Shown one piece after another: positions 1 to 64,000 of a DNA stretch of 64,000 nucleotides. The notes beneath the pieces are model-generated. The model was not told where the DNA came from. It worked only from the letters and a program-made list of their open reading frames with translations, and made no database searches. How positions within the stretch are numbered: position 1 is the first letter of the stretch; each line of letters begins with the position of its first letter. The translations under genes and the position numbers were made by a program. The DNA is from Colwellia polaris. GTDB taxonomy: Bacteria; Pseudomonadota; Gammaproteobacteria; Enterobacterales; Alteromonadaceae. The DNA lies in contig NZ_NBOE01000001.1 of the NCBI RefSeq assembly GCF_002104515.1, positions 558,001-622,000 of the forward strand. The letters run 5' to 3'.

Positions 1-274
1 CTGGAATTGAAACATGCGTAGCACCAGTATCAAGCAAAAAGGTAACTTGCGAACCGTTAATCGTGCCATTAGTAATATAATGGCCTTGGCGGTTTTGTTG
101 CAAGGTAACCGCGGCTTTACCATTGGCTTGTAATAAAAGTTGCGGCGTTTCGTTTGGGTTATATTGCTGGTCTAACACATCTTGAAAAACAAACACTAAT
201 AATGCAATGCCGATAATCCAAGCTATCCAGACAAAGCTTTTGCCAAAATTTGTTGAAGTGTTACTTTTAGTCAT
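1..274 (-). CDS. Retropepsin-like aspartic protease, TIGR02281 type (C-terminus beyond the window)
   Basis: Read on the minus strand from the ATG at 272-274, the frame stays open to the window edge (91 codons). It begins MTKSNTSTNFGKSF, then has one membrane segment (about residues 13-28, WIAWIIGIALLVFVF), a periplasmic stretch, and the motif LLDTGATHVSIP near residue 80. DTGA is the catalytic Asp motif of clan AA aspartic proteases; a single N-terminal anchor followed by one retropepsin domain is typical of the TIGR02281 family of proteobacteria, whose substrate is not known to me. It is divergent from ampD. Only the N-terminal part can be judged; the catalytic Asp is present, the rest of the fold is outside the window. 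Confidence 0.75.
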   Translation of the reverse strand, partial: MTKSNTSTNFGKSFVWIAWIIGIALLVFVFQDVLDQQYNPNETPQLLLQANGKAAVTLQQNRQGHYITNGTINGSQVTFLLDTGATHVSIP

Positions 275-366
275 ATACGCCCAATAATTAGATTAATATA
301 TTTTCTTGTTCTGATGATAACTTTACTATGTAATAGTGCTTTGATAAACAAGGTGTGAAGTATTGT

Positions 367-957
367 ATGTCATTTCTGCAAAATAATGAGCAAAGTAGCC
401 CTGAACTGCGCATTAAGGCGGGTTGGTTAAATAGCGCTGAAATTCAGCGTTCTAGTCATTTTGAGCCTCGAGCTAAAAATGAAGCTATAAACCTGTTGGT
501 TGTGCATAATATTTCCCTACCTCCGGGGCAGTTTGGTGGTGGTCACATTACCAACTTTTTTCTCGGCAAGTTAGATCCCAACATTGATCCTTATTTTGAG
601 GATATATATAACATTCGTGTTTCTGCGCACTGCCTAATTAAACGTGATGGTCATATTGTTCAATATGTTTCGTTCAATGATAAAGCATGGCATGCGGGTG
701 TTTCAGTTTACCAAGGTCGAGAAAAATGTAATGACTTTTCTATTGGTATTGAGCTAGAAGGTACAGACGATATTCCTTATACTAAAGCACAATACCAACA
801 ACTCAGTAATTTAAGCCAATGTTTGATTACTACGTATCCGGCACTAAAAAATAATATTGTTGGACATAGCGACATAGCACCAGGTAGAAAAACAGATCCC
901 GGTGAAGCCTTTGATTGGCAACATTTTCAAACGTTACTAGATACAAAAAAGCTTTAA
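367..957 (+). CDS. ampD: AmpD, 1,6-anhydro-N-acetylmuramyl-L-alanine amidase
   Basis: Cytoplasmic zinc amidase that cleaves the stem peptide from anhydro-muropeptides during peptidoglycan recycling and so controls the inducer of AmpR-dependent beta-lactamase expression. The protein contains VVHNISLPPGQFGGG and VGHSDIAPGRKTDPG. Counting from the ATG at 367, His47, His167 and Asp177 match the three zinc ligands and Glu129 the catalytic Glu of Citrobacter AmpD, all with the same offset of 13. The extra N-terminal residues relative to that enzyme show no feature I recognise. An in-frame GTG lies at 355, but the purine-rich AAGGTG at 350-355 would serve as ribosome site for the ATG at 367, so I prefer the latter (196 residues). 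ampE follows after a repeat-filled gap. Confidence 0.93.
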   Translation: MSFLQNNEQSSPELRIKAGWLNSAEIQRSSHFEPRAKNEAINLLVVHNISLPPGQFGGGHITNFFLGKLDPNIDPYFEDIYNIRVSAHCLIKRDGHIVQYVSFNDKAWHAGVSVYQGREKCNDFSIGIELEGTDDIPYTKAQYQQLSNLSQCLITTYPALKNNIVGHSDIAPGRKTDPGEAFDWQHFQTLLDTKKL

Positions 958-964
958 GCTTTAA
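951..964 (+). repeat. 7-bp tandem duplication over the ampD stop codon
   Basis: GCTTTAA occurs twice in tandem (951-957 and 958-964); the first copy contains the ampD stop TAA at 955-957. Similar short duplications sit at the stop codons of metL and trpS in this window. Confidence 0.8.
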
Positions 965-966
965 GT

Positions 967-1086
967 TTTGAGCTATCAGTAAAAGATAAAGCTATAAGCT
1001 GTCAGTTACGATCTGTCAGTAAGAGATAGAGCTATAAGCTGTCAGTTTTGAGCTGTCAGTAAGAGATAGAGCTATAAGCTGTCAGT
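967..1086 (+). repeat. Three tandem 40-bp repeats between ampD and ampE
   Basis: Copies at 967-1006, 1007-1046 and 1047-1086 share the core AGCTATAAGCTGTCAGT near their 3' ends and CTGTCAGTAAGAGATAGAG or close variants in the middle. Copies 2 and 3 differ only in the first few bases. An inverted copy of the boundary sequence TAAGCTGTCAGTTTTRAG lies at 1156-1173 (17 of 18 bases agree with 1036-1053), so a transcript from ampD to ampE could fold a long hairpin. No coding potential is seen in the 272-bp gap. Confidence 0.85.
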
Positions 1087-1155
1087 AAAAGAATGAGGGA
1101 AAGCTATCGAAAAGAAATATCAGTGAGACAAATGATATTAGAGCGTTGGCAATAA

Positions 1156-1173
1156 CTTAAAACTGACAGCTTA
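1156..1173 (-). repeat. Inverted copy of the 40-bp repeat boundary
   Basis: CTTAAAACTGACAGCTTA is the reverse complement of TAAGCTGTCAGTTTTAAG, matching 1036-1053 at 17 of 18 positions. It can pair with any of the upstream repeat copies. Confidence 0.7.
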
Positions 1174-1229
1174 CAGCTAAATTCTTGCAGCTTCACTACA
1201 ATAACTTTAATACATATGGATAATTACAA

Positions 1230-2126
1230 ATGAGCTTAATTAGTTTATTAATTGCTTTAGCTGCCGAACGTTACTTATCTTCAAGTGCGTGGCAGTTTTC
1301 TACTTTATATCAGCGATATATGGCGCTAATTAAGCGCACAAAGTTACTTGCTGATTTTAAAAACTCTACACTGCAAAGTTATGCGGTTATTTTTATTCCA
1401 GTGATCGCTTGTTATTTTTTACTTGAGCAAATTGATAACGCCTTGCTCTATCTAATAGCTTCAACACTCATATTAATTGTTTGTTTTGGTTGTATGAAAA
1501 CCCGTGACGCTTATAAAAGTTATTTAGTTTCAGCGCTTAAAGGCGAGTTAACCAGTTGTGAGCTGCAGCAGCTGCAATTACAGCAAGATAAAAACATTGC
1601 CAGTATGGGCTTTGGTCAAACAATGGTTTGGTTAAATTATCGTTATTTTATCGCCGTTATGTTGTTTTTTGTATTATTTGGTCCGGCAGGCGCACTTTTT
1701 TATCGCTTACTTACCACGGTAAATGAATGTGCAAATGATCAAGAAACTAGTGAAGTTAATAAAGCAGATGAAAGCGTTGAAACTAACGAAAATGCGCAAG
1801 ATAACAAAAGCAGACAAGAAGTTTGCCAAAATAATCAGCAGTTATTGTTTTGGGTAGATTGGTTGCCAGTAAGGTTAGTTGCTTTTGGTTACATGTTTGT
1901 TGGCCACTTTTCTAAAGCTATGCCGGTATGGCTTGAAAACTTATTTGAATTTGAAAAGCCACCAAGCAAAGTCTTAATAGCTGTTGCGCAAATGTCTGAA
2001 GACTTTATGGTCGATGCCGGTGACTGCACCGCTGAGCCTTGCTTATTGGTTAAATTAGCCAAGCGTACCTTATTATTATTTTTAGTGATTATTGCTGTGC
2101 TTATATTAACAGGCATACTCTCGTAA
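1230..2126 (+). CDS. ampE: AmpE, inner-membrane protein of the ampDE operon
   Basis: The N-terminus MSLISLLIALAAERYLSSS and the position right after ampD identify AmpE; at 298 residues it is close to the E. coli protein (284). Hydrophobic segments are visible at about residues 50-67, 70-88, 137-159, 214-230 and 278-297. A polar, Glu/Asn/Lys-rich loop at about 165-200 separates two membrane blocks. AmpE is an integral inner-membrane protein proposed to sense or signal in beta-lactamase regulation and is related to the CobD/CbiB fold; its biochemical role is unsettled. The gap to ampD (272 bp) contains repeats, so the two genes may not be tightly coupled here. A terminator follows at 2231. Confidence 0.85.
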   Translation: MSLISLLIALAAERYLSSSAWQFSTLYQRYMALIKRTKLLADFKNSTLQSYAVIFIPVIACYFLLEQIDNALLYLIASTLILIVCFGCMKTRDAYKSYLVSALKGELTSCELQQLQLQQDKNIASMGFGQTMVWLNYRYFIAVMLFFVLFGPAGALFYRLLTTVNECANDQETSEVNKADESVETNENAQDNKSRQEVCQNNQQLLFWVDWLPVRLVAFGYMFVGHFSKAMPVWLENLFEFEKPPSKVLIAVAQMSEDFMVDAGDCTAEPCLLVKLAKRTLLLFLVIIAVLILTGILS

Positions 2127-2139
2127 GACCTGCTTATGT

Positions 2140-2170
2140 TTTTGGCTGATAGTTTTTGTATCAGCCAAAA
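2140..2170 (+). other. Perfect 11-bp inverted repeat after ampE
   Basis: TTTTGGCTGAT at 2140-2150 pairs with ATCAGCCAAAA at 2160-2170 around a 9-nt loop. No T-run follows on the plus strand, so it is a stable hairpin (RNA end protection or extragenic repeat) rather than a classical terminator by itself. Confidence 0.7.
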
Positions 2171-2230
2171 CTACTACCAACACCTATTCGTTTATACTTC
2201 CTAATTCAAAATACCTAGATTTATTTTAAC

Positions 2231-2275
2231 CTGAACGCTAGATAATGAGTGCTTATCCAGCGTTCAGTTTTTTTA
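2231..2275 (+). terminator. Intrinsic terminator of ampDE
   Basis: CTGAACGCT (2231-2239) pairs with AGCGTTCAG (2259-2267), with an inner GATAA/TTATC stem, followed directly by a run of seven T. A strong rho-independent terminator. Confidence 0.85.
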
Positions 2276-2378
2276 ATCATTAGATCACTCAGCGGCTATT
2301 GTTAGTGTTGGGTATGCTATCTCATGGTGTTATCCCAATCGAAATAAATAATCGATCATTTTAAGGCGGTTTACATCG

Positions 2379-2404
2379 TCAATAACTTATTACATTTGGT
2401 ATTA
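2379..2404 (+). repeat. 26-bp dispersed repeat, copy 1
   Basis: TCAATAACTTATTACATTTG followed by GTATTA. The exact reverse complement is found at 10086-10111, upstream of the DUF2065 gene. Both copies are extragenic. Confidence 0.8.
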
Positions 2405-2601
2405 ATGCAAAAGCACCGCAATAATAATTTTTCATAAAAACCTGAAAAATCAGTGTGTATATTTACTCATTGATTTCGTTATTTTTATTTTATTAGTTTT
2501 GCAGTTTATACCTACGGTTAATGACTTTTTTGATTGTTGATATATTATCCACTGTATTTACAACAGCGACTGTATTTGATACATTACATCTCAATTAATC
2601 T

Positions 2602-2618
2602 AATGGTAAGACCAATTT
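2602..2618 (+). promoter_or_regulatory. PdhR operator
   Basis: ATGGTAAGACCAATT matches the known PdhR box of E. coli (AATTGGTnnnACCAATT), with only the outer left arm imperfect. It lies 70-85 bp before the pdhR start, as expected for autoregulation of the pdhR-aceEF-lpd operon with pyruvate as the relieving ligand. Confidence 0.85.
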
Positions 2619-2685
2619 ACCATGTGATTTCGAAATTGAGTTAATGAATTTAGATACGTTTTATCTGAATAATTAAGGGTTATGA

Positions 2686-3468
2686 ATGTCGATTCCGACT
2701 ATTGAAAAACCGGTTAAGCAAGCAAAGCTGTCAGATATAATTCTGGCGCAGCTTGAGACAATGATCCTTGAAGGTAGCTTAAAACCGGGCCAAAAATTAC
2801 CAGCCGAGCGCGAACTAGCAAAACAGTTTGACGTTTCTCGACCTTCATTGCGCGAAGCCATTCAAAAGTTAGAAGCTAAAAGTTTAGTTACCCGTCGCCA
2901 AGGTGGCGGTACCTTTGTCAGCGAGAAAGTGTTAAGCGGGTTCTCTGATCCATTATTTGCCCTAATGGCAAACAATAAAGAATCGCAATTTGATTTATTA
3001 GAATTTCGTCATGGCATTGAAGGCATGTCAGCTTATTATGCAGCTATGCGAGGCACTCAAGCCGATTTTGATGAAATTCAACGCAAACATGACAATATAG
3101 GCACAGCGCAACTTGAAGATAGTTATCGCCTTGAAGCTGAAGCTGTGTTTGAGTTTTACATTGCAATATGTGGTGCCAGTCATAATGCGGTTATTTTACA
3201 TTTAGCTACCAGTATGGCGCCATTGTTGATTGATAACATTGAGAAAAATTTAACAACTTTAGCTAAGCGACCTGACGTGTTTAGCAGAATATCTGACTAC
3301 CGTACGCGTTTAATGAGTGCGATTGTTAGTGGTAAACCCCAAGCGGCTTGGGGAGCTAGCCATCGACATTTAGCGTTTATTGAAGAAGTGCTATTAAAAA
3401 TGTCGCAGGAAAATAGCCGCATGGAGCGGTCAATAAGAAGAATGAAAAGAGCAAGAATGGATACTTAA
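2686..3468 (+). CDS. pdhR: PdhR, GntR/FadR-family repressor of the pyruvate dehydrogenase operon
   Basis: 260 residues, near the E. coli length of 254. Residues about 15-80 form the GntR winged helix (LPAERELAKQFDVSRPSLRE, then VTRRQGGGTFVS in the wing). Residues about 100-245 fit the all-helical FCD effector domain that in PdhR binds pyruvate. The ATG at 2686 is used; an ATG four bases earlier is out of frame. It lies directly upstream of aceE, with a PdhR box in front of it, so it should repress itself and the downstream operon when pyruvate is low. The 153-bp gap to aceE is non-coding and may carry an aceE promoter. Confidence 0.95.
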   Translation: MSIPTIEKPVKQAKLSDIILAQLETMILEGSLKPGQKLPAERELAKQFDVSRPSLREAIQKLEAKSLVTRRQGGGTFVSEKVLSGFSDPLFALMANNKESQFDLLEFRHGIEGMSAYYAAMRGTQADFDEIQRKHDNIGTAQLEDSYRLEAEAVFEFYIAICGASHNAVILHLATSMAPLLIDNIEKNLTTLAKRPDVFSRISDYRTRLMSAIVSGKPQAAWGASHRHLAFIEEVLLKMSQENSRMERSIRRMKRARMDT

Positions 3469-3621
3469 TTAAAGATGAAAGTGGCTCAATATGCCCTGTA
3501 ATAATTTAAAAAAGTATTTAAGAGATAAGAAACAATACGAATTAAGGTTATCTGCTTAAAATCAGCTATCTTTAAACAATTAAATTTACTTAACAAATAA
3601 CAATATGGAGACTAAGTAATT

Positions 3622-6297
3622 ATGTCTGAGCTCCCAAATCAAGATATTGATTCAATGGAAACCCAAGAATGGTTGGAATCAATGGAGTCTGTGTTAGAAA
3701 ATGAAGGCCCTGAACGCGCTCATTTTTTACTTGAAAAGTTAATCGATAGAGCCCGTCGTAGCGGTACACATTTACCATTTGACGCCAAAACTGCTTATGT
3801 AAATACTATTCCACCAGGGTTAGAGCCGCATATGCCAGCTGACCAAACAATTGAAGCGCGTGTTCGTGCTGCTATTCGTTGGAATGCTTTAGTATTGGTT
3901 TTACGCGCTTCTAAAAAAGATTTAGAGCTTGGTGGTCACATTGGTAGTTTTGCCTCTTCTGCTATGTTGTACGATGTAGGTTTTAATCACTTCTTTAGAG
4001 CGGCGTCTGATAAAGACGGTGGCGATTTTATTTTCGCTCAAGGTCATATTTCTCCAGGTATTTATTCACGTGCTTTCTTAGAAGGGCGTTTAACTGAAGA
4101 CCAAATGAATAACTTCCGCCAAGAATGTGATGGTAAAGGTTTGTCTTCATACCCTCATCCACATTTAATGCCAGACTTTTGGCAGTTCCCAACGGTTTCA
4201 ATGGGTTTAGGTCCATTACAAGCTATTTACACTGCCCGTTTCCTTAAGTACTTAACTGATCGTGGTATTAAAGACTGCTCTGAGCAACGTGTTTACTGTT
4301 TCTTAGGTGATGGTGAAACTGATGAGCCAGAATCATTAGGTGCTATTGGTTTAGCAACACGTGAAGGTTTAGATAACTTAACATTTGTTATTAACTGTAA
4401 TTTACAGCGTTTAGATGGTCCTGTTCGTGGTAACGGTAAAATTATTCAAGAACTTGAAGGTACATTCCGTGGCGCAGGCTGGGAAGTCGTTAAAGTTATT
4501 TGGGGTTCTTACTGGGATGCACTTATTGCCCGTGACACCTCAGGTAAATTATTGCAACTAATGAGCGAAACTGTTGATGGTGAATACCAGAACTGTAAAG
4601 CTAAAGGTGGCAAATATACGCGCGAAAACTTCTTCAATAAGTACCCTGAAACAGCGGCACTAGTGGCTAATATGTCAGATGAAGATATTTATCGCTTAAA
4701 CCGTGGTGGCCATGATCCTGTTAAAGTTTACGCGGCATACAAACGCGCAATGGAAACAAAAGGTCGTCCAACCGTTATTTTAGCGAAAACCGTTAAAGGT
4801 TTTGGTTTAGGTGCATCAGGTGAAGCATTAAATATTGCACATAACGTTAAGAAAATGGACGTTGATTCACTTAAGCATTACCGTGACCGTTTTAACATTC
4901 CGGTAAGTGATAACGATATTGCTGACCTTCCTTTCTTCAAATTCCCAGAAGATAGCGAAGAATACAAATACATGAAAGCGCGTCGTGAAGCCTTAGGTGG
5001 TTCATTACCAGCACGCCGTGTACAAGCAGAAGAGTCGCTTGATATTCCAGCATTAAAAATATTTGATCCGATTTTAAAAGGCTCAGGTGAGCGTGAAGTA
5101 TCATCAACAATGACTTTTGTTCGTGTACTTAATAGCTTATTAAAAGACAAAAAAATCGGTAAGCGTATTGTGCCAATTATTCCTGACGAAGCACGTACGT
5201 TTGGTATGGAAGGTTTATTCCGCCAAGTAGGTATTTATGCTAGCGAAGGGCAAAAATACGTACCACAAGATGCTGACCAAGTTGCTTATTACCGTGAAGA
5301 CAAAAAAGGCCAGGTACTACAAGAAGGTATTAACGAATTAGGTGCTATGGCGTCTTGGGTTGCTTCTGGTACGTCTTACTCAACATGTAATGCCACGACA
5401 ATTCCATTCTACATTTACTACTCAATGTTTGGTTTCCAACGTGTTGGTGATTTAGCATGGGCTGCTGGCGATAGCCAAGCGCGTGGTTTCTTATTAGGTG
5501 CAACAGCCGGTAGAACAACACTAAATGGTGAAGGTTTGCAGCATCAAGATGGTCATTCACATGTACAAGCAGGTTTAATTCCTAACTGTGTTACTTATGA
5601 TCCAACTTACGGTTATGAAATTGCAGTTATCGTACGTGAAGGGTTACGTCGCATGTATGAAGAAAATGAAAATATATTCTTCTACTTAACGTTAATGAAT
5701 GAAAACTATCAACACCCGGCTATACCAGAAAACAAAACAATTGAAGATGAAATCATTAAAGGTATTTACCAACTTGAGCGCGTTGAAGCTAAAAAAGCGA
5801 AAGCGAATGTTCAATTAATGGGGTCAGGTACAATTTTACAAAAAGTACGTGAAGCAGCACAAATATTGTCAGCTGATTACGGTGTTTCAAGTGATGTATA
5901 TTCTGTTACTTCATTCAACGAATTGGCACGCGAAGGTCAAGAAGTAACACGTTGGAACATGCTACACCCTGAAAGCAAGCAAAAAACTGCTTATATTTCT
6001 AAGGTAATTACAGCTGATAATGGCCCAGCAATTGCGGCAACAGATTATGTTAAAAACTATTCTGACCAAGTACGTGCCTACATTGATACTGAGTATCGTG
6101 TATTAGGTACTGACGGTTTTGGTCGCAGTGATAGTCGCGATAATTTACGTCAACATTTCGAAGTAGACCAAAACTACATTGTTGTAGCTGCTCTTTTTGA
6201 ATTGGCAAATCGTGGTGATATTAAACGTACTGTCGTAAGTGAAGCAATTAAACGCTTTAACATTAATGCTGACAAACTTAATCCGCTTTACGCGTAA
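3622..6297 (+). CDS. aceE: AceE, pyruvate dehydrogenase E1 component (homodimeric type)
   Basis: Thiamine-diphosphate enzyme that decarboxylates pyruvate and reductively acetylates the lipoyl groups of AceF. 891 residues, the size of the E. coli enzyme (887). The ThDP motif starts at GDGETDEPE (about residue 230) and continues with NCNLQRLDGPV (about 258-268). The N-terminal E2-binding stretch SMETQEWLESMESVL is conserved. GGAG about 12 bases before the ATG is the ribosome site. aceF follows after 25 bp, so they are co-transcribed. This is the single-chain gammaproteobacterial E1, not the alpha/beta type. Confidence 0.97.
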   Translation: MSELPNQDIDSMETQEWLESMESVLENEGPERAHFLLEKLIDRARRSGTHLPFDAKTAYVNTIPPGLEPHMPADQTIEARVRAAIRWNALVLVLRASKKDLELGGHIGSFASSAMLYDVGFNHFFRAASDKDGGDFIFAQGHISPGIYSRAFLEGRLTEDQMNNFRQECDGKGLSSYPHPHLMPDFWQFPTVSMGLGPLQAIYTARFLKYLTDRGIKDCSEQRVYCFLGDGETDEPESLGAIGLATREGLDNLTFVINCNLQRLDGPVRGNGKIIQELEGTFRGAGWEVVKVIWGSYWDALIARDTSGKLLQLMSETVDGEYQNCKAKGGKYTRENFFNKYPETAALVANMSDEDIYRLNRGGHDPVKVYAAYKRAMETKGRPTVILAKTVKGFGLGASGEALNIAHNVKKMDVDSLKHYRDRFNIPVSDNDIADLPFFKFPEDSEEYKYMKARREALGGSLPARRVQAEESLDIPALKIFDPILKGSGEREVSSTMTFVRVLNSLLKDKKIGKRIVPIIPDEARTFGMEGLFRQVGIYASEGQKYVPQDADQVAYYREDKKGQVLQEGINELGAMASWVASGTSYSTCNATTIPFYIYYSMFGFQRVGDLAWAAGDSQARGFLLGATAGRTTLNGEGLQHQDGHSHVQAGLIPNCVTYDPTYGYEIAVIVREGLRRMYEENENIFFYLTLMNENYQHPAIPENKTIEDEIIKGIYQLERVEAKKAKANVQLMGSGTILQKVREAAQILSADYGVSSDVYSVTSFNELAREGQEVTRWNMLHPESKQKTAYISKVITADNGPAIAATDYVKNYSDQVRAYIDTEYRVLGTDGFGRSDSRDNLRQHFEVDQNYIVVAALFELANRGDIKRTVVSEAIKRFNINADKLNPLYA

Positions 6298-6322
6298 TTA
6301 AGTCGAGATAAGGAATTAAGAA

Positions 6323-8305
6323 ATGTCTGATATTGAAAAAATTCTAGTCCCAGATGTCGGTGGCGATGAAGTAGAAGTTATCGAAATATGCTTTGCAGTT
6401 GGTGATAGTTTAGAAGCCGACGAAGGTATTATTACTGTTGAAACAGATAAAGCCTCAATGGATATTCCTGCACCATTTGCAGGTGAACTTGTGGCGCTTT
6501 CTGTGAAAGTTGGTGACAAAATTAAAGAAGGCGATGTTATTGCTGAAATGAAAGGGGCTGCAACAAGCAGTGCCGATGAAGCACCAAAAGAAGCAGAGCC
6601 AGAGCAAAAATCTGAACCAAAAGCAGAACAAGCTGAAGCGCCTGCTGAAGAAAAAGCACCGGCAGCTGCAACAAGTAGTGAAGTTATCGAAATTGCGGTA
6701 CCTGATATTGGTGAAGATGGCGAAGTTGACGTAATTGAAGTGCTAGTGGCTGCTGGCGATGTAATTGAAGCTGAAGATGGCTTGATTACACTAGAAACTG
6801 ATAAAGCCACTATGGACGTGCCTTCACCGCACGCCGGAACGGTAAAAGAAGTTTTCATTAGTACCGGTGATAAAGTTAAGCAAGGCTCAATTGTTATTAA
6901 GCTTGAAACTTCATCAGGTGCGCCTGCTGAAACAAGCTCAACGGCAGAAGCTCCAGCAGAAACACCAGCTCCTGCTGCTGAAAAATCAGCGCCTGCTGCT
7001 AGCAGTGAAGTTATCGATATTGCTGTTCCAGATATTGGTGAAGAGGGTGAAGTTGATGTCATCGACGTACTCGTTGCTGTTGGTGATGTAATTGAGGCGG
7101 AAGACGGTTTAATTACTTTAGAAACCGACAAAGCAACAATGGATGTACCTTCGTCACATGCTGGCACGGTAAAAGAAGTGTTGATCAGCACGGGTGATAA
7201 AGTTAAACAGGGCTCTATTGTTATTAAGCTTGAAACTTCGTCGGGCGCACCTGCACAAGAAGCTCAAGCAGCTCCTGCTCCAGCGGCTAAAACAGCCACG
7301 GTTGCAACGCCAGCACCTTCAGCTAAAAAAGCAGCGCCTGTACCGCACCACCCACAAATGGGCTTAACTAATGCGAGTGCTATTTACACATCACCTTCTA
7401 TTCGTCGGTTGGCGCGTGAGTTTGGTGTTGATTTAACTTTAGTTAAAGGTTCTGGACGTAAAGGCCGTATTTTAAAAGAAGATGTTCAGTCATATGTTAA
7501 ATATGAATTGTCACGTCCGAAAGCTAATGCAGGTAGTTCAGTAGCGTCAGGTGAAGGTGGTTTACAAGTTGTTAGTGCTAAGCAAATCGATTTCTCTAAG
7601 TTTGGTGAAATTGAAACAAAAGCATTAACCCGTATTCAGAAAATATCGGGACCATTTTTACATCGTAACTGGGTAACTATTCCACATGTTACGCAGTTTG
7701 ATGAAGCGGATATTACGAATGTTGAAGCCTTTCGCAAAGAGCAAAATGTTATTTGTGAAAAGCAAAAGCTTGGCTTTAAAATTACCCCTCTTGTGTTTAT
7801 TTTAAAAGCCGCAGCAGATGCCTTGCGCACCTTCCCTGTGTTTAACTCTAGCTTGAGTGAAGACGGTGAAAGCTTAATTCTTAAAAAGTATATTCACATT
7901 GGTGTTGCTGTTGATACACCGAATGGTTTAGTTGTGCCAGTAGTACGTGATGTTGATCAAAAAGGTATTCACCAGTTATCACGTGAATTACTTGAGATCA
8001 GTGTTAAAGCACGAGATGGCAAGCTAAAAGCAAGTGACATGCAAGGCGGTTGTTTTACTATTTCAAGCCTTGGTGGTATTGGCGGTACGGCATTTACGCC
8101 GATTGTTAATGCACCTGAAGTAGCTATTTTAGGTGTTTCTAAATCAGAAATGAAACCTAAGTGGAATGGTAAAGACTTTGAGCCTAAGCTAATGTTGCCA
8201 TTATCTATGTCTTACGACCATCGTGTAATTGACGGTGCGCTAGCGGCACGCTTTACTGTGCACCTAGCAGGCGTTATGAGTGATATAAGAAAATTAATTT
8301 TATAG
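6323..8305 (+). CDS. aceF: AceF, dihydrolipoyl acetyltransferase (PDH E2) with three lipoyl domains
   Basis: Core of the pyruvate dehydrogenase complex; transfers acetyl from lipoyl-lysine to CoA. Three lipoyl domains carry the lysine in ETDKASMD (Lys43), ETDKATMD (Lys161) and ETDKATMD (Lys270), separated by Ala/Pro/Glu-rich swinging linkers. The peripheral subunit-binding domain is at about residues 355-392 (SPSIRRLAREFGVDL). The catalytic domain ends with SYDHRVIDGALA, giving His633 and the Asp637-Gly of the HxxxDG motif. 660 residues, as in E. coli (630). Lipoyl domains 2 and 3 are almost identical in protein but differ at many third codon positions, so they are an old duplication kept alike by selection or occasional conversion. 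Confidence 0.96.
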   Translation: MSDIEKILVPDVGGDEVEVIEICFAVGDSLEADEGIITVETDKASMDIPAPFAGELVALSVKVGDKIKEGDVIAEMKGAATSSADEAPKEAEPEQKSEPKAEQAEAPAEEKAPAAATSSEVIEIAVPDIGEDGEVDVIEVLVAAGDVIEAEDGLITLETDKATMDVPSPHAGTVKEVFISTGDKVKQGSIVIKLETSSGAPAETSSTAEAPAETPAPAAEKSAPAASSEVIDIAVPDIGEEGEVDVIDVLVAVGDVIEAEDGLITLETDKATMDVPSSHAGTVKEVLISTGDKVKQGSIVIKLETSSGAPAQEAQAAPAPAAKTATVATPAPSAKKAAPVPHHPQMGLTNASAIYTSPSIRRLAREFGVDLTLVKGSGRKGRILKEDVQSYVKYELSRPKANAGSSVASGEGGLQVVSAKQIDFSKFGEIETKALTRIQKISGPFLHRNWVTIPHVTQFDEADITNVEAFRKEQNVICEKQKLGFKITPLVFILKAAADALRTFPVFNSSLSEDGESLILKKYIHIGVAVDTPNGLVVPVVRDVDQKGIHQLSRELLEISVKARDGKLKASDMQGGCFTISSLGGIGGTAFTPIVNAPEVAILGVSKSEMKPKWNGKDFEPKLMLPLSMSYDHRVIDGALAARFTVHLAGVMSDIRKLIL

Positions 8306-8333
8306 TGCTGCTATACAGCATTTAAAATTAGGC

Positions 8334-8407
8334 ATTGATATGAAACAATAAGTTGGCAGAATGAAATAACCGTTGAATTATTTCATTTTTGCCAACGTTT
8401 CATCAAT
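8334..8407 (+). other. Long imperfect hairpin between aceF and lpdA
   Basis: Nested arms pair in order: ATTGATATGAAAC (8334-8346) with GTTTCATCAAT (8397-8407), GTTGGCA (8352-8358) with TGCCAAC (8390-8396), and AATGAAATAA with TTATTTCATT around a CCGTTGAA loop. No T-run follows. It could be a processing or partial-termination structure that sets the ratio of E1/E2 to E3, or a fossil palindromic repeat. Confidence 0.7.
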
Positions 8408-8567
8408 AATTGCGGATTAAAGATAGCGATCCTTGTACGCTTTAAGTAAAATTGCGGCAAGTAAATATCGAAAGTGCTAAAAATATTAATTGTTTACACC
8501 TTTAATAAACGTTTGGCAAATACAAGCTGGCATAACCAGCACTTAACACATTAATTTTGAGGTTAGC

Positions 8568-10004
8568 ATGAGCAACGAGATTAAAACTCAAGTAGTCGTT
8601 TTAGGGTCAGGCCCTGGTGGTTATTCAGCAGCATTTCGCGCAGCAGATTTAGGCCTAGATGTTGTATTAGTAGAAAAATACGACAGTTTAGGTGGTGTAT
8701 GTTTAAACGTAGGTTGTATTCCTTCAAAAGCATTACTTCATATTGCTAAAGTAATTGATGATGCTAAAGATATGGCAGCACACGGTGTTACTTTTGGCCA
8801 ACCTGAGATTGATTTAGAAAAAATTCGTCAATGGAAAGACAAAGACGTAGTAGGTAAGCTTACGCAAGGTGTTGGCGGTATGGCCAAAATGCGTAAAGTT
8901 AAAACGGTAACAGGCTACGGTAAATTTACTTCAGACAAAACGATTGAAGTAGAAGGCAAAGACGGCAACACAACAATTACTTTTGAGAATGCTATTATTT
9001 CATGTGGCTCTTCTGTTGTTGACTTACCATTTATTCCTAATGATGACCCACGTGTTATTGATTCAACTGGCGCACTAGAACTTAAAGATGTTCCTGCAGA
9101 AATGCTAGTTTTAGGTGGCGGTATCATAGGTTTAGAAATGGGCACAGTATATAGCTCATTAGGCTCTAAAGTTTCAGTTGTAGAATTTGCTGACCAACTA
9201 GTGCCAGCTGCTGATGCAGATATTGTTAAAATTTATACAAAATACAACAAGCCACGTTTCGAATCAGTCATGTTATCAACTAAAGTTGTTGCTGTAGATG
9301 CGAAAGACGATGGTTTATACGTAACTTTCGAAGGCAAAAATGCACCAGAAGGCCAAGTACGTTACGACAAAATTTTAGTTGCTGTAGGGCGTAAGCCAAA
9401 CGGTCACTTAGTTGCTGCTGATAAAGCTGGCGTAAATGTTGATGAGCGTGGTTTCATCAATGTTTCAAAAGAAATGCGCACTAACGTGCCTCATATTTTT
9501 GCTATTGGTGATGTTGTTGGCCAGCCTATGCTAGCGCATAAAGCAGTACATGAAGCACATTGTGCAGCTGAAGTTATTTCAGGCAAGAAACACGAATTTG
9601 ACCCACGTTGCATTCCTTCTATTGCTTATACTGATCCTGAGATGGCATGGGTTGGTGTTACTGAGCGTGAAGCAAAAGATCAAGGTTTAAACATAGAAGT
9701 TTCTAACTTCCCATGGTCGGCTTCTGGTCGTGCGATTGCTTCAGCACGTACTGAAGGTAAAACTAAGCTTATTTTTGAAAAAGAATCTGGCCGAATTTTA
9801 GGTGGTGCCATTGTTGGTATTAATGCCGGTGAATTATTAGGTGAAGTTTGTTTAGCTATTGAAATGGGCGCAGATGCTGAAGATATCGGTTTAACGATTC
9901 ATGCTCACCCAACACTAAATGAATCAATTGGTTTAGCAGCAGAAATCTTTGAAGGTTCAATCACTGATTTACCTAATGTAAAAGCAGTTAAAAAGAAAAA
10001 GTAA
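8568..10004 (+). CDS. lpdA: LpdA, dihydrolipoamide dehydrogenase (E3)
   Basis: Flavoprotein that reoxidises dihydrolipoyl groups with NAD+ for pyruvate and 2-oxoglutarate dehydrogenase. The FAD-binding GSGPGGYSAAFRAADLGL is at residues about 13-30, the redox disulfide is Cys45/Cys50 in GGVCLNVGCIPSKALL, the NAD-binding GGGIIGLEMG is near 190, and the catalytic pair lies in HPTLNE (His447, Glu452). 478 residues, against 474 in E. coli. It is separated from aceF by 262 bp with a long hairpin, so it may also have its own promoter to supply other complexes. A terminator follows at 10045. Confidence 0.96.
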   Translation: MSNEIKTQVVVLGSGPGGYSAAFRAADLGLDVVLVEKYDSLGGVCLNVGCIPSKALLHIAKVIDDAKDMAAHGVTFGQPEIDLEKIRQWKDKDVVGKLTQGVGGMAKMRKVKTVTGYGKFTSDKTIEVEGKDGNTTITFENAIISCGSSVVDLPFIPNDDPRVIDSTGALELKDVPAEMLVLGGGIIGLEMGTVYSSLGSKVSVVEFADQLVPAADADIVKIYTKYNKPRFESVMLSTKVVAVDAKDDGLYVTFEGKNAPEGQVRYDKILVAVGRKPNGHLVAADKAGVNVDERGFINVSKEMRTNVPHIFAIGDVVGQPMLAHKAVHEAHCAAEVISGKKHEFDPRCIPSIAYTDPEMAWVGVTEREAKDQGLNIEVSNFPWSASGRAIASARTEGKTKLIFEKESGRILGGAIVGINAGELLGEVCLAIEMGADAEDIGLTIHAHPTLNESIGLAAEIFEGSITDLPNVKAVKKKK

Positions 10005-10044
10005 TGAGTTAAGCTAACGCTTATACCTTGCTTTATTTTTCTCT

Positions 10045-10074
10045 AAAAGCCAGCTGAATTAGCTGGCTTTTTTG
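10045..10074 (+). terminator. Intrinsic terminator of the pdh operon
   Basis: AAAGCCAGCT pairs with AGCTGGCTTT (10061-10070) around GAATT, followed by a run of T. Confidence 0.9.
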
Positions 10075-10085
10075 TCATTAAAAAA

Positions 10086-10111
10086 TAATACCAAATGTAA
10101 TAAGTTATTGA
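10086..10111 (-). repeat. 26-bp dispersed repeat, copy 2 (inverted)
   Basis: TAATACCAAATGTAATAAGT followed by TATTGA is the exact reverse complement of 2379-2404. It lies just upstream of the DUF2065 gene, in the likely promoter region. Confidence 0.8.
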
Positions 10112-10134
10112 TCAATTTTAAGCGAGGATAAACC

Positions 10135-10320
10135 ATGTTTTCTACATTATTACTGGCTATTGCAATTGCCTTGATAATTGAGGGCTTAATTCCGGCACTT
10201 TTTCCTAATAAATGGCGTGCTTATGTTCTAAAATTAGCCAATGAACCTGTTAGTGCCATTCGCCAAGTAGGCATTTTTTTAGTCATTATCGGTCTTGTAA
10301 TGTTCTGGATGGTAAATTAA
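10135..10320 (+). CDS. DUF2065 family small membrane protein (YjeT-like)
   Basis: A 61-residue protein with two hydrophobic helices (about 3-18, LLLAIAIALIIEGLIPAL, and 44-59, QVGIFLVIIGLVMFWMV) separated by a short basic loop, FPNKWRAYVLKLANEP. Size, pattern and the position immediately before purA match E. coli YjeT, where the order hflK-hflC-yjeT-purA is found; hflKC are not present here. The function of the family is unknown to me. GCGAGG at 10121-10126 is the ribosome site. A weak hairpin with a T-run follows. Confidence 0.85.
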   Translation: MFSTLLLAIAIALIIEGLIPALFPNKWRAYVLKLANEPVSAIRQVGIFLVIIGLVMFWMVN

Positions 10321-10333
10321 TTACTTTGCTAAC

Positions 10334-10360
10334 CCTGCACTATTACAGGCTTTTTTTTTA
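10334..10360 (+). terminator. Weak terminator after the DUF2065 gene
   Basis: CCTG (10334-10337) can pair with CAGG (10346-10349), followed by C and a run of nine T. The stem is only 4-5 bp, so termination may be partial. Confidence 0.4.
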
Positions 10361-10425
10361 TCGCGCTAAAAATCAACAATTATTGCTTGGACTCAATATT
10401 GATATTTGATAGAATCCCCGCCTAA

Positions 10426-11745
<1,320 letters not shown>

Positions 11746-11769
11746 TTAATATCTAACGTTACAAGCTTA

Positions 11770-11798
11770 AAAAAAACCACCTTCTAGGTGGTTTTTTT
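11770..11798 (+). terminator. Intrinsic terminator of purA
   Basis: AAAAACCACC pairs with GGTGGTTTTTTT around a short TTCTA loop; the T-run is part of the right arm. Confidence 0.9.
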
Positions 11799-12419
11799 AT
11801 GTGTAGGATTTAATTATTTCATGCAAACATCTCTGTGAGCATCTTAGAAAGTTAGTGCCTATTTTCTTCATTAACCATTAACAGCTACCACAACAAAGGT
11901 TAAGCAATAACCCGCCATAGAAAGCCTTCAATATACTCTGCAAATATCAATGGAGCTACATGCGTATTGGTTAATGTTTCAACTGATAAATAATTTCAAT
12001 GTAACAGGTTAACCAGTGATAATGTGTGATAAGATCGGCGCGCGTCACAACTGTGTAAACTCTTAAAGTACGCTGTGGCTAAATTCTGTTAATCGTCATG
12101 AAATAATACAAGCACACTTATATTTATAAGTAATACAACTAACACAAACTCTTAGTTTACTTTTAAATGCATTATGAATCGATAGTGAGCTCTAATTGCT
12201 TTTTTTCTATAAATAGTGGGCGTAATATCTTGACTATTCAGCTCAGTTATATGAAAAACGTTTATATTAAAGCTATATTTATTATAGCTTGTAGCTAATT
12301 AATATATACAAAATAGCTTGAACTCAACCAAGATATTGCAATAGTATGTTTAATGACATTATTAGAAAATTTAATTAACCGGCAGGCTCTCCCATCAGAC
12401 TTATATACTAGGAAATAAC
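11799..12419. other. Long non-coding gap before the malic enzyme gene
   Basis: About 620 bp, strongly AT-rich from 12170 on. I see no convincing gene, repeat or known operator. The last part probably contains the malic enzyme promoter; AGGA at 12411-12414 is the ribosome site of that gene. Confidence 0.5.
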
Positions 12420-13661
12420 ATGACAGATCTTCGACAACAAGCACTTGATTATCACCAATACCCAACTCCAGGTAAAATTAGTGTTGAATTAACTACGCCG
12501 GCTGAAACCAGCCAAGATCTCTCGCTCGCCTATAGTCCTGGTGTTGCTGAGCCAGTACGTGCTATTGCAGAAAATCCTGATGATGTTTATAAATACACCG
12601 GTAAAGGTAATACCGTTGCTGTTATTACTAACGGTACAGCGATTTTAGGCTTAGGTAATTTAGGACCTATGGCTTCTAAACCAGTAATGGAAGGTAAAGC
12701 GCTATTATTTAAACGTTTTGCTGGCATTAACTCTTTCGACATTGAAGTAAAGCATAAAACGGTAGAAGACTTTATCAGTACTGTTGCTAATATTGCAGAC
12801 AGCTTTGGTGGTATTAACTTAGAAGATATAAAAGCGCCTGAATGTTTTGTCATTGAAAAAGCGTTAATTGAACGCTGTAAAGTTCCTGTATTTCATGATG
12901 ACCAACACGGTACGGCCATTGTAACTGCTGCAGGTATGATAAATGCATTAGAAATTCAAGGTAAAGAACTTCGCCTTGCCAATATTGTTTGTATGGGCGC
13001 AGGGGCTGCAGCAATCGCTTGTATGGAATTATTAATAAAGTGTGGTGCTCAGCGTGAAAAAATTTATATGCTCGATACAAAAGGTGTAATTCATACCCGA
13101 CGTGACGATTTAAATGAATATAAAAAATTATTTGCGAACAATACAGACAAACGTACGTTAGAAGAAGCTATTGACGGTGCAGATGTATTCGTTGGTGTGT
13201 CGGGACCGAATGTTTTATCGTCTGAGCACGTTAAATTAATGGCTGATAAGCCGGTAATTTTTGCTTGTTCGAACCCTGATCCTGAAATTAAGCCAGAGCT
13301 AGCATTAGCAACGCGTGACGATTTAATTATAGCGACAGGTCGTTCAGACTATCCAAACCAAGTCAATAATGTGCTTTGCTTCCCATTTATTTTCCGCGGC
13401 GCACTGGATGTGCGTGCACGTACTATTAATGATGAAATGAAAATTGCGGCGGTACACGCCATTCGTACATTAGCAAAAGAACCTGTACCAGCTGAGGTTC
13501 TCGATGCAAGTGGTAGTAAAAGCTTAAGCTTTGGTAAAGACTATATTATTCCTAAGCCTATGGATTCACGCTTGCGTTCGGCTGTAGCTATTGCGGTTGC
13601 CCAAGCTGCGGTTGATTCTGGTGTAGCAGCGCTAGCAATGCCCGAAGACTATAACGGCTAA
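12420..13661 (+). CDS. Malic enzyme, short form (oxidative decarboxylation of malate to pyruvate)
   Basis: 413 residues containing YSPGVAEPVRAIAENP, the DDQHGTAIVTAAG segment that forms the metal site and conserved Asp, and a Rossmann segment IVCMGAGAAAIACMELL. This matches the N-terminal catalytic part of E. coli MaeB but lacks the C-terminal phosphotransacetylase-like domain, so it is the short form seen in many bacteria. NAD versus NADP use cannot be decided from sequence alone. It feeds pyruvate into the pyruvate dehydrogenase complex encoded 2 kb upstream, but the two are separate transcription units. A terminator follows at 13718. Confidence 0.93.
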   Translation: MTDLRQQALDYHQYPTPGKISVELTTPAETSQDLSLAYSPGVAEPVRAIAENPDDVYKYTGKGNTVAVITNGTAILGLGNLGPMASKPVMEGKALLFKRFAGINSFDIEVKHKTVEDFISTVANIADSFGGINLEDIKAPECFVIEKALIERCKVPVFHDDQHGTAIVTAAGMINALEIQGKELRLANIVCMGAGAAAIACMELLIKCGAQREKIYMLDTKGVIHTRRDDLNEYKKLFANNTDKRTLEEAIDGADVFVGVSGPNVLSSEHVKLMADKPVIFACSNPDPEIKPELALATRDDLIIATGRSDYPNQVNNVLCFPFIFRGALDVRARTINDEMKIAAVHAIRTLAKEPVPAEVLDASGSKSLSFGKDYIIPKPMDSRLRSAVAIAVAQAAVDSGVAALAMPEDYNG

Positions 13662-13717
13662 TCATTCATGCATAAATCAGCAGAGCAACTTTTGTGCTGA
13701 GTATTGTTAATCGTATC

Positions 13718-13744
13718 AAGGGAAGCTCAGGCTTCCCTTTTTGT
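13718..13744 (+). terminator. Intrinsic terminator of the malic enzyme gene
   Basis: AAGGGAAGC pairs with GCTTCCCTT around TCAG, followed by TTTTTG. Confidence 0.9.
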
Positions 13745-14020
13745 TATTTATATTTCTGGGCACTGTGAACGAAAATCTTCATAATTTAAACCTAGCGCTA
13801 AAAAAACATCTAAATAAATGTGCTCAGTTAAATAAGTACGCTAGAGCCAAGCCATCGCTCAATTAACAGAGTAACGATGAATTACAGGGTTTGATAAAAC
13901 GACCAATAAGTTGGTATTATTGTTAATCTAAGCCACGGTATATCGTGGTATATTCAATGTTCAGTATTTGGCCTAAATTATCGCCGTAATTTGAGCTTAG
14001 TTTTTCATTTAGGAAAATAA
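13745..14020. other. Promoter region of the sigma-54 activator gene
   Basis: Non-coding, 276 bp. The only structure I see is the palindrome at 13933-13948, about 75 bp before the start codon. Confidence 0.5.
13933..13948 (+). promoter_or_regulatory. Palindrome CCACGGTATATCGTGG, candidate operator
   Basis: A 16-bp near-perfect dyad (one central mismatch pair). The core CACGRTATATCGTG recurs twice as half-overlapping sites after the same gene at 15478-15509, which suggests a binding site shared by both intergenic regions. Confidence 0.55.
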
Positions 14021-15454
14021 ATGGATAAAGAAATAAAAGCCTACCTTGCTGACTCTGAGATATTACTCAACGCGGTTGGTGAAGGTATTTATGGTCTCGA
14101 TATAAACGGTAATGCAATTTTTATTAACTCAGCAGCAGAAGCCATGACAGGCTGGTCTAGTGCTGAATTATTAGGGAAAAACATTCATCAATTTCATCAT
14201 CATAGTTATAGCAATGGTGAGCATTATCCAGCATGTGATTGCAAAATATTTAATACGGCCCTTGATGGTATTTCTCGCCAGGTAGCGGGTGAAGTATTTT
14301 GGCGTAAAGATGGTAGTAACTTCCCTGTAGAATATACAACACGTGCGGTTTATAAAAATAATACTATTGTTGGTGCTGTTGCTGTATTTAGAGATGTGAG
14401 CCAACAGCAACAAGTTGAACTTGCACTTCGCAGTGCACTTGAAAATGTGCAATCGTTAACTGAGCAGTTACAAGCAGAAAATACCTACCTACAAAATGAG
14501 CTAGCTCAAACCTGGTCACCTACAGGCTTGGTGGGTAAAAGTTCTAAAATGATGGAAATGCTGTCGCAATTAGAGTTAGTTTCACAAACTGATAGTACCG
14601 TATTAATTTTAGGTGAAAATGGTACAGGTAAAGAGTTGGTTGCACGAAACATACACGCCTTGAGCCAACGTAAAAACTCTACCATGGTAAAAGTTAATTG
14701 TGCCGCATTTACACCAAGCCTGCTTGAATCTGAACTGTTTGGTCATGAAAAAGGTGCTTTTACCGGGGCTACTTCGCGTCGCAAAGGCCGTTTTGAGTTA
14801 GCTAATGATGGTACCTTGTTTCTCGATGAAATTGGTGAATTGTCTCTAGAGGCACAAGGTAAGCTATTGCGGGTACTACAAGAGCAAGAGTTTGAACGAA
14901 TTGGCGGTAGTGAAACTTTAAAGGTAGATATAAGAATTATCGCAGCGACTAATCGTGATTTATTGGCAATGCTAGATCAGGGTACTTTTAGAATGGATTT
15001 ATTTTACCGACTTAATGTATTTCCGATCACTGTGCCACCGTTACGAGAGCGCTATGAAGATATTCCACTGTTATCGCAAGCTATTATCGGTACGTTAAAT
15101 AAAAAGTTAGGAAAAAATATCAGTGCTATTAGTAACCGAAGCTTATCGCAACTCATGCAATACTCTTGGCCTGGGAATATTAGAGAATTACAAAACTTAC
15201 TTGAACGAGAGATGATCCTAACCCAATCAACCGTGTTAAATTTTAATTTTAAAACCAGCAATAAAACTTTGCTACCACCGGTAATTGAAACCTTAGCACA
15301 AGTTGAAGCACGCTATATATTGAACGCATTAAAATTAACTAAATGGCGTATCGGTGGAGAGTCGGGTGCTGCAAAGCAATTAGGTTTACCTGAAAGTACC
15401 TTGCGATCACGGATGAAAAAATTGAAAATTGTACGGCCGAACGGATCATTTTAA
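14021..15454 (+). CDS. PAS-domain sigma-54-dependent transcriptional activator
   Basis: 477 residues in three parts. A PAS domain at about 8-125 (GIYGLDINGNAIFINSAAEA near its start) is probably the sensory input. The AAA+ domain at about 165-400 has Walker A GENGTGKE (about 198), the sigma-54 contact loop GAFTGA at 245, and the Walker B LFLDEIGEL. A Fis-type helix-turn-helix ends the protein (GAAKQLGLPESTLRSRMKKL). A coiled-coil linker rich in Gln/Glu lies at 127-160. There is no receiver domain, so it is not a two-component regulator. Ligand and targets are unknown; the shared palindromes on both sides of the gene hint at autoregulation or control of ccoG. No -24/-12 promoter was recognised nearby. 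Confidence 0.9.
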   Translation: MDKEIKAYLADSEILLNAVGEGIYGLDINGNAIFINSAAEAMTGWSSAELLGKNIHQFHHHSYSNGEHYPACDCKIFNTALDGISRQVAGEVFWRKDGSNFPVEYTTRAVYKNNTIVGAVAVFRDVSQQQQVELALRSALENVQSLTEQLQAENTYLQNELAQTWSPTGLVGKSSKMMEMLSQLELVSQTDSTVLILGENGTGKELVARNIHALSQRKNSTMVKVNCAAFTPSLLESELFGHEKGAFTGATSRRKGRFELANDGTLFLDEIGELSLEAQGKLLRVLQEQEFERIGGSETLKVDIRIIAATNRDLLAMLDQGTFRMDLFYRLNVFPITVPPLRERYEDIPLLSQAIIGTLNKKLGKNISAISNRSLSQLMQYSWPGNIRELQNLLEREMILTQSTVLNFNFKTSNKTLLPPVIETLAQVEARYILNALKLTKWRIGGESGAAKQLGLPESTLRSRMKKLKIVRPNGSF

Positions 15455-15477
15455 TTATAAAGAAAAACCCCTGTGGG

Positions 15478-15509
15478 CACGATATATCGTTCTTACGTGA
15501 TATATCGTG
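15478..15509 (+). promoter_or_regulatory. Paired palindromes (11-bp perfect inverted repeat) upstream of ccoG
   Basis: CACGATATATC (15478-15488) and GATATATCGTG (15499-15509) are perfect inverted arms with a 10-nt spacer. Each half itself contains GATATATC with ACG/CGT flanks and resembles the palindrome at 13933-13948. It could be a double operator or a hairpin after the regulator gene; no T-run follows, only a GT-rich tract. Confidence 0.55.
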
Positions 15510-15638
15510 TGTGTGTTTGTGTTTATATTCTCAAGTTCTTTCTTAAAGATACTATTAAACAACAGCTTAACTTGTTTTTTGTTGTTGGTTCAAATTTTGC
15601 TATAGCAGGCTATCTTAACCTTAGCTCAGTAGCACTCC

Positions 15639-17018
15639 ATGAAGTTTGATTTTAAAGCAGAAGATTTGATCATTAAACCATACAAATCTGAATCCTCAGT
15701 TTATGTTCGTCAGCAAAAAGGCACTTATCAACGTATTCGACAATACACAGGTTTGATATTTGTTTTAGTTTTTATTTTACTCCCTTGGTTAACGTTTCAA
15801 GGGCATCAGGCAATTTTGCTAGACATTGGTAGACAACAGTTTCATTTCTTTTCACAAACCTTCTTCCCACAAGACTTTGTCATTTTAGCGGGATTACTGC
15901 TGGTTAGTTGTTATTTACTTTTCTTTTTAACGACTTGGTTAGGTCGTATATGGTGTGGTTACACTTGTCCACAAACGGTATGGACTTTTAGTTTTATTTG
16001 GGTCGAAGAGTGGTTAGAAGGTAGTCGTAATCAGCGTATTAAACGTGACGAACAGCCAATGACCTTAAATACCTTCACAAGAAAGTTTACCAAACACTTG
16101 ATTTGGTGCTTGATAGCGTTTTTTACCGCGACAACATTTATTAGTTACTTTCTACCAGCCCATGAGTTGTATCTTGATCTACTACAATGGCAATGGGATA
16201 ACCTAACAACGTTTTGGGTGCTATTTTTTGCAGTCTGTACTTATGGAAATGCAGGGTGGCTGCGTGAAAAAATGTGTATTTATATGTGCCCGTATTCACG
16301 CTTTCAGTCAGCGATGTTCGATAAAAATACACTGCTTGTAGCCTATAACAAATTACGTGGCGAAAATCGTGGCGCTCGCAAGCGTAAAGAAGATCCAAAA
16401 GCGTTAGGCTTGGGCGATTGTGTCGACTGTAATCTTTGTGTAGAAGTTTGCCCGGTGGGTATTGATATTCGCAATGGCCTGCAATATGAATGTATTAACT
16501 GCGGAGCTTGTGTTGATGCTTGTGATCAAACCATGGAAAAGTTTAATTATGCCAAAGGCTTGATCAGTTATACCAGTGAAAATGCATTACAAGGTAAAAA
16601 AGTAAAATTGTTGAGACCAAAAATTATAGGCTATGGCGTTTTGTCACTACTGGCTATGGCGTATATGGTTTTTACTATTCAAGTACGAGTGCCGATCGAA
16701 TTTTCAATTTTACGTGATCGCGGAACCTTATTTCAGCTCGACTTTAAAGACAATGTAACAAACAGCTATTTATTAAAAATAACGAACAAATCAAAAGTTG
16801 ATCGCCAATTTACAATTAATGTATTGGAGAAAAGTGTCAGTTTAAGCGTTGATGATAATGTGCAGATAAAAGCTGGAGAAATCGCGAGCGTACCGATAAA
16901 ATTAACCATGACGCCAGACAAAGTTAGACAAAAAATTTCACCCGTGACATTGAGTGTCGCCGTTGAAAATATGCCGGAAGTTAGCATTATCAAAACAACA
17001 AAATTCTTTTCTAACTAA
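15639..17018 (+). CDS. ccoG: CcoG (FixG/RdxA), cbb3 oxidase assembly copper-handling ferredoxin
   Basis: Membrane ferredoxin required for maturation of cbb3-type cytochrome oxidase, proposed to reduce copper for CcoN. 459 residues with membrane helices at about 38-55, 76-98, 150-172, 184-205 and 338-356. The first pair of CxxxCP motifs is visible as GYTCPQTVW and IYMCPYSRF. Two 4Fe-4S clusters follow in CVDCNLCVEVCPVG (about 260-273) and CINCGACVDACD (about 288-300). The C-terminal periplasmic IgG-like part begins near 360. The ccoNOPQ genes are not in the window. No FNR box was recognised upstream. Confidence 0.95.
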   Translation: MKFDFKAEDLIIKPYKSESSVYVRQQKGTYQRIRQYTGLIFVLVFILLPWLTFQGHQAILLDIGRQQFHFFSQTFFPQDFVILAGLLLVSCYLLFFLTTWLGRIWCGYTCPQTVWTFSFIWVEEWLEGSRNQRIKRDEQPMTLNTFTRKFTKHLIWCLIAFFTATTFISYFLPAHELYLDLLQWQWDNLTTFWVLFFAVCTYGNAGWLREKMCIYMCPYSRFQSAMFDKNTLLVAYNKLRGENRGARKRKEDPKALGLGDCVDCNLCVEVCPVGIDIRNGLQYECINCGACVDACDQTMEKFNYAKGLISYTSENALQGKKVKLLRPKIIGYGVLSLLAMAYMVFTIQVRVPIEFSILRDRGTLFQLDFKDNVTNSYLLKITNKSKVDRQFTINVLEKSVSLSVDDNVQIKAGEIASVPIKLTMTPDKVRQKISPVTLSVAVENMPEVSIIKTTKFFSN

Positions 17019-17062
17019 TTTTGTAAGATTGTTAAGGTCATTATACTTGAGACCTTTAAACA

Positions 17063-17113
17063 TTAAGTCGTGGTTATTTTAGTGATAATTCAAGCCACAA
17101 TAACCACGGCTTA
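17063..17113 (+). other. 15-bp inverted repeat between ccoG and the VOC gene
   Basis: TAAGTCGTGGTTATT (17063-17077) pairs with AATAACCACGGCTTA (17099-17113) with one mismatch, spacer 21 nt. There is no T-run on either side, so I do not call it a terminator. It could be an operator or RNA hairpin. Confidence 0.65.
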
Positions 17114-17184
17114 GCTGATAACTAAAGCAGAATTGTTTAACAGAAGCCGATTAACATACGCCATTTAACAGAAGTAACTTAAAA

Positions 17185-17598
17185 ATGACTAAAACAATCA
17201 AGCAACGTATTGTCAATATCGCCCTAGTAGTGGAAAACTATGATGATGCAATTGAATTTTATACCCAAAAACTTAACTTTGAGCTTATTGAAGATACCGA
17301 CTTAGGTAATGGAAAGCGTTGGGTACAAGTTTCACCCCCTAATGCGGAAGGTACGAATATATTATTAGCGAAAGCGAGTAATGAACAGCAACATCAGTCA
17401 ATCGGTAACCAAGCTGGCGGGCGGGTATTTTTATTCCTACAAACTAATGACTTTTGGCGAGACTATGAGCACATGAAAAGCCAAGGTGTTGAGTTTACCG
17501 AACAGCCACGCGTTGAAGATTATGGCACTGTGGTGGTGTTTAAAGACTTGTATGGCACGAAATGGGATTTACTGCAGTTGAATGACTCAAGTTTTTAA
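17185..17598 (+). CDS. VOC (glyoxalase/bleomycin resistance) superfamily protein
   Basis: 137 residues making one glyoxalase-fold unit with the usual start IVNIALVVENYDDAIEFYTQ and end VVVFKDLYGTKWDLLQL, where the Asp/Gly/Trp pattern near the last strand is common in the family. VOC proteins are metal-dependent lyases, dioxygenases or binding proteins; nothing here fixes the substrate. It is a single gene with a terminator shared with convergent metJ. Confidence 0.85.
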   Translation: MTKTIKQRIVNIALVVENYDDAIEFYTQKLNFELIEDTDLGNGKRWVQVSPPNAEGTNILLAKASNEQQHQSIGNQAGGRVFLFLQTNDFWRDYEHMKSQGVEFTEQPRVEDYGTVVVFKDLYGTKWDLLQLNDSSF

Positions 17599-17705
17599 CT
17601 TTAACGTCATTATGCTGTTAATATGGCCAGATAACCTAAGCCAAGATAAACTAAGCCAAGAGAACTTAAGCTCAATAATTGATTGAATATTGCACTTAAC
17701 GGCAA

Positions 17706-17733
17706 TAAAAAAGGCGCTTTTAGCGCCTTTTGT
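17706..17733. terminator. Bidirectional terminator between the VOC gene and metJ
   Basis: AAAAAAGGCGC pairs with GCGCCTTTT around TTTTA. It has A-run and T-run on the two sides, so it can stop transcription from both directions. Confidence 0.9.
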
Positions 17734-17762
17734 CATTTATAAACCTAAGGGTTTATATCCCA

Positions 17763-18107
17763 TTAACTTTCTGTTTCTTCTTCAATGTCAGTTTCGTATT
17801 CACTAAAGTCAGTTACACCTTGTGCTTCTAAGGCTCTGCGAACACTTGCTGGTAATTTTTGTGTGTTGTCTTTAGCCAAATCACTATCGTCAGGTAATGG
17901 TTGGCCAGTAAACGCGTGTAAAAACGCTTCACATAAAAGTTCACTGTTTGTAGCATGACGCAAGTTATTAACTTGGCGGCGTGTTCGTTCATCAGTAAGT
18001 ACTTTTAACACACGTAAAGGGATAGACACGGTGATTTTTTTTACTTGTTCACTTTTCTTCCCGTGTTCGGCGTAAGGGTTAAGATACTCGCCATTCCACT
18101 CTGCCAT
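17763..18107 (-). CDS. metJ: MetJ, methionine repressor
   Basis: Ribbon-helix-helix repressor that with S-adenosylmethionine binds tandem met boxes. The start [20 protein letters not shown] is nearly the E. coli sequence, and the DNA-binding ribbon [20 protein letters not shown] and [19 protein letters not shown] follow. I set the start at 18107 because MAEW is the conserved N-terminus and AGAGGAA lies just upstream of it; longer in-frame starts exist but have no family support. 114 residues (E. coli 105), the extra length being an acidic tail (TDIEEETES). It is divergent from metB with met boxes between. Confidence 0.96.
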
Positions 18108-18237
18108 GAATATTCCTCTATGCATAATTAATTGCGATAAACTTATAGTTAGCGTGTCTGGTATACCAGTTAGCAACTCGTTTTATCTTACTTGTTAATT
18201 TTACTGGTTGTGGGGCGCGAGTCAATAACGAATGTGT

Positions 18238-18308
18238 AGAAGTTTAGATGTCTAAAGTGCTTGACCGCGAACTTTAAACCGTTTAGATTGATAGACGTCC
18301 AAACATCT
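18238..18308 (+). promoter_or_regulatory. MetJ operators: two clusters of tandem 8-bp met boxes
   Basis: The met box consensus is AGACGTCT. Cluster 1: AGAAGTTT (18238-18245), AGATGTCT (18246-18253), then a weak AAAGTGCT. Cluster 2: a weak AACCGTTT (18277-18284), AGATTGAT (18285-18292), AGACGTCC (18293-18300), AAACATCT (18301-18308). The boxes are contiguous in steps of 8, as MetJ binding requires. Cluster 2 lies 30-60 bp before metB, cluster 1 nearer metJ, so both divergent genes are probably repressed. Confidence 0.85.
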
Positions 18309-18337
18309 ATATAGAATATGTTCAATCTGGAGTTCAC

Positions 18338-19495
18338 ATGAGCGAGAAAAAAATTGCCACTACCGCAGTTCGCGCTGGTATAAATAGCGACCAACATCAT
18401 GGTGCTGTTATTCCTGCGATTCATCTTTCAAGTACCTATGCACTGAAGGGCTTTAATGAAAAAGGGCAATTTGATTACTCGCGAACGGGTAACCCAACAC
18501 GAGCCACTTTTGCCAGTGCTATTGCTGAATTAGAGCAGGGCGCTGTTGGTATAGTTACCAGTACGGGCATGTCAGCTGTTCATCTTATTTGCCAATTATT
18601 AAATACTGATGACACCATTGTTATACCCCACGACTGTTATGGTGGAAGTTTTCGACTATTTACCTATCTTGCTAAACGTGGCCAGTTTAACTTAATAGTG
18701 GTTGATCAAAATGATCAAACTGCCTTAAGCAATGCATTGGCGAAAAAGCCAAAATTAGTATTGCTAGAGTCTCCAAGTAATCCACTGTTACGCATAGTTG
18801 ATATTGCCGCGATAACAGAACAAGCTCATCAAGTAGGAGCGCTCGTTGCTGTTGATAACACCTTTTTGTCACCCGCTTTACAGCAACCTTTATTATTAGG
18901 TGCCGATATAGTTTTTCATTCCACCACGAAATATATAAATGGTCATAGTGATGTGGTTGGCGGTGTTTTAGTGGCTAAAGACCAAGCGTTAGGCGAGGAG
19001 CTTGCATGGTGGGCAAACTGTATTGGCATTACGGGTTCAGCGTTTGACAGTTATTTAGCCTTACGTGGTTTGAAAACCTTACCGCTGCGTATGAAGCAAC
19101 ATCAAATTAACGCGAATGCGGTCGCTAAATTTTTACAACAGCATGCAGCGGTTGAACAGGTGTACTTTCCTGGCTTAAGCGATCATCCACAACATGAACT
19201 TGCCAAAAAACAACAATATGATTTTGGTGCAATGATGAGTTTTGAACTTAAAGGTGGTGTTGAAGCGGTTAAAGTATTGTTCGATAAGTTAAAGTTTTTC
19301 ACACTTGCACAATCGCTAGGTGGTGTTGAAAGTTTAATAAGTCACCCTTCTACCATGACTCATGCCGGAATGGATATTGAATCACAACTAGCGGCGGGCA
19401 TTACTCAGTCATTAGTGCGAATTTCTGTTGGTATTGAAGATATTGACGATATGATTGCTGATCTTTCTCAAGCACTTGATGCAAGCCAGGCCTAA
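18338..19495 (+). CDS. metB: MetB, cystathionine gamma-synthase
   Basis: PLP enzyme that condenses O-succinylhomoserine (or O-acetylhomoserine) with cysteine to cystathionine. 385 residues, as in E. coli (386). Conserved pieces are YSRTGNPTR, the PLP lysine in FHSTTKYINGHSDVVGG (Lys198) and the C-terminal LAQSLGGVESLISHPSTMTH and RISVGIEDIDD segments. Related Cys/Met-metabolism enzymes look alike, but the setting next to metJ and metL supports MetB. GGAG lies about 11 bases before the ATG. metL follows after 111 bp, probably in the same operon. Confidence 0.93.
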   Translation: MSEKKIATTAVRAGINSDQHHGAVIPAIHLSSTYALKGFNEKGQFDYSRTGNPTRATFASAIAELEQGAVGIVTSTGMSAVHLICQLLNTDDTIVIPHDCYGGSFRLFTYLAKRGQFNLIVVDQNDQTALSNALAKKPKLVLLESPSNPLLRIVDIAAITEQAHQVGALVAVDNTFLSPALQQPLLLGADIVFHSTTKYINGHSDVVGGVLVAKDQALGEELAWWANCIGITGSAFDSYLALRGLKTLPLRMKQHQINANAVAKFLQQHAAVEQVYFPGLSDHPQHELAKKQQYDFGAMMSFELKGGVEAVKVLFDKLKFFTLAQSLGGVESLISHPSTMTHAGMDIESQLAAGITQSLVRISVGIEDIDDMIADLSQALDASQA

Positions 19496-19606
19496 ATTCG
19501 TTCTGAAAAGTTGGCCATGGCATTTTTATGAATGGCCAATTTTAAGTGTATAAAAAGTAAAACTTAAATCTGGTATGACAATCTCAGTCAAACCTGTGGT
19601 AAAAAA

Positions 19607-22111
19607 ATGATAGACTCAAATGTAGCGGTAAAGCCAAGTTCGACAAACAATAAGTTAGCAAAAGTTGCCTGTAATGTGCATAAATTTGGTGGCAGTAGCT
19701 TAGCCACTAGTGCGTGTATTGGACGTGTTGTTGATATTATTCGTCAGCATTGCCAAATAAACGATATTATTGTGGTATCTGCTAATGGCAGTACTACCGA
19801 TGCCTTATTTAATATCTATCAACGCGCACTGGCATTAAAAGAAGCTAGCTCACTTAATAAAGAAAACAGCATAAGTAATGAGCTAATTACTCTCAAAGAA
19901 GCTTTACTAGCAGCGCTTAGCGATTTAAATACCATGCAAGCCTCGCTCATTAATGAATTGTTAAACCCAACGAGCGCCGCCAGACTGAACAATTTATTAA
20001 CGAATGAAATTGCAACGAGTGCACAACATTTGCAAGAGGATCCCCAAGGTTATCAAAACGATTTATTAGCCTTTGGTGAAGTATGGTCAGCACGTTTGTT
20101 ATCAGCAGTATTAAGTGAAAGCGTTTGCCCAAGCTATATGCTAGATGCAAGAGACTTTCTGTTAATTAATAATGAAAAAAATAGCACAGTTGACTACAAC
20201 GCAAGCCAAGTTGCATTCTCTGACCTTAGACAGCCAAATCAATTAGTTATAGTGACTGGTTACATAGCGCGTAATCAAGAACAGCAAACCTGTACATTAG
20301 GCCGAAATGGCAGTGACTACTCTGCCACCATTATGGCGGCACTTTCACAAGCACGTAATGTAACGCTATGGACCGATGTTGATGGCATTTATAGTGCTGA
20401 TCCGCGCATTGTACCTTCAGCGCGAAAGTTACATCGTTTACCTAACGCTGTGGCTAACGAACTAGGACGCTTGGGTAATCCAGTTTTACATGCAAAAACC
20501 TTACAACCTTTAACTAATCATAATACCCATTTACATGTTGCAAGCAGTTTCGCACCTGACGTCAGCGGTACTGAAATTGGTAAGTTTGGTGAAATAGCAA
20601 AACAAGAGCTGTCAGTTACCAGCTTAAATGATTTAATTTTAGCTAAGTCTTCTAGCTTTTTAGCTAAATCAGGCGAGTTAGCCGTTAGCGAATTTTCGCC
20701 GATTTGCTATAACCTAGACGAAGGCTACATAGTCGTTACTCAAGCTCAACAAAAGTCGGTTAGTCAATGGCTAGCAAGCCACGATACAGAGGTTACTTTC
20801 AAGCCAGTGGCAATTATTGCGATTGTAGGTCATAGCGTGGCAAAACAGGGCGATATGCGTGCTAGATTTAAACGCGCGCTTAAACATCAACCTACATTGC
20901 ACTTTTTACATTCTTTTAATGAGCACAGTTATATTGCGATATTACCTGAACTTTGCTCAAGTGAAATACTTAATAATGTGCACGCAGATATGACAAAAGA
21001 TGCTAAAAACATTGCATTAGTTGTGGCGGGTTTAGGTAATATTGGTGAACGTTTTTTAACTATGTTGCCAAAGCAAATAGCCCGAGTTTCAGGGTTAGAA
21101 AACGTTCATTTAGTTGGCTTGGTAGGTGCGAGTAAAGCACTAATAAATACTGATGGTATTGATGTAGCTAATGCATTGAAGCTTTATCAAGAGCAAGCTC
21201 AAGCCTATGATAGTAAACAACTCTTGGCATGGTTAACTAGCCATCCGTACGATGAATTAGTTATTGTTGATATTACACCTAGTGAAGTATTTAGTCAGTT
21301 ATATCATGAGTTCTTTGCTCGTGGCATACATGTCATTGGCGCTAACAAGTGGGCCGCTTCGTCAAGTACTGAAAACTATCAACAATTGCTTTCAACAGCA
21401 GCAAAAAATAATAGTATTTGGCTTGGCAATACTACCGTAGGTGCGGGTTTACCGATTAACTCTACGATTAAAGAACTATTAAATAGTGGCGATAAAATTT
21501 CAGAAATTTCAGGTATATTCTCTGGCACATTATCGTGGTTATTTCAGTATTACGACGGTGTTAAGCCTTTTTCAGCATTGCTATCTAATGCTTTATCGCA
21601 AGGCATTACAGAGCCAGATCCAAGAGAAGATTTATCAGGCAGAGATGTACAGCGAAAGTTATTAATACTCGCGCGTGCTGCTGGCTTTGAACTGTCATTA
21701 TCAGATATTAACTGCCAAAGTTTAGTTCCTGAGCCGTTACGTAATATTTCTTTAACAGAGTTTCTAGAGCGAACGTCAGAGCTCGACGAAATGTTTTTAT
21801 CACGCTTAAAGCAGGCACAAGATAAAGCTTGCGTGATACGTTATGTTGCTAGGTTTACTTACGACAATGAAAAAATTGTGGCGAAAGTAAGTTTGGAAGA
21901 GTTGAGTGAAAAAGATGCTTTTGCACAATTAACCCCGTGCGATAACGTATTTCAACTTAAAAGCGAATGGTATCAGGAAAATGCCTTGATTATTCGAGGC
22001 CCAGGCGCAGGGCGAGATGTAACGGCTGGCGGTATTCATGCCGACTTGGTCACCATTTGTCAGCGCTTAAATCATCGTTATCAGCAAGTAAAAATTAAAG
22101 GCATAAATTAA
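19607..22111 (+). CDS. metL: MetL, bifunctional aspartokinase / homoserine dehydrogenase II
   Basis: 834 residues (E. coli MetL 810). The kinase begins at VHKFGGSSLATSACIGRVV (about 27-45) and contains GRNGSDYSATIMA and TDVDGIYSADPR. The homoserine dehydrogenase half starts at about residue 465 with the Rossmann IALVVAGLGNIGERFL, followed by IGANKWAAS and the catalytic FSGTLSWLFQ and EPDPREDLSGRDVQRKL motifs. MetL rather than ThrA is inferred from the place after metB under met boxes; the middle regulatory part is short and divergent. A 13-bp tandem duplication covers the stop codon. Confidence 0.93.
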   Translation: MIDSNVAVKPSSTNNKLAKVACNVHKFGGSSLATSACIGRVVDIIRQHCQINDIIVVSANGSTTDALFNIYQRALALKEASSLNKENSISNELITLKEALLAALSDLNTMQASLINELLNPTSAARLNNLLTNEIATSAQHLQEDPQGYQNDLLAFGEVWSARLLSAVLSESVCPSYMLDARDFLLINNEKNSTVDYNASQVAFSDLRQPNQLVIVTGYIARNQEQQTCTLGRNGSDYSATIMAALSQARNVTLWTDVDGIYSADPRIVPSARKLHRLPNAVANELGRLGNPVLHAKTLQPLTNHNTHLHVASSFAPDVSGTEIGKFGEIAKQELSVTSLNDLILAKSSSFLAKSGELAVSEFSPICYNLDEGYIVVTQAQQKSVSQWLASHDTEVTFKPVAIIAIVGHSVAKQGDMRARFKRALKHQPTLHFLHSFNEHSYIAILPELCSSEILNNVHADMTKDAKNIALVVAGLGNIGERFLTMLPKQIARVSGLENVHLVGLVGASKALINTDGIDVANALKLYQEQAQAYDSKQLLAWLTSHPYDELVIVDITPSEVFSQLYHEFFARGIHVIGANKWAASSSTENYQQLLSTAAKNNSIWLGNTTVGAGLPINSTIKELLNSGDKISEISGIFSGTLSWLFQYYDGVKPFSALLSNALSQGITEPDPREDLSGRDVQRKLLILARAAGFELSLSDINCQSLVPEPLRNISLTEFLERTSELDEMFLSRLKQAQDKACVIRYVARFTYDNEKIVAKVSLEELSEKDAFAQLTPCDNVFQLKSEWYQENALIIRGPGAGRDVTAGGIHADLVTICQRLNHRYQQVKIKGIN

Positions 22112-22121
22112 AGGCATAAAT
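22096..22121 (+). repeat. 13-bp tandem duplication over the metL stop codon
   Basis: TAAAGGCATAAAT occurs twice in tandem; the stop TAA of metL falls at the junction (22109-22111). Confidence 0.8.
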
Positions 22122-22207
22122 TAATAGCAAAAATTTAGTGTTTAAATTATTCCGAGTAAATGAATGTACTGAAATGGGTGTGTAAATACGGAATAAATGT
22201 CGAGTAA

Positions 22208-22247
22208 TAAAAAAGTGTAGCTGGGCTTTTACCCATCTACACTTTTT
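22208..22247. terminator. Bidirectional terminator between metL and the TorF-type gene
   Basis: AAAAAAGTGTAG pairs with CTACACTTTTTT, with an inner TGGG/CCCA stem. Long A and T runs flank it on the two strands. Confidence 0.9.
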
Positions 22248-22253
22248 TGGTTG

Positions 22254-22277
22254 TTAAACTCTTAAACTCTTAAACTC
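22254..22277 (+). repeat. Three tandem 8-bp repeats near the stop of the TorF-type gene
   Basis: TTAAACTC three times in tandem, 15 bp beyond the end of the minus-strand gene. Confidence 0.75.
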
Positions 22278-22292
22278 ACAAGCGAGTAGTGT

Positions 22293-22937
22293 TTAGAAAG
22301 ATTTACCGATACTAAATACTAAGTTTTCATCGCTTGTAGTGCCAGCGAGTTCTTTTGAGTTAGATACTACAGCAACACCAACATCAAAACCTGAAACTTC
22401 AGTACCGTAACCTACTTCAAAGTAATCGCCGTCAAAGTCTTTACCCCAAGTACCGTATGTAGCATAAAAACCTTCATGTTCAACAGTGGCAGATAAGAAG
22501 TCATAATCTTGGTCTGGACCTGCTTCAACTTCCCACTCACCAACATTATAAGAAACAGAGAACATACCGTAGCTTAAGCCTAAGTTAACTTCATTATAAG
22601 AGGTGTCAAAATCACCGGTATATTGGTAAGTTGTAAAACCAAGGCTATAACCTAAACCATTGTCTAATTCGCCACCGTAGCCGCCGTAAAGATCAATTTC
22701 TAGGCCTTCTTGAACATCTGCAGCCCAGGCACCTACGTAAAAACCACTATTTTCATAATCTACACCAGCACTTGCAGAGGCTGTATCTGTTTGTACAATA
22801 CCACGGAAAATATATTGTGATACTACACCAACATTAGCACTTAAGCCTTCAACTTCAAGCGCTGATACTGAAGTAGAAGCCAATGCTGAAGTTGCTAGTA
22901 TTATAGAGGTCGAAAGAGAGATTATTGATTTTTTCAT
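22293..22937 (-). CDS. TorF family putative outer-membrane porin
   Basis: 214 residues with a signal peptide (MKKSIISLSTSIILATSALA, cleavage probably before LEVEG). The mature part is rich in Gly/Tyr/Asp with alternating beta-strand pattern, VVSQYIFRGIVQTDTASAS near its start, and a terminal Phe (NLVFSIGKSF), the usual signature of an outer-membrane barrel. SQYIFRG...S..... is characteristic of the TIGR02001/TorF family found in Alteromonadales and relatives. Substrate unknown. It is a monocistronic gene with terminator at 22208. Confidence 0.85.
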   Translation of the reverse strand: MKKSIISLSTSIILATSALASTSVSALEVEGLSANVGVVSQYIFRGIVQTDTASASAGVDYENSGFYVGAWAADVQEGLEIDLYGGYGGELDNGLGYSLGFTTYQYTGDFDTSYNEVNLGLSYGMFSVSYNVGEWEVEAGPDQDYDFLSATVEHEGFYATYGTWGKDFDGDYFEVGYGTEVSGFDVGVAVVSNSKELAGTTSDENLVFSIGKSF

Positions 22938-23302
22938 GTTTTAGTCCACTAAGTTTTTATAATTGTTATAACTATTGCAAAGACAGTGCCTGAGTGTTTA
23001 TTTTTATTACAAGTCTTTATTTATCAGTCGGTTAAGGTTGTTTTTCTAGCGCTTAAATTTATCTTTAAGTAAGCGGTTGTACTGAATTGGTGCAATTAAA
23101 ATGTCTTGTGTACAAAAAAAGTGCATTAGATATTAGAAACAACAATTTTTAAGCGCTAATATATTGGCATTGAACAAGCGCTTGAAATACAAATGGTGAT
23201 TTGTTTAAAGGAATACAGTTATATCGACTTTTGTGGCTGATCTAAGTCGCAAATTTTCTACATTTAAGTTAAAGTAGCGCAAATTTTGTCAAGGTAATTA
23301 CT
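22938..23302. other. Divergent promoter region, TorF-type gene and rpe
   Basis: 365 bp, AT-rich, no reading frame and no repeat that I can recognise. It should hold promoters for both divergent genes. Confidence 0.5.
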
Positions 23303-23974
23303 ATGTCTGATTTTCTTATTGCTCCATCGATCTTATCGGCTGACTTTGCTCGTTTAGGTGAAGATGTTGTCAACGTACTTAACGCTGGCGCTGATGTTAT
23401 CCATTTTGATGTTATGGACAATCACTTTGTGCCAAACCTTACCTTTGGTTCAATGATCTGTAAGTCATTAAGAGACTACGGCATAACGGCGCCTATTGAT
23501 GTGCACTTAATGGTAAAGCCTGTTGATAGCTTAATCCCAGACTTTGCTAAAGCAGGGGCCGATATTATTACGTTTCACCCTGAAGCTAGTGATCATATCG
23601 ACAGAACCTTGCAGCTAATTAAAGACCATGGTTGTAAAGCTGGCTTAGTATTAAACCCAGCCACACCGTTACATGTTTTAGATTTTGTTATGGATAAACT
23701 CGACGTTATTTTATTAATGTCAGTTAACCCAGGTTTTGGTGGCCAGTCGTTTATTCCTACTACTTTAGACAAATTACGTTTGGTACGTGAAAAAATAGAT
23801 GCCAGTGGTTTCGACATTCGTTTGCAAGTAGACGGCGGCGTTAAAGCCGATAATATTGCTGATATTGCCAAAGCAGGCGCCGACATGTTTGTGGCCGGTT
23901 CAGCGATATTTTCAAAGCCAGATTATAAAGTCGCCATTGATGAAATGCGTGCAGAACTAAATACTGTAAAATAA
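23303..23974 (+). CDS. rpe: Ribulose-phosphate 3-epimerase
   Basis: Interconverts ribulose-5-phosphate and xylulose-5-phosphate in the pentose phosphate pathway. 223 residues, the E. coli length (225). It has the TIM-barrel metal ligands and catalytic Asp in [16 protein letters not shown] and in [11 protein letters not shown], and [23 protein letters not shown] lies before the ATG at 23303. trpS follows after 40 bp, the same pairing as in enteric dam-rpe-gph-trpS, though gph is missing here. Confidence 0.96.
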
Positions 23975-24014
23975 TTAATAGATTAAATAATAAAGAAAAC
24001 TTCAAGGATAAAAA

Positions 24015-25019
24015 ATGAGTAAACCTATTGTATTAAGCGGCTGCCAGCCATCAGGCGAGTTAACTATTGGTAATTATCTCGGCGCGTTAAAGCAATGGGT
24101 AAGCATGCAAGATAGCCATGAATGTTATTATATGTTGGTTGATCAACATGCCATAACGGTTCGCCCTGACCCAGAAGCATTGCGCAAAGCAACCTTAGAT
24201 GGCTTAGCATTATACTTAGCCTGTGGTGTTGACCCAGAAAAAAGTACCATCTTTATTCAATCTCATGTGCCAGAGCACGCACAATTGAGCTGGGTATTAA
24301 ATTGCTACACTCAAATGGGTGAGCTTAATCGCATGACCCAATATAAAGATAAGTCATCTAAATCTGAAGCTAACATGAACTCTGGTTTATTTACCTATCC
24401 GGTATTAATGGCAGCTGATATTTTGTTATATGGCGCTAATCAAGTCCCTGTTGGCGATGATCAAAAGCAACATTTAGAGTTAGCCCGTGACATTGCAACA
24501 CGCTTTAACAATTTACATGGTGAAACCTTTAAAGTACCAGAGCCTTATATTCCTGAGTTTGGTGCGCGTGTAATGAGCTTGTTAGAGCCGACTAAAAAAA
24601 TGTCTAAATCTGATACTAATCCGGGTAATTTTATCGGTTTATTAGAAGATACTAAAAAAATAACCAAGAAAATTAAACGTGCAGTAACTGACTCAGACGA
24701 ACAAGCCAATATCTATTTTGATATTGCTGAAAAGCCAGGCGTGTCTAACTTATTGTCTTTATTGTCTTGTACCACAGGCAAAACCGTTGAAGAACTTGTT
24801 CCTGAATATGAAGATAAAATGTATGGTCACTTAAAAGGTGATGTTGCAGAAGCCGTTGTCGCTTTACTTGCGCCCATTCAAGAGCGTTATCACCAGTTCC
24901 GTAATGACCAAGCATATTTAGATGAAGTTATGCGCAAAGGTGCAGAGAAAGCTTCTGCTCGTGCTAGCAAGTTACTGGCTGAGGTTTATCAAGCGGTTGG
25001 TTTTATCGCTAAACCATAA
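24015..25019 (+). CDS. trpS: Tryptophanyl-tRNA synthetase
   Basis: Class I aminoacyl-tRNA synthetase, 334 residues as in E. coli. The HIGH-like motif is in [20 protein letters not shown] and the KMSKS loop is [11 protein letters not shown] (about residues 194-203). AAGGA lies upstream of the ATG. Co-transcribed with rpe (40-bp gap). An 11-bp repeat in four tandem copies begins in the last codons. Confidence 0.97.
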
Positions 25020-25053
25020 CTAAGCCATAACTAAGCCATAACTAAACCTTAAC
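25010..25053 (+). repeat. Four tandem 11-bp repeats over the trpS stop codon
   Basis: TAAACCATAAC, TAAGCCATAAC, TAAGCCATAAC, TAAACCTTAAC in direct tandem. The trpS stop lies in the first copy (25017-25019). Confidence 0.8.
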
Positions 25054-25092
25054 TCAACTTGAGTTAAATTTTAGTTATCGCCCTGAAAAATC

Positions 25093-25126
25093 TAAAAAGC
25101 CGTCGTATTTACGACGGCTTTTTTAT
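25093..25126. terminator. Bidirectional terminator between trpS and the FHA gene
   Basis: AAAAAGCCGTCGTA pairs with TACGACGGCTTTTTT around a TT turn; A-run and T-run flank it, so it serves both convergent genes. Confidence 0.9.
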
Positions 25127-25159
25127 GGGTAAAGCTCAAGTAATAGAGACTTTATTTAT

Positions 25160-26128
25160 TTACTCTTTACTGTCTTCTTTTGCGCTTTCTGTCGCCTTAT
25201 CAAAAAGCTTACTGGCGTCATTGACAAATGTTTCAACATTGCTGCTTGGTGCGAAAATAAATGCTGGCGACATAATGGTGGTATCAAACTGCGGACGCGG
25301 ATTAAAATCAGGCTGTTTACTCATTTGGATAATAAAACTGCCACCAAAGAGTAAAAGTATTAAACATGAGGCAACAACATTTCTTCTGCGTAATGTCATA
25401 TGAAAACCTACATAGCAATTTAGCCAAAATAACCCAAAAGCTAGCAACAGCGGAATAATAGTTAGCAGCCAAAGCATAGAGAAGTTACTAGAAGTATTAA
25501 AATGTACTATGTTTTCAAAAATATCACTGAGCCACATTAAATTAAAAAAGATAAAACTAATGCCCATTTGGGTCCAAAAACGTGCATCGTGTTTGGTTAA
25601 GTGCGACACCAAAGCAATGCCTGCAGGCCATAAAGCAAAACCCAATGTTAAGCCGATAGTCGGAACGAGCATTTGCGTTAAAGAAACCTCGTTAGCATTG
25701 TTTAAATTAATAATCCAACCGCCAATAAAGGCAAATAAAGTCATACTAAGTGCAAGTACTACTGGGTGACGAGCTAAATTAATTAAACTCTCGAACGGAC
25801 TAATCGCAATACTTTCAGCAACTGGGTGGCTTGGAAAAACAAATCGTACTTGGCTTTTGCCAATTGAGATTATATCGCCTGAGCTAACTTTATGCTGTAT
25901 AACGTTTTCTTTACTGCCTTCAAGAAAACTACCATTAATAGAACCTTGATCATTCACCAACCAGTGCTCACCATTAAATTGTAATTGCAGGTGCTCAGGG
26001 CAAACATGTGGGTCGCTAACAATAATGTCGTTATCGTAACCTCGACCAATTGTAATAGTGTTAGATGCAAATTTTTGGCGACTTAAAAGCTTATGACCAT
26101 GGCTGATTTCTTCAATAATTATTTCCAT
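25160..26128 (-). CDS. FHA-domain membrane protein
   Basis: 322 residues. An FHA domain occupies about 20-95 (ITIGRGYDNDIIVSDPHVCP, then INGSFLEG). The phosphothreonine-contact Arg of GR is present, but the usual Ser-x-x-His is PEHL, so the conserved Ser is lost; binding specificity may differ. Four to five membrane helices follow at about 122-140, 150-172, 185-202, 215-238 and 250-268, and a short periplasmic or cytoplasmic tail. Its start overlaps the last 10 bases of the secreted protease gene, so the two are co-translated. The domain pair is not one I can name. No kinase or phosphatase gene is near. Confidence 0.8.
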   Translation of the reverse strand: MEIIIEEISHGHKLLSRQKFASNTITIGRGYDNDIIVSDPHVCPEHLQLQFNGEHWLVNDQGSINGSFLEGSKENVIQHKVSSGDIISIGKSQVRFVFPSHPVAESIAISPFESLINLARHPVVLALSMTLFAFIGGWIINLNNANEVSLTQMLVPTIGLTLGFALWPAGIALVSHLTKHDARFWTQMGISFIFFNLMWLSDIFENIVHFNTSSNFSMLWLLTIIPLLLAFGLFWLNCYVGFHMTLRRRNVVASCLILLLFGGSFIIQMSKQPDFNPRPQFDTTIMSPAFIFAPSSNVETFVNDASKLFDKATESAKEDSKE

Positions 26129-27372
26129 GAAACCGACTCCATAAATTTAGCTAAAAAGGCAAGTGAGGTTTCTTGAGCAACACCGGCAATAGTAAAGTGG
26201 CTGAGCAATGCATATTGTTCGTGATCAATTGATATAGCGATATAAAGTACGTCATACAACTCAGGGAAGTCTTTATAAGCGCGAGTGCAAAACACGGCTT
26301 TGTTATTTATATTACTGGTTTGAGGCATAACAAGATCATGGTGACATTGATATTCTGTTACATCATCTTTACCCGCTAGGTTTCCTGGGGCAACTTGGTT
26401 AAGTTGACGTTCAAAGATATGATAAAACTTTGTGCTGCCTATTTTATCTGACTCCATATATCGGTACTCCATTTCAAGAGAGCCAGTAAAAAAGTCAGCA
26501 GAAATATAGGTGTTTTCATCTAAATCGCAATTGGCAACTGCGGCCATAATTTGCGCGTCAGCTTTATCAGAATTTGACTCACCCCAACAGCGCACAAAAG
26601 GTACGTCAATTGTCGGAATTAACCCTCGACCTAATTGTTTTAATTGCCAATCACTATTCATAATGGTGGTAATGAGTTTTTCTTGATTCTGCATAAGTTG
26701 CGCAGCCATTTGTTGCTCAATACTTGTTGGTGGGCTTTCTTGATATTGTTGATATAGCGCAAGTAATTTGTCGTGTGGAACTAAAAAACCAATTTGATTG
26801 CCCGATGTAGCCACATTAATACCAACGACTTGCGTAGCTTTATTAACGACAGGGCCGCCACTCATGCCAGAGTTAACTGAGCCCGTAAAATGAATGCGGT
26901 CGTTAAATGATTCGTTTTTTAAGCCATTGTATGTGCCAGGCACTACTATCATGCCTAAGTCATGCGGGTTACCTAAAGAGTAAAGCTCTTCACCTTTAGT
27001 GGGTGGTTGCTGTGCTATCTCAAAAAAAGCCATTTCATTAGGCACTTCACGTTGAACAATGGCGAGGTCGTTAATTACATCAACGCTTTTTAACGTCAGC
27101 TCGGCCTTGTTACCTTTATTGTCTAAATATTCAATGGTGTATTTGTGAGGATGGCGGGCAAAGCCAGAAATAACATGATAATTAGTTGCAATAAGACCGT
27201 CGCTGCTAATTTGAAAGCCTGAACCAATTGAAGATTTTTCACCACTGGCTTTGTCGATTAATCTTATTTGATAAAGCGATGGGGCCAATTGTTTAAAAAT
27301 TTCTTCGGCCTGCTCAACTGCGAAACTTAATGTGCTAAAACACATAAGTAGCAGAGCAAAAATAGATTTCAT
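26119..27372 (-). CDS. Secreted trypsin-like (S1C) serine protease with unknown C-terminal domain
   Basis: 417 residues with signal peptide MKSIFALLLMCFSTLSFA. A chymotrypsin-fold domain covers about 25-210; the triad is His66 (ATNYHVISG), Asp102 (INDLAIVQ) and Ser171 (NSGMSGGPVVN), arranged as in DegP. There is no PDZ domain. Instead residues about 230-417 form a Cys-containing domain (Cys at CWGES, NCDLDEN, YQCHHD, FCTRAY) that I do not recognise; four or more cysteines suggest disulfides in the periplasm. It overlaps the downstream FHA membrane protein gene by 10 bases, which suggests a protease/sensor pair. Confidence 0.85.
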   Translation of the reverse strand: MKSIFALLLMCFSTLSFAVEQAEEIFKQLAPSLYQIRLIDKASGEKSSIGSGFQISSDGLIATNYHVISGFARHPHKYTIEYLDNKGNKAELTLKSVDVINDLAIVQREVPNEMAFFEIAQQPPTKGEELYSLGNPHDLGMIVVPGTYNGLKNESFNDRIHFTGSVNSGMSGGPVVNKATQVVGINVATSGNQIGFLVPHDKLLALYQQYQESPPTSIEQQMAAQLMQNQEKLITTIMNSDWQLKQLGRGLIPTIDVPFVRCWGESNSDKADAQIMAAVANCDLDENTYISADFFTGSLEMEYRYMESDKIGSTKFYHIFERQLNQVAPGNLAGKDDVTEYQCHHDLVMPQTSNINNKAVFCTRAYKDFPELYDVLYIAISIDHEQYALLSHFTIAGVAQETSLAFLAKFMESVSWK

Positions 27373-27810
27373 TGAATATCCTTTTTATTATTACTTTAGG
27401 AACTGTTTGATATTTAGGCAAAGCAGTACTTGTATGGTTACCATTGTGCCAGTGTAATCAAATTTGTCATCTTTTATCCGATAAAATATCTGTTTTGTCT
27501 GTTGCGTAGCTTGGCCTGAATAATGTCATATAAAAACGTTATTGTTTATTGGCTGTGATATTACAAGCTAACTAACATATTTCCACAGTAGAAGAGTTGC
27601 TTAATAACTTGCACTAACTCATGGGTTAGTCGCCATATACATTGCAAAATATAGTGGTAGGCGCTCACAAGGATCTAACAAACTAAAATTCATAGTTTAC
27701 TGAAATTTATAACTTACTCGAATTAAAATTGAGCAATTGTATTCACATAAGCTAAATTCATTATTTAAGTCTATTATTAAAATATTGAAGTTACAGGATT
27801 TCGTCTCGTT
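27373..27810. other. Divergent promoter region, protease operon and GGDEF-EAL gene
   Basis: 438 bp, AT-rich and non-coding. I see no strong repeat or known operator. Confidence 0.5.
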
Positions 27811-29889
27811 ATGAATGCAAAAAAAACGATAAGCGCATTAAGTCACGAATATATTGTTAATGATTCGCTGCATCAATTATTTGATGCGGTTAATGCTATT
27901 TCTGTACAAGGGTACGATGAACAGCGACGTGTAATTTATTGGAATAAAGGTAGTGAGTTACTTTATGGCTTCACCAAAGAAGAAGCTACCGGTAAAAAAA
28001 TAGAGACCCTTATTATACCAAAGCCGATGTGTGAGGTTGTTATTGCTGCACATTCAAATTGGGTTAAGAACAATGTTGAGATCCCTGCAGCAGAGCTTAC
28101 TTTACATAATAAGCATGGCGATAATGTATCTGTTTATTCAAGCCATGTCATGTTTACTAATCAATATAATAAGAAACAAATGTATTGTATTGATATTGAT
28201 TTATCCGATGTTATACAAGCGCAAGAACAAGTAACGTTTAAAGAGCACATGCTTGAAACTATATTCAAAGCTATACCGGATTTGTTCTTCTTGATGGAAA
28301 GTGACGGCACCATTTTAGATTATCACGCCAGTAACAAGAGCGATCTTTATGCAACGCCAGAAAGTTTTATTGGCAAAAACATGTCAGATGTTTTACCTAA
28401 AGAGGTTGGAAACAAGTTTCATATTCATCTTGCTAAAGCATTACAGCAAACAGAAATGATAACTTTTGAATATGAATTAACGTTAGATCATGGCGTGGCA
28501 TATTTTGAAGCTAGGGTTAACTACTTATCAAAATATCAACAGCTCGTTGTTATTATTCGCGATATTACAGAGCAACATAAAGCAGCTGAATTAATTCGGC
28601 ATCAAGCTTACTTTGATAGTTTAACCTTATTACCTAATCGATTTTTAGCATTAGATCGCTTAACGCAGATTCTAAATGAAGCTGAAAGAAGTAATGAGCA
28701 AGTTGGTGTGCTTTTTCTTGATCTAGACGATTTCAAAAAAGTAAATGACTCTCTAGGCCATGAAGTTGGCGATAAGTTACTAATAGAGTCGGCTAAACGA
28801 CTGCAAAATGTGCTACGAAAAGAAGATACTGTGGGCCGTTTAGGGGGGGATGAATTTATTATTCTTTTACGAAATTTAAATGAACATCATAATGCACTTT
28901 CTATTGCAGAAGTGTTGCTGAAAACCTTTAGAGAGCCCTTTAATATAGATGATAGAGAGTTAATATTAACTTTGAGCATTGGTATTGCGCTTTATCCTGT
29001 TAATGGCGTTGTCGCCTCAGATTTATTACGTAATGCTGATACTGCTATGTATCAAGCTAAAGGCTTAGGCCGTAATACCTATTCTTTTTTTACCCAAGAA
29101 ATGAATATAGTTATGCAACGCCGCTTTGCAATTGAAGAACAGATGCACGGAGCGCTAGAACGTAACGAGTTTGAGTTATATTATCAACCACAGTTTGATT
29201 TGAGCAATAATAATATGATTGGTGCCGAAGCTTTACTACGTTGGCACAACCCTACCTTAGGTAATGTTACACCAGACGAATTTATTCCAATCGCTGAACA
29301 CACTGGGCTTATAGTGCCTATTGGGCAATTTGTGATAAAACAAGCCCTAGAGTTTTTGAGCCATTGGCAGCATAAACAAAATAAAAAACTTACCATGGCG
29401 GTTAACTTGTCTCCGCGCCAGTTTAGAGATAAAAAGCTGTTGAGTTTAATTCAAAAAACCATCAATGATCTAGGCATTGATTTTAAAGACTTTGAACTGG
29501 AAATCACTGAAGGTGTTTTGATGGGAGGGCAAAGATACATTAAAGATGCTTTACTTGAAATTAACAGCCTTGGCATAAAACTCTCGATGGATGATTTTGG
29601 TACAGGTTATTCGTCATTAAGTTATTTACGACAATATAATTTCGATGTTTTAAAAATAGACCGAAGTTTTATCAACGGTATTACAATCAATAAATCGGAT
29701 TGTGACTTAGTAAAAGCCACAATTGCAATGTCTCATAGTTTAGGACTTTTAGTGGTTGCAGAAGGCGTAGAAACTAAAGAGCAGCTTGTTTTATTGAAAG
29801 AGCTAGGGTGTGATTTTGTACAAGGGTATTATTTAAGTAAACCAATAACAGCAAAGCAACTTATTAATTTAAAATCAGATTTTACCTAA
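27811..29889 (+). CDS. PAS-PAS-GGDEF-EAL cyclic-di-GMP protein
   Basis: 692 residues without membrane segments, so cytoplasmic. Two PAS domains (about 12-130 and 145-262) precede a GGDEF domain with an intact GGDEF at 345-349 and an RxxD inhibitory site (RKED) five residues before it, so the cyclase half could be active and product-inhibited. The EAL domain has EAL at 473-475, DDFGTGYSSLSYL with the catalytic Asp pair, and KIDRSFI. Both activities may therefore be intact; the balance cannot be told from sequence. It stands alone with 400-bp gaps on both sides. Confidence 0.93.
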   Translation: MNAKKTISALSHEYIVNDSLHQLFDAVNAISVQGYDEQRRVIYWNKGSELLYGFTKEEATGKKIETLIIPKPMCEVVIAAHSNWVKNNVEIPAAELTLHNKHGDNVSVYSSHVMFTNQYNKKQMYCIDIDLSDVIQAQEQVTFKEHMLETIFKAIPDLFFLMESDGTILDYHASNKSDLYATPESFIGKNMSDVLPKEVGNKFHIHLAKALQQTEMITFEYELTLDHGVAYFEARVNYLSKYQQLVVIIRDITEQHKAAELIRHQAYFDSLTLLPNRFLALDRLTQILNEAERSNEQVGVLFLDLDDFKKVNDSLGHEVGDKLLIESAKRLQNVLRKEDTVGRLGGDEFIILLRNLNEHHNALSIAEVLLKTFREPFNIDDRELILTLSIGIALYPVNGVVASDLLRNADTAMYQAKGLGRNTYSFFTQEMNIVMQRRFAIEEQMHGALERNEFELYYQPQFDLSNNNMIGAEALLRWHNPTLGNVTPDEFIPIAEHTGLIVPIGQFVIKQALEFLSHWQHKQNKKLTMAVNLSPRQFRDKKLLSLIQKTINDLGIDFKDFELEITEGVLMGGQRYIKDALLEINSLGIKLSMDDFGTGYSSLSYLRQYNFDVLKIDRSFINGITINKSDCDLVKATIAMSHSLGLLVVAEGVETKEQLVLLKELGCDFVQGYYLSKPITAKQLINLKSDFT

Positions 29890-30377
29890 AGCGGTTGGTG
29901 CTATTTATTGTGCTTTTATGTTACGTAACTGCGATAATTTAAACGAGATGTTAGCGGCTTTAACATGGTGCTTATATCAATTGTCGTCGTACTTTTGTTG
30001 GAGTATGATGAAATTTTTATCGCTATGATTAAAGCGTTAAGTATATTTAATTCACTCTAAGCGATAAAAGTAACATCAACGTTGGTTAAGTTGCTCGTTA
30101 TTGTTTTTATTATAAATTTTATTGAACACCCAAACTTTATAATAAAAACAGTTTTACGACACAGAAGACAGACTAAGTAACTAATCACATTAATAGATAG
30201 CTTTCTCTATTCGTTGGTTTAAGCTAAAAGTAGTGTTATTTAGCATCTTGGTTAAGGCCACTTTTAATCAGTGACCCTCTAAATGAACATTTGAATGGCA
30301 AAATTTATTGTCATTGTAGTCAATTTATTTATCAATACAGAGTATTTATAGCTCATTTAAGGCGCAGTTTTAATATT
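29890..30377. other. Non-coding gap with two inverted repeats
   Basis: TTTTATCGCT (30015-30024) pairs with AGCGATAAAA (30060-30069). TGTTTTTATTATAAA (30102-30116) pairs perfectly with TTTATAATAAAAACA (30136-30150) across 19 nt. Either could end or regulate transcripts. No gene is seen. Confidence 0.6.
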
Positions 30378-30770
30378 ATGGATAACATACAAGTTAAGCA
30401 GTATTTATTAGGTAAAGCTGAAGCAATTGAATATTTTCCCTTTGGGGATAATGTCAGTGTATTCAAAGTAAAACATAAAATGTTTGCCACCTTATCGTTG
30501 GGTAATGGCAATGAAAAAGGTACTCAAGGTAAAATGGCTGGACATTACTGTGTTAATTTAAAGTGTGATCCTGAAGAAGCTGTAATGTTACGTGATATTT
30601 TCAGCGCGGTAATCCCTGGTTATCATATGAATAAAGCGCAATGGAATACCGTGATTTTAGATGGCTCTATTCCATCAGGAGAAATTGAGCGCATGATCGA
30701 TAACTCGTATAGCCTAGTGGTGAGTAAAATGCCTAAAAAAGATCAAACCTCTTTATTAATACATTTATAA
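30378..30770 (+). CDS. MmcQ/YjbR family protein
   Basis: 130 residues starting MDNIQVKQYLLGKAEAIEYF, then VFKVKHKMFATLSL, and ending with the helix region NKAQWNTVILDGSIPSGEIE and IDNSYSLVVSKMPK, the layout of the MmcQ/YjbR double-wing fold; DNA binding is proposed but the role is unknown. An in-frame TTG at 30291 would add 29 unconserved residues with no ribosome site, so I use the ATG at 30378. A terminator follows. Confidence 0.85.
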   Translation: MDNIQVKQYLLGKAEAIEYFPFGDNVSVFKVKHKMFATLSLGNGNEKGTQGKMAGHYCVNLKCDPEEAVMLRDIFSAVIPGYHMNKAQWNTVILDGSIPSGEIERMIDNSYSLVVSKMPKKDQTSLLIHL

Positions 30771-30813
30771 TTTAATAGCTTGCTCTGCTTTAAAGCATGT
30801 AAGCTGTTATAGC

Positions 30814-30848
30814 GCGCCATTCGTTTAAAAACGAGTGGCGTTTTTTAT
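30814..30848 (+). terminator. Intrinsic terminator of the MmcQ/YjbR gene
   Basis: CGCCATTCGTT pairs with AACGAGTGGCG around TAAA (one G-T pair), followed by TTTTTT. Confidence 0.9.
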
Positions 30849-31263
30849 TTTATAAAGAACAGGGTTTTAATTTTTTTAAGTATCGCTCTTAGATATGACT
30901 TTAGTTTGGTTTTTCTGGCACTTATTTGGATTAAACTCTAATTCTTCTCGTCCCTTTGTTTAAATGACTTATTCAACAATATTATGTTTAGGGCAATCGT
31001 AAAACTCCATCCAATTTATTTTTTCTTAGCCTTTTAGCAAATGATGAATCTAGCTACATAATATAAGTATTTAATCAAGTCGCGCTAAAAAACTATTTTC
31101 AGTATAAAACGGTAAAATATTCTTATATAAGTTAGTAGTTTAAAGAATTTTTAATAAATACTAGAGTACCTATCAATATTCAATTGTTGTTTTCTACATT
31201 ATTTCAGCTACTTTTATAAGCAGCTATTTAAGGATAAATAACAAACCACATTAAGGATGATGT
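30849..31263. other. Promoter region of the RHS gene
   Basis: About 415 bp, very AT-rich, no reading frame or repeat recognised. AAGGA at 31252-31256 is the RHS ribosome site. Confidence 0.5.
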
Positions 31264-34200
31264 ATGAATAATATTTATGTAACACTTATAAAAAAATATC
31301 TATTGACGATATTCCTATCTGCCTTTGCACATAACGCTATAGCAGTAGAGGCAATAGCACCCATTGTCGAATGGGAGAAAAAACAGAATGCAGAGCAGCG
31401 ACTTGAAGTATTTGGCGATGACTTCTTAGGTGATGCTATCGATCCTCACACGGGTACCCTTATCTTTGATCAAACCGACATTAACTTACCGGGTAATTCG
31501 CACTTACCTGTCACTTTATCAAGAAAACGAGCAACAGGCTTCAATTATAAAGATGGTGTAGATGCTGAATTTGGTGACTGGACTTTGTCAGCTCCACGGA
31601 TCAAAACTACATCATTAGATGCTAGACCATGGGTAGGACAAAGATGCTCTAAACCAACTAATCAAATTTTGAGTACTTTCAATTATGGCACAAAAGGTAA
31701 CTTAACAAGTGTAACTACAACAGGCTATTCAAACGGCGTTCAGTTAGAAGTACCAGGACAAGCTAGTCAGCAAATCATAGAAAATAATGGTGTAGCAATT
31801 TGGCCAAGTGCTGCTAAAAAAGTAACTGTTAAAAATTGGTATTTTACTTGTTCTACTGCAACTGATGGTGGCGAAGGGCTTATAGGTCATGCGCCTAATG
31901 GTGACATTTATAAGTTCGACTACGCCTATGTTTTAGACTCACCCAAAATGGGGTTTGTTGGTGCTAGTCCTCTTGAAAGAAATGTTTATATTCTAGCGGC
32001 TAGCCAAGTTAGCGATGTTAACGGGAATTGGGTCAAGTACCAATATGACTCACTTAACCGTTTAAAGGCAATTTATGCTAACGATGGTCGTCGTATTGAC
32101 CTTAATTACTCGGGTAGTTCTAAACTCATTCGATCAGCGAAAGCGGCTAGCGAAACATGGTATTACAATTATCGGATAAATAATTTTCCAAGAACTGATT
32201 GGATGCCATATGCTGGACAACCATTGCGCGGCCAAGTGTTATCTCGAGTTACACAACCTGACGGTCATTATTGGTCATTTAACTTAGATTTAATGACTGG
32301 TACTTCCGCACCTAGTGGTATTCGTTGTCATAAATGGTCACGTACGGTTTCATTAACACATCCTTATGGTGCAACGGGTACTTTTGTATTAAAAGATACT
32401 GAACATAGACAAATTTTCGCTCGTCAAGCTCGAAGAACTGAAAAATGTCCAGATATTGAACCAGGTTTGCCTCCACGTGGTAACCCAATTATACCTTTAG
32501 ATGATGACGTAACAACTTCAACAATGGCCGTAATCAAAAAAAGTGTTACAGGACCATCATTAACACCAGCTACTTGGGTTTATCAATATGAGGGTGACAA
32601 GGGACCTACGGGTTCATCGTCATCTGACAGAACTAACTGGACGAAAGTATCAGCACCAGAAGGTCACTATACCTATTACCATGCTTGGATTAGTGAACCA
32701 TTAGGTGGCAGGCTTGTTAAAAAAGAAACTCGATTATCAAGTGCTGGTACAGTTAAAAAAACTGAGCAATACACATATCTAAAAGAAGTAAGTGTTGGGA
32801 TATCACCTATTATAAAAGCACCAGGGCCAGGTGACGCTAAAAACCCTATTCACACGACAAAAATTGTTACTCAACAAGATGGCGATACCTATACTCAAGA
32901 GTTTGGCTTTAATACTAGCCATAGTTCGTCGCTATACTCTTACGCTAATCCAGTGATGAAGTCAGTAAAATCAAATGTGTCGACGTTAGCACGCGTAACG
33001 CTGACAGAATATAGCCATAACAAAAGCAAATGGATATTAGGATTACCTAAAAAACAAACGGTTAATAATAGGGTTACTCAAGAAAACACTTATAACTCTT
33101 CAGGCAAAAAGATTAGCGAGCAACGTAATGGTGCACTTTTTGCTACTTATAGTTATCATGCAGATGGCACTTTTTCTACAGCTAAAGACGCCAATAACCG
33201 CACGTTAAAAGCCTCTTTGTATAAGCGTGGAACACCTCAAAAAGTAACGCGAGCTGACGGTAAAAGTGTTTATCAAAATGTTGATGATTTCGGTCGCATA
33301 AGCTCTATAACTGATGCGCTAGGTAATACGGTTAGTTATACTAGAGACAGTATGGGAAGGCTCGTTACTGCAGATCTGCCAGGGAATTGGTCTAATGTAA
33401 ATCATCATTATAATTTTAATGGTAGCCCAAATCATACCATCACTAAAGGTAACGCCAGAACAACCATCACTTATGATGCTATGTTTCGACCTTTATTGGT
33501 TGCCACTAAAGATACCTTAACAAATAAGTCTACGTATATTAATTATACGTATGACAGTGCAGGAAGAGAGGTTTTTGCATCATTTCCTTCAGCTAGCTCA
33601 ACATCTACAATAGGTATTACTTCTGAATATGACGGGTTAAATCGATTAACTAAAAAGCGCGAAACTGTTTATCCATATGCAACTACATTAACCCGGTACT
33701 ATAGTGGTCATCGTCGTACAGAAACGGATCCAGACGGCAATAAAACAGATTACTATCATTATGGTTACGATGGTGCTAATTACAAAGACGTTAAGTCACA
33801 ACATTCGCCACTAGGAATACAAACAGATATTAATAAAAATGTTTGGGGTGAAATAACATCAATTAAACAGTGGGGCAGTCAAGGTAGTGGCGGCTCATCT
33901 GGTGGTGATATTGGTGGCGGCTCATCTGGTGGTGATATTGGTGGTGGCTCAACTGGAGGTGATATTGGTGGTGGCTCTAAAGGTGGTTCGGTTATTATCC
34001 CTGTAGCACCAACTAAACCTGGCGATACAAAAATTAAGCCGCCGGGAATATATTTACCAAAAGATCCAAATAGTGCGACTACAAGTGCATATGCTAATAA
34101 CCAAAGCACAAGTACCTCAGGAAGCAATGCCGCAGCTAGTATTACTCGACATTATTATTATGACCAAAACCGTCGTTTATGCCGAATTAGTGAACCTGAT

Positions 34201-36174
34201 GTTGGTGACACGCTATATCAATACGACGCTTCTGGTTGGTTAACGGCTTATCAAAAAGGTGCAGATAGTGGAAATACCTGCTTATCACCAAGTGGTAATG
34301 CAAAAGTAACACTTTTAAGAGATGCTGTTGGGCGTATAACTAAGCGCGATTTTTCATACCACTTAACACCAGACATAAATAAAACCTACGACGCTAATGG
34401 TAATGTTTTAACGGTCAGTCGAAATGGCATTAATTGGCTTTATACCTATAACTCACTTAGCTTACCTACATCTGAACAACTTAACGTTGATGGGCGTCAA
34501 TATGCTTTAGCCTATGGATACAATTCTGCAGGGCAAATGTCATCAATGACTTACCCAAGCGGTAAAACCATTAGCTATAATCCCGATGGTTTAGGTCGAC
34601 CTCGACAAGCTAATTATGGTGGAACTTATTATGCGAGTAATATTCAATATCATGCTAGTGGCCAAGTAAGTCGTTTAAACTACGGTAATGGGCATCTTTA
34701 TCAACAACTACTAAATGAGCGCTTATTACCAGCACGTTTGCTAACCAGTAAAGGCAGTATTAAAGCGATAGACATGAGTTACAGTTATGACAAACGAAAA
34801 CTCACTACATCAATAATCGATGGTGCCATAAGTAACAACAACCGAGTAATGAGCTATGACGCGTTAGAACGAATTACCTCTGCTTCAGGGCCATGGGGTA
34901 ATGGTCAGTTTAGTTATGACAGCATTGGTAATATCCTCACTAAAGATTTAGGATCTCGAAGTATTGAACTCAGTTACGATAGCGATAATAGACTTAATCG
35001 TTCAGTTGATACCGGTGGTTTAGGCGGTAATACAGGTACAAGAGACTTTGACTATGATAGCCGTGGTAATACAATTACTGCAGGTAATTTAAACTTTACC
35101 TTTGATTATGCTGACCAGCCTACTTCTATGTATGGTGGTGGTATATCAGGCACTTACCAATACGACGGTAACTTAAAACGTGTTAAGGCGACGATTGCGG
35201 GTAAAACTATATACAATGTGTATAACCTTGCTGGTAAGTTAATTCATATAGATAACATAAGTACGAATAAACGAACTGACTATGTTAGCGCAGGCAGTAT
35301 GACGGTTGCGAGGGTTGAAAATAACACCCCAACCTACGTACATCACGATAGTTTAGGCAGCCCCGTTGCAGGCACAAATGCTTCAGGAGCAATATTATGG
35401 CGAGAACGTTATACACCGTATGGCATAACGCTTGATAATGCTGAAGCTAATAACGATCAAGCAGGTTATACGGGACATATTAAAGACAGTGATACTGGTT
35501 TAGTTTATATGCAGGCACGATACTATGATCCAGTTATCGGGCGGTTTTATTCGAATGATCCGGTTGGTGCTGTTGATTATCTTGGTACAAGTAATGGAAT
35601 ACACGGATTCAATAGATATGCCTATGCGAATAATAATCCATACAAGTATACTGACCCGACAGGTAAATTTGCTCAATTTTTCATTGGTGCTTTCGTGGGG
35701 GCGGTTGCAGAATTAGCTTCTCAAGCAATTGCCGGTAAAGGATATGACCTTGGTAAAGTAGGAGCTAGCGCTATGTTAAGTGGTGTTACTGGTGGTCTCT
35801 CGTATGTTGGAAAAGGCTTATCTGCGGGTAAACAGATATTTAACGGTTCTCTTAACGCAACAGGTGCTGCAGGAGAGTCAATGATTCATGATAGTATTGA
35901 TGGAAATAGTGCAGACTTAGGTAAAGCGCTAACATCTGCGGTGACATCTGTTCCTATGATTGGAAATGGCTCTACTTTGGGTAAAATTTTAGGTGATGGA
36001 GCAGGAAAAAAATTAGAATCAATGGGAGCATCAGAAAACACTGCTCAACTCATAGGAGATACCGCTAAAGGCTTAACTGCTTCAGGAGTAAAGGGCGTTG
36101 AAAATTCAGCTCGCTCTCCCGTCTCTGTAGTAAGAGTGTCAGGTCGAATTGAATCTAAAAGGTTAGATAAATAA
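31264..36174 (+). CDS. RHS/YD-repeat secreted protein, candidate polymorphic toxin
   Basis: 1636 residues. A signal peptide (cut after HNAIA) sends it to the periplasm or beyond. Residues about 60-110 (GDAIDPHTGTLIFDQTDINL) resemble the start of extracellular RHS proteins; many YD repeats follow (YQYDSLNRL, YTRDSMGRL, NYTYDSAGR, YDGLNRL and others). A Gly/Ser low-complexity insert with three 9-residue repeats is at about 874-909. The conserved RHS core ends with DTGLVYMQARYYDPVIGRFY (1410-1429), then NRYAYANNNPYKYTDPTGK (to 1468). The C-terminal 168 residues are variable: a Gly/Ala-rich hydrophobic stretch, then a tail ending SGRIESKRLDK that I cannot assign to a toxin family. The small gene right after it could encode immunity. 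Confidence 0.9.
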   Translation: MNNIYVTLIKKYLLTIFLSAFAHNAIAVEAIAPIVEWEKKQNAEQRLEVFGDDFLGDAIDPHTGTLIFDQTDINLPGNSHLPVTLSRKRATGFNYKDGVDAEFGDWTLSAPRIKTTSLDARPWVGQRCSKPTNQILSTFNYGTKGNLTSVTTTGYSNGVQLEVPGQASQQIIENNGVAIWPSAAKKVTVKNWYFTCSTATDGGEGLIGHAPNGDIYKFDYAYVLDSPKMGFVGASPLERNVYILAASQVSDVNGNWVKYQYDSLNRLKAIYANDGRRIDLNYSGSSKLIRSAKAASETWYYNYRINNFPRTDWMPYAGQPLRGQVLSRVTQPDGHYWSFNLDLMTGTSAPSGIRCHKWSRTVSLTHPYGATGTFVLKDTEHRQIFARQARRTEKCPDIEPGLPPRGNPIIPLDDDVTTSTMAVIKKSVTGPSLTPATWVYQYEGDKGPTGSSSSDRTNWTKVSAPEGHYTYYHAWISEPLGGRLVKKETRLSSAGTVKKTEQYTYLKEVSVGISPIIKAPGPGDAKNPIHTTKIVTQQDGDTYTQEFGFNTSHSSSLYSYANPVMKSVKSNVSTLARVTLTEYSHNKSKWILGLPKKQTVNNRVTQENTYNSSGKKISEQRNGALFATYSYHADGTFSTAKDANNRTLKASLYKRGTPQKVTRADGKSVYQNVDDFGRISSITDALGNTVSYTRDSMGRLVTADLPGNWSNVNHHYNFNGSPNHTITKGNARTTITYDAMFRPLLVATKDTLTNKSTYINYTYDSAGREVFASFPSASSTSTIGITSEYDGLNRLTKKRETVYPYATTLTRYYSGHRRTETDPDGNKTDYYHYGYDGANYKDVKSQHSPLGIQTDINKNVWGEITSIKQWGSQGSGGSSGGDIGGGSSGGDIGGGSTGGDIGGGSKGGSVIIPVAPTKPGDTKIKPPGIYLPKDPNSATTSAYANNQSTSTSGSNAAASITRHYYYDQNRRLCRISEPDVGDTLYQYDASGWLTAYQKGADSGNTCLSPSGNAKVTLLRDAVGRITKRDFSYHLTPDINKTYDANGNVLTVSRNGINWLYTYNSLSLPTSEQLNVDGRQYALAYGYNSAGQMSSMTYPSGKTISYNPDGLGRPRQANYGGTYYASNIQYHASGQVSRLNYGNGHLYQQLLNERLLPARLLTSKGSIKAIDMSYSYDKRKLTTSIIDGAISNNNRVMSYDALERITSASGPWGNGQFSYDSIGNILTKDLGSRSIELSYDSDNRLNRSVDTGGLGGNTGTRDFDYDSRGNTITAGNLNFTFDYADQPTSMYGGGISGTYQYDGNLKRVKATIAGKTIYNVYNLAGKLIHIDNISTNKRTDYVSAGSMTVARVENNTPTYVHHDSLGSPVAGTNASGAILWRERYTPYGITLDNAEANNDQAGYTGHIKDSDTGLVYMQARYYDPVIGRFYSNDPVGAVDYLGTSNGIHGFNRYAYANNNPYKYTDPTGKFAQFFIGAFVGAVAELASQAIAGKGYDLGKVGASAMLSGVTGGLSYVGKGLSAGKQIFNGSLNATGAAGESMIHDSIDGNSADLGKALTSAVTSVPMIGNGSTLGKILGDGAGKKLESMGASENTAQLIGDTAKGLTASGVKGVENSARSPVSVVRVSGRIESKRLDK
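33886..33990 (+). repeat. Three 27-bp in-frame repeats in the RHS gene
   Basis: Units at 33901-33927, 33928-33954 and 33955-33981, with partial flanks, encode GGDIGGGSS-type nonapeptides. This is a flexible spacer inserted between YD repeats, likely variable by slippage. Confidence 0.85.
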
Positions 36175-36183
36175 GGTAATACG

Positions 36184-36405
36184 ATGAAATTTAAAAAGAA
36201 GCAACATATGTTTATATTTGCAATTTTCAAAATAATATTTGGCTTGATGTTTATTTTTGCAGCTATAAGAACAGGCATCAATATATCTAATGATGGGTTT
36301 GAATATATTACTGTTGGGAGTGTTTTATTTGGTTTGCTGATAATGTTTGTTGGTTCACTCATTGCTTCTTGGGCGATTGTTTATTTTGGTGAGAAGGAGA
36401 ACTAG
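36184..36405 (+). CDS. Small two-helix membrane protein after RHS, candidate immunity protein
   Basis: 73 residues with a basic start (MKFKKKQHMF) and two hydrophobic helices (about 10-27, FAIFKIIFGLMFIFAAI, and 42-66, VGSVLFGLLIMFVGSLIASW). It starts 9 bases after the RHS stop with AAGG overlapping that stop, so it is translationally linked. I recognise no family. Position directly after an RHS C-terminus is where immunity genes sit, and a membrane location would fit a toxin that acts on the envelope. This function is inference only. A terminator follows at 36429. Confidence 0.6.
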   Translation: MKFKKKQHMFIFAIFKIIFGLMFIFAAIRTGINISNDGFEYITVGSVLFGLLIMFVGSLIASWAIVYFGEKEN

Positions 36406-36428
36406 TCAGCTTTTAATTCCCTGAATCC

Positions 36429-36458
36429 AAAGCCTCGCTAGTCAAGGCTTTATTTTCT
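36429..36458 (+). terminator. Intrinsic terminator of the RHS operon
   Basis: AAAGCCT (36429-36435) pairs with AGGCTTT (36445-36451), followed by ATTTTCTTT. Confidence 0.75.
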
Positions 36459-36560
36459 TTCGCTTTGCTGTGATTGAACTATACTTACAACATGTTGTAT
36501 TCATTTGTTTTTCCCATAGAATACAATGGTTCATTATTACGATTATATAAAAATTAAAAG

Positions 36561-36570
36561 GACACCCATC
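36561..36570 (+). repeat. GACACCCATC motif at the left of the transposase remnant
   Basis: GACACCCAYC occurs here and again at 36756-36765, on the two sides of the deleted transposase gene. It may be the end motif (REP-like) of this element family; a third copy is at 37920-37929. Confidence 0.5.
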
Positions 36571-36636
36571 CTAAATTGAAATTACAGAACACTGAACTAA
36601 ACTAAGAAAACCCCACAACATTATCTCAGGTGAGTT

Positions 36637-36777
36637 ATGGCTACGCCAAGGAAGCAGCAAATCAGTTTAGTAGATACCCCGTATTATCATTGTGTGGCGC
36701 GTTGTGTTCGACGCGCTTTTTTATGCGGTGAAGACACCTTATCAAAATTAACAAAGACACCCACCGTTATTTTTTGA
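36637..36777 (+). pseudogene. REP-associated tyrosine transposase (RAYT, Y1_Tnp), N-terminal remnant
   Basis: Reads [20 protein letters not shown] and [14 protein letters not shown], the typical start of IS200-like REP-associated transposases in Alteromonadales. After about 38 codons it runs into [11 protein letters not shown] and a stop, where family members continue for some 270 residues more. The catalytic Tyr and HUH motif are gone. The sequence after the break, from 36745, is the 93-bp direct repeat, so the gene was deleted internally at that point. Confidence 0.8.
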
Positions 36778-36837
36778 ACCTAAAGCCCCGCAAGGGGCTT
36801 TATTTATGGCTGCTTTTGAAGCCAAAGAGGTGATGTA
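36745..36837 (+). repeat. 93-bp direct repeat, copy 1
   Basis: Identical to 37909-38001 except for one base (A versus G in the segment before AGCCAAAG). It contains the hairpin AAAGCCCCGCAAGGGGCTTT, which can act as terminator. Weaker similarity (TTTAGAATGAGTGTC) continues for about 30 bp in both copies. The two copies bracket the DUF1778/GNAT pair. Confidence 0.9.
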
Positions 36838-36881
36838 TTTAGAATGAGTGTCACTCTTTAATTTTTAAAGGAAATGAAAAA

Positions 36882-36949
36882 TACGTACAGCAGACGTATG
36901 TTGAACTTTGGGGGAGAAGTCACTATACTGTACGTATATTAAACGTATG
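36882..36949 (+). promoter_or_regulatory. Promoter/operator of the toxin-antitoxin operon
   Basis: Two 19-bp direct copies, TACGTACAGCAGACGTATG (36882-36900) and TACGTATATTAAACGTATG (36931-36949), agree at 15 positions and end 11 bp before the antitoxin start. Paired sites of this kind are the usual binding sites for ribbon-helix-helix antitoxins, so autorepression by the DUF1778 protein (with toxin as corepressor) is likely. Confidence 0.65.
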
Positions 36950-36959
36950 GGATTCTAAG

Positions 36960-37241
36960 ATGGTAGCCTTAGCACTGAAAAAAGATGCACGGTTGGATTT
37001 AAAAACAACGATGCAAAATAAAGAATTACTGGCACAAGCAGCAATGCTACGTGGTGTAGATATGACCACATTTATCATGATGCCTGCTTTAAAAGCAGCC
37101 AGAGAAGTTGTTGAGTTGAATGAAAAACTTCAACTTGATAGACAAGAGCAACATGCATTATTTGCAGCATTATCTAAACCGTCCAAGCCTACTGATGGTC
37201 TGAAGGAATTACTATCAGCAGGGACATTTAGTGAGCGATAA
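36960..37241 (+). CDS. DUF1778 (TacA-like) ribbon-helix-helix antitoxin
   Basis: 93 residues. The N-terminal part (RLDLKTTMQNKELLAQAAML, GVDMTTFIMMPALKAAREVV) fits the ribbon-helix-helix of DUF1778 antitoxins; the C-terminal tail (about 60-93) would wrap the toxin. It overlaps the GNAT gene by 11 bases, the standard arrangement. The pair carries its own promoter repeats. Confidence 0.88.
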   Translation: MVALALKKDARLDLKTTMQNKELLAQAAMLRGVDMTTFIMMPALKAAREVVELNEKLQLDRQEQHALFAALSKPSKPTDGLKELLSAGTFSER

Positions 37242-37758
37242 TCAATTTGTAATAGAAAAATTTGAGCCAACATCGTCATATTTTCAACAGAAGAAATTCG
37301 ATTGTGGCAATAGGGTTATTAGTAAGTTTGTTCACTCCTCTTTAAAAAAGCAGGTAAACCAGAGTTTTTCACAAGCCTATGTATTGCTTGATACACACGA
37401 AAATGATCGGTTTTCTGCTTTTTACACCTTAACGTCATTTAAACTTCAGGCAGATGAATTAGAAAAGTTATCTAAAGGTAGTTTACCAAGAGATATTCCT
37501 TGTGTTCGTTTAGTCATGTTAGGCGTTGACTCGTCACTTCAAGGGCAAGGTATTGGAAAGAAAATGATGTCAGATGCTTTGCATCGTGTTCATCGGGCAT
37601 CGAAAGAAATAGGAGTATATGGCTTATATCTAGATGCAGATCCTAAAGCTACAAACTTCTATTTGAGTTTGGGATTCACGCGATTAGATAGTGGTGGAAG
37701 TGATGATATTGCTAAAATGTTTTTAAGTATTGAGGTTATTAATCAGTTGCTGGGCTAG
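37231..37758 (+). CDS. GNAT-family toxin (TacT/AtaT-like acetyltransferase)
   Basis: 175 residues. Acetyl-CoA site in VRLVMLGVDSSLQGQGIGKK (RxxGxG type, about 90-110) and the late YLSLGFTRLDS motif. In this toxin class the enzyme acetylates the amino group of charged tRNAs and blocks translation; that is family knowledge. The GTG start at 37231 lies inside the antitoxin gene. All expected parts are present, so it is probably functional. Confidence 0.88.
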   Translation: MSDNQFVIEKFEPTSSYFQQKKFDCGNRVISKFVHSSLKKQVNQSFSQAYVLLDTHENDRFSAFYTLTSFKLQADELEKLSKGSLPRDIPCVRLVMLGVDSSLQGQGIGKKMMSDALHRVHRASKEIGVYGLYLDADPKATNFYLSLGFTRLDSGGSDDIAKMFLSIEVINQLLG

Positions 37759-37800
37759 TCATTTATAAAATATATTGTTAAGAATCTAGCTGGATCGTAA

Positions 37801-37941
37801 ACCGTATTTATTTATATGCAGGCACGATACTATGATCCAGTTATCGGGCGGTTTTATTCGAATGATCCTGTTGGTTATACGGTTGCAAACCCTGTAAATT
37901 CTTTCAACAAATTAACAAAGACACCCACCGTTATTTTTTGA
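37801..37941 (+). pseudogene. Displaced RHS core tip
   Basis: Reads IYMQARYYDPVIGRFYSNDP, then VGYTVANPVNSFN, and stops after [10 protein letters not shown]. Bases 37811-37875 match 35504-35568 of the complete RHS gene at 64 of 65 positions. NPVNSFN is the usual continuation of an RHS core, but different from the full gene here, so it is a second, lost RHS end and not a simple duplicate. It breaks into the 93-bp repeat at 37909 in the same frame as the transposase remnant does. Confidence 0.85.
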
Positions 37942-38001
37942 ACCTAAAGCCCCGCAAGGGGCTTTATTTATGGCTGCTTTTGGAGCCAAAGAGGTGATGT
38001 A
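37909..38001 (+). repeat. 93-bp direct repeat, copy 2
   Basis: 92 of 93 bases identical to 36745-36837. It is followed by a 15-bp insertion (CCTCGGTTTCTGAAG) and then resumed similarity to the sequence after copy 1. Confidence 0.9.
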
Positions 38002-38131
38002 CCTCGGTTTCTGAAGTATTTAGAATGAGTGTCTCTTTAATTATAAGGAGATAAGATTAGGTCAACTGTTAAAATAAAAGGTACAGGTATGACAAATACA
38101 AGCACAATAAACTCTAACACTAGTGTTGAGC

Positions 38132-38374
38132 ATGATCATGAGCTCTAATATAGGGCTATATGCTATAGCAACAATATTTTCTTTTTTACTTATTTTTATT
38201 ATAAAAGAGAAAAGGAAGTTTTTACTTATTGTTTCAATCTGGTTTTTGCTTCTTGGTTTTATAACCATTAATACAGAGCAAGGTAAAAGTTATGATGGGT
38301 TGTCGACATTGCTTTTTACTATCGCCAGTATTAGCTATGCTATTCGACACTTGATTAATAATCGTGAACGGTGA
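38132..38374 (+). CDS. Small membrane protein, possibly an orphan immunity protein
   Basis: About 80 residues with three hydrophobic stretches (YAIATIFSFLLIFII, FLLIVSIWFLLLGFITI, LLFTIASISYAI) and a basic end (NNRER). No family recognised. The start is uncertain: GTG 38123, ATG 38132 and ATG 38138 are in frame and none has a good ribosome site. A 19-codon frame with a better site (AAAGG before the ATG at 38089) ends at 38151, overlapping this start, so translation may be coupled or the gene may be frameshifted. It follows a lost RHS end, the same order as RHS plus small membrane gene at 36184. Confidence 0.5.
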   Translation: MIMSSNIGLYAIATIFSFLLIFIIKEKRKFLLIVSIWFLLLGFITINTEQGKSYDGLSTLLFTIASISYAIRHLINNRER

Positions 38375-38397
38375 TGTTAACTATAGAAAAAACTTAA

Positions 38398-38538
38398 AGT
38401 ACACAGAGCTGGCAAGAAAATGAGATCATTATTGAGTCGGGTCTGCACGAAATCGGCTTTAATTATGTTAAAGATGGCAGTGTAAGCGGAGGAGAAGATG
38501 CTGCATTTATTGATAGCGTAGTATTTTCTGCCAATTAA
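38398..38538 (+). pseudogene. C-terminal fragment of a secreted-protein domain
   Basis: A 46-codon open stretch without start codon reads IIIESGLHEIGFNYVKDGSV and GGEDAAFIDSVVFSAN before the stop. The YxKDGSVS.GxDAAxID pattern is one I remember from repeats or C-terminal domains of large secreted marine proteins, where it resembles a jelly-roll end. Only the tail is left. A terminator follows at 38553, probably from the original gene. Confidence 0.55.
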
Positions 38539-38552
38539 CACTATTATCTACA

Positions 38553-38586
38553 ATGAAAGTGGGTAACATGCTCACTTTCATTTATT
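38553..38586 (+). terminator. Intrinsic terminator after the gene fragment
   Basis: ATGAAAGTG pairs with CACTTTCAT (38573-38581), followed by TTATT. Confidence 0.65.
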
Positions 38587-38635
38587 GTCATATGTGTAAT
38601 GTGTATTTAATTAATTTTGTTGTATATGGGGTTGT

Positions 38636-38995
38636 ATGAATAAACTTAACGTATTGGTTCTATTGCCGCTGGCTATGCTTTTGGGTTGTGCACAAAATAT
38701 TGAAACGCCAAATGGCGCATCGCAATGGGACTTTGATCACGAAGTGCAATTTAAACAAACTGATTTAGAAAACGGTAAGGTTAATCTACAGGTTATTGCT
38801 AAGCAAAATACTGAGTTTAGTAAGTTAGCTACTTTTTTAATGCGTAGATCATTACGTATTTGTAAAAGTTATGGTTTTAAAATTGAAGTGCTTGAAGGGG
38901 TTGAGCGCTTTGATGATAAGTTGGCGTTTCCAAATATGATCATGCCGTCGTTATCTGCCAATATAGAGTGTCCTAGCATAATTACTGAAAAATAA
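38636..38995 (+). CDS. Small lipoprotein of unknown function
   Basis: 119 residues with a lipoprotein signal MNKLNVLVLLPLAMLLGCAQ; Cys18 is in the lipobox LLGC, so the mature protein should be anchored in a membrane, with Gln at +2 favouring the outer membrane. The rest is a mixed alpha/beta domain with two more Cys (RICKSYG, NIECPS) that could form a disulfide. I do not recognise a family. It is alone, ahead of a terminator shared with acnB. Confidence 0.8.
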   Translation: MNKLNVLVLLPLAMLLGCAQNIETPNGASQWDFDHEVQFKQTDLENGKVNLQVIAKQNTEFSKLATFLMRRSLRICKSYGFKIEVLEGVERFDDKLAFPNMIMPSLSANIECPSIITEK

Positions 38996-39085
38996 TGTCT
39001 CAGCTGTTGAACCAAATTCATTAATTAGCTGTTCATGATTATTCATGAAAAAGTCGAACACTAAATTAATCAAATTGATGTTATA

Positions 39086-39127
39086 AAAAAGGGTTACTTT
39101 ACAATGTTGTAAAGTAACCCTTTTGTT
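39086..39127. terminator. Bidirectional terminator between the lipoprotein gene and acnB
   Basis: AAAAAAGGGTTACTTTACA pairs with TGTAAAGTAACCCTTTT around a 3-nt loop; runs on both sides. Confidence 0.9.
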
Positions 39128-39183
39128 TTATGACGATTAATTTTCTAACTTTTTTACGGTAAGTAAAATTAACTTATTTAAAC

Positions 39184-41991
39184 CTAGCTTGGATCAGCAA
39201 TTTTCACTGCAGCAGTACCTAGCGTTGTTAATGCTTCAACTGGTGGCGCAAAGTCTGTAAGGTTAATACCGTCTACAGCATTTTTGTACTCAGCCATAGT
39301 TGGGAAGCGGCCTAACATAGAAGAAAGCACAACTAATGGTGTTGAACCCAATAGTGATTCACCTTTTTTCTCAGTAGTATCTGCTACTACACGACCTTGG
39401 AATAAGCGTGTTGATGTAGCAATTACTGTGTCACCAGGTGCAGCTTTTTCTTGGTTACCCATACATAAATTACAACCAGGGCGCTCTAAGTACATGATGT
39501 TCTCATACTTAGTACGTGCTGAGGTTTTCGGGTTTGAATCGTCAAATTCAAAGCCTGAATACTTCTGTAGTATTTCCCAGTCGCCTTCAGCTTTAAGTTC
39601 GTCAACAATGTTGTATGTTGGCGGCGCTACAACTAATGGTACTTTAAATTCAATAGTGCCGTTTTGTTTTTCAATATTACGGAACATTTGCGCAATAATT
39701 TGCATATCGCCTTTGTGTACCATACATGAACCAACAAAACCTAAATCAACCGACTTACCTTCGTAAGAAGAAACAGGGCGAATAACGTCATGTGTATAAC
39801 GTTTAGATACATCGTCGTTGTTTACATCTGGATCGGCGATCATTGGTTCATCGATTTGGTCTAAATCAACAACAACTTCTGCCGCGTATTTAGCATTTGT
39901 ATCTGGTCTTAGTGCAGGTGAAGTACCTGACTTAACTTCGTTAATACGTTTGTCAGCTAAAGCAATTAAACCATGAAGTGTTTTCGCTGGGTTTTCCATG
40001 CCTTTATCAATCATGATTTGAATGCGACTTTTCGCTAATTCAAGTGATGCAATTAAGGTATCATCTTGAGAAATACAGATTGAAGCTTTTGCTTTCATTT
40101 CTGCAGTCCAATCGGTAAAAGTAAATGCTTGGTCAGCCATTAACGTACCAATATGTACTTCGATTACACGACCTTGGAAGACGTTTTCACCGCCAAATTG
40201 CTTCAGCATTTGCGCTTGTGTTGCATGAACAACGTCACGGAAATCCATGTATTTTTTCATATGACCTTTAAAGGTCACTTTCACTGATTCAGGGATTGGC
40301 ATTGCAGACTCACCCGTTGCCAGTGCAATTGCTACCGTACCTGAATCGGCACCAAAGGCAACACCCTTAGACATACGTGTATGCGAGTCACCACCAATGA
40401 TAATAGCGCGGTCGTCAACGGTAATATCATTCAATACTTTATGAATAACATCCGTCATTGCCGGATAAACACCTTTAGGATCACGTGCTGTGATTAAACC
40501 AAACGCGTTCATAAAGCTCATTAACTTAGGCGTATTCGCTTTTGCTTTACTATCCCAAACAGATGCTGTGTGACAACCTGATTGGAAAGCACCATCAACA
40601 ATTGGCGAAATAGTAGAAGCAGCCATTGCTTCTAATTCCTGACATGTCATAGGGCCAGTTGTATCTTGCGAGCCGACAATATTTACTTTAACACGAACGT
40701 TTGAGCCTGCGTGCAATGGTGAGTCAGATAAAACACCAACAGCATTACGGTTGAATATTTTCTCAACAGCCGTTAAGCCTTGGCCTTCATGCGAAATTTC
40801 TTTTGAAGATGCATATACGCTTACAGGTTTAACACCTAAAGCTTCTGTGGCAAATGTTTGTAGTTTCTTACCAAACGTTACAGCATATGACCCACCAGCT
40901 TTCATGAATTCCATTTTCTGTGGCGTAAAGGCTGATGATATATCAGCAAGCTCTTGGTCGCCGTTGAATAATTTATGCGCTTTGGTATCAATAGTTAATA
41001 CAGTACCTGTAGCGACTGAGTACAATTCTTCCAGCACGGCATCACCATTTGCGTCAACAACGGTATTACCACTTGCGTCTACTTTCTTAACCCAGTTTTT
41101 AAGGTCAATACCAATACCACCTGTTACATCAACTGTTGTTAGGAAGATTGGAGCGATACCATTTGTGCCAGCAACAATAGGTGCAATGTTGATAAAAGGT
41201 ACGTATGGACTTGCTTGCTTACCGGTTAATAGTGCAACGTTGTTAACACCCGACATACGCGATGAACCAACACCCATAGTGCCTTTTTCTGCGATAAGCA
41301 TAACTGTCGCATTAGGGTGCTTAACTTGTAATGCTTTAATTTCTGCTTGCGCTTCTGGCGTGCTCATGCATTTGCCATGTAATTCACGATCTGCACGAGA
41401 ATGAGATTGATGACCAGGAGATAATAAATCTGTTGAAATATCACCTTCACCAGCAATATAAGTAACAATCTCAATTTTCTGGTCTATTTCAGGCAGCTTT
41501 GTAAAGAACTCAGCGTTTGCATAACTGGTTAAAATATCTTTAGCAATGGCGTTACCGGCTTTGAATGCTGCTTCAAGGCGAGCAGTATCAGCATCGTATA
41601 AAAATACTTGGGTCTTTAATACTTCTGCGGCAGGTTGTGCAACCGATGCATCGTCAGATAAAGCTAAATCAAGTAGTACTTCTACTGAAGGGCCGCCCTT
41701 CATGTGAGAAAGCAATTCAAAGGCAAATTCAACTGAAATTTCTGCTACTGAAACTTCACCAAGAATAATAGCTTTTAAGAATTTAGCTTTTTCGCTTGCG
41801 GCACTTGTAGTACCAGGTAAAGTATTATAAATGAAGAAATTCAGTGACTCAGCTCTGTACTCGTTGCCTTGATCTTTAATTTGTTCAATAATTTCAGCCA
41901 ATAACTCAGCGCTATCAATCGGCTTTGGTGCAAGACCTAGCTCGTTCTTACGATTTTCAATTTCTGCGATATATTCTAAATACAGACTCAT
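39184..41991 (-). CDS. acnB: AcnB, aconitate hydratase B / 2-methylisocitrate dehydratase, long form
   Basis: TCA-cycle enzyme that isomerises citrate to isocitrate and in many bacteria also serves the methylcitrate cycle. 935 residues, about 70 more than E. coli AcnB. The 4Fe-4S cysteines are in GSCMVHKGD and in ERPGCNLCMGNQ; GSQDTTGPMT and GGDSHTR are conserved. The N-terminal region (NFFIYNTLPGTTSAA, STDLLSPGHQSHSRADRELH) and an insert near 300 (VDASGNTVVDANGDAVLEEL) differ from enteric AcnB and resemble the long form I remember from Bacteroidetes. Gene order (near yacL) is still enteric. Ends at a shared terminator; a 507-bp gap lies upstream. Confidence 0.93.
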   Translation of the reverse strand: MSLYLEYIAEIENRKNELGLAPKPIDSAELLAEIIEQIKDQGNEYRAESLNFFIYNTLPGTTSAASEKAKFLKAIILGEVSVAEISVEFAFELLSHMKGGPSVEVLLDLALSDDASVAQPAAEVLKTQVFLYDADTARLEAAFKAGNAIAKDILTSYANAEFFTKLPEIDQKIEIVTYIAGEGDISTDLLSPGHQSHSRADRELHGKCMSTPEAQAEIKALQVKHPNATVMLIAEKGTMGVGSSRMSGVNNVALLTGKQASPYVPFINIAPIVAGTNGIAPIFLTTVDVTGGIGIDLKNWVKKVDASGNTVVDANGDAVLEELYSVATGTVLTIDTKAHKLFNGDQELADISSAFTPQKMEFMKAGGSYAVTFGKKLQTFATEALGVKPVSVYASSKEISHEGQGLTAVEKIFNRNAVGVLSDSPLHAGSNVRVKVNIVGSQDTTGPMTCQELEAMAASTISPIVDGAFQSGCHTASVWDSKAKANTPKLMSFMNAFGLITARDPKGVYPAMTDVIHKVLNDITVDDRAIIIGGDSHTRMSKGVAFGADSGTVAIALATGESAMPIPESVKVTFKGHMKKYMDFRDVVHATQAQMLKQFGGENVFQGRVIEVHIGTLMADQAFTFTDWTAEMKAKASICISQDDTLIASLELAKSRIQIMIDKGMENPAKTLHGLIALADKRINEVKSGTSPALRPDTNAKYAAEVVVDLDQIDEPMIADPDVNNDDVSKRYTHDVIRPVSSYEGKSVDLGFVGSCMVHKGDMQIIAQMFRNIEKQNGTIEFKVPLVVAPPTYNIVDELKAEGDWEILQKYSGFEFDDSNPKTSARTKYENIMYLERPGCNLCMGNQEKAAPGDTVIATSTRLFQGRVVADTTEKKGESLLGSTPLVVLSSMLGRFPTMAEYKNAVDGINLTDFAPPVEALTTLGTAAVKIADPS

Positions 41992-42498
41992 TTGATTCCC
42001 TCTCTGACTTATTTACTAATAACAATGTAACTCATCACAGCTAAGCATAACTAAGTATTGTTGAATTTGGTCGATTATCGCAAGAAAACTTCTATAGAAT
42101 ATCTATGAAGTACCCCTTGGTTATTGATCAATTACAATTTCTTCGTACAAAGTCTAATCGCAAAGATTAATAGTGCCCAGCAATGTAAAAAATTTGGCTA
42201 TATTCTACCTGAATTTTTCAGGACTAGTAATCACTTGGTTTAATAAGCACTATTCATGATGTGTATATGTGGTAGAAAGAACGGTTATACTGGTTGGTCT
42301 TGTTTGCTTACTTACTGATAATATTGTGAAAAATAACAATTAAGTCTTGGGGCTTTCTTCACAGTAATAGGTTTCATTAAGTGCAGATATGGCAATGATT
42401 AAATGTACTCTTAACCTTATTGAACATTGAGCAAAAGAATTAACGTAAAAATGTTGTGCTAGCGATATTCTTTTACTCAAAAGCATAGTACATTTACG
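41992..42498. other. acnB upstream region, non-coding
   Basis: 507 bp with no gene. TTAACGTAAAAATGT (42440-42454) and ACATTTACGTTA (42490-42501) are inverted and may form the weak end structure of the next gene upstream. No other structure recognised. Confidence 0.5.
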
Positions 42499-43314
42499 TT
42501 ATTTTTTACCCAGCTTGGCTTTAACTGCTTGCATATGTTCGCGAAAGCTTTTATCAAAATTTGACTCACCACAATTAAAGAATTGTGTGGATGAACCTTC
42601 GCTTAACCCGTAAGCACTCATGTCTTGTGTTACCGAACATAACCCATCTTCCCCTTTGGTAATCGCTATTCCTGCGCCCATGTTTTTAGTGTTTTGTTCA
42701 CGTATTTTCTCTTCATCTTTTAGGGGAACTGAATGGGGAACAGCTTTTACTGTCGGGTTAAAAATAGAAGGAGGCTGTGCATCTTGGTATGGGTTATCTA
42801 CAGCTAAAGTTGCCTTATTCTTTAACTGACTGCGTAACCTTTGTAATTGTGTAAAGCTATCAAGTTTTTTATTTTTAGGTAATGGAATAGGCTCGGGTGA
42901 AGGTTTGGTTTCAGGGGGCGGTGTAGTTGAGCCCAGTATTGAATTATTCATTTTAGCCTCAGCTTGACTGAACGCCGGCTTTATTAACGTATTGTTGCTC
43001 GCTTTGTTAATAGTTTTTTCGTGCGATTTATTGATTTTTTTAGCAGTTGAGTTGGCTTTTGGCTGATCATTATTAAGCGGTTTGTCTTCAATGTTTTGGG
43101 TTTTGCTTAGCTTTTCTACCACGTCTTTTTTTACTATCTGTGTTAGAGGTTTGGCAGCATTTGGGGCATAGTATATAAAGCTTTTTATCGGGGCAGGGTG
43201 ACTAATTTCTTTAGCTGGTTTTTGCTGATTTGATTGAGTGCTAATAATTAAAAGTAAGATAATGCCGTGAACAACAAGGGAAAATAAAATGGCAAGGTAA
43301 GTTCCTTTTTGCAC
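42499..43314 (-). CDS. TonB-like single-pass membrane protein of unknown function
   Basis: 271 residues. One N-terminal membrane anchor (YLAILFSLVVHGIILLLII) oriented with the bulk outside, then a Lys/Asn/Pro-rich extended region including TPPPETKPSPEPIPLPKNKK. The layout is like TonB, but the C-terminal part (DGLCSVTQDMSAYGLSEGSS, FFNCGESNFD) lacks the TonB C-terminal motif and has two cysteines. ExbB/ExbD genes are not nearby. I do not recognise a family. The next gene upstream on the same strand is a solute-binding protein, 76 bp away. Confidence 0.65.
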   Translation of the reverse strand: MQKGTYLAILFSLVVHGIILLLIISTQSNQQKPAKEISHPAPIKSFIYYAPNAAKPLTQIVKKDVVEKLSKTQNIEDKPLNNDQPKANSTAKKINKSHEKTINKASNNTLIKPAFSQAEAKMNNSILGSTTPPPETKPSPEPIPLPKNKKLDSFTQLQRLRSQLKNKATLAVDNPYQDAQPPSIFNPTVKAVPHSVPLKDEEKIREQNTKNMGAGIAITKGEDGLCSVTQDMSAYGLSEGSSTQFFNCGESNFDKSFREHMQAVKAKLGKK

Positions 43315-43390
43315 GGTAATATCAATGTTGGCTAGCTAAGTGGTAATTTATAGACGATATATCTGTTCGTAAGTTCAATTGTAGTTCAAC

Positions 43391-44167
43391 TTAGTTTCTT
43401 ATTTTATTGGTTATAGCTTGAATATCGCCACTGTCTGATAGCGACTTTAAAGCGGCTGACAATTGCGTAATGTTATCCCTTAATGGTGATTTACGAGATA
43501 CTACAATATAAGAGCCTACCGTTTTATCATATACAAACTTTGCTAAATTAATTTTGGTTTTATAAACGTCTTGGTCAACCCAGGGCATTATGGTTTCTTC
43601 ACGCTCAAGAAAGGTATCAATACGACCTTTTAATAACATATCAACAAGTTGCTGATAATTAATTAGCGGAACTTTTGTAAGTTGTGTGTCGTGATCGAAT
43701 TTATCAAAATATGAAGCGCCTCTTAATACACCTACTTTTAAAGGTAGTAAATCTTGATATTTATCGAGCACGATATTGCTATCAGAACGAATATAAAACT
43801 GTAATGGTAAGTGTTGAATTTTAATCGGCGGCTCAAGGTAATGAAGGAACTTTTCTCGACTTTGCGTTTTACGGATCGCAATCATCATATCTGCTTGTCC
43901 ATTTTGTAAAAATGCAAAACAGCGAGCAGGTGGGCAATATATAAACTTTGCTTTTGTTGCCATTTTTTTTGCTAATAAATTAGCAATTTCAATATTTTCG
44001 CCAACAAATACGCCGTCGACGATATCGGAAAATGGCGGTTCAATATACATAGCGACTGTTATAAGGGGTAAGGGCTGTGATGAGGCTTTTATTGAGATAA
44101 TTAAAAATAACAGGCAGCAATGTAAAGTAGCCAATACTTTCAATGGTAACTTTTGAGCTAAGCGCAT
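43391..44167 (-). CDS. Periplasmic solute-binding protein, SBP_bac_3 type
   Basis: 258 residues with signal peptide (cut near ISIKASSQP). The domain starts ITVAMYIEPPFSDIVDGVFV and continues with the usual IEIANLLAKKMATKAKFIYC, then PARCFAFLQNGQADMMIAI. Standard family-3 proteins bind amino acids, but in marine gammaproteobacteria many stand alone without transporter genes, as here, and may act in sensing. No permease or ATPase is adjacent. It may be in one transcript with the TonB-like gene downstream. Confidence 0.82.
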   Translation of the reverse strand: MRLAQKLPLKVLATLHCCLLFLIISIKASSQPLPLITVAMYIEPPFSDIVDGVFVGENIEIANLLAKKMATKAKFIYCPPARCFAFLQNGQADMMIAIRKTQSREKFLHYLEPPIKIQHLPLQFYIRSDSNIVLDKYQDLLPLKVGVLRGASYFDKFDHDTQLTKVPLINYQQLVDMLLKGRIDTFLEREETIMPWVDQDVYKTKINLAKFVYDKTVGSYIVVSRKSPLRDNITQLSAALKSLSDSGDIQAITNKIRN

Positions 44168-44486
44168 GATTAAGGGAGTGAAGTTAATGTTATTATTTAT
44201 GATAAACCGTCTCCTTATTACATCAAAGAAAGCATGTACATTTTATTACGCTTGATAATCTTGTATTAAAAACTGGGTGTTTGCTACAATTAACAGTGAT
44301 CACGATTATAGCAATGTCTTTGTTATTATTAGAAGCTATTCTGTAAAATATTAGTAGGTTTATAGGGTTGTCGAAACAACTATCTAACTAAATATCAATA
44401 GATTACACCATCATTTTACGTCATTAAATTCTAGTTAGTGACGAAAAAACAAAATTCGCCCTAAACATTTTCAGAACGAGGTAGGT
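44168..44486. other. Divergent promoter region, solute-binding protein gene and yacL
   Basis: 319 bp, AT-rich, nothing recognised other than AACGAGG (44475-44481) as the yacL ribosome site. Confidence 0.45.
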
Positions 44487-44867
44487 ATGGAATATCAATT
44501 TATAGATGATCCACTAACAGGTAGTGCTATTGCTAAGTTTTCACTTGATCATGAAGTTATTGGTCCTTGGTTAGAGGTTGAGGTTGGCACTGATACGGAA
44601 AAGCTTAAACAACTGCTGTCTGCTATGGCTGATATTGAAGCTGAGAAGCAAACTGAAATTACCATTACTGGTAACGAGTATACGGTTGTTTTTAATCGAG
44701 GTGATGTGACAATTCAAACCAATGCAAGTTTGGATGGGTTAGAAATTTTACCTGACTCTTTGATTGAAGAAGATATCGATTTTGATCAACAAGACACTGC
44801 TTCCTGCGGTCATGAAGATTTTCGAGAGTTACTGCTTTCCTGGGCCAAGTTTGTCGAGAAAAAGTAG
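44487..44867 (+). CDS. yacL: YacL family protein (UPF0231)
   Basis: 126 residues, acidic. MEYQFIDDPLTGSAIAKFSL, HEVIGPWLEVEV and the C-terminal CGHEDFRELLLSWAKFVEKK align with E. coli YacL (MDYEFL..., CGVEDF...FVQQK). Function unknown. In E. coli yacL is directly downstream of acnB; here it is 2.5 kb away on the other strand, a remnant of that order. Confidence 0.88.
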   Translation: MEYQFIDDPLTGSAIAKFSLDHEVIGPWLEVEVGTDTEKLKQLLSAMADIEAEKQTEITITGNEYTVVFNRGDVTIQTNASLDGLEILPDSLIEEDIDFDQQDTASCGHEDFRELLLSWAKFVEKK

Positions 44868-44897
44868 CATTAAAAAATAAATGCTTTCATCTAAAAA

Positions 44898-45914
44898 CTA
44901 CCAGCCCATTGAGCTGAGCCAGCTTATTATTTCTTTCGTTAAGCTTCCCTTAGGATAATAACCGATCATTTGATTATTCAGCTGCTTTTGTCGAAAGTAT
45001 ATTTTCATCGATTTTTTGGCCAAATCTTTTCTTAATGTTGCGTTAGCGTGCACTAAATAATGGTCACGCTTTAAGGTTAAATCGAGTATTGGGTAATCTG
45101 TATCAGCCATTTGCTGCGCGAGTTTTTCACTGGCTGGTTGTGTTGACATATAGCTGCTAAGCATAACCATTGCTGCAGGTGAGCCGACTAAGCCTTGTTG
45201 ATAAATATCAAGCAATACCGCGCTATTACTACCCTCTGCAATAACAATAATTGCCCCAGGATAACCTTTTGCTTGTTCAATGGTCGCGAGCATAATCTCA
45301 GCAAAATCTTTACTGTAACTAGCAAGTGTTTCAGTATCTTGCGTTTGCCTTTCTGCTGCTGTTAATGCCTGCGAAGGATAACCTTGAGGTTTGTTTGGTG
45401 GATGTAAGGTTATCGTTGTCCAACCTTTTGATGGCATATTTTTACGCAGTTGATTAAGCGCATTGGGCGTTGCTATGCTTTGTTGCCAATCTGGAATTAG
45501 CACCATAATACCTTTGTTAACAGGCGTGGTGTATTCATTAGTTGCGATTAGATAACTGTTTGAACCAACAACTAATGGGCTAATTTTTTCTTGTGCTAAA
45601 TAATGTTTTATATCTTGTTGTTGCTGTTGAAAAATATCTACGGGTGGGTTGATAACAACTTGGTGTTGATGGTCGTCTTTAGGTGTTTTTTCTTTTGTTG
45701 CGTCGGTGTCGGTTGGTGATATTTCTGCATTAGCAGCTTTAGTATTACTTTCAGTAGCTTCAGTTGAGCTGCTATCCACGTTTAGCGTTTTTTCTATTTG
45801 TTGCTCTTGTGATTCTTGGCTGGCCTGAAATGGTAATGCAAAAGCAATATTCACCTGAAGTGAATCTACAGCTAAAAATATGAAAAAAACGAAGGGAATT
45901 ATATTCAAACGCAT
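44898..45914 (-). CDS. DUF3530 family protein
   Basis: 338 residues with an N-terminal signal (IIPFVFFIFLAVDSLQ, cut near AFALP), a Ser/Thr/Glu-rich linker (about 40-85), then an alpha/beta-hydrolase-like domain: GIMVLIPDWQQS, ITLHPPNKPQGYPS and IIVIAEGSNSAVLLDIYQ, where Gly-x-Ser stands at the nucleophile elbow place but as EGSNS rather than GxSxG. Closing segment DTDYPILDLTLKRDHYL carries Asp and His. DUF3530 proteins are found across Gammaproteobacteria; activity unknown. It converges with yacL. Confidence 0.8.
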   Translation of the reverse strand: MRLNIIPFVFFIFLAVDSLQVNIAFALPFQASQESQEQQIEKTLNVDSSSTEATESNTKAANAEISPTDTDATKEKTPKDDHQHQVVINPPVDIFQQQQQDIKHYLAQEKISPLVVGSNSYLIATNEYTTPVNKGIMVLIPDWQQSIATPNALNQLRKNMPSKGWTTITLHPPNKPQGYPSQALTAAERQTQDTETLASYSKDFAEIMLATIEQAKGYPGAIIVIAEGSNSAVLLDIYQQGLVGSPAAMVMLSSYMSTQPASEKLAQQMADTDYPILDLTLKRDHYLVHANATLRKDLAKKSMKIYFRQKQLNNQMIGYYPKGSLTKEIISWLSSMGW

Positions 45915-46027
45915 AAAAAAGTTTTCCTCAAACTGTTAATGGTCAGTGCTGCAACTTTATTATAAGCCTGTATGTGTATATCGTCGCTAACGAAAGTTTC
46001 TTTAATTATTCAACGTGATTTTTAGTA

Positions 46028-46711
46028 TTAATCAAAGGGACAGTCTTTAGTAAAAGTTAAGGTTTTCTCGCTTACGGGATGCGTTATTTGTAGCATTTGA
46101 GCATGTAATTGCAAGCGATTACTCGCATTTAAAGCTAGCGGATGTGCATAAAGTCGATCGCCAATAATGGGGTGCCCTAAACATAACATATGCACTCTTA
46201 ACTGATGAGAACGACCTGTGACGGGTGTTAGCGCTAACAGTGTGGTTATTTGGTTGTCATTATTTGCATCGTAACTTAATACTCGATAATGGGTTAATGC
46301 TGCTTTGCCTTGTTCATGGTCAACTTTCTGTTTAGGTCTATTGGGCCAATCACAAATTAAAGGTTGATCGACAGAGCCCTGTGAATTTTCAACTTTTCCA
46401 AATACGCGCGCAATATAACTTTTTTTGGTTAGCCTTTTCTCGAATTGACGACTTATATTAACGTGAGCTGGTTTGTTTAACGCCAGTAAAATAATACCCG
46501 AAGTGGCCATGTCTAAGCGATGCACTACAGTGGCTGTTGGTAGCACTTTTAGCACTCTGTTTTGTAAGCAATCTTGATGCTCGGGTAAACGCCCCGGTAC
46601 AGTTAATAATCCGCTAGGCTTGTTAAGCACAACAATATCGTTATCTTGATAAATAATATCAAGATATGGGCTCATGGGTGGTTGATAAATAAAGTCAGGG
46701 TTAGCAGCCAT
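46028..46711 (-). CDS. rluA: RluA, 23S rRNA/tRNA pseudouridine synthase
   Basis: Forms pseudouridine 746 in 23S rRNA and 32 in some tRNAs in E. coli. 227 residues with VVLNKPSGLLTVPGRLPEHQ, the catalytic Asp in VHRLDMATSGI, CDWPNRPKQKV and TGRSHQLRVHMLCLGHPIIG, very close to E. coli RluA. AAGGAAA sits about 10 bases before the ATG. It follows rapA on the same strand, as in E. coli, with a terminator between. Confidence 0.94.
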   Translation of the reverse strand: MAANPDFIYQPPMSPYLDIIYQDNDIVVLNKPSGLLTVPGRLPEHQDCLQNRVLKVLPTATVVHRLDMATSGIILLALNKPAHVNISRQFEKRLTKKSYIARVFGKVENSQGSVDQPLICDWPNRPKQKVDHEQGKAALTHYRVLSYDANNDNQITTLLALTPVTGRSHQLRVHMLCLGHPIIGDRLYAHPLALNASNRLQLHAQMLQITHPVSEKTLTFTKDCPFD

Positions 46712-46743
46712 CTTGTGGGTTTCCTTTTGAAGGTGTCTTAAAC

Positions 46744-46771
46744 AAAAGGCTACACTAAGTGTAGCCTTTAT
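46744..46771 (-). terminator. Intrinsic terminator of rapA
   Basis: On the minus strand AAAGGCTACAC pairs with GTGTAGCCTTTT across a 3-4 nt loop, followed by GTTT. Confidence 0.8.
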
Positions 46772-46803
46772 ATTGTTGCGCTTTTCTATTCAGTAACTAA
46801 AAA

Positions 46804-49716
46804 TTAGTTGCTAACTACAATTAAACGAACTGCTTCAAATTGAATTTTAGCTTTTTCAATATAGTCTGCTAAAGCACTTTTTTGCATTAGAATAAAATCA
46901 ACCTCTTGCTGACGTACGCTTGGGTTTATTGCTTTAAGTGCTGTTAATCTTTGATGCTCTTCATCCATAGCATTTTGCATTCCAGCAAGTGCTCTTGCTT
47001 GTATGGTTGCCGTTTGTTGTTCGGCATGTGTTTCAGCTTTAGCCACTAATGGCGCTATTTGGCTTCTTAGTGCTTTAACTAGTTGCAAGGCCACTTGCTT
47101 TTTCACTGGTGATAGTTGTTGATCTAACACAGCTTCGCTCACTTTATCAGCAAGGTTATTACCATTTTTATCCACCAATATACGAATAGGCGTTGTTGGT
47201 AAGTAACGACCGAGTTGTAAGTTACTTGGCGCAATAGCTTCTAGGGTAAAAATACACTCTAAGAAGAATGTCCCGGCTGGCAGCGCAGGATTCTTAAGTA
47301 AACCAATACTTGAATTACCGGTTTCGTCAGACAATACCAAGTCCATCGCGCCACGAACCATAGGGTGGTCCCAAGTAATTAGCTGGTAGTTTTCAACGGC
47401 TAATGCGGTTTGGCGATTAAAGGTTATGGTTGTACCGTCTTCAGGTAAGCATGGGAAGTTAGCACACAACATATGCTCAGAAGGTTGCAAAGCAATGGCA
47501 TTATCAGCTTTATCATCTTGTTGAATGCCAAAAACATCTAATATCTGGAACATAAATTGTGGTAAATGAATTTGTTGATCTAATTGCTCAATTTTTTCCA
47601 CTAAAGCGTGGGCTTTACCTTGGCCAGAAGAATGTAATTCAAGTAACTTATCTCGACCTGATTCTAGATCTTGTTTGATCGTTAAGTGTTTTTCATGGCT
47701 CTGTTCAATCAAAGTTTCAGCTTCTTTGGTGTCCCAACTCGCGCTCAACGCTAAATCGAATAAGGTTTCACCGAAAGCATTAAATACTGCATGGCCCGTA
47801 ATACAGGTATGCTCAAAGGCATTTAAAGATTGCTTGTACCATTTAAACAGTAAGCTTTGTGCCGAGTCTTCAAAATAAGGCACATGAATTCGAATAGTTT
47901 CAGTTTGTCCAATACGGTCTAAACGGCCGATACGTTGCTCTAGTAAGTCAGGGTTACGCGGTAAATCAAATAATACTAAATGGTGCGCAAACTGAAAGTT
48001 ACGGCCTTCGCTACCAATTTCAGAACATAGCAGCACTTGGGCGCTATCTTCATCTTGGGCAAAGTAAGCGGCAGCGCGGTCACGTTCAAAAATACTTAAA
48101 CCTTCGTGAAATACTGCTGCGCGCATACCTTCTTTAACACGTAAGGCTGTTTCTAGGTCGATAGCCGTTTGCGCGTTGGCACAAATAACTAACACTTTTT
48201 CTTTTTTCAGCGATTGTAACAGCTCGATTAAGTAGTCAACGCGTGGGTCAATATCATACCAATCTTCATGGCTGTCTAAGCTGAATAACGTTTCAGGGGT
48301 AAAAATGAGTTTTGCTTGTGGTTGCGCTTTCAAATCTTCAGCGGTCCCCGAGAGTAATAACTCATTAATGGCTTCTTGATAAGCATCAGGCATAACCAGC
48401 GGTGTTGAGTGTAACTCACGCCCAGGGAAGCCTTTAATAGTATTGCGACTATTACGAAACAGAATACGACCTGTGCCGTGGCGATCTAAAAGCTGGTCAA
48501 GAATATGTTGTCGAGCATTTTTTTGCTCTGTTATATCAGCATGATTTATTGCTGCAATATGTGCGCTAACATCAGCTTCACTTAATAATGTGGTTAGCGT
48601 TGTTATTTGCTCATTAGCCAATGGTTCATCGGTAATTAACGTATTAGCGGCATCAGCAACTTCAGTATAATGCTGTTCTTCTTCGGTAAATTTTTGATAA
48701 TCGAAAAATCGATCAGGGTCAAGCAATCGTAAACGAGCAAAATGACCTTCGTGACCTAGCTGATCAGGTGTTGCAGTTAATAGTAAAACCCCAGGAATGG
48801 TTTGAGCTAATTGCTCAATACATTGGTATTCAATACTGGCATTATCTTGCTGCCAATTTAAATGATGTGCTTCATCAACCACCATTAAATCCCAGTCTTC
48901 ATCAATCATCGCTTCATACCAGCGAGGATTTTTAGTGATAAAGCCAAGGTTTACTAGTACCAATTGTTCTTGGCTAAAGGGGTTTTCGCCTTCGCCATTA
49001 TCTGAAGTTTCTTCACAGCGACTTTCATCAAAAATACTAAACGGCAGATTAAAACGGCGTAACATTTCAACCAACCATTGGTGCATTAATGATTCTGGCA
49101 CAATAATAAGTACACGTTTAGCGCGACCGGTAACTAGCTGTTGATGAATAATTAAACCTGCTTCAATGGTTTTACCTAAACCTACTTCATCAGCTAGCAA
49201 AACTCTTGGGGCAAAGCGGCTGCCCACTTCTTCAGCAATGTATAACTGGTGAGGAATTAAACTAACACGACCACCGCTAAGGCCTGTTAAATCTGATTGT
49301 TGCTGGCTAAATTGATGATGTAAACAGTCTTTTCTTAGGCGAAACCAATCAAGGCGATCAATCTGGCCATTAAGTAGGCGATCATGCGGTTTGTTAAATT
49401 TAATAAAATGATCAATCATCATTTCTTTAATTGAACTTGCTTCACCTGTGTCTTGCCTAACACCAAAGTAAGTTAATAAGTTGTTTTTTTCTTCTGAATA
49501 TTCAACGGTTAGCGTCCAGCCTTCATGGCTTGGAATGCTGTCTCCTTCGTTAAAAATAACGCGCGTTAAAGGTGCGTTATCCATAGCATATTGTCTCGCA
49601 TCCCCTGTTGCCGTAAATACGATAGTTACAAAACGACCTTCGACAGCGGTAACGGTGCCTAGCCCTTGATCTGACTCACTATCACTAATCCAGCGTTGCC
49701 CAGGGTAAAATGACAT
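46804..49716 (-). CDS. rapA: RapA, RNA polymerase-associated SWI2/SNF2 ATPase
   Basis: Binds RNA polymerase and promotes recycling. About 970 residues (E. coli 968). The start MSFYPGQRWISDSESDQGLG matches the family; the minus-strand ATG at 49716 has GGAG nine bases before it, while the longer TTG start at 49731 lacks support. Helicase motifs: LLADEVGLGKTIEAGLI (Walker A), VVDEAHH, LLTATP, then SEIGSEGRNFQFAHHLVLFD and QRIGRLDRIGQT in the second lobe. Confidence 0.96.
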   Translation of the reverse strand: MSFYPGQRWISDSESDQGLGTVTAVEGRFVTIVFTATGDARQYAMDNAPLTRVIFNEGDSIPSHEGWTLTVEYSEEKNNLLTYFGVRQDTGEASSIKEMMIDHFIKFNKPHDRLLNGQIDRLDWFRLRKDCLHHQFSQQQSDLTGLSGGRVSLIPHQLYIAEEVGSRFAPRVLLADEVGLGKTIEAGLIIHQQLVTGRAKRVLIIVPESLMHQWLVEMLRRFNLPFSIFDESRCEETSDNGEGENPFSQEQLVLVNLGFITKNPRWYEAMIDEDWDLMVVDEAHHLNWQQDNASIEYQCIEQLAQTIPGVLLLTATPDQLGHEGHFARLRLLDPDRFFDYQKFTEEEQHYTEVADAANTLITDEPLANEQITTLTTLLSEADVSAHIAAINHADITEQKNARQHILDQLLDRHGTGRILFRNSRNTIKGFPGRELHSTPLVMPDAYQEAINELLLSGTAEDLKAQPQAKLIFTPETLFSLDSHEDWYDIDPRVDYLIELLQSLKKEKVLVICANAQTAIDLETALRVKEGMRAAVFHEGLSIFERDRAAAYFAQDEDSAQVLLCSEIGSEGRNFQFAHHLVLFDLPRNPDLLEQRIGRLDRIGQTETIRIHVPYFEDSAQSLLFKWYKQSLNAFEHTCITGHAVFNAFGETLFDLALSASWDTKEAETLIEQSHEKHLTIKQDLESGRDKLLELHSSGQGKAHALVEKIEQLDQQIHLPQFMFQILDVFGIQQDDKADNAIALQPSEHMLCANFPCLPEDGTTITFNRQTALAVENYQLITWDHPMVRGAMDLVLSDETGNSSIGLLKNPALPAGTFFLECIFTLEAIAPSNLQLGRYLPTTPIRILVDKNGNNLADKVSEAVLDQQLSPVKKQVALQLVKALRSQIAPLVAKAETHAEQQTATIQARALAGMQNAMDEEHQRLTALKAINPSVRQQEVDFILMQKSALADYIEKAKIQFEAVRLIVVSN

Positions 49717-50125
49717 AAACAAAAACTCCAACTCATTAACTCGCGTAAAAATACGCGTAAAAAAAAGGCGCTATAATATCGTTAATCATAGAAGTGATCA
49801 TTAAATAAATCAGTAAAAGTGTAGTTTTTTGCTGAAAATTTACAGAATAGAGGCTTGTATTTTTTAGCACAGCATTCACAGTAGTAATAATGTGCTTAAT
49901 ACAAATTTAAATAATTCAAAAAAGCTACTTGCTTGCTAATAAATAAACTGTAAAGTGGTTATTAGCTTAATAGAAAAGCTAATTCTATGATTGTAAAAGC
50001 AATGATAGAAATGAACGAAGCAATAAATTATTTTGGTGAGATAAGTTATCAATCTTTTGTGGTTTTTCGCAGTATTTTCTAAACAAGTATTGCCGTGAAA
50101 CCTTCAACTTGGATAAGGATTTCAT
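49717..50125. other. Divergent promoter region, rapA and phoH
   Basis: 409 bp, AT-rich. CGCGTA/TACGCG (49742-49757) is a small palindrome near rapA. No gene recognised. Confidence 0.45.
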
Positions 50126-51127
50126 ATGACAATAAATAAAATTATTTACGTTTTAGATACCAATATATTATTACACGAACCTTTCGCTTTCCTCTCTTTC
50201 AAAGAACACGATGTTGTAGTACCCATGACGGTTTTAGAAGAGCTAGACTCTATTAAAGACCGCAATAAAGATGTAAGTCGAGATGCCCGCATTGCTATCA
50301 GAGCACTGGAAGACACTTTAGTTAACGCTTCACCAGAGCAAGTGCTTGCCGGCGTTAAGCTACCGCAAAATAATGAACAACACCCAAGTGGCTGTTTATC
50401 TATTTTTAACGACTATGCGCTTGATGAAAGTAAAGTTAAGCTGTCGTTTAATGAAAATGACAATCGCATTATTAGTGCAGCCATTCATTTACAAGCTACA
50501 AACCCAAACAATAAAGTAGTACTGGTTACTAAAGATATTAACATGCGTTTAAAAGCAAAAGGCGCAGGACTTGCTTTTGTTGAAGACTATCGCACCGATC
50601 AGCTTATTGACGACATTCAATTTTTAACCAAAGGTTATCACGAGTTTACCGGTGATTTTTGGCAGCATGTTAAGGAGTGCGAAAGCGAAACCCAAGGCCG
50701 TAATACCACTCATTATATAAAACGCGACTTATTACCTAATAGTTATATTAATGAATACTTAATAGATGAAGGCGAGCACTTTGCCGGGAAAATTACTGGC
50801 GGAGATCATGAGAAACTCGCCATAGCAGATTTAAGCCGAGAGCGCTTAATGGCGAAACAAGCTTGGGGTATTCATCCAAAAAATATTTATCAGGGTATGG
50901 CGATGGATGCGCTACTCGACCCTGCTATTGATTTAGTGATTCTTACAGGGCCGGCAGGCTGTGGTAAGACGGGTATTACGTCAACAATAATATCAATATT
51001 TGTGCAGACCTCAGTAAAAATAAAGTCTATAGCTCAGTTTTTACAAAGAAATATTATAAAAAACTTCTCATTCACTAATCAAATTAAGACTCCTTCTAAA
51101 TTATTCTTAGGAGAGTGTTATGTTTAA
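50126..51127 (+). pseudogene. Host PIN-PhoH gene cut at Walker A by an insertion
   Basis: The first 282 codons are a regular PIN-PhoH protein: PIN residues Asp11 (YVLDTNILLHEP), Glu in MTVLEELDSIK, Asp in ENDNRII and VTKDINMRLKA, then the PhoH start and ILTGPAGCGKT (Walker A, 275-282). Full-length relatives run to about 460 residues. Here the frame passes at 50972 into 51 unrelated, low-complexity residues (SIFVQTSVKIKSIAQF and so on) and stops at 51127. Walker B and the rest of the ATPase are missing from the window. The PIN nuclease part is complete and could still be made, without ATPase control. Confidence 0.85.
50972..51119. other. Presumed left end of the inserted element
   Basis: Similarity to PhoH ends at 50971, so the junction is close to 50972. 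The following 148 bp are AT-rich. GTAAAAA and TTTTTAC form a short inverted pair within it at about 51015-51046. I see no recognisable transposon end or integrase site, and the other end is outside the window. Confidence 0.5.
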
Positions 51128-51197
51128 AAATAAAATAATTATGGATTTAACTAGTAGTCACGGATTAATAAAAAATAATCTTGAGGTAAATCAATAA
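51120..51197 (+). CDS. 25-codon leader frame overlapping the second PhoH gene
   Basis: ATG at 51120 has a strong ribosome site (TTAGGAGAG at 51107-51115). It encodes MFKNKIIMDLTSSHGLIKNN then LEVNQ and its TAA shares an A with the next ATG (TAATG). This looks like translational coupling. In mycobacteria phoH2 is preceded by a short overlapping antitoxin gene (phoAT), so this could be an analogue; no sequence relation is claimed. Confidence 0.5.
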   Translation: MFKNKIIMDLTSSHGLIKNNLEVNQ

Positions 51198-52582
51198 TGA
51201 AAAATTCAAACGAAAATAGAAATCCACGTGTACTCGATACATCAGCTTTAGTACATGATCCTAAGAGTCTCTTAGCATACAGAGATGATATATATATCTG
51301 TCTAACCGTGCTTGAAGAACTAGACAATTTAAAAGAACGAACTGATAAAAATGTATCTCAAGATGCTCGTGCAGTCATTAGAATGCTAGAGGACATCATT
51401 AATGGTCATTCATCTGAAGAGATGGAGCAGGGAATTGATTTACCGTCAACTGAGACAGCTAAGCGCGGTAAATTATTCATTGGTATTGATACTCAGATAG
51501 ACTTTGCTAAAGAGTTAAAGCATGCAATCGGTAGTGATGCTGATAACCGTATTATCAATTACGCACTTCATTTGCAAAATACATTAAAGGAAGATGTGTC
51601 GATTGTAAGTCGTGATATCAATATGCGCTTAAAGGCACGGACAATTGGTGTTGATGCCGAAGATGTACTTGTCGATAATCAAATTTCGGATGTTGATTTA
51701 CTCTACACAGGAGTTCAATCATTTACTGGTGACCTGTTTGATCGCTGTGAAGAAGAAAAAGATTTTGCGATGTCTGGAAAGTTATACCGTTTCAATCGTG
51801 ATATTTTTAACGACGAAGCTCAGCCGAATATGTATTGGTATGATGAAGTTGGTCACGTTGGGAAAATAAAGGAAGTAACTGATGAACATATCTTTACGAC
51901 ATTACTTCAAAGAAAACCTGAAAAAATATGGGGAATACTTCCTAAGAATCAACGTCAAGCAGTCGCTTTAGATCAACTTACCGATCCTGATTTTGATCTA
52001 AATATCATCCTTGGCCCTGCGGGTTCCGGTAAAACTTTTTTAGCGATTGCGGCTGGGTTACACCAAGTTCTTGAATTAAAACAATATAAAAAAATCGTTG
52101 TCGTGAGAAGTCGAGATTTCATGGATGATGATCCGGGCTTCCTCCCAGGTGATCTAACTGAAAAATCATTACCTTTGTTAGCTGGTGTTACAGATGCTTT
52201 GATTTCAATGCATTCAGACGATGAAGATGATGAAAAGAGTACTCGCGCTACTGTCGAACATATTATCGATAGAGCTAATATAGAGTTTACTTCCATGGCT
52301 TATTTTAGAGGTAGATCAATTGATGATGCCGTTCTCATTATTGATGAAGCTCAGAATATGACGAGAGCGCAAATGAAAGGAATGCTTAGTCGCGGTGGTA
52401 AAAACTGCCGAACTATCGTACTTGGAAATCTTGCGCAAATTGATGATAGGTTCGTTACTCCTGCATCATCAGGAGCTAGTGCAGCAGTTAATATCTATCG
52501 TAACTATGAAAAAGGTAGTGTTTTGATATTTGATGAAGTTGAAAGAAGTTCTCTAGCTGATTTCACAGAAAAGAATTTTTAG
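51197..52582 (+). CDS. PhoH2-type protein: PIN nuclease fused to PhoH ATPase (element-borne)
   Basis: 461 residues, the normal full length. PIN part: RVLDTSALVHDP (Asp14), LTVLEELDNLK, DADNRIINYALH and SRDINMRLKA keep all acidic residues. PhoH part: LGPAGSGKTFLAIAAG (Walker A, about 272-280), LPGDLTEKSLPLL, VLIIDEAQNMTRAQMKGMLS (Walker B) and VLGNLAQID. PIN-PhoH proteins couple RNA cleavage to ATP-dependent unwinding. It is only distantly similar to the cut host copy just upstream, so it arrived with the insertion and may stand in for it. GAGG lies before the ATG. Confidence 0.92.
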   Translation: MKNSNENRNPRVLDTSALVHDPKSLLAYRDDIYICLTVLEELDNLKERTDKNVSQDARAVIRMLEDIINGHSSEEMEQGIDLPSTETAKRGKLFIGIDTQIDFAKELKHAIGSDADNRIINYALHLQNTLKEDVSIVSRDINMRLKARTIGVDAEDVLVDNQISDVDLLYTGVQSFTGDLFDRCEEEKDFAMSGKLYRFNRDIFNDEAQPNMYWYDEVGHVGKIKEVTDEHIFTTLLQRKPEKIWGILPKNQRQAVALDQLTDPDFDLNIILGPAGSGKTFLAIAAGLHQVLELKQYKKIVVVRSRDFMDDDPGFLPGDLTEKSLPLLAGVTDALISMHSDDEDDEKSTRATVEHIIDRANIEFTSMAYFRGRSIDDAVLIIDEAQNMTRAQMKGMLSRGGKNCRTIVLGNLAQIDDRFVTPASSGASAAVNIYRNYEKGSVLIFDEVERSSLADFTEKNF

Positions 52583-52608
52583 ACCTAATTAACAATTGAT
52601 TTAAATAT

Positions 52609-52670
52609 GTAATAACAGCCATAGCTTTTAATTAAGCTATGGTCTGTTAGAGAGGCCAGCCTCCACCTTA
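52609..52670 (+). ncRNA. Conserved structured intergenic element, copy 1
   Basis: Begins GTAATAACAGCCATAGCTT, folds AACAGCCATAGCTT against AAGCTATGGTCTGTT (52614-52648, loop TTAATT), then has AGAGGCCAGCCTCCAC. Copy 2 at 53591 has the same order of pieces with a differently spelled stem. Could be an RNA structure, a regulatory leader or a repeat of the element. Confidence 0.45.
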
Positions 52671-52995
52671 GCAGGCCAAATAGAGTGATGTGATCTAAGT
52701 AAAAAGGCGCTGGTTTATTAGGTAGTGAATCAATCTCACACGCGATAAATAATCTTCTTTTGAATGTCATTCAATTTCACTCGTATATTTACCTTTATTT
52801 TGTAAATTCAAATCACACTTGTGATAGATAAATCTTGCTCACTTTTTTTAGGTCTGTTTTATTTATAAAACAATGCCAAATGATATTTAGAGTATTTGTT
52901 TTTTAGTATAGATTTCAATATATTAACTATGAGGAAATGATTGGTAGGAGTTAATTAATAGGAGATGACATAAATAATAATATTAAGGTAAGAAA
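52671..52995. other. Non-coding gap in the island
   Basis: About 325 bp, AT-rich. A possible 61-codon minus-strand frame spans element 1 but shows no family features. AATAGGAG at 52958-52965 lies too far from the next start; AAGG at 52985-52988 is its ribosome site. Confidence 0.4.
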
Positions 52996-53442
52996 ATGAG
53001 CGTAAATTGTTTTTATAAAAGTGAATTAACAGAAGAGTTGAAGAAAGAGCTACTTAACAGAAAAGATTTTAGCAATAAAGATCAGGAAATCCTGCACTTT
53101 ATGTTATTTGAAATAATCAAAGGGTACGAATTTTCAAAAATTTTAATTCAACAAAATGTAAGTGTGGCTGATGATGAAGGCATCGAATATTTATATTTTA
53201 TTGACGGTCAGTACTTACCATTTCAACAAAGAAAAGATTTCGCAAGGTATGTTTTCAACAAATCTAAATTTGCGACAGATTTAAAAATGTCTTATCAATA
53301 TCACAATCACTATGGCGAAGTCCTTATTAAATTTCTAGAAGCTGCGACAGCAGCATTAGTTGATTATGCTATTTCAGGTGTATTTAAAGATATAGTAAGT
53401 AATGGAGGGCTATTTGTTACGGCTCCAATGGAAACGGCTTAA
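52996..53442 (+). CDS. Hypothetical protein of the island
   Basis: 148 residues, no signal or membrane helix of clear strength. Mixed helical start (ELTEELKKELLNRKDFSNKD), a central YLYFIDGQYLPFQQRKDFAR segment, and a Gly/Ala-rich end (EAATAALVDYAISGVFKDIV). I do not recognise it. It stands alone between two long gaps that carry the related structured elements. Confidence 0.6.
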   Translation: MSVNCFYKSELTEELKKELLNRKDFSNKDQEILHFMLFEIIKGYEFSKILIQQNVSVADDEGIEYLYFIDGQYLPFQQRKDFARYVFNKSKFATDLKMSYQYHNHYGEVLIKFLEAATAALVDYAISGVFKDIVSNGGLFVTAPMETA

Positions 53443-53785
53443 TGTGCTTCAATCCTCCTAATTATGGACGCTGCTCGTATTAAAGTTCCCCTCATCGAGA
53501 AAAATCTTTTAGCCATGATATGTATTACCTTGATGAATAATATCAATGCAGTAAAAACTGTTTATCATATTACTTAAAGTGGAATTTAGTGTAATAATAG
53601 ACATGGCTTTGTATGTTTAATCTTGTAAAGTCAGGCCGTATCAAAGAGGCCAGTTCCCACGATAATGAACGAAATGGATATACTTTGAATAGATTGTAAA
53701 TTCGCGTAGCGAATGTGTACCAATAAAATTTACTCGACAAAAAGAGCGTGGGCTTTTTGTTGCGTATTTTTGTATTGGTGAAAAC
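53443..53785. other. Non-coding gap with the second structured element and a terminator-like hairpin
   Basis: Besides the element at 53591-53664 it holds the palindrome ATTCGCGTAGCGAAT (53699-53713) and AAAAAG...CTTTTTG at 53738-53760. GGTG before the ATG at 53786 is the ribosome site. Confidence 0.5.
53591..53664 (+). ncRNA. Conserved structured intergenic element, copy 2
   Basis: Begins GTAATAATAGACATGGCTTT; TGGCTTT can pair with AAAGTCA (one G-T pair), and CAAAGAGGCCAGTTCCCAC follows. The tail AGAGGCCAGNNYCCAC and the head GTAATAAYAG are shared with copy 1, while the stem bases differ but still pair. Confidence 0.45.
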
Positions 53786-54145
53786 ATGTCGCTTAATAAT
53801 GAAGACTTGCTTAACAATGTTAAAAGGCAAGCAAAAAGGCTTTCAAAAAAAATATCTATTCCGCTTGGCCAAAGCCAAGAAATGTTGTCCTATGTTGTTT
53901 ATGGCTGTGATAGTTATGGACAGTTAATTTCATTGCTGAAGTCTGACTCCTTTGAAAATCAAAATCTGATATTAGCGGCTTTACACCCAAGAGCAGAAGA
54001 CTTCCTTCTAAAGTTCCTTCATACAGATATGAATAATATTTTGTCTCGCTTTAAAGAAAGGGTTGAAAATATAAAAATAAATGAAAATACTGTTGTTGAA
54101 ATTTTCGGTATTGAACTAACTGATTTCAAAAGAAAAACAAAATAA
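53786..54145 (+). CDS. Hypothetical island protein with an AKRL...Q helical motif
   Basis: 119 residues. The start NVKRQAKRLSKKISIPLGQS, then QEMLSYVVYGCDSYGQLISL, follows the pattern AK.L.(13-15)SQ..E...G..S...L found at the N-terminus of many plasmid and integrative-element proteins of unknown function (DUF5623 and glyoxalase-superfamily-like proteins, from memory). The rest (SRFKERVENIKINENTVVEI) shows nothing I can assign. A related motif opens the next gene. No membrane segment. Confidence 0.65.
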   Translation: MSLNNEDLLNNVKRQAKRLSKKISIPLGQSQEMLSYVVYGCDSYGQLISLLKSDSFENQNLILAALHPRAEDFLLKFLHTDMNNILSRFKERVENIKINENTVVEIFGIELTDFKRKTK

Positions 54146-54363
54146 AATCCTTTTAAATTATACAGATATGTATAATTACTCCCTGTTTACAACAACATTT
54201 CACTCATTTATATTGGTAATGAAGGCTGAACGGACAGCCTATGCCTACACATATTTATAATTAAGTATGAACGATGAAGCAGAGCATCCGTAAAAATTTG
54301 GTTTTCATAATTAACAAACTGGCGTTAGTAGGCTGTTGTTTGTTTTAATTTATGGATAACTAA
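54146..54363. other. 218-bp gap with hairpins
   Basis: AGGCTG AACGGA CAGCCT (about 54224-54241) is a small hairpin. No T-run. A promoter for the following four-gene operon probably lies here. Confidence 0.4.
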
Positions 54364-55404
54364 ATGATCACATCAGACACATTAACCCTAAAGTTAACAC
54401 TCCAATCTAAACTTCTTGCAAAATCCCTAAATTTACCTGAATCATTTGGTTATGATTTATTAGCAACAAGTGTCTACCAACATATAGACTTTGAAGATTT
54501 ATGCGACTCAATAGCTGAATTTAATTATGCATCAAGTTTTGGGGCTTTATCAGAATATCAAAAGTTAAAATACTTATTGATATGTGAAGTGGAAGATAAA
54601 GAGTTAATTAAAGATCTTCATTTAGAAATAGAACACATGGCGATTCGACTAGAATCGAAGACAGTAATAAATATTTCTAAAATTGATCTAATATCAAACC
54701 TATTCAAATTATTTGGTCTCGAAAATGAGTCAAAATACATTGTAGATGCCGAGCATATTGAATTTAAATGGCGACCTTGTTTTGATTCATTGCAAGATAA
54801 TCAAGCTGTTTTAAGCACTGATTTGTTAATCAATGAAATACCATTCCGTTTTCTAGCAACAAAAGTTTCATTTGATGAGTTCTCTGTTGATAACGTAAAG
54901 CATTCACTTCATACAGATCTAGTACAATCAGATGACTCATCTGCTAAAACAAACGAAGAAAGAATAAAAATAGATGAACATATAAAATGGGTAGCTGATA
55001 GCTGTGATTGCTTATCAAATTTTGAATCAGATACTCCTGACCGCAGTCCTTCTTATTTTAAAATAAATAACCAAAACTATTTGGTATATGGTTTCCAATT
55101 ATCACCGCATTTGTCAATCACTGACATTGGACACGCCCCCAATATTAATATTCGGATAAAAGATACTGAAGAAAAGCAGGTGTTTATTTTAAATTTAGGA
55201 AGTGAAAGATTAACTCTTGAGTGCATTTTTCTGAACAAAATCGAGGACGGTGAAAAGTGCTATTCATCGAAAAACCAATGGATTAATGATTCACTTTTAT
55301 CTCGTAAAGATGCATGTAAATTTCGAATTGTTTTCAATAACTCCTATTACCTAATGATCTTGCGACCTTTTGCTCACGTAGATTGGCTGGTGAATGCGTT
55401 ATGA
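54364..55404 (+). CDS. Hypothetical island protein, first gene of a four-gene operon
   Basis: 346 residues, acidic, soluble. The start LQSKLLAKSLNLPESFGYDL, then LATSVYQHIDFEDLCDSI, resembles the helical motif at the start of the 53786 protein. The remainder (for example FKWRPCFDSLQDNQAVLSTD, DHSPSYFKIN region, FRIVFNNSYYLMILRPFAHV) does not match a family I know. Its stop overlaps the next start in ATGA (55401-55404), so the genes are translationally coupled. Confidence 0.65.
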   Translation: MITSDTLTLKLTLQSKLLAKSLNLPESFGYDLLATSVYQHIDFEDLCDSIAEFNYASSFGALSEYQKLKYLLICEVEDKELIKDLHLEIEHMAIRLESKTVINISKIDLISNLFKLFGLENESKYIVDAEHIEFKWRPCFDSLQDNQAVLSTDLLINEIPFRFLATKVSFDEFSVDNVKHSLHTDLVQSDDSSAKTNEERIKIDEHIKWVADSCDCLSNFESDTPDRSPSYFKINNQNYLVYGFQLSPHLSITDIGHAPNINIRIKDTEEKQVFILNLGSERLTLECIFLNKIEDGEKCYSSKNQWINDSLLSRKDACKFRIVFNNSYYLMILRPFAHVDWLVNAL

Positions 55405-55742
55405 TAAAAACATTCTTAAAAGAAGCAACAGTATTGAGTGTTTTTGATTTCCATAATGATGAGAAAATTTTTCTTGGGGAAATGTTATTCGGTATTGTTC
55501 ATTCAGATCAAACGTATCTATTTGAGAAAGGGCAAAGGGTAATAACATCACTAATTCAATCACAAAATAATTTTGAATTTATTACAAAAAGTGAGAATTA
55601 TTATGTCACTGATGATAAACCCGAAAGTTTTGAGTTGAGATTATCTGAATTTGTAGTCATGAGACATTTGTTGCTTTCACCTGCTGAAGTAATTGAAGCA
55701 AGAGAGAAATTAGAGCGTGAAGATGCAAAACGATTACATTGA
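55401..55742 (+). CDS. Hypothetical island protein
   Basis: 113 residues when started at the ATG at 55401, which overlaps the previous stop as ATGA; a longer in-frame start at 55383 is less likely. Starts MIKTFLKEATVLSVFDFHND and ends in a charged helix (PAEVIEAREKLEREDAKRLH). Beta-rich middle with FEKGQRVITSLIQSQ. No family recognised; no signal peptide. Confidence 0.62.
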   Translation: MIKTFLKEATVLSVFDFHNDEKIFLGEMLFGIVHSDQTYLFEKGQRVITSLIQSQNNFEFITKSENYYVTDDKPESFELRLSEFVVMRHLLLSPAEVIEAREKLEREDAKRLH

Positions 55743-55753
55743 ACGGTGGTCAA

Positions 55754-56158
55754 ATGAAACATAGTCAAAGAGCAATAATGACCTCAGTCGATCATCTCAA
55801 TGAAAATTTTGAAGTCAAAGTAAATAGGTGCCCAACTGCATTTGAAGATGATTCAGATAGCAGTGTATTATTTTCACTGCCAAAAGATAAATTCAGTGAC
55901 TATTTTGAAGTTGGTGATTTGATTGAATTCAAAAGCCTGGGTAGTTCCAGCCTAGAAATTGCCAACTTAAGCTGCAAGGTGCTTAGGTCAGCTAAGTTTA
56001 AACGCGAGCTAAACTCAATATTGAGGCGGTTAGATGATCATCATCATCCGTTGAAACGATGCATTTTATTAACCGAAGATAGCCTTGTTTTATTGTCTGT
56101 AGACAAGAACACTGAAGAGTTAACGCTATTAAAAAATCAGCAAAAAAACTTAGAGTAA
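55754..56158 (+). CDS. Hypothetical island protein
   Basis: 134 residues from the ATG at 55754, with GGTGG just before it; a TTG at 55739 overlaps the previous stop and is less likely. Soluble, contains LPKDKFSDYFEVGDLIEFKS, which looks like a small beta-barrel piece, then a basic helix FKRELNSILRRLDDHHHPLK. No family recognised. Ends 2 bp before the next start. Confidence 0.6.
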   Translation: MKHSQRAIMTSVDHLNENFEVKVNRCPTAFEDDSDSSVLFSLPKDKFSDYFEVGDLIEFKSLGSSSLEIANLSCKVLRSAKFKRELNSILRRLDDHHHPLKRCILLTEDSLVLLSVDKNTEELTLLKNQQKNLE

Positions 56159-56160
56159 TT

Positions 56161-56466
56161 ATGAAAAATTTTGAAGATAAAGTTGTTAAAGTGATCTCTA
56201 AACTAACTTGTGATGGTTGTGGAGAACAAGCAACTCAAGATGACTACGAATTTCATGAGTTTATAAGTATTGATCATAAATGTGGCTATGGAAGTATTCA
56301 CGGTGATGGCAATCAAATCAGTATTGATCTCTGCCAGAAGTGCTTTGCTGATATGTGCGGTGATAGTTTAACTGTTATTGAGCCTAATGATGAAAAGCAT
56401 GATAGTGGTTCACGAATTGATGTAAAAGATATCTTGTCAGCAAATAAAATAAGTAATCAGGAATAG
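56161..56466 (+). CDS. Small zinc-ribbon-like island protein
   Basis: 101 residues with KLTCDGCGEQATQDDYEFHE and a later ISIDLCQKCFADMCGDSLTV, so two CxxC pairs and nearby His residues that could bind one zinc. The central HKCGYGSIHGDGNQISIDLC stretch is highly conserved in proteins I remember from Pseudomonas and enterobacterial plasmids and integrative elements, all without known function. Last intact gene of the operon. Confidence 0.7.
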   Translation: MKNFEDKVVKVISKLTCDGCGEQATQDDYEFHEFISIDHKCGYGSIHGDGNQISIDLCQKCFADMCGDSLTVIEPNDEKHDSGSRIDVKDILSANKISNQE

Positions 56467-56661
56467 TTAACGTCTGCGTTAAAGTGGCTTGATCAACTCT
56501 GGGATGCTCAACATCTTTCAGAATCTGGAGGTGAGTTTCATCAACTAGTTGACTTGATTACTGCTTTTGAAGGGAAAAGTTGGGATTCATATTTTGGAAC
56601 AGTTGATGTTGCATCAGATGATTTTATGTCGGAGCGTGCAATTACTGTTGGTAAATCTTAA
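56467..56661 (+). pseudogene. Remnant reading frame after the operon
   Basis: An open stretch without a start codon reads SALKWLDQLWDAQHLSESGG, then EFHQLVDLITAFEGKSWDSY and FGTVDVASDDFMSERAITVG before the stop. Codon use and composition look protein-like, and it follows in the same direction as the operon, so it is probably the 3' part of a gene whose start has been lost. Confidence 0.5.
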
Positions 56662-56667
56662 CAAAGT

Positions 56668-56699
56668 GGTATTAACAGTAGTAGGTATTAACAGTAGTA
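56668..56699 (+). repeat. Two 16-bp tandem repeats
   Basis: GGTATTAACAGTAGTA twice (56668-56683, 56684-56699), followed by a partial third copy GGTATTAACG. Confidence 0.85.
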
Positions 56700-56741
56700 G
56701 GTATTAACGATTTATATTCTGCTTGCATAGCCTTAAAAAGA

Positions 56742-57131
56742 TTAACTATCTAGTGACTTAATGATCCCACATGCTTCAATAGTATTGTTTGAGCCACAAG
56801 CACTTGCCATCTGTTGTAACTCTGCTTTAAGCGCTCTTAATTCTTTCATACGCTTATTCACTAATGCGAGTTGCTGATCAATTAATGCATTAACGCTAGA
56901 GCAGCTTTCTTCTGGCTTATTTTTTAACTCTAATAGGCGTTTAGTATCATTGAGTGATATATCAAGGCTTCGGCAGTGCTTTACGAATTCCAACTGTTTA
57001 AGTGCTTTACTATCATACAACCTAAAATTACCTTCTGAACGGTTTGGATTTAACAGCAATCCTTCTCTTTCATAGTATCTAATTGTCTGTATTGAACAAC
57101 CTGATTTTTTTGAGAACTCACCTATTTTCAT
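56742..57131 (-). CDS. CadR/PbrR-type MerR-family metal-responsive regulator
   Basis: 129 residues starting MKIGEFSKKSGCSIQTIRYY (winged helix), followed by RSEGNFRLYD and the long dimer helix. The metal ligands typical of Cd/Pb sensors are present: Cys in EESCSSVNALID, and two Cys near the end in ASACGSNNTIEACGII. I start at the minus-strand ATG at 57131, the conserved N-terminus; a longer frame to 57191 would run through the promoter. It is divergent from the transporter genes, whose promoter carries its operator. Confidence 0.9.
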   Translation of the reverse strand: MKIGEFSKKSGCSIQTIRYYEREGLLLNPNRSEGNFRLYDSKALKQLEFVKHCRSLDISLNDTKRLLELKNKPEESCSSVNALIDQQLALVNKRMKELRALKAELQQMASACGSNNTIEACGIIKSLDS

Positions 57132-57148
57132 AAAATTCCCTAACAAAC

Positions 57149-57179
57149 TTGACTCTATAGTTACTATAGGATTTATAGT
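57149..57179 (+). promoter_or_regulatory. MerR-type promoter with 19-bp spacer and operator dyad
   Basis: TTGACT (57149-57154) and TATAGT (57174-57179) are separated by 19 bp instead of 17, the hallmark of MerR-activated promoters. The spacer contains the dyad CTATAGTTACTATAG. It drives the 57209 and 57927 genes on the plus strand. Confidence 0.88.
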
Positions 57180-57208
57180 AATAATATACAAGTTAACCGG
57201 AGTATAAA

Positions 57209-57940
57209 ATGGCTGAGAAATATTTAAATAATACGAATGTTGTTAATTTTGAACACAAGAATATCCAATCTCTTATTAATAAACGAGGGTGGAAAAATTT
57301 GGATGATTTCAACAAAATTGGTGCCGCTTATCAGTTTGTAAAAGATGAGATTCTCTTCGGCTATAATGAAAGCGATGATATTGCAGCAAGCGATGTGCTA
57401 GCAGATGGTTATGGGCAATGTAATACTAAGGGTAATCTATTAATGGCACTCTTGCGTGGATTAGGTATCCAGTGTCGTTTCCATGGTTTTACCATTGATC
57501 AGCAATTACAAAAAGGTGCCATTCCCAGCTATATATTTTGGCTAGCACCTAAATATATTATCCATAGTTGGGTAGAAGTTTATTTTGATGGGCGCTGGAT
57601 TAATTTAGAGGGCTTTATATTAGATAGGCAATACTTAACCTCACTACAGCAGAAGTTTAACCAAGAAAAAGATGATTTTTGTGGTTATGGTGTTGCGACA
57701 AAGTGCTTTTCATCACCAGATACAGATTGGCGTGGAGAGGATACCTATATTCAAAAAGAAGGTATCCATGACGACTTTGGACTTTATAATTCCCCTGATG
57801 AATTTTACCTAGAAAAAGGCACAAATTTATCAGGAGTAAAACGTTGGTTGTATCAACGCGTGATCCGTCATTTGATTAATATGAATGTATCAAAAATTAG
57901 AAATACAAAAGCACTGGAGGTACAAAATGCACAACCATAG
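57209..57940 (+). CDS. Transglutaminase-like superfamily protein in a metal-response operon
   Basis: 243 residues without signal peptide. The transglutaminase-core triad is visible: Cys in LADGYGQCNTKGNLLMALLR, His in IIHSWVEVYFDGRWINLEGF, and a following Asp (FILDRQYL). Such proteins may be cysteine peptidases; this subfamily is often found beside MerR regulators and CDF exporters. Its role in metal response is unknown. It overlaps the start of the CDF gene by 14 bases, so they are co-translated. Confidence 0.85.
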   Translation: MAEKYLNNTNVVNFEHKNIQSLINKRGWKNLDDFNKIGAAYQFVKDEILFGYNESDDIAASDVLADGYGQCNTKGNLLMALLRGLGIQCRFHGFTIDQQLQKGAIPSYIFWLAPKYIIHSWVEVYFDGRWINLEGFILDRQYLTSLQQKFNQEKDDFCGYGVATKCFSSPDTDWRGEDTYIQKEGIHDDFGLYNSPDEFYLEKGTNLSGVKRWLYQRVIRHLINMNVSKIRNTKALEVQNAQP

Positions 57941-58814
57941 TCACAGTCACCATCATGAAAAAAACGACCGCATTGGTTGGGCGTTTTTTCTTAATGTGAT
58001 ATTTACTATTATTGAATTTATTGGCGGTTGGCTAACCAACAGTACCGCGATAATGGCTGATGCAGTTCACGATCTTGGTGATAGTCTTTCAATAGGTTTT
58101 GCGTGGATTTTAAGTCGTTTTTCAGATAAAGAAGCATCAGACAAATTCAGTTATGGTTATCGCCGACTTACACTTTTTGGTGCATTGGTAAATAGTATCG
58201 TTTTGATTATTGGTTCTATTTGGGTTTTATTTGAAGCAATACCGAGGTTGTCCAATCCTGAAATGCCTGTAGTTGAGGGGATGCTGGGACTTGCCATACT
58301 CGGTGTTGTCGTTAACGGATATGCGGTATTTAAATTAAAAGCGGGTGAAACACTAAATGAAAAAGTGCTGACATGGCATCTACTTGAAGATGTACTTGGT
58401 TGGGTTGCTGTTCTTATAGTCTCCATTGTACTGTTGTTCGTTGAACTGCCGATATTAGATCCTCTATTATCAATAGGGTTTACGCTATTTATCTTGTTTA
58501 ACGTTTTTAGAAACTTGAAATCAACGTTGGTGCTTTTTCTTCAAGCGGCACCAGATAAAGAGACCCAAGAACGTATTAAACAATCATTAATGGAATTTCC
58601 AGAAGTTAATGGTATCCATCACATGCACTTTTGGTCACTAGATGGTGAAAGTCACGTTTTAACAGCTCATCTTGAGCTGAGTGACAACTTTGAAGTTGAA
58701 AACTTAATTAGACTTAAACAAGAAGTTGCAACTAAATTAGCTTCCTATCATTTATCGCATACGACGATAGAGTTTGAGTTTTTAAATGAAAGTTGCCGAG
58801 ACGATGCGAATTAA
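57927..58814 (+). CDS. CDF-family Zn/Cd/Co exporter (CzcD/ZitB type)
   Basis: 295 residues. The His-rich start MHNHSHSHHHEKND is followed by six membrane helices. The transport site is the HxxxD pair in MADAVHDLGDS (helix 2) and WHLLEDVLGW (helix 5), the His-Asp type usual for Zn/Cd proton antiporters. A cytoplasmic ferredoxin-like domain follows from about 200 (VNGIHHMHFWSLDGESHVLT). Start at 57927 has GGAGG six bases before it. Exports divalent metal from cytoplasm to periplasm, where the CzcCBA system next door could take it on. Confidence 0.93.
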   Translation: MHNHSHSHHHEKNDRIGWAFFLNVIFTIIEFIGGWLTNSTAIMADAVHDLGDSLSIGFAWILSRFSDKEASDKFSYGYRRLTLFGALVNSIVLIIGSIWVLFEAIPRLSNPEMPVVEGMLGLAILGVVVNGYAVFKLKAGETLNEKVLTWHLLEDVLGWVAVLIVSIVLLFVELPILDPLLSIGFTLFILFNVFRNLKSTLVLFLQAAPDKETQERIKQSLMEFPEVNGIHHMHFWSLDGESHVLTAHLELSDNFEVENLIRLKQEVATKLASYHLSHTTIEFEFLNESCRDDAN

Positions 58815-58847
58815 ACTTTAAAAGTTGAAATAAAAAAGATTAAATAT

Positions 58848-58881
58848 AAAAGCAGCTTAAACATAAATTAAGCTGCTTTTG
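58848..58881. terminator. Bidirectional terminator between the CDF gene and czcA
   Basis: AAAAGCAGCTTA pairs with TAAGCTGCTTTT across AACATAAAT (convergent genes on both sides). Confidence 0.85.
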
Positions 58882-58886
58882 GGGCA

Positions 58887-62922
<4,036 letters not shown>

Positions 62923-62992
62923 TTTTAATTCCTAAACGATTCAGTTAATAACTGAATCAATAAATTGTTATTAATCTTAAAGTGATGTTTAT

Positions 62993-64000
62993 TTAGAGTG
63001 ACAGCGCTTCGTTTGTTAGTTTTTCTATCTCTGCGCCGTAAATCAGGGCAGCAGATGCCGCGTCAATAAGGGTTCGCCGAGCATTTAACAACTCTTGTCT
63101 AGCCGATACATAATCAAGGTAGCCATATCTACCTTTTTGATAGGCGTCTTGAGTATCTTCCAGTGCATCTTCAAGCATTGGAATAACTGACTGCTTTAAT
63201 GAATTTGCCGTTAGTATGGCTTGTTTTCTATTGGAGTATGCTCGCAGTAAGTGATTTCTAAATCTTAACTTAGTCGCTTCTTTCTCTATAGCAACTTGAT
63301 CACGCTCTGCTAAGGCACTAGCGATTGCGCCAGAATTTCGCTTTTCAGCAAACAAAGGTAAGCTAAAACCAGCGACCAGTGCCGTATCATTAGCTTCTTG
63401 AGAGCGCCTAACACCGACAGACCATTTGATATTGGCAGTTGACTCTGTTTTAGCTAACTGTATTTCAGCCTCTTTTAGTCGTTGTTCGCTTGCATAGATT
63501 TGAATCGCTGGATTTTTTTCTAACTTCGCAAAAAGGCTGTTAAAGTCACTGTTATTGCCAAACTGAAAAAGATCACCTTGTACTTCAGAGAAGGTTACAG
63601 AGTTTTCTCCCCAGAAAGCTGCTAAAGAAAGTTTTAAATATTCCAAGCGCTTTTGTTCCGATTGAACAGTTAGATTTGCCTGAGCAATAACTGCTTTTGA
63701 GCGTTTCACTTCAGCCTCAGGAGTTGCACCTGCGCGGTTACGTTGAGATACAATCTCTAACGTTTCTTGTGCTAACTTCAGTGCATTATCTGCCAATATA
63801 ACTCTTTGTTGGGCTGCAAGTACTTCCACGTACTTTTCAGTGACTTGAGCCATCAAGTTTAGTGCTGCTACCTCTTTTTCAGCAGTGAGCAATGCTCTTG
63901 AGTTTGAAACAAGCCCAATTCGCGCTGAGCGTTTATCTCCCATTTCAATAACCGAAGATAGAGCGACAGTTAATTCTGCGCTTTCGAATGCAGAGAATTC
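62993..64000 (-). CDS. czcC: CzcC-type TolC-family outer-membrane channel (N-terminus beyond the window)
   Basis: The minus-strand frame is open to the window edge: upstream of an internal Met (63943) it continues with EFSAFESAELTVALSSVIEM, so the real start is outside. The visible 335 residues contain the coiled OEP repeats (AAQQRVILADNALKLAQETL, VKRSKAVIAQANLTVQSEQK) and the second repeat with YQKGRYGYLDYVSARQELLN. It belongs to the czcCBA operon, 70 bp before czcB. Confidence 0.9.
   Translation of the reverse strand, partial: EFSAFESAELTVALSSVIEMGDKRSARIGLVSNSRALLTAEKEVAALNLMAQVTEKYVEVLAAQQRVILADNALKLAQETLEIVSQRNRAGATPEAEVKRSKAVIAQANLTVQSEQKRLEYLKLSLAAFWGENSVTFSEVQGDLFQFGNNSDFNSLFAKLEKNPAIQIYASEQRLKEAEIQLAKTESTANIKWSVGVRRSQEANDTALVAGFSLPLFAEKRNSGAIASALAERDQVAIEKEATKLRFRNHLLRAYSNRKQAILTANSLKQSVIPMLEDALEDTQDAYQKGRYGYLDYVSARQELLNARRTLIDAASAALIYGAEIEKLTNEALSL

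Follow-up and report, generated by a model that had tools for sequence, protein, structure and literature searches.

A window of the Colwellia polaris genome very probably holds the left end of a composite island inserted in phoH and carrying a diverged substitute PIN-PhoH gene

The window analysed here, a 64,000-nt stretch of the Colwellia polaris genome, very probably contains the left end of a 79.4 kb composite island, one of a group widespread in marine Gammaproteobacteria whose members use tyrosine recombinases, enter conserved codons of phoH and bring with them a diverged substitute PIN-PhoH. Three tyrosine-recombinase modules are associated with five insertion points in phoH. In the mechanism that we propose, an island would integrate site-specifically into conserved codons of the PhoH domain by means of a tyrosine recombinase, the diverged intact PIN-PhoH that it carries would stand in for the host phoH, and the host phoH promoter would drive this substitute, with coupling to the broken frame (TAATG) at most sites of one module, module B. 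With somewhat better than even confidence we further suggest that the constant unit of these islands is a PhoH substitute cassette, driven by the host and exchanged among recombinase modules that each cut their own motif, and that re-insertion and island decay leave a core gene overwritten.

Results

Organization of the window

A preliminary description, made from the letters of the window, had claimed that phoH is split at its Walker A motif and continues as unrelated sequence, and that a complete, clearly different PIN-PhoH gene begins about 70 bases further on; both claims stand. The PIN-PhoH of intact congeners has 459 codons. The 5' part in the window is 95% identical to that of an intact congener, and identity is lost after nt 845 (window 50970), in the Walker A codons, where host sequence (...GGTAAGAC) meets element sequence (GGGTATTACG...) and 51 foreign codons extend the broken ORF to 333 codons (50126-51127). 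The paralog starts after a gap of 69 bases, has 461 aa, is about 40% identical to the host PhoH, and exceeds the Pfam cut-offs for both PhoH and PIN_4. The features are as follows.

46804..49731, minus strand: rapA, the host gene adjoining phoH (ORF list)
50126..50970, plus strand: 5' part of host phoH, codons 1-281 plus two bases of codon 282 (PIN domain, Walker A)
50971..51127, plus strand: left end of the island, type A, starting GGGTATTAC; adds 51 codons to the host frame
51120..51197, plus strand: 25-codon leader ORF lying over the stop of the broken frame and, via TAATG, over the paralog start; candidate translational coupling
51197..52582, plus strand: putative substitute PIN-PhoH, element-borne, 461 aa (Pfam)
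52996..53442, plus strand: 148-aa ORF without Pfam family; G001 has a counterpart
53786..54145, plus strand: 119-aa ORF without Pfam family; relatives lie beside the paralog in several islands
54364..55404, plus strand: 346-aa ORF without Pfam family; relatives lie beside the paralog in several islands
55383..56466, plus strand: three small left-cluster ORFs (119, 139 and 101 aa), none above a Pfam cut-off
56742..63943, no strand assigned: cargo block (ORF lists; Pfam for 57209-58814)

Left ends like that of the window occur in loci L044, L046 and L051 (loci are denoted L and genomes G), the first being the locus of Cognaticolwellia aestuarii (G001), and the 25-codon leader ORF is present in L044 and L046 too. 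The cargo block encodes, judged by eye, a MerR-like regulator and an RND-type efflux pump with its partners and, according to Pfam (57209-58814), transglutaminase-like and cation-efflux proteins; the island runs past the end of the window to about G000:C1:688350, G000 being the window's genome. No tRNA and no Rfam feature was detected in the window. In L051, L063, L075 and L081, too, rapA is the neighbour of the phoH locus, and the gene is present in all five genomes searched for it. Deeper inside the islands of G000 and G001 there is a second, diverged pair of 119/346-aa ORFs (compare window 53786-55404).

Intact genes in relatives and the distant 3' half

Among 17 genomes of the genus, the window's own included, phoH is intact in 11, split in four (G000, G001, G003 and G008) and rearranged in G010, and G009 has no PIN-PhoH. 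The 11 genomes with one intact frame are empty sites of the kind that the preliminary description had proposed to look for, and they carry the full gene rather than the short form. The 3' half, expected downstream, was recovered there in part, as codons 415-459 on the same strand at a distance of 79.4 kb (G000:C1:688351-688485), but the remainder was not found in the window's genome. In G001, codons 281-459 were located 43.5 kb from the 5' half, and in relatives generally the 3' halves lie about 10-83 kb from the 5' halves. Both halves were located in 34 genomes. In 24 of these (five of them on two contigs) both ends are at the same site; the other ten are composites (G000, G003, G017, G030, G033, G038, G040, G053, G159 and G183), half of which span two contigs, where the pairing assumes one phoH per genome.

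Gene fission or an assembly artefact, with a paralog nearby by chance, might be suspected in a draft of 28 contigs such as the window's genome. It is refuted, however, by the single-contig genomes G094, G110 and G159, in which split phoH and the paralog occur together, so that the split is not an assembly fault; moreover, the junctions are discrete and shared among relatives, with the 3' halves at the distances given above. We regard this explanation as having practically no chance of being correct.

Further observations concern genomes in which the gene is altered or missing. In G010 (L035:12043-13741) phoH has about 0.3 kb inserted between codons 50 and 51, contains a stop and repeats codons 241-277, perhaps another scar or an assembly fault. 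The single-contig congener G009 (L157) has rapA with no PIN-phoH upstream of it and, at E 0.001, no PIN-PhoH elsewhere apart from a shorter PhoH relative. In G149, which has no PIN-PhoH, host codons 424-447 are weakly matched at a site about 9 kb from rapA (G149:C33:86242-86313), perhaps the remnant of a lost phoH.

Insertion points within phoH

In a scan of contigs with the paralog as query, 79 loci of 362 relatives were retained, from which we took 44 for examination (43 with a full-length relative at at least 73% identity, plus L086, a piece of a nested copy), excluding 35 at 31-35% identity to the paralog. Upstream of the paralog, a 5' fragment of host phoH is found in 31 of the 43 loci, L045 being counted though only codons 250-282 remain there, at a contig edge. 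The cut falls at codon 282 in 16 loci, at 322 in two, at 380 in nine, at 408 in one and at 419 in three, and these points coincide with conserved motifs: GPAGxGKT, FLPGTE, the VIL before DE, the GN segment and QIDSNYLT. In L051 a cut copy of the paralog takes the place of the host fragment, a type-A left end lying inside this first paralog at its Walker A codons; in L063 host phoH is cut at 408, and behind it come first a paralog cut at the corresponding codon, 410, and next an intact one. Because of these nested insertions we conclude that the substitute is not immune to insertion.

The contig of L045 is binned as Flavobacteriaceae and yet has a Colwellia-like split phoH with the paralog; it is probably mis-binned. 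In Vibrio phage 1.161.O (MG592529.1, 94626-97055), phoH is in two pieces that bear the annotation hedgehog/hint domain protein; the insert in these PhoH codons is probably an intein, an element of another kind.

Recombinase modules

Module A consists of six genes, encoding proteins of 1092-1585, about 780, about 237 and about 150 aa, a RecD2-like helicase (for example L143:6418-8667) and an integrase. All six were seen in the long pieces from G025, G029 and G094, and elsewhere the first one or two; the module adjoins the right end in 11 genomes (G019, G025, G029, G031, G032, G034, G039, G041, G052, G094 and G022), and in G022 its island is nested in a paralog. Module B has four genes (an integrase of about 500 aa and proteins of about 920, 690 and 155 aa; int547-918-684-160) and adjoins the right end, at codon 380, 406 or 416, in 14 genomes (G017, G026, G030, G035, G036, G037, G038, G040, G044, G045, G047, G050, G053 and G110), in some of which only part of it is covered or intact. 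It also lies inside the island, on the left, in G042 and survives as a remnant piece in G183, was not found in the islands of G043 and G049, and its gene order recurs in one outside relative. Module C (genes of 777, 760 and 183 aa plus an integrase of 480 aa) occupies the left end of both codon-322 islands (G008 and G021).

Columns of Arg, His, Arg, His and Tyr, assigned by eye as the catalytic residues of tyrosine recombinases, are invariant in three alignments (the 772-aa family of module A and the two integrases of module B); in the 918-aa family of module B the first Arg is not conserved. A profile search against solved structures gave weak tyrosine-recombinase matches for the 684-aa family (E 0.007 and 0.013) and nothing informative for two other families, and the best E between modules by blastp was 0.02. 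We infer that the recombinases of modules A, B and C catalyse the integration. As a candidate identity for the module proteins we considered the gamma-mobile-trio, a name that no NCBIfam match bears among the module proteins scanned, a result that depends on the release including such models; we have set this candidate aside.

Ends of the islands and origin of the composite

At most ends there are inverted-repeat arms characteristic of the class: RGGTATTAC/AATACCT for type A, CCCCATTC/GAATGGGG or CCCCGAATTG/CAATTCGGGG for type B, and GTTTTCCTAA/TTAGGGAAAC for type C. G019 and G025 have variant type-A ends; in G001 the type-A arm is missing from the right end despite the same insertion site. 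Between the arms lie a few bases that are common, or nearly so, to element and host. Several codon-282 islands have AAAAC at both ends; in L071, L073 and G025 the ends are unequal, as are the left and right bases between the arms in these three and in G008. Such bases fit better with a tyrosine-recombinase crossover that would leave a heteroduplex than with a duplication made by a transposase.

A search for an integrase or Tn7-like genes at the far end had also been proposed. Its first part is borne out by the tyrosine-recombinase modules of relatives, though not by the window's island, which has none, and its second part is not: TniQ is absent from the phoH islands of the eight genomes searched, and the overlap is not a clean duplication, so that we reject a Tn7-like element. 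The TniQ search gave nine matches in three of the eight genomes, all outside the phoH islands, five genomes having no match, and none of 14 named control genomes matched; for Tn7 genes other than TniQ, the check was a visual inspection of ORF lists.

The left end of the window's island is of type A, and its right end (...GAAGAATGGGGTAACGG) resembles type-B right ends near codon 416. A direct repeat around the island, for which the preliminary description had proposed a search, was not found, since the two ends belong to different insertion sites. Between 605001 and 700000 there is no tblastn match longer than 60 aa to any protein of A, B or C, and profiles of the large integrases of A and B find no match in the whole genome of the window; the same profiles detect G094, G117 and G110 as positive controls. 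Modules A, B and C were likewise not found in the islands of G001 and G003, the latter genome having two weak B-like matches on other contigs. The composites would have arisen when the same phoH was entered twice and the part in between was then lost, a course that would give the pattern seen in all ten, with the left site lying 5' to the right one; an uncollapsed precursor, with two islands in one phoH, was not seen among the relatives examined. Probably, the window's island arose by insertions at two phoH sites with a later internal deletion, and it has lost its recombinases.

Fate of the host gene

In a family sample of 147 genomes, counted at E 1e-50, 124 have an intact host phoH without a second match, and in 15 a split phoH is accompanied by an intact paralog, a co-occurrence that stems in part from linkage because the paralog rides on the element. 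The rest are one genome with the paralog alone (G190), six with neither gene, and G141, in which a contig ends within phoH and a frameshifted paralog remnant is on another contig (L162:1-742, at the contig start, the sole frameshifted copy seen).

In eleven of the 43 loci the upstream sequence contains no long host fragment and no cut paralog. Six of these (L047, L049, L052, L053, L058 and L080) have rapA, then 0 to about 60 recognisable host phoH codons (the weakest matches at E up to 0.1), and then an intact paralog, and a tblastn search with 324 island ORFs detected no cargo in the 3-10 kb of downstream sequence covered; the same search recovers the cargo of L044 and L081. In L058, host codons 420-459 persist 0.6 kb downstream. 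L057, which has rapA and the paralog, was considered as an island-free locus and rejected, given that the 324-ORF search finds six cargo genes downstream and the island is thus still present. L066 is at a contig edge, with codons 281-459 elsewhere in its genome; in L078 and L083 the paralog's relatives have a different neighbourhood, where seven genes resembling the cargo of G025 lie upstream; and in L094 rapA is on the opposite side.

The paralog has a low dN/dS (median 0.027; 51 usable of 105 pairs). For the PIN fragment the median rises only slightly, from 0.029 in intact-intact to 0.035 in intact-split and 0.048 in split-split pairs, a weak comparison in which 9 of 55, 12 of 66 and 4 of 15 pairs, respectively, are saturated. 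The 5' fragments show no clear decay, and in 30 of 30 translated the frame is open through the PIN domain.

In some bacteria, PIN-PhoH proteins act as nuclease-helicases. The preliminary description had suggested that the free PIN half may act as a nuclease. The open PIN frame would suit an addiction, with a harmful truncated PIN half and the paralog as antidote, an arrangement that would prevent loss of the island. However, the six cargo-free loci keep the paralog while the fragment is down to 0 to about 60 codons, and an antidote would need the reverse; we therefore hold addiction to be very improbable.

More serious, though still unlikely, is the proposal that the paralog is ordinary cargo with a job of its own, phoH being merely a landing site whose loss is neutral. 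PIN-PhoH is dispensable in the six of 147 family genomes that lack both genes, single-contig G009 among them, identity between the paralog and host PhoH is no more than about 40%, and other cargo of several islands is, judged by eye, metal efflux. Against this, the paralog lies behind the phoH junction in islands of all three module types, in the orientation of phoH and often predicted to be coupled to it, the six loci without detectable cargo still have it, undamaged, in the place of phoH, and its median dN/dS is as low as stated above. On the basis of such sequence comparisons, we infer that the paralog functionally replaces the host phoH. The central idea of the preliminary description, an element that targets phoH and brings a replacement, is thus strengthened by the empty sites, the 34 genomes with both halves, the recombinase modules and the six cargo-free loci.

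Expression and transfer of the substitute

Since the paralog lies behind the junction in the orientation of phoH, the host phoH promoter can drive it. Of 15 left ends at codons 380, 408 and 419 (a count that includes the near-copies L067-L069 and L082, and L079 and L085), 12 have a host frame that runs through 54-71 element codons and ends at TAATG over the paralog start; L075, L074 and L063 do not have this overlap (the nested copy of L063 not being counted), and L054 also has it. In the 68-codon tail of the 380 class pN is close to pS, that is, the amino acids drift and the frame stays open, for which the probability under random substitution is 0.03, 0.07 and 0.18 in three non-independent comparisons. 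Elsewhere the case for coupling is weaker: among 19 left ends without direct overlap, five (L063, L070, L071, L072 and L084) have no ORF ending near the paralog start, and short ORFs at the others may be due to chance. In the codon-322 islands about 7 kb of module C separates the junction from the paralog. A consensus scan of that strand between junction and paralog, which is weak evidence, detected no terminator-like or promoter-like site. The arrangement is consistent with a substitute that would be read from the phoH promoter and, in part, by coupled translation, and the TAATG overlap at module-B sites suggests capture of the host promoter and ribosomes.

The paralog DNA is identical in the window and L044, although the host phoH fragments are 80.9% identical, and 15.5 kb of the left part of the island are 97% identical, versus 83% for 1.8 kb of flank; this contrast shows horizontal transfer of the island. 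As to the vehicle, all plasmid and phage matches are below 60% identity, the best among the matches listed being 37.0% and 38.2%, and we set a plasmid or phage aside. A paralog tree of 47 rows requires 17 changes of label, compared with a mean of 25.4 after shuffling, part of the 17 being due to 12 rows of unknown class, so that insertion classes are clustered yet mixed: the paralog of L050 (codon 322) groups with that of L046 (codon 282; 99/82) within a codon-282 clade, and that of L076 (codon 419) with those of L079 and L085 (codon 380; 100/99). From this mixing we conclude that substitute and module have been exchanged between insertion classes.

Discussion

Module B recalls the SE (e.g. 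SE-6945 and SE-6283), for which, in the portions of the reports available to us, the gene order intA-tfp-intB-srap, a median size of 15.7 kb, imperfect inverted repeats with a 6-bp spacer at the joint, and strand-biased circularization without an empty site are described (PMC10214605, PMC9345347). As far as those portions go, the order in module B (an integrase, a large protein in which the first catalytic Arg is missing, a long integrase and a small protein) corresponds to intA-tfp-intB-srap, the arms at the module-B ends are likewise imperfect and inverted, and marine Gammaproteobacteria are among the hosts, a likeness drawn from gene order, catalytic columns and arms. Module-B islands differ in that they target phoH and carry a substitute of the target gene, and those with both ends at one site range from about 10 to 62 kb, compared with the SE median. 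The stretch of pAQU1 examined has no SE core operon, and phoH does not occur in the main text of either SE paper.

The GInts (ginABCD), in the parts of their description consulted, likewise have a four-gene tyrosine-recombinase operon at one end and cross over with a 6-nt stagger and heteroduplex, dissimilar GInts sharing the target ssb (PMC5385486). According to the same parts, they occupy one of the two extremities of a gene, whereas the phoH islands are internal, their catalytic proteins are the first and second, in contrast to the first and third in module B, and no substitute gene is described for them (PMC5385486). The dusA islands, as far as the text consulted describes them, are also site-specific integrase islands within a conserved protein gene, but use a single site at the 5' end of dusA instead of several internal phoH sites, three modules and a substitute (PMC4482086). 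In the titles and abstract openings of the open literature, with subscription papers and supplements outside the scope, phoH is not named as an island target, and our literature search on elements that carry a substitute of their own target yielded nothing useful. The recombination is thus of a known sort, and the literature searched has no description of the phoH target, of its several sites or of the shared substitute.

If our reading is correct, an element can land inside a conserved gene without harming its host by bringing a substitute, and this substitute would be driven by the expression signals of the target itself and shared among unrelated recombinases. The phoH islands may also show one way in which core genes come to be replaced by mobile DNA, a way along which the empty site, the island, the composite and the leftover substitute are all visible in relatives.
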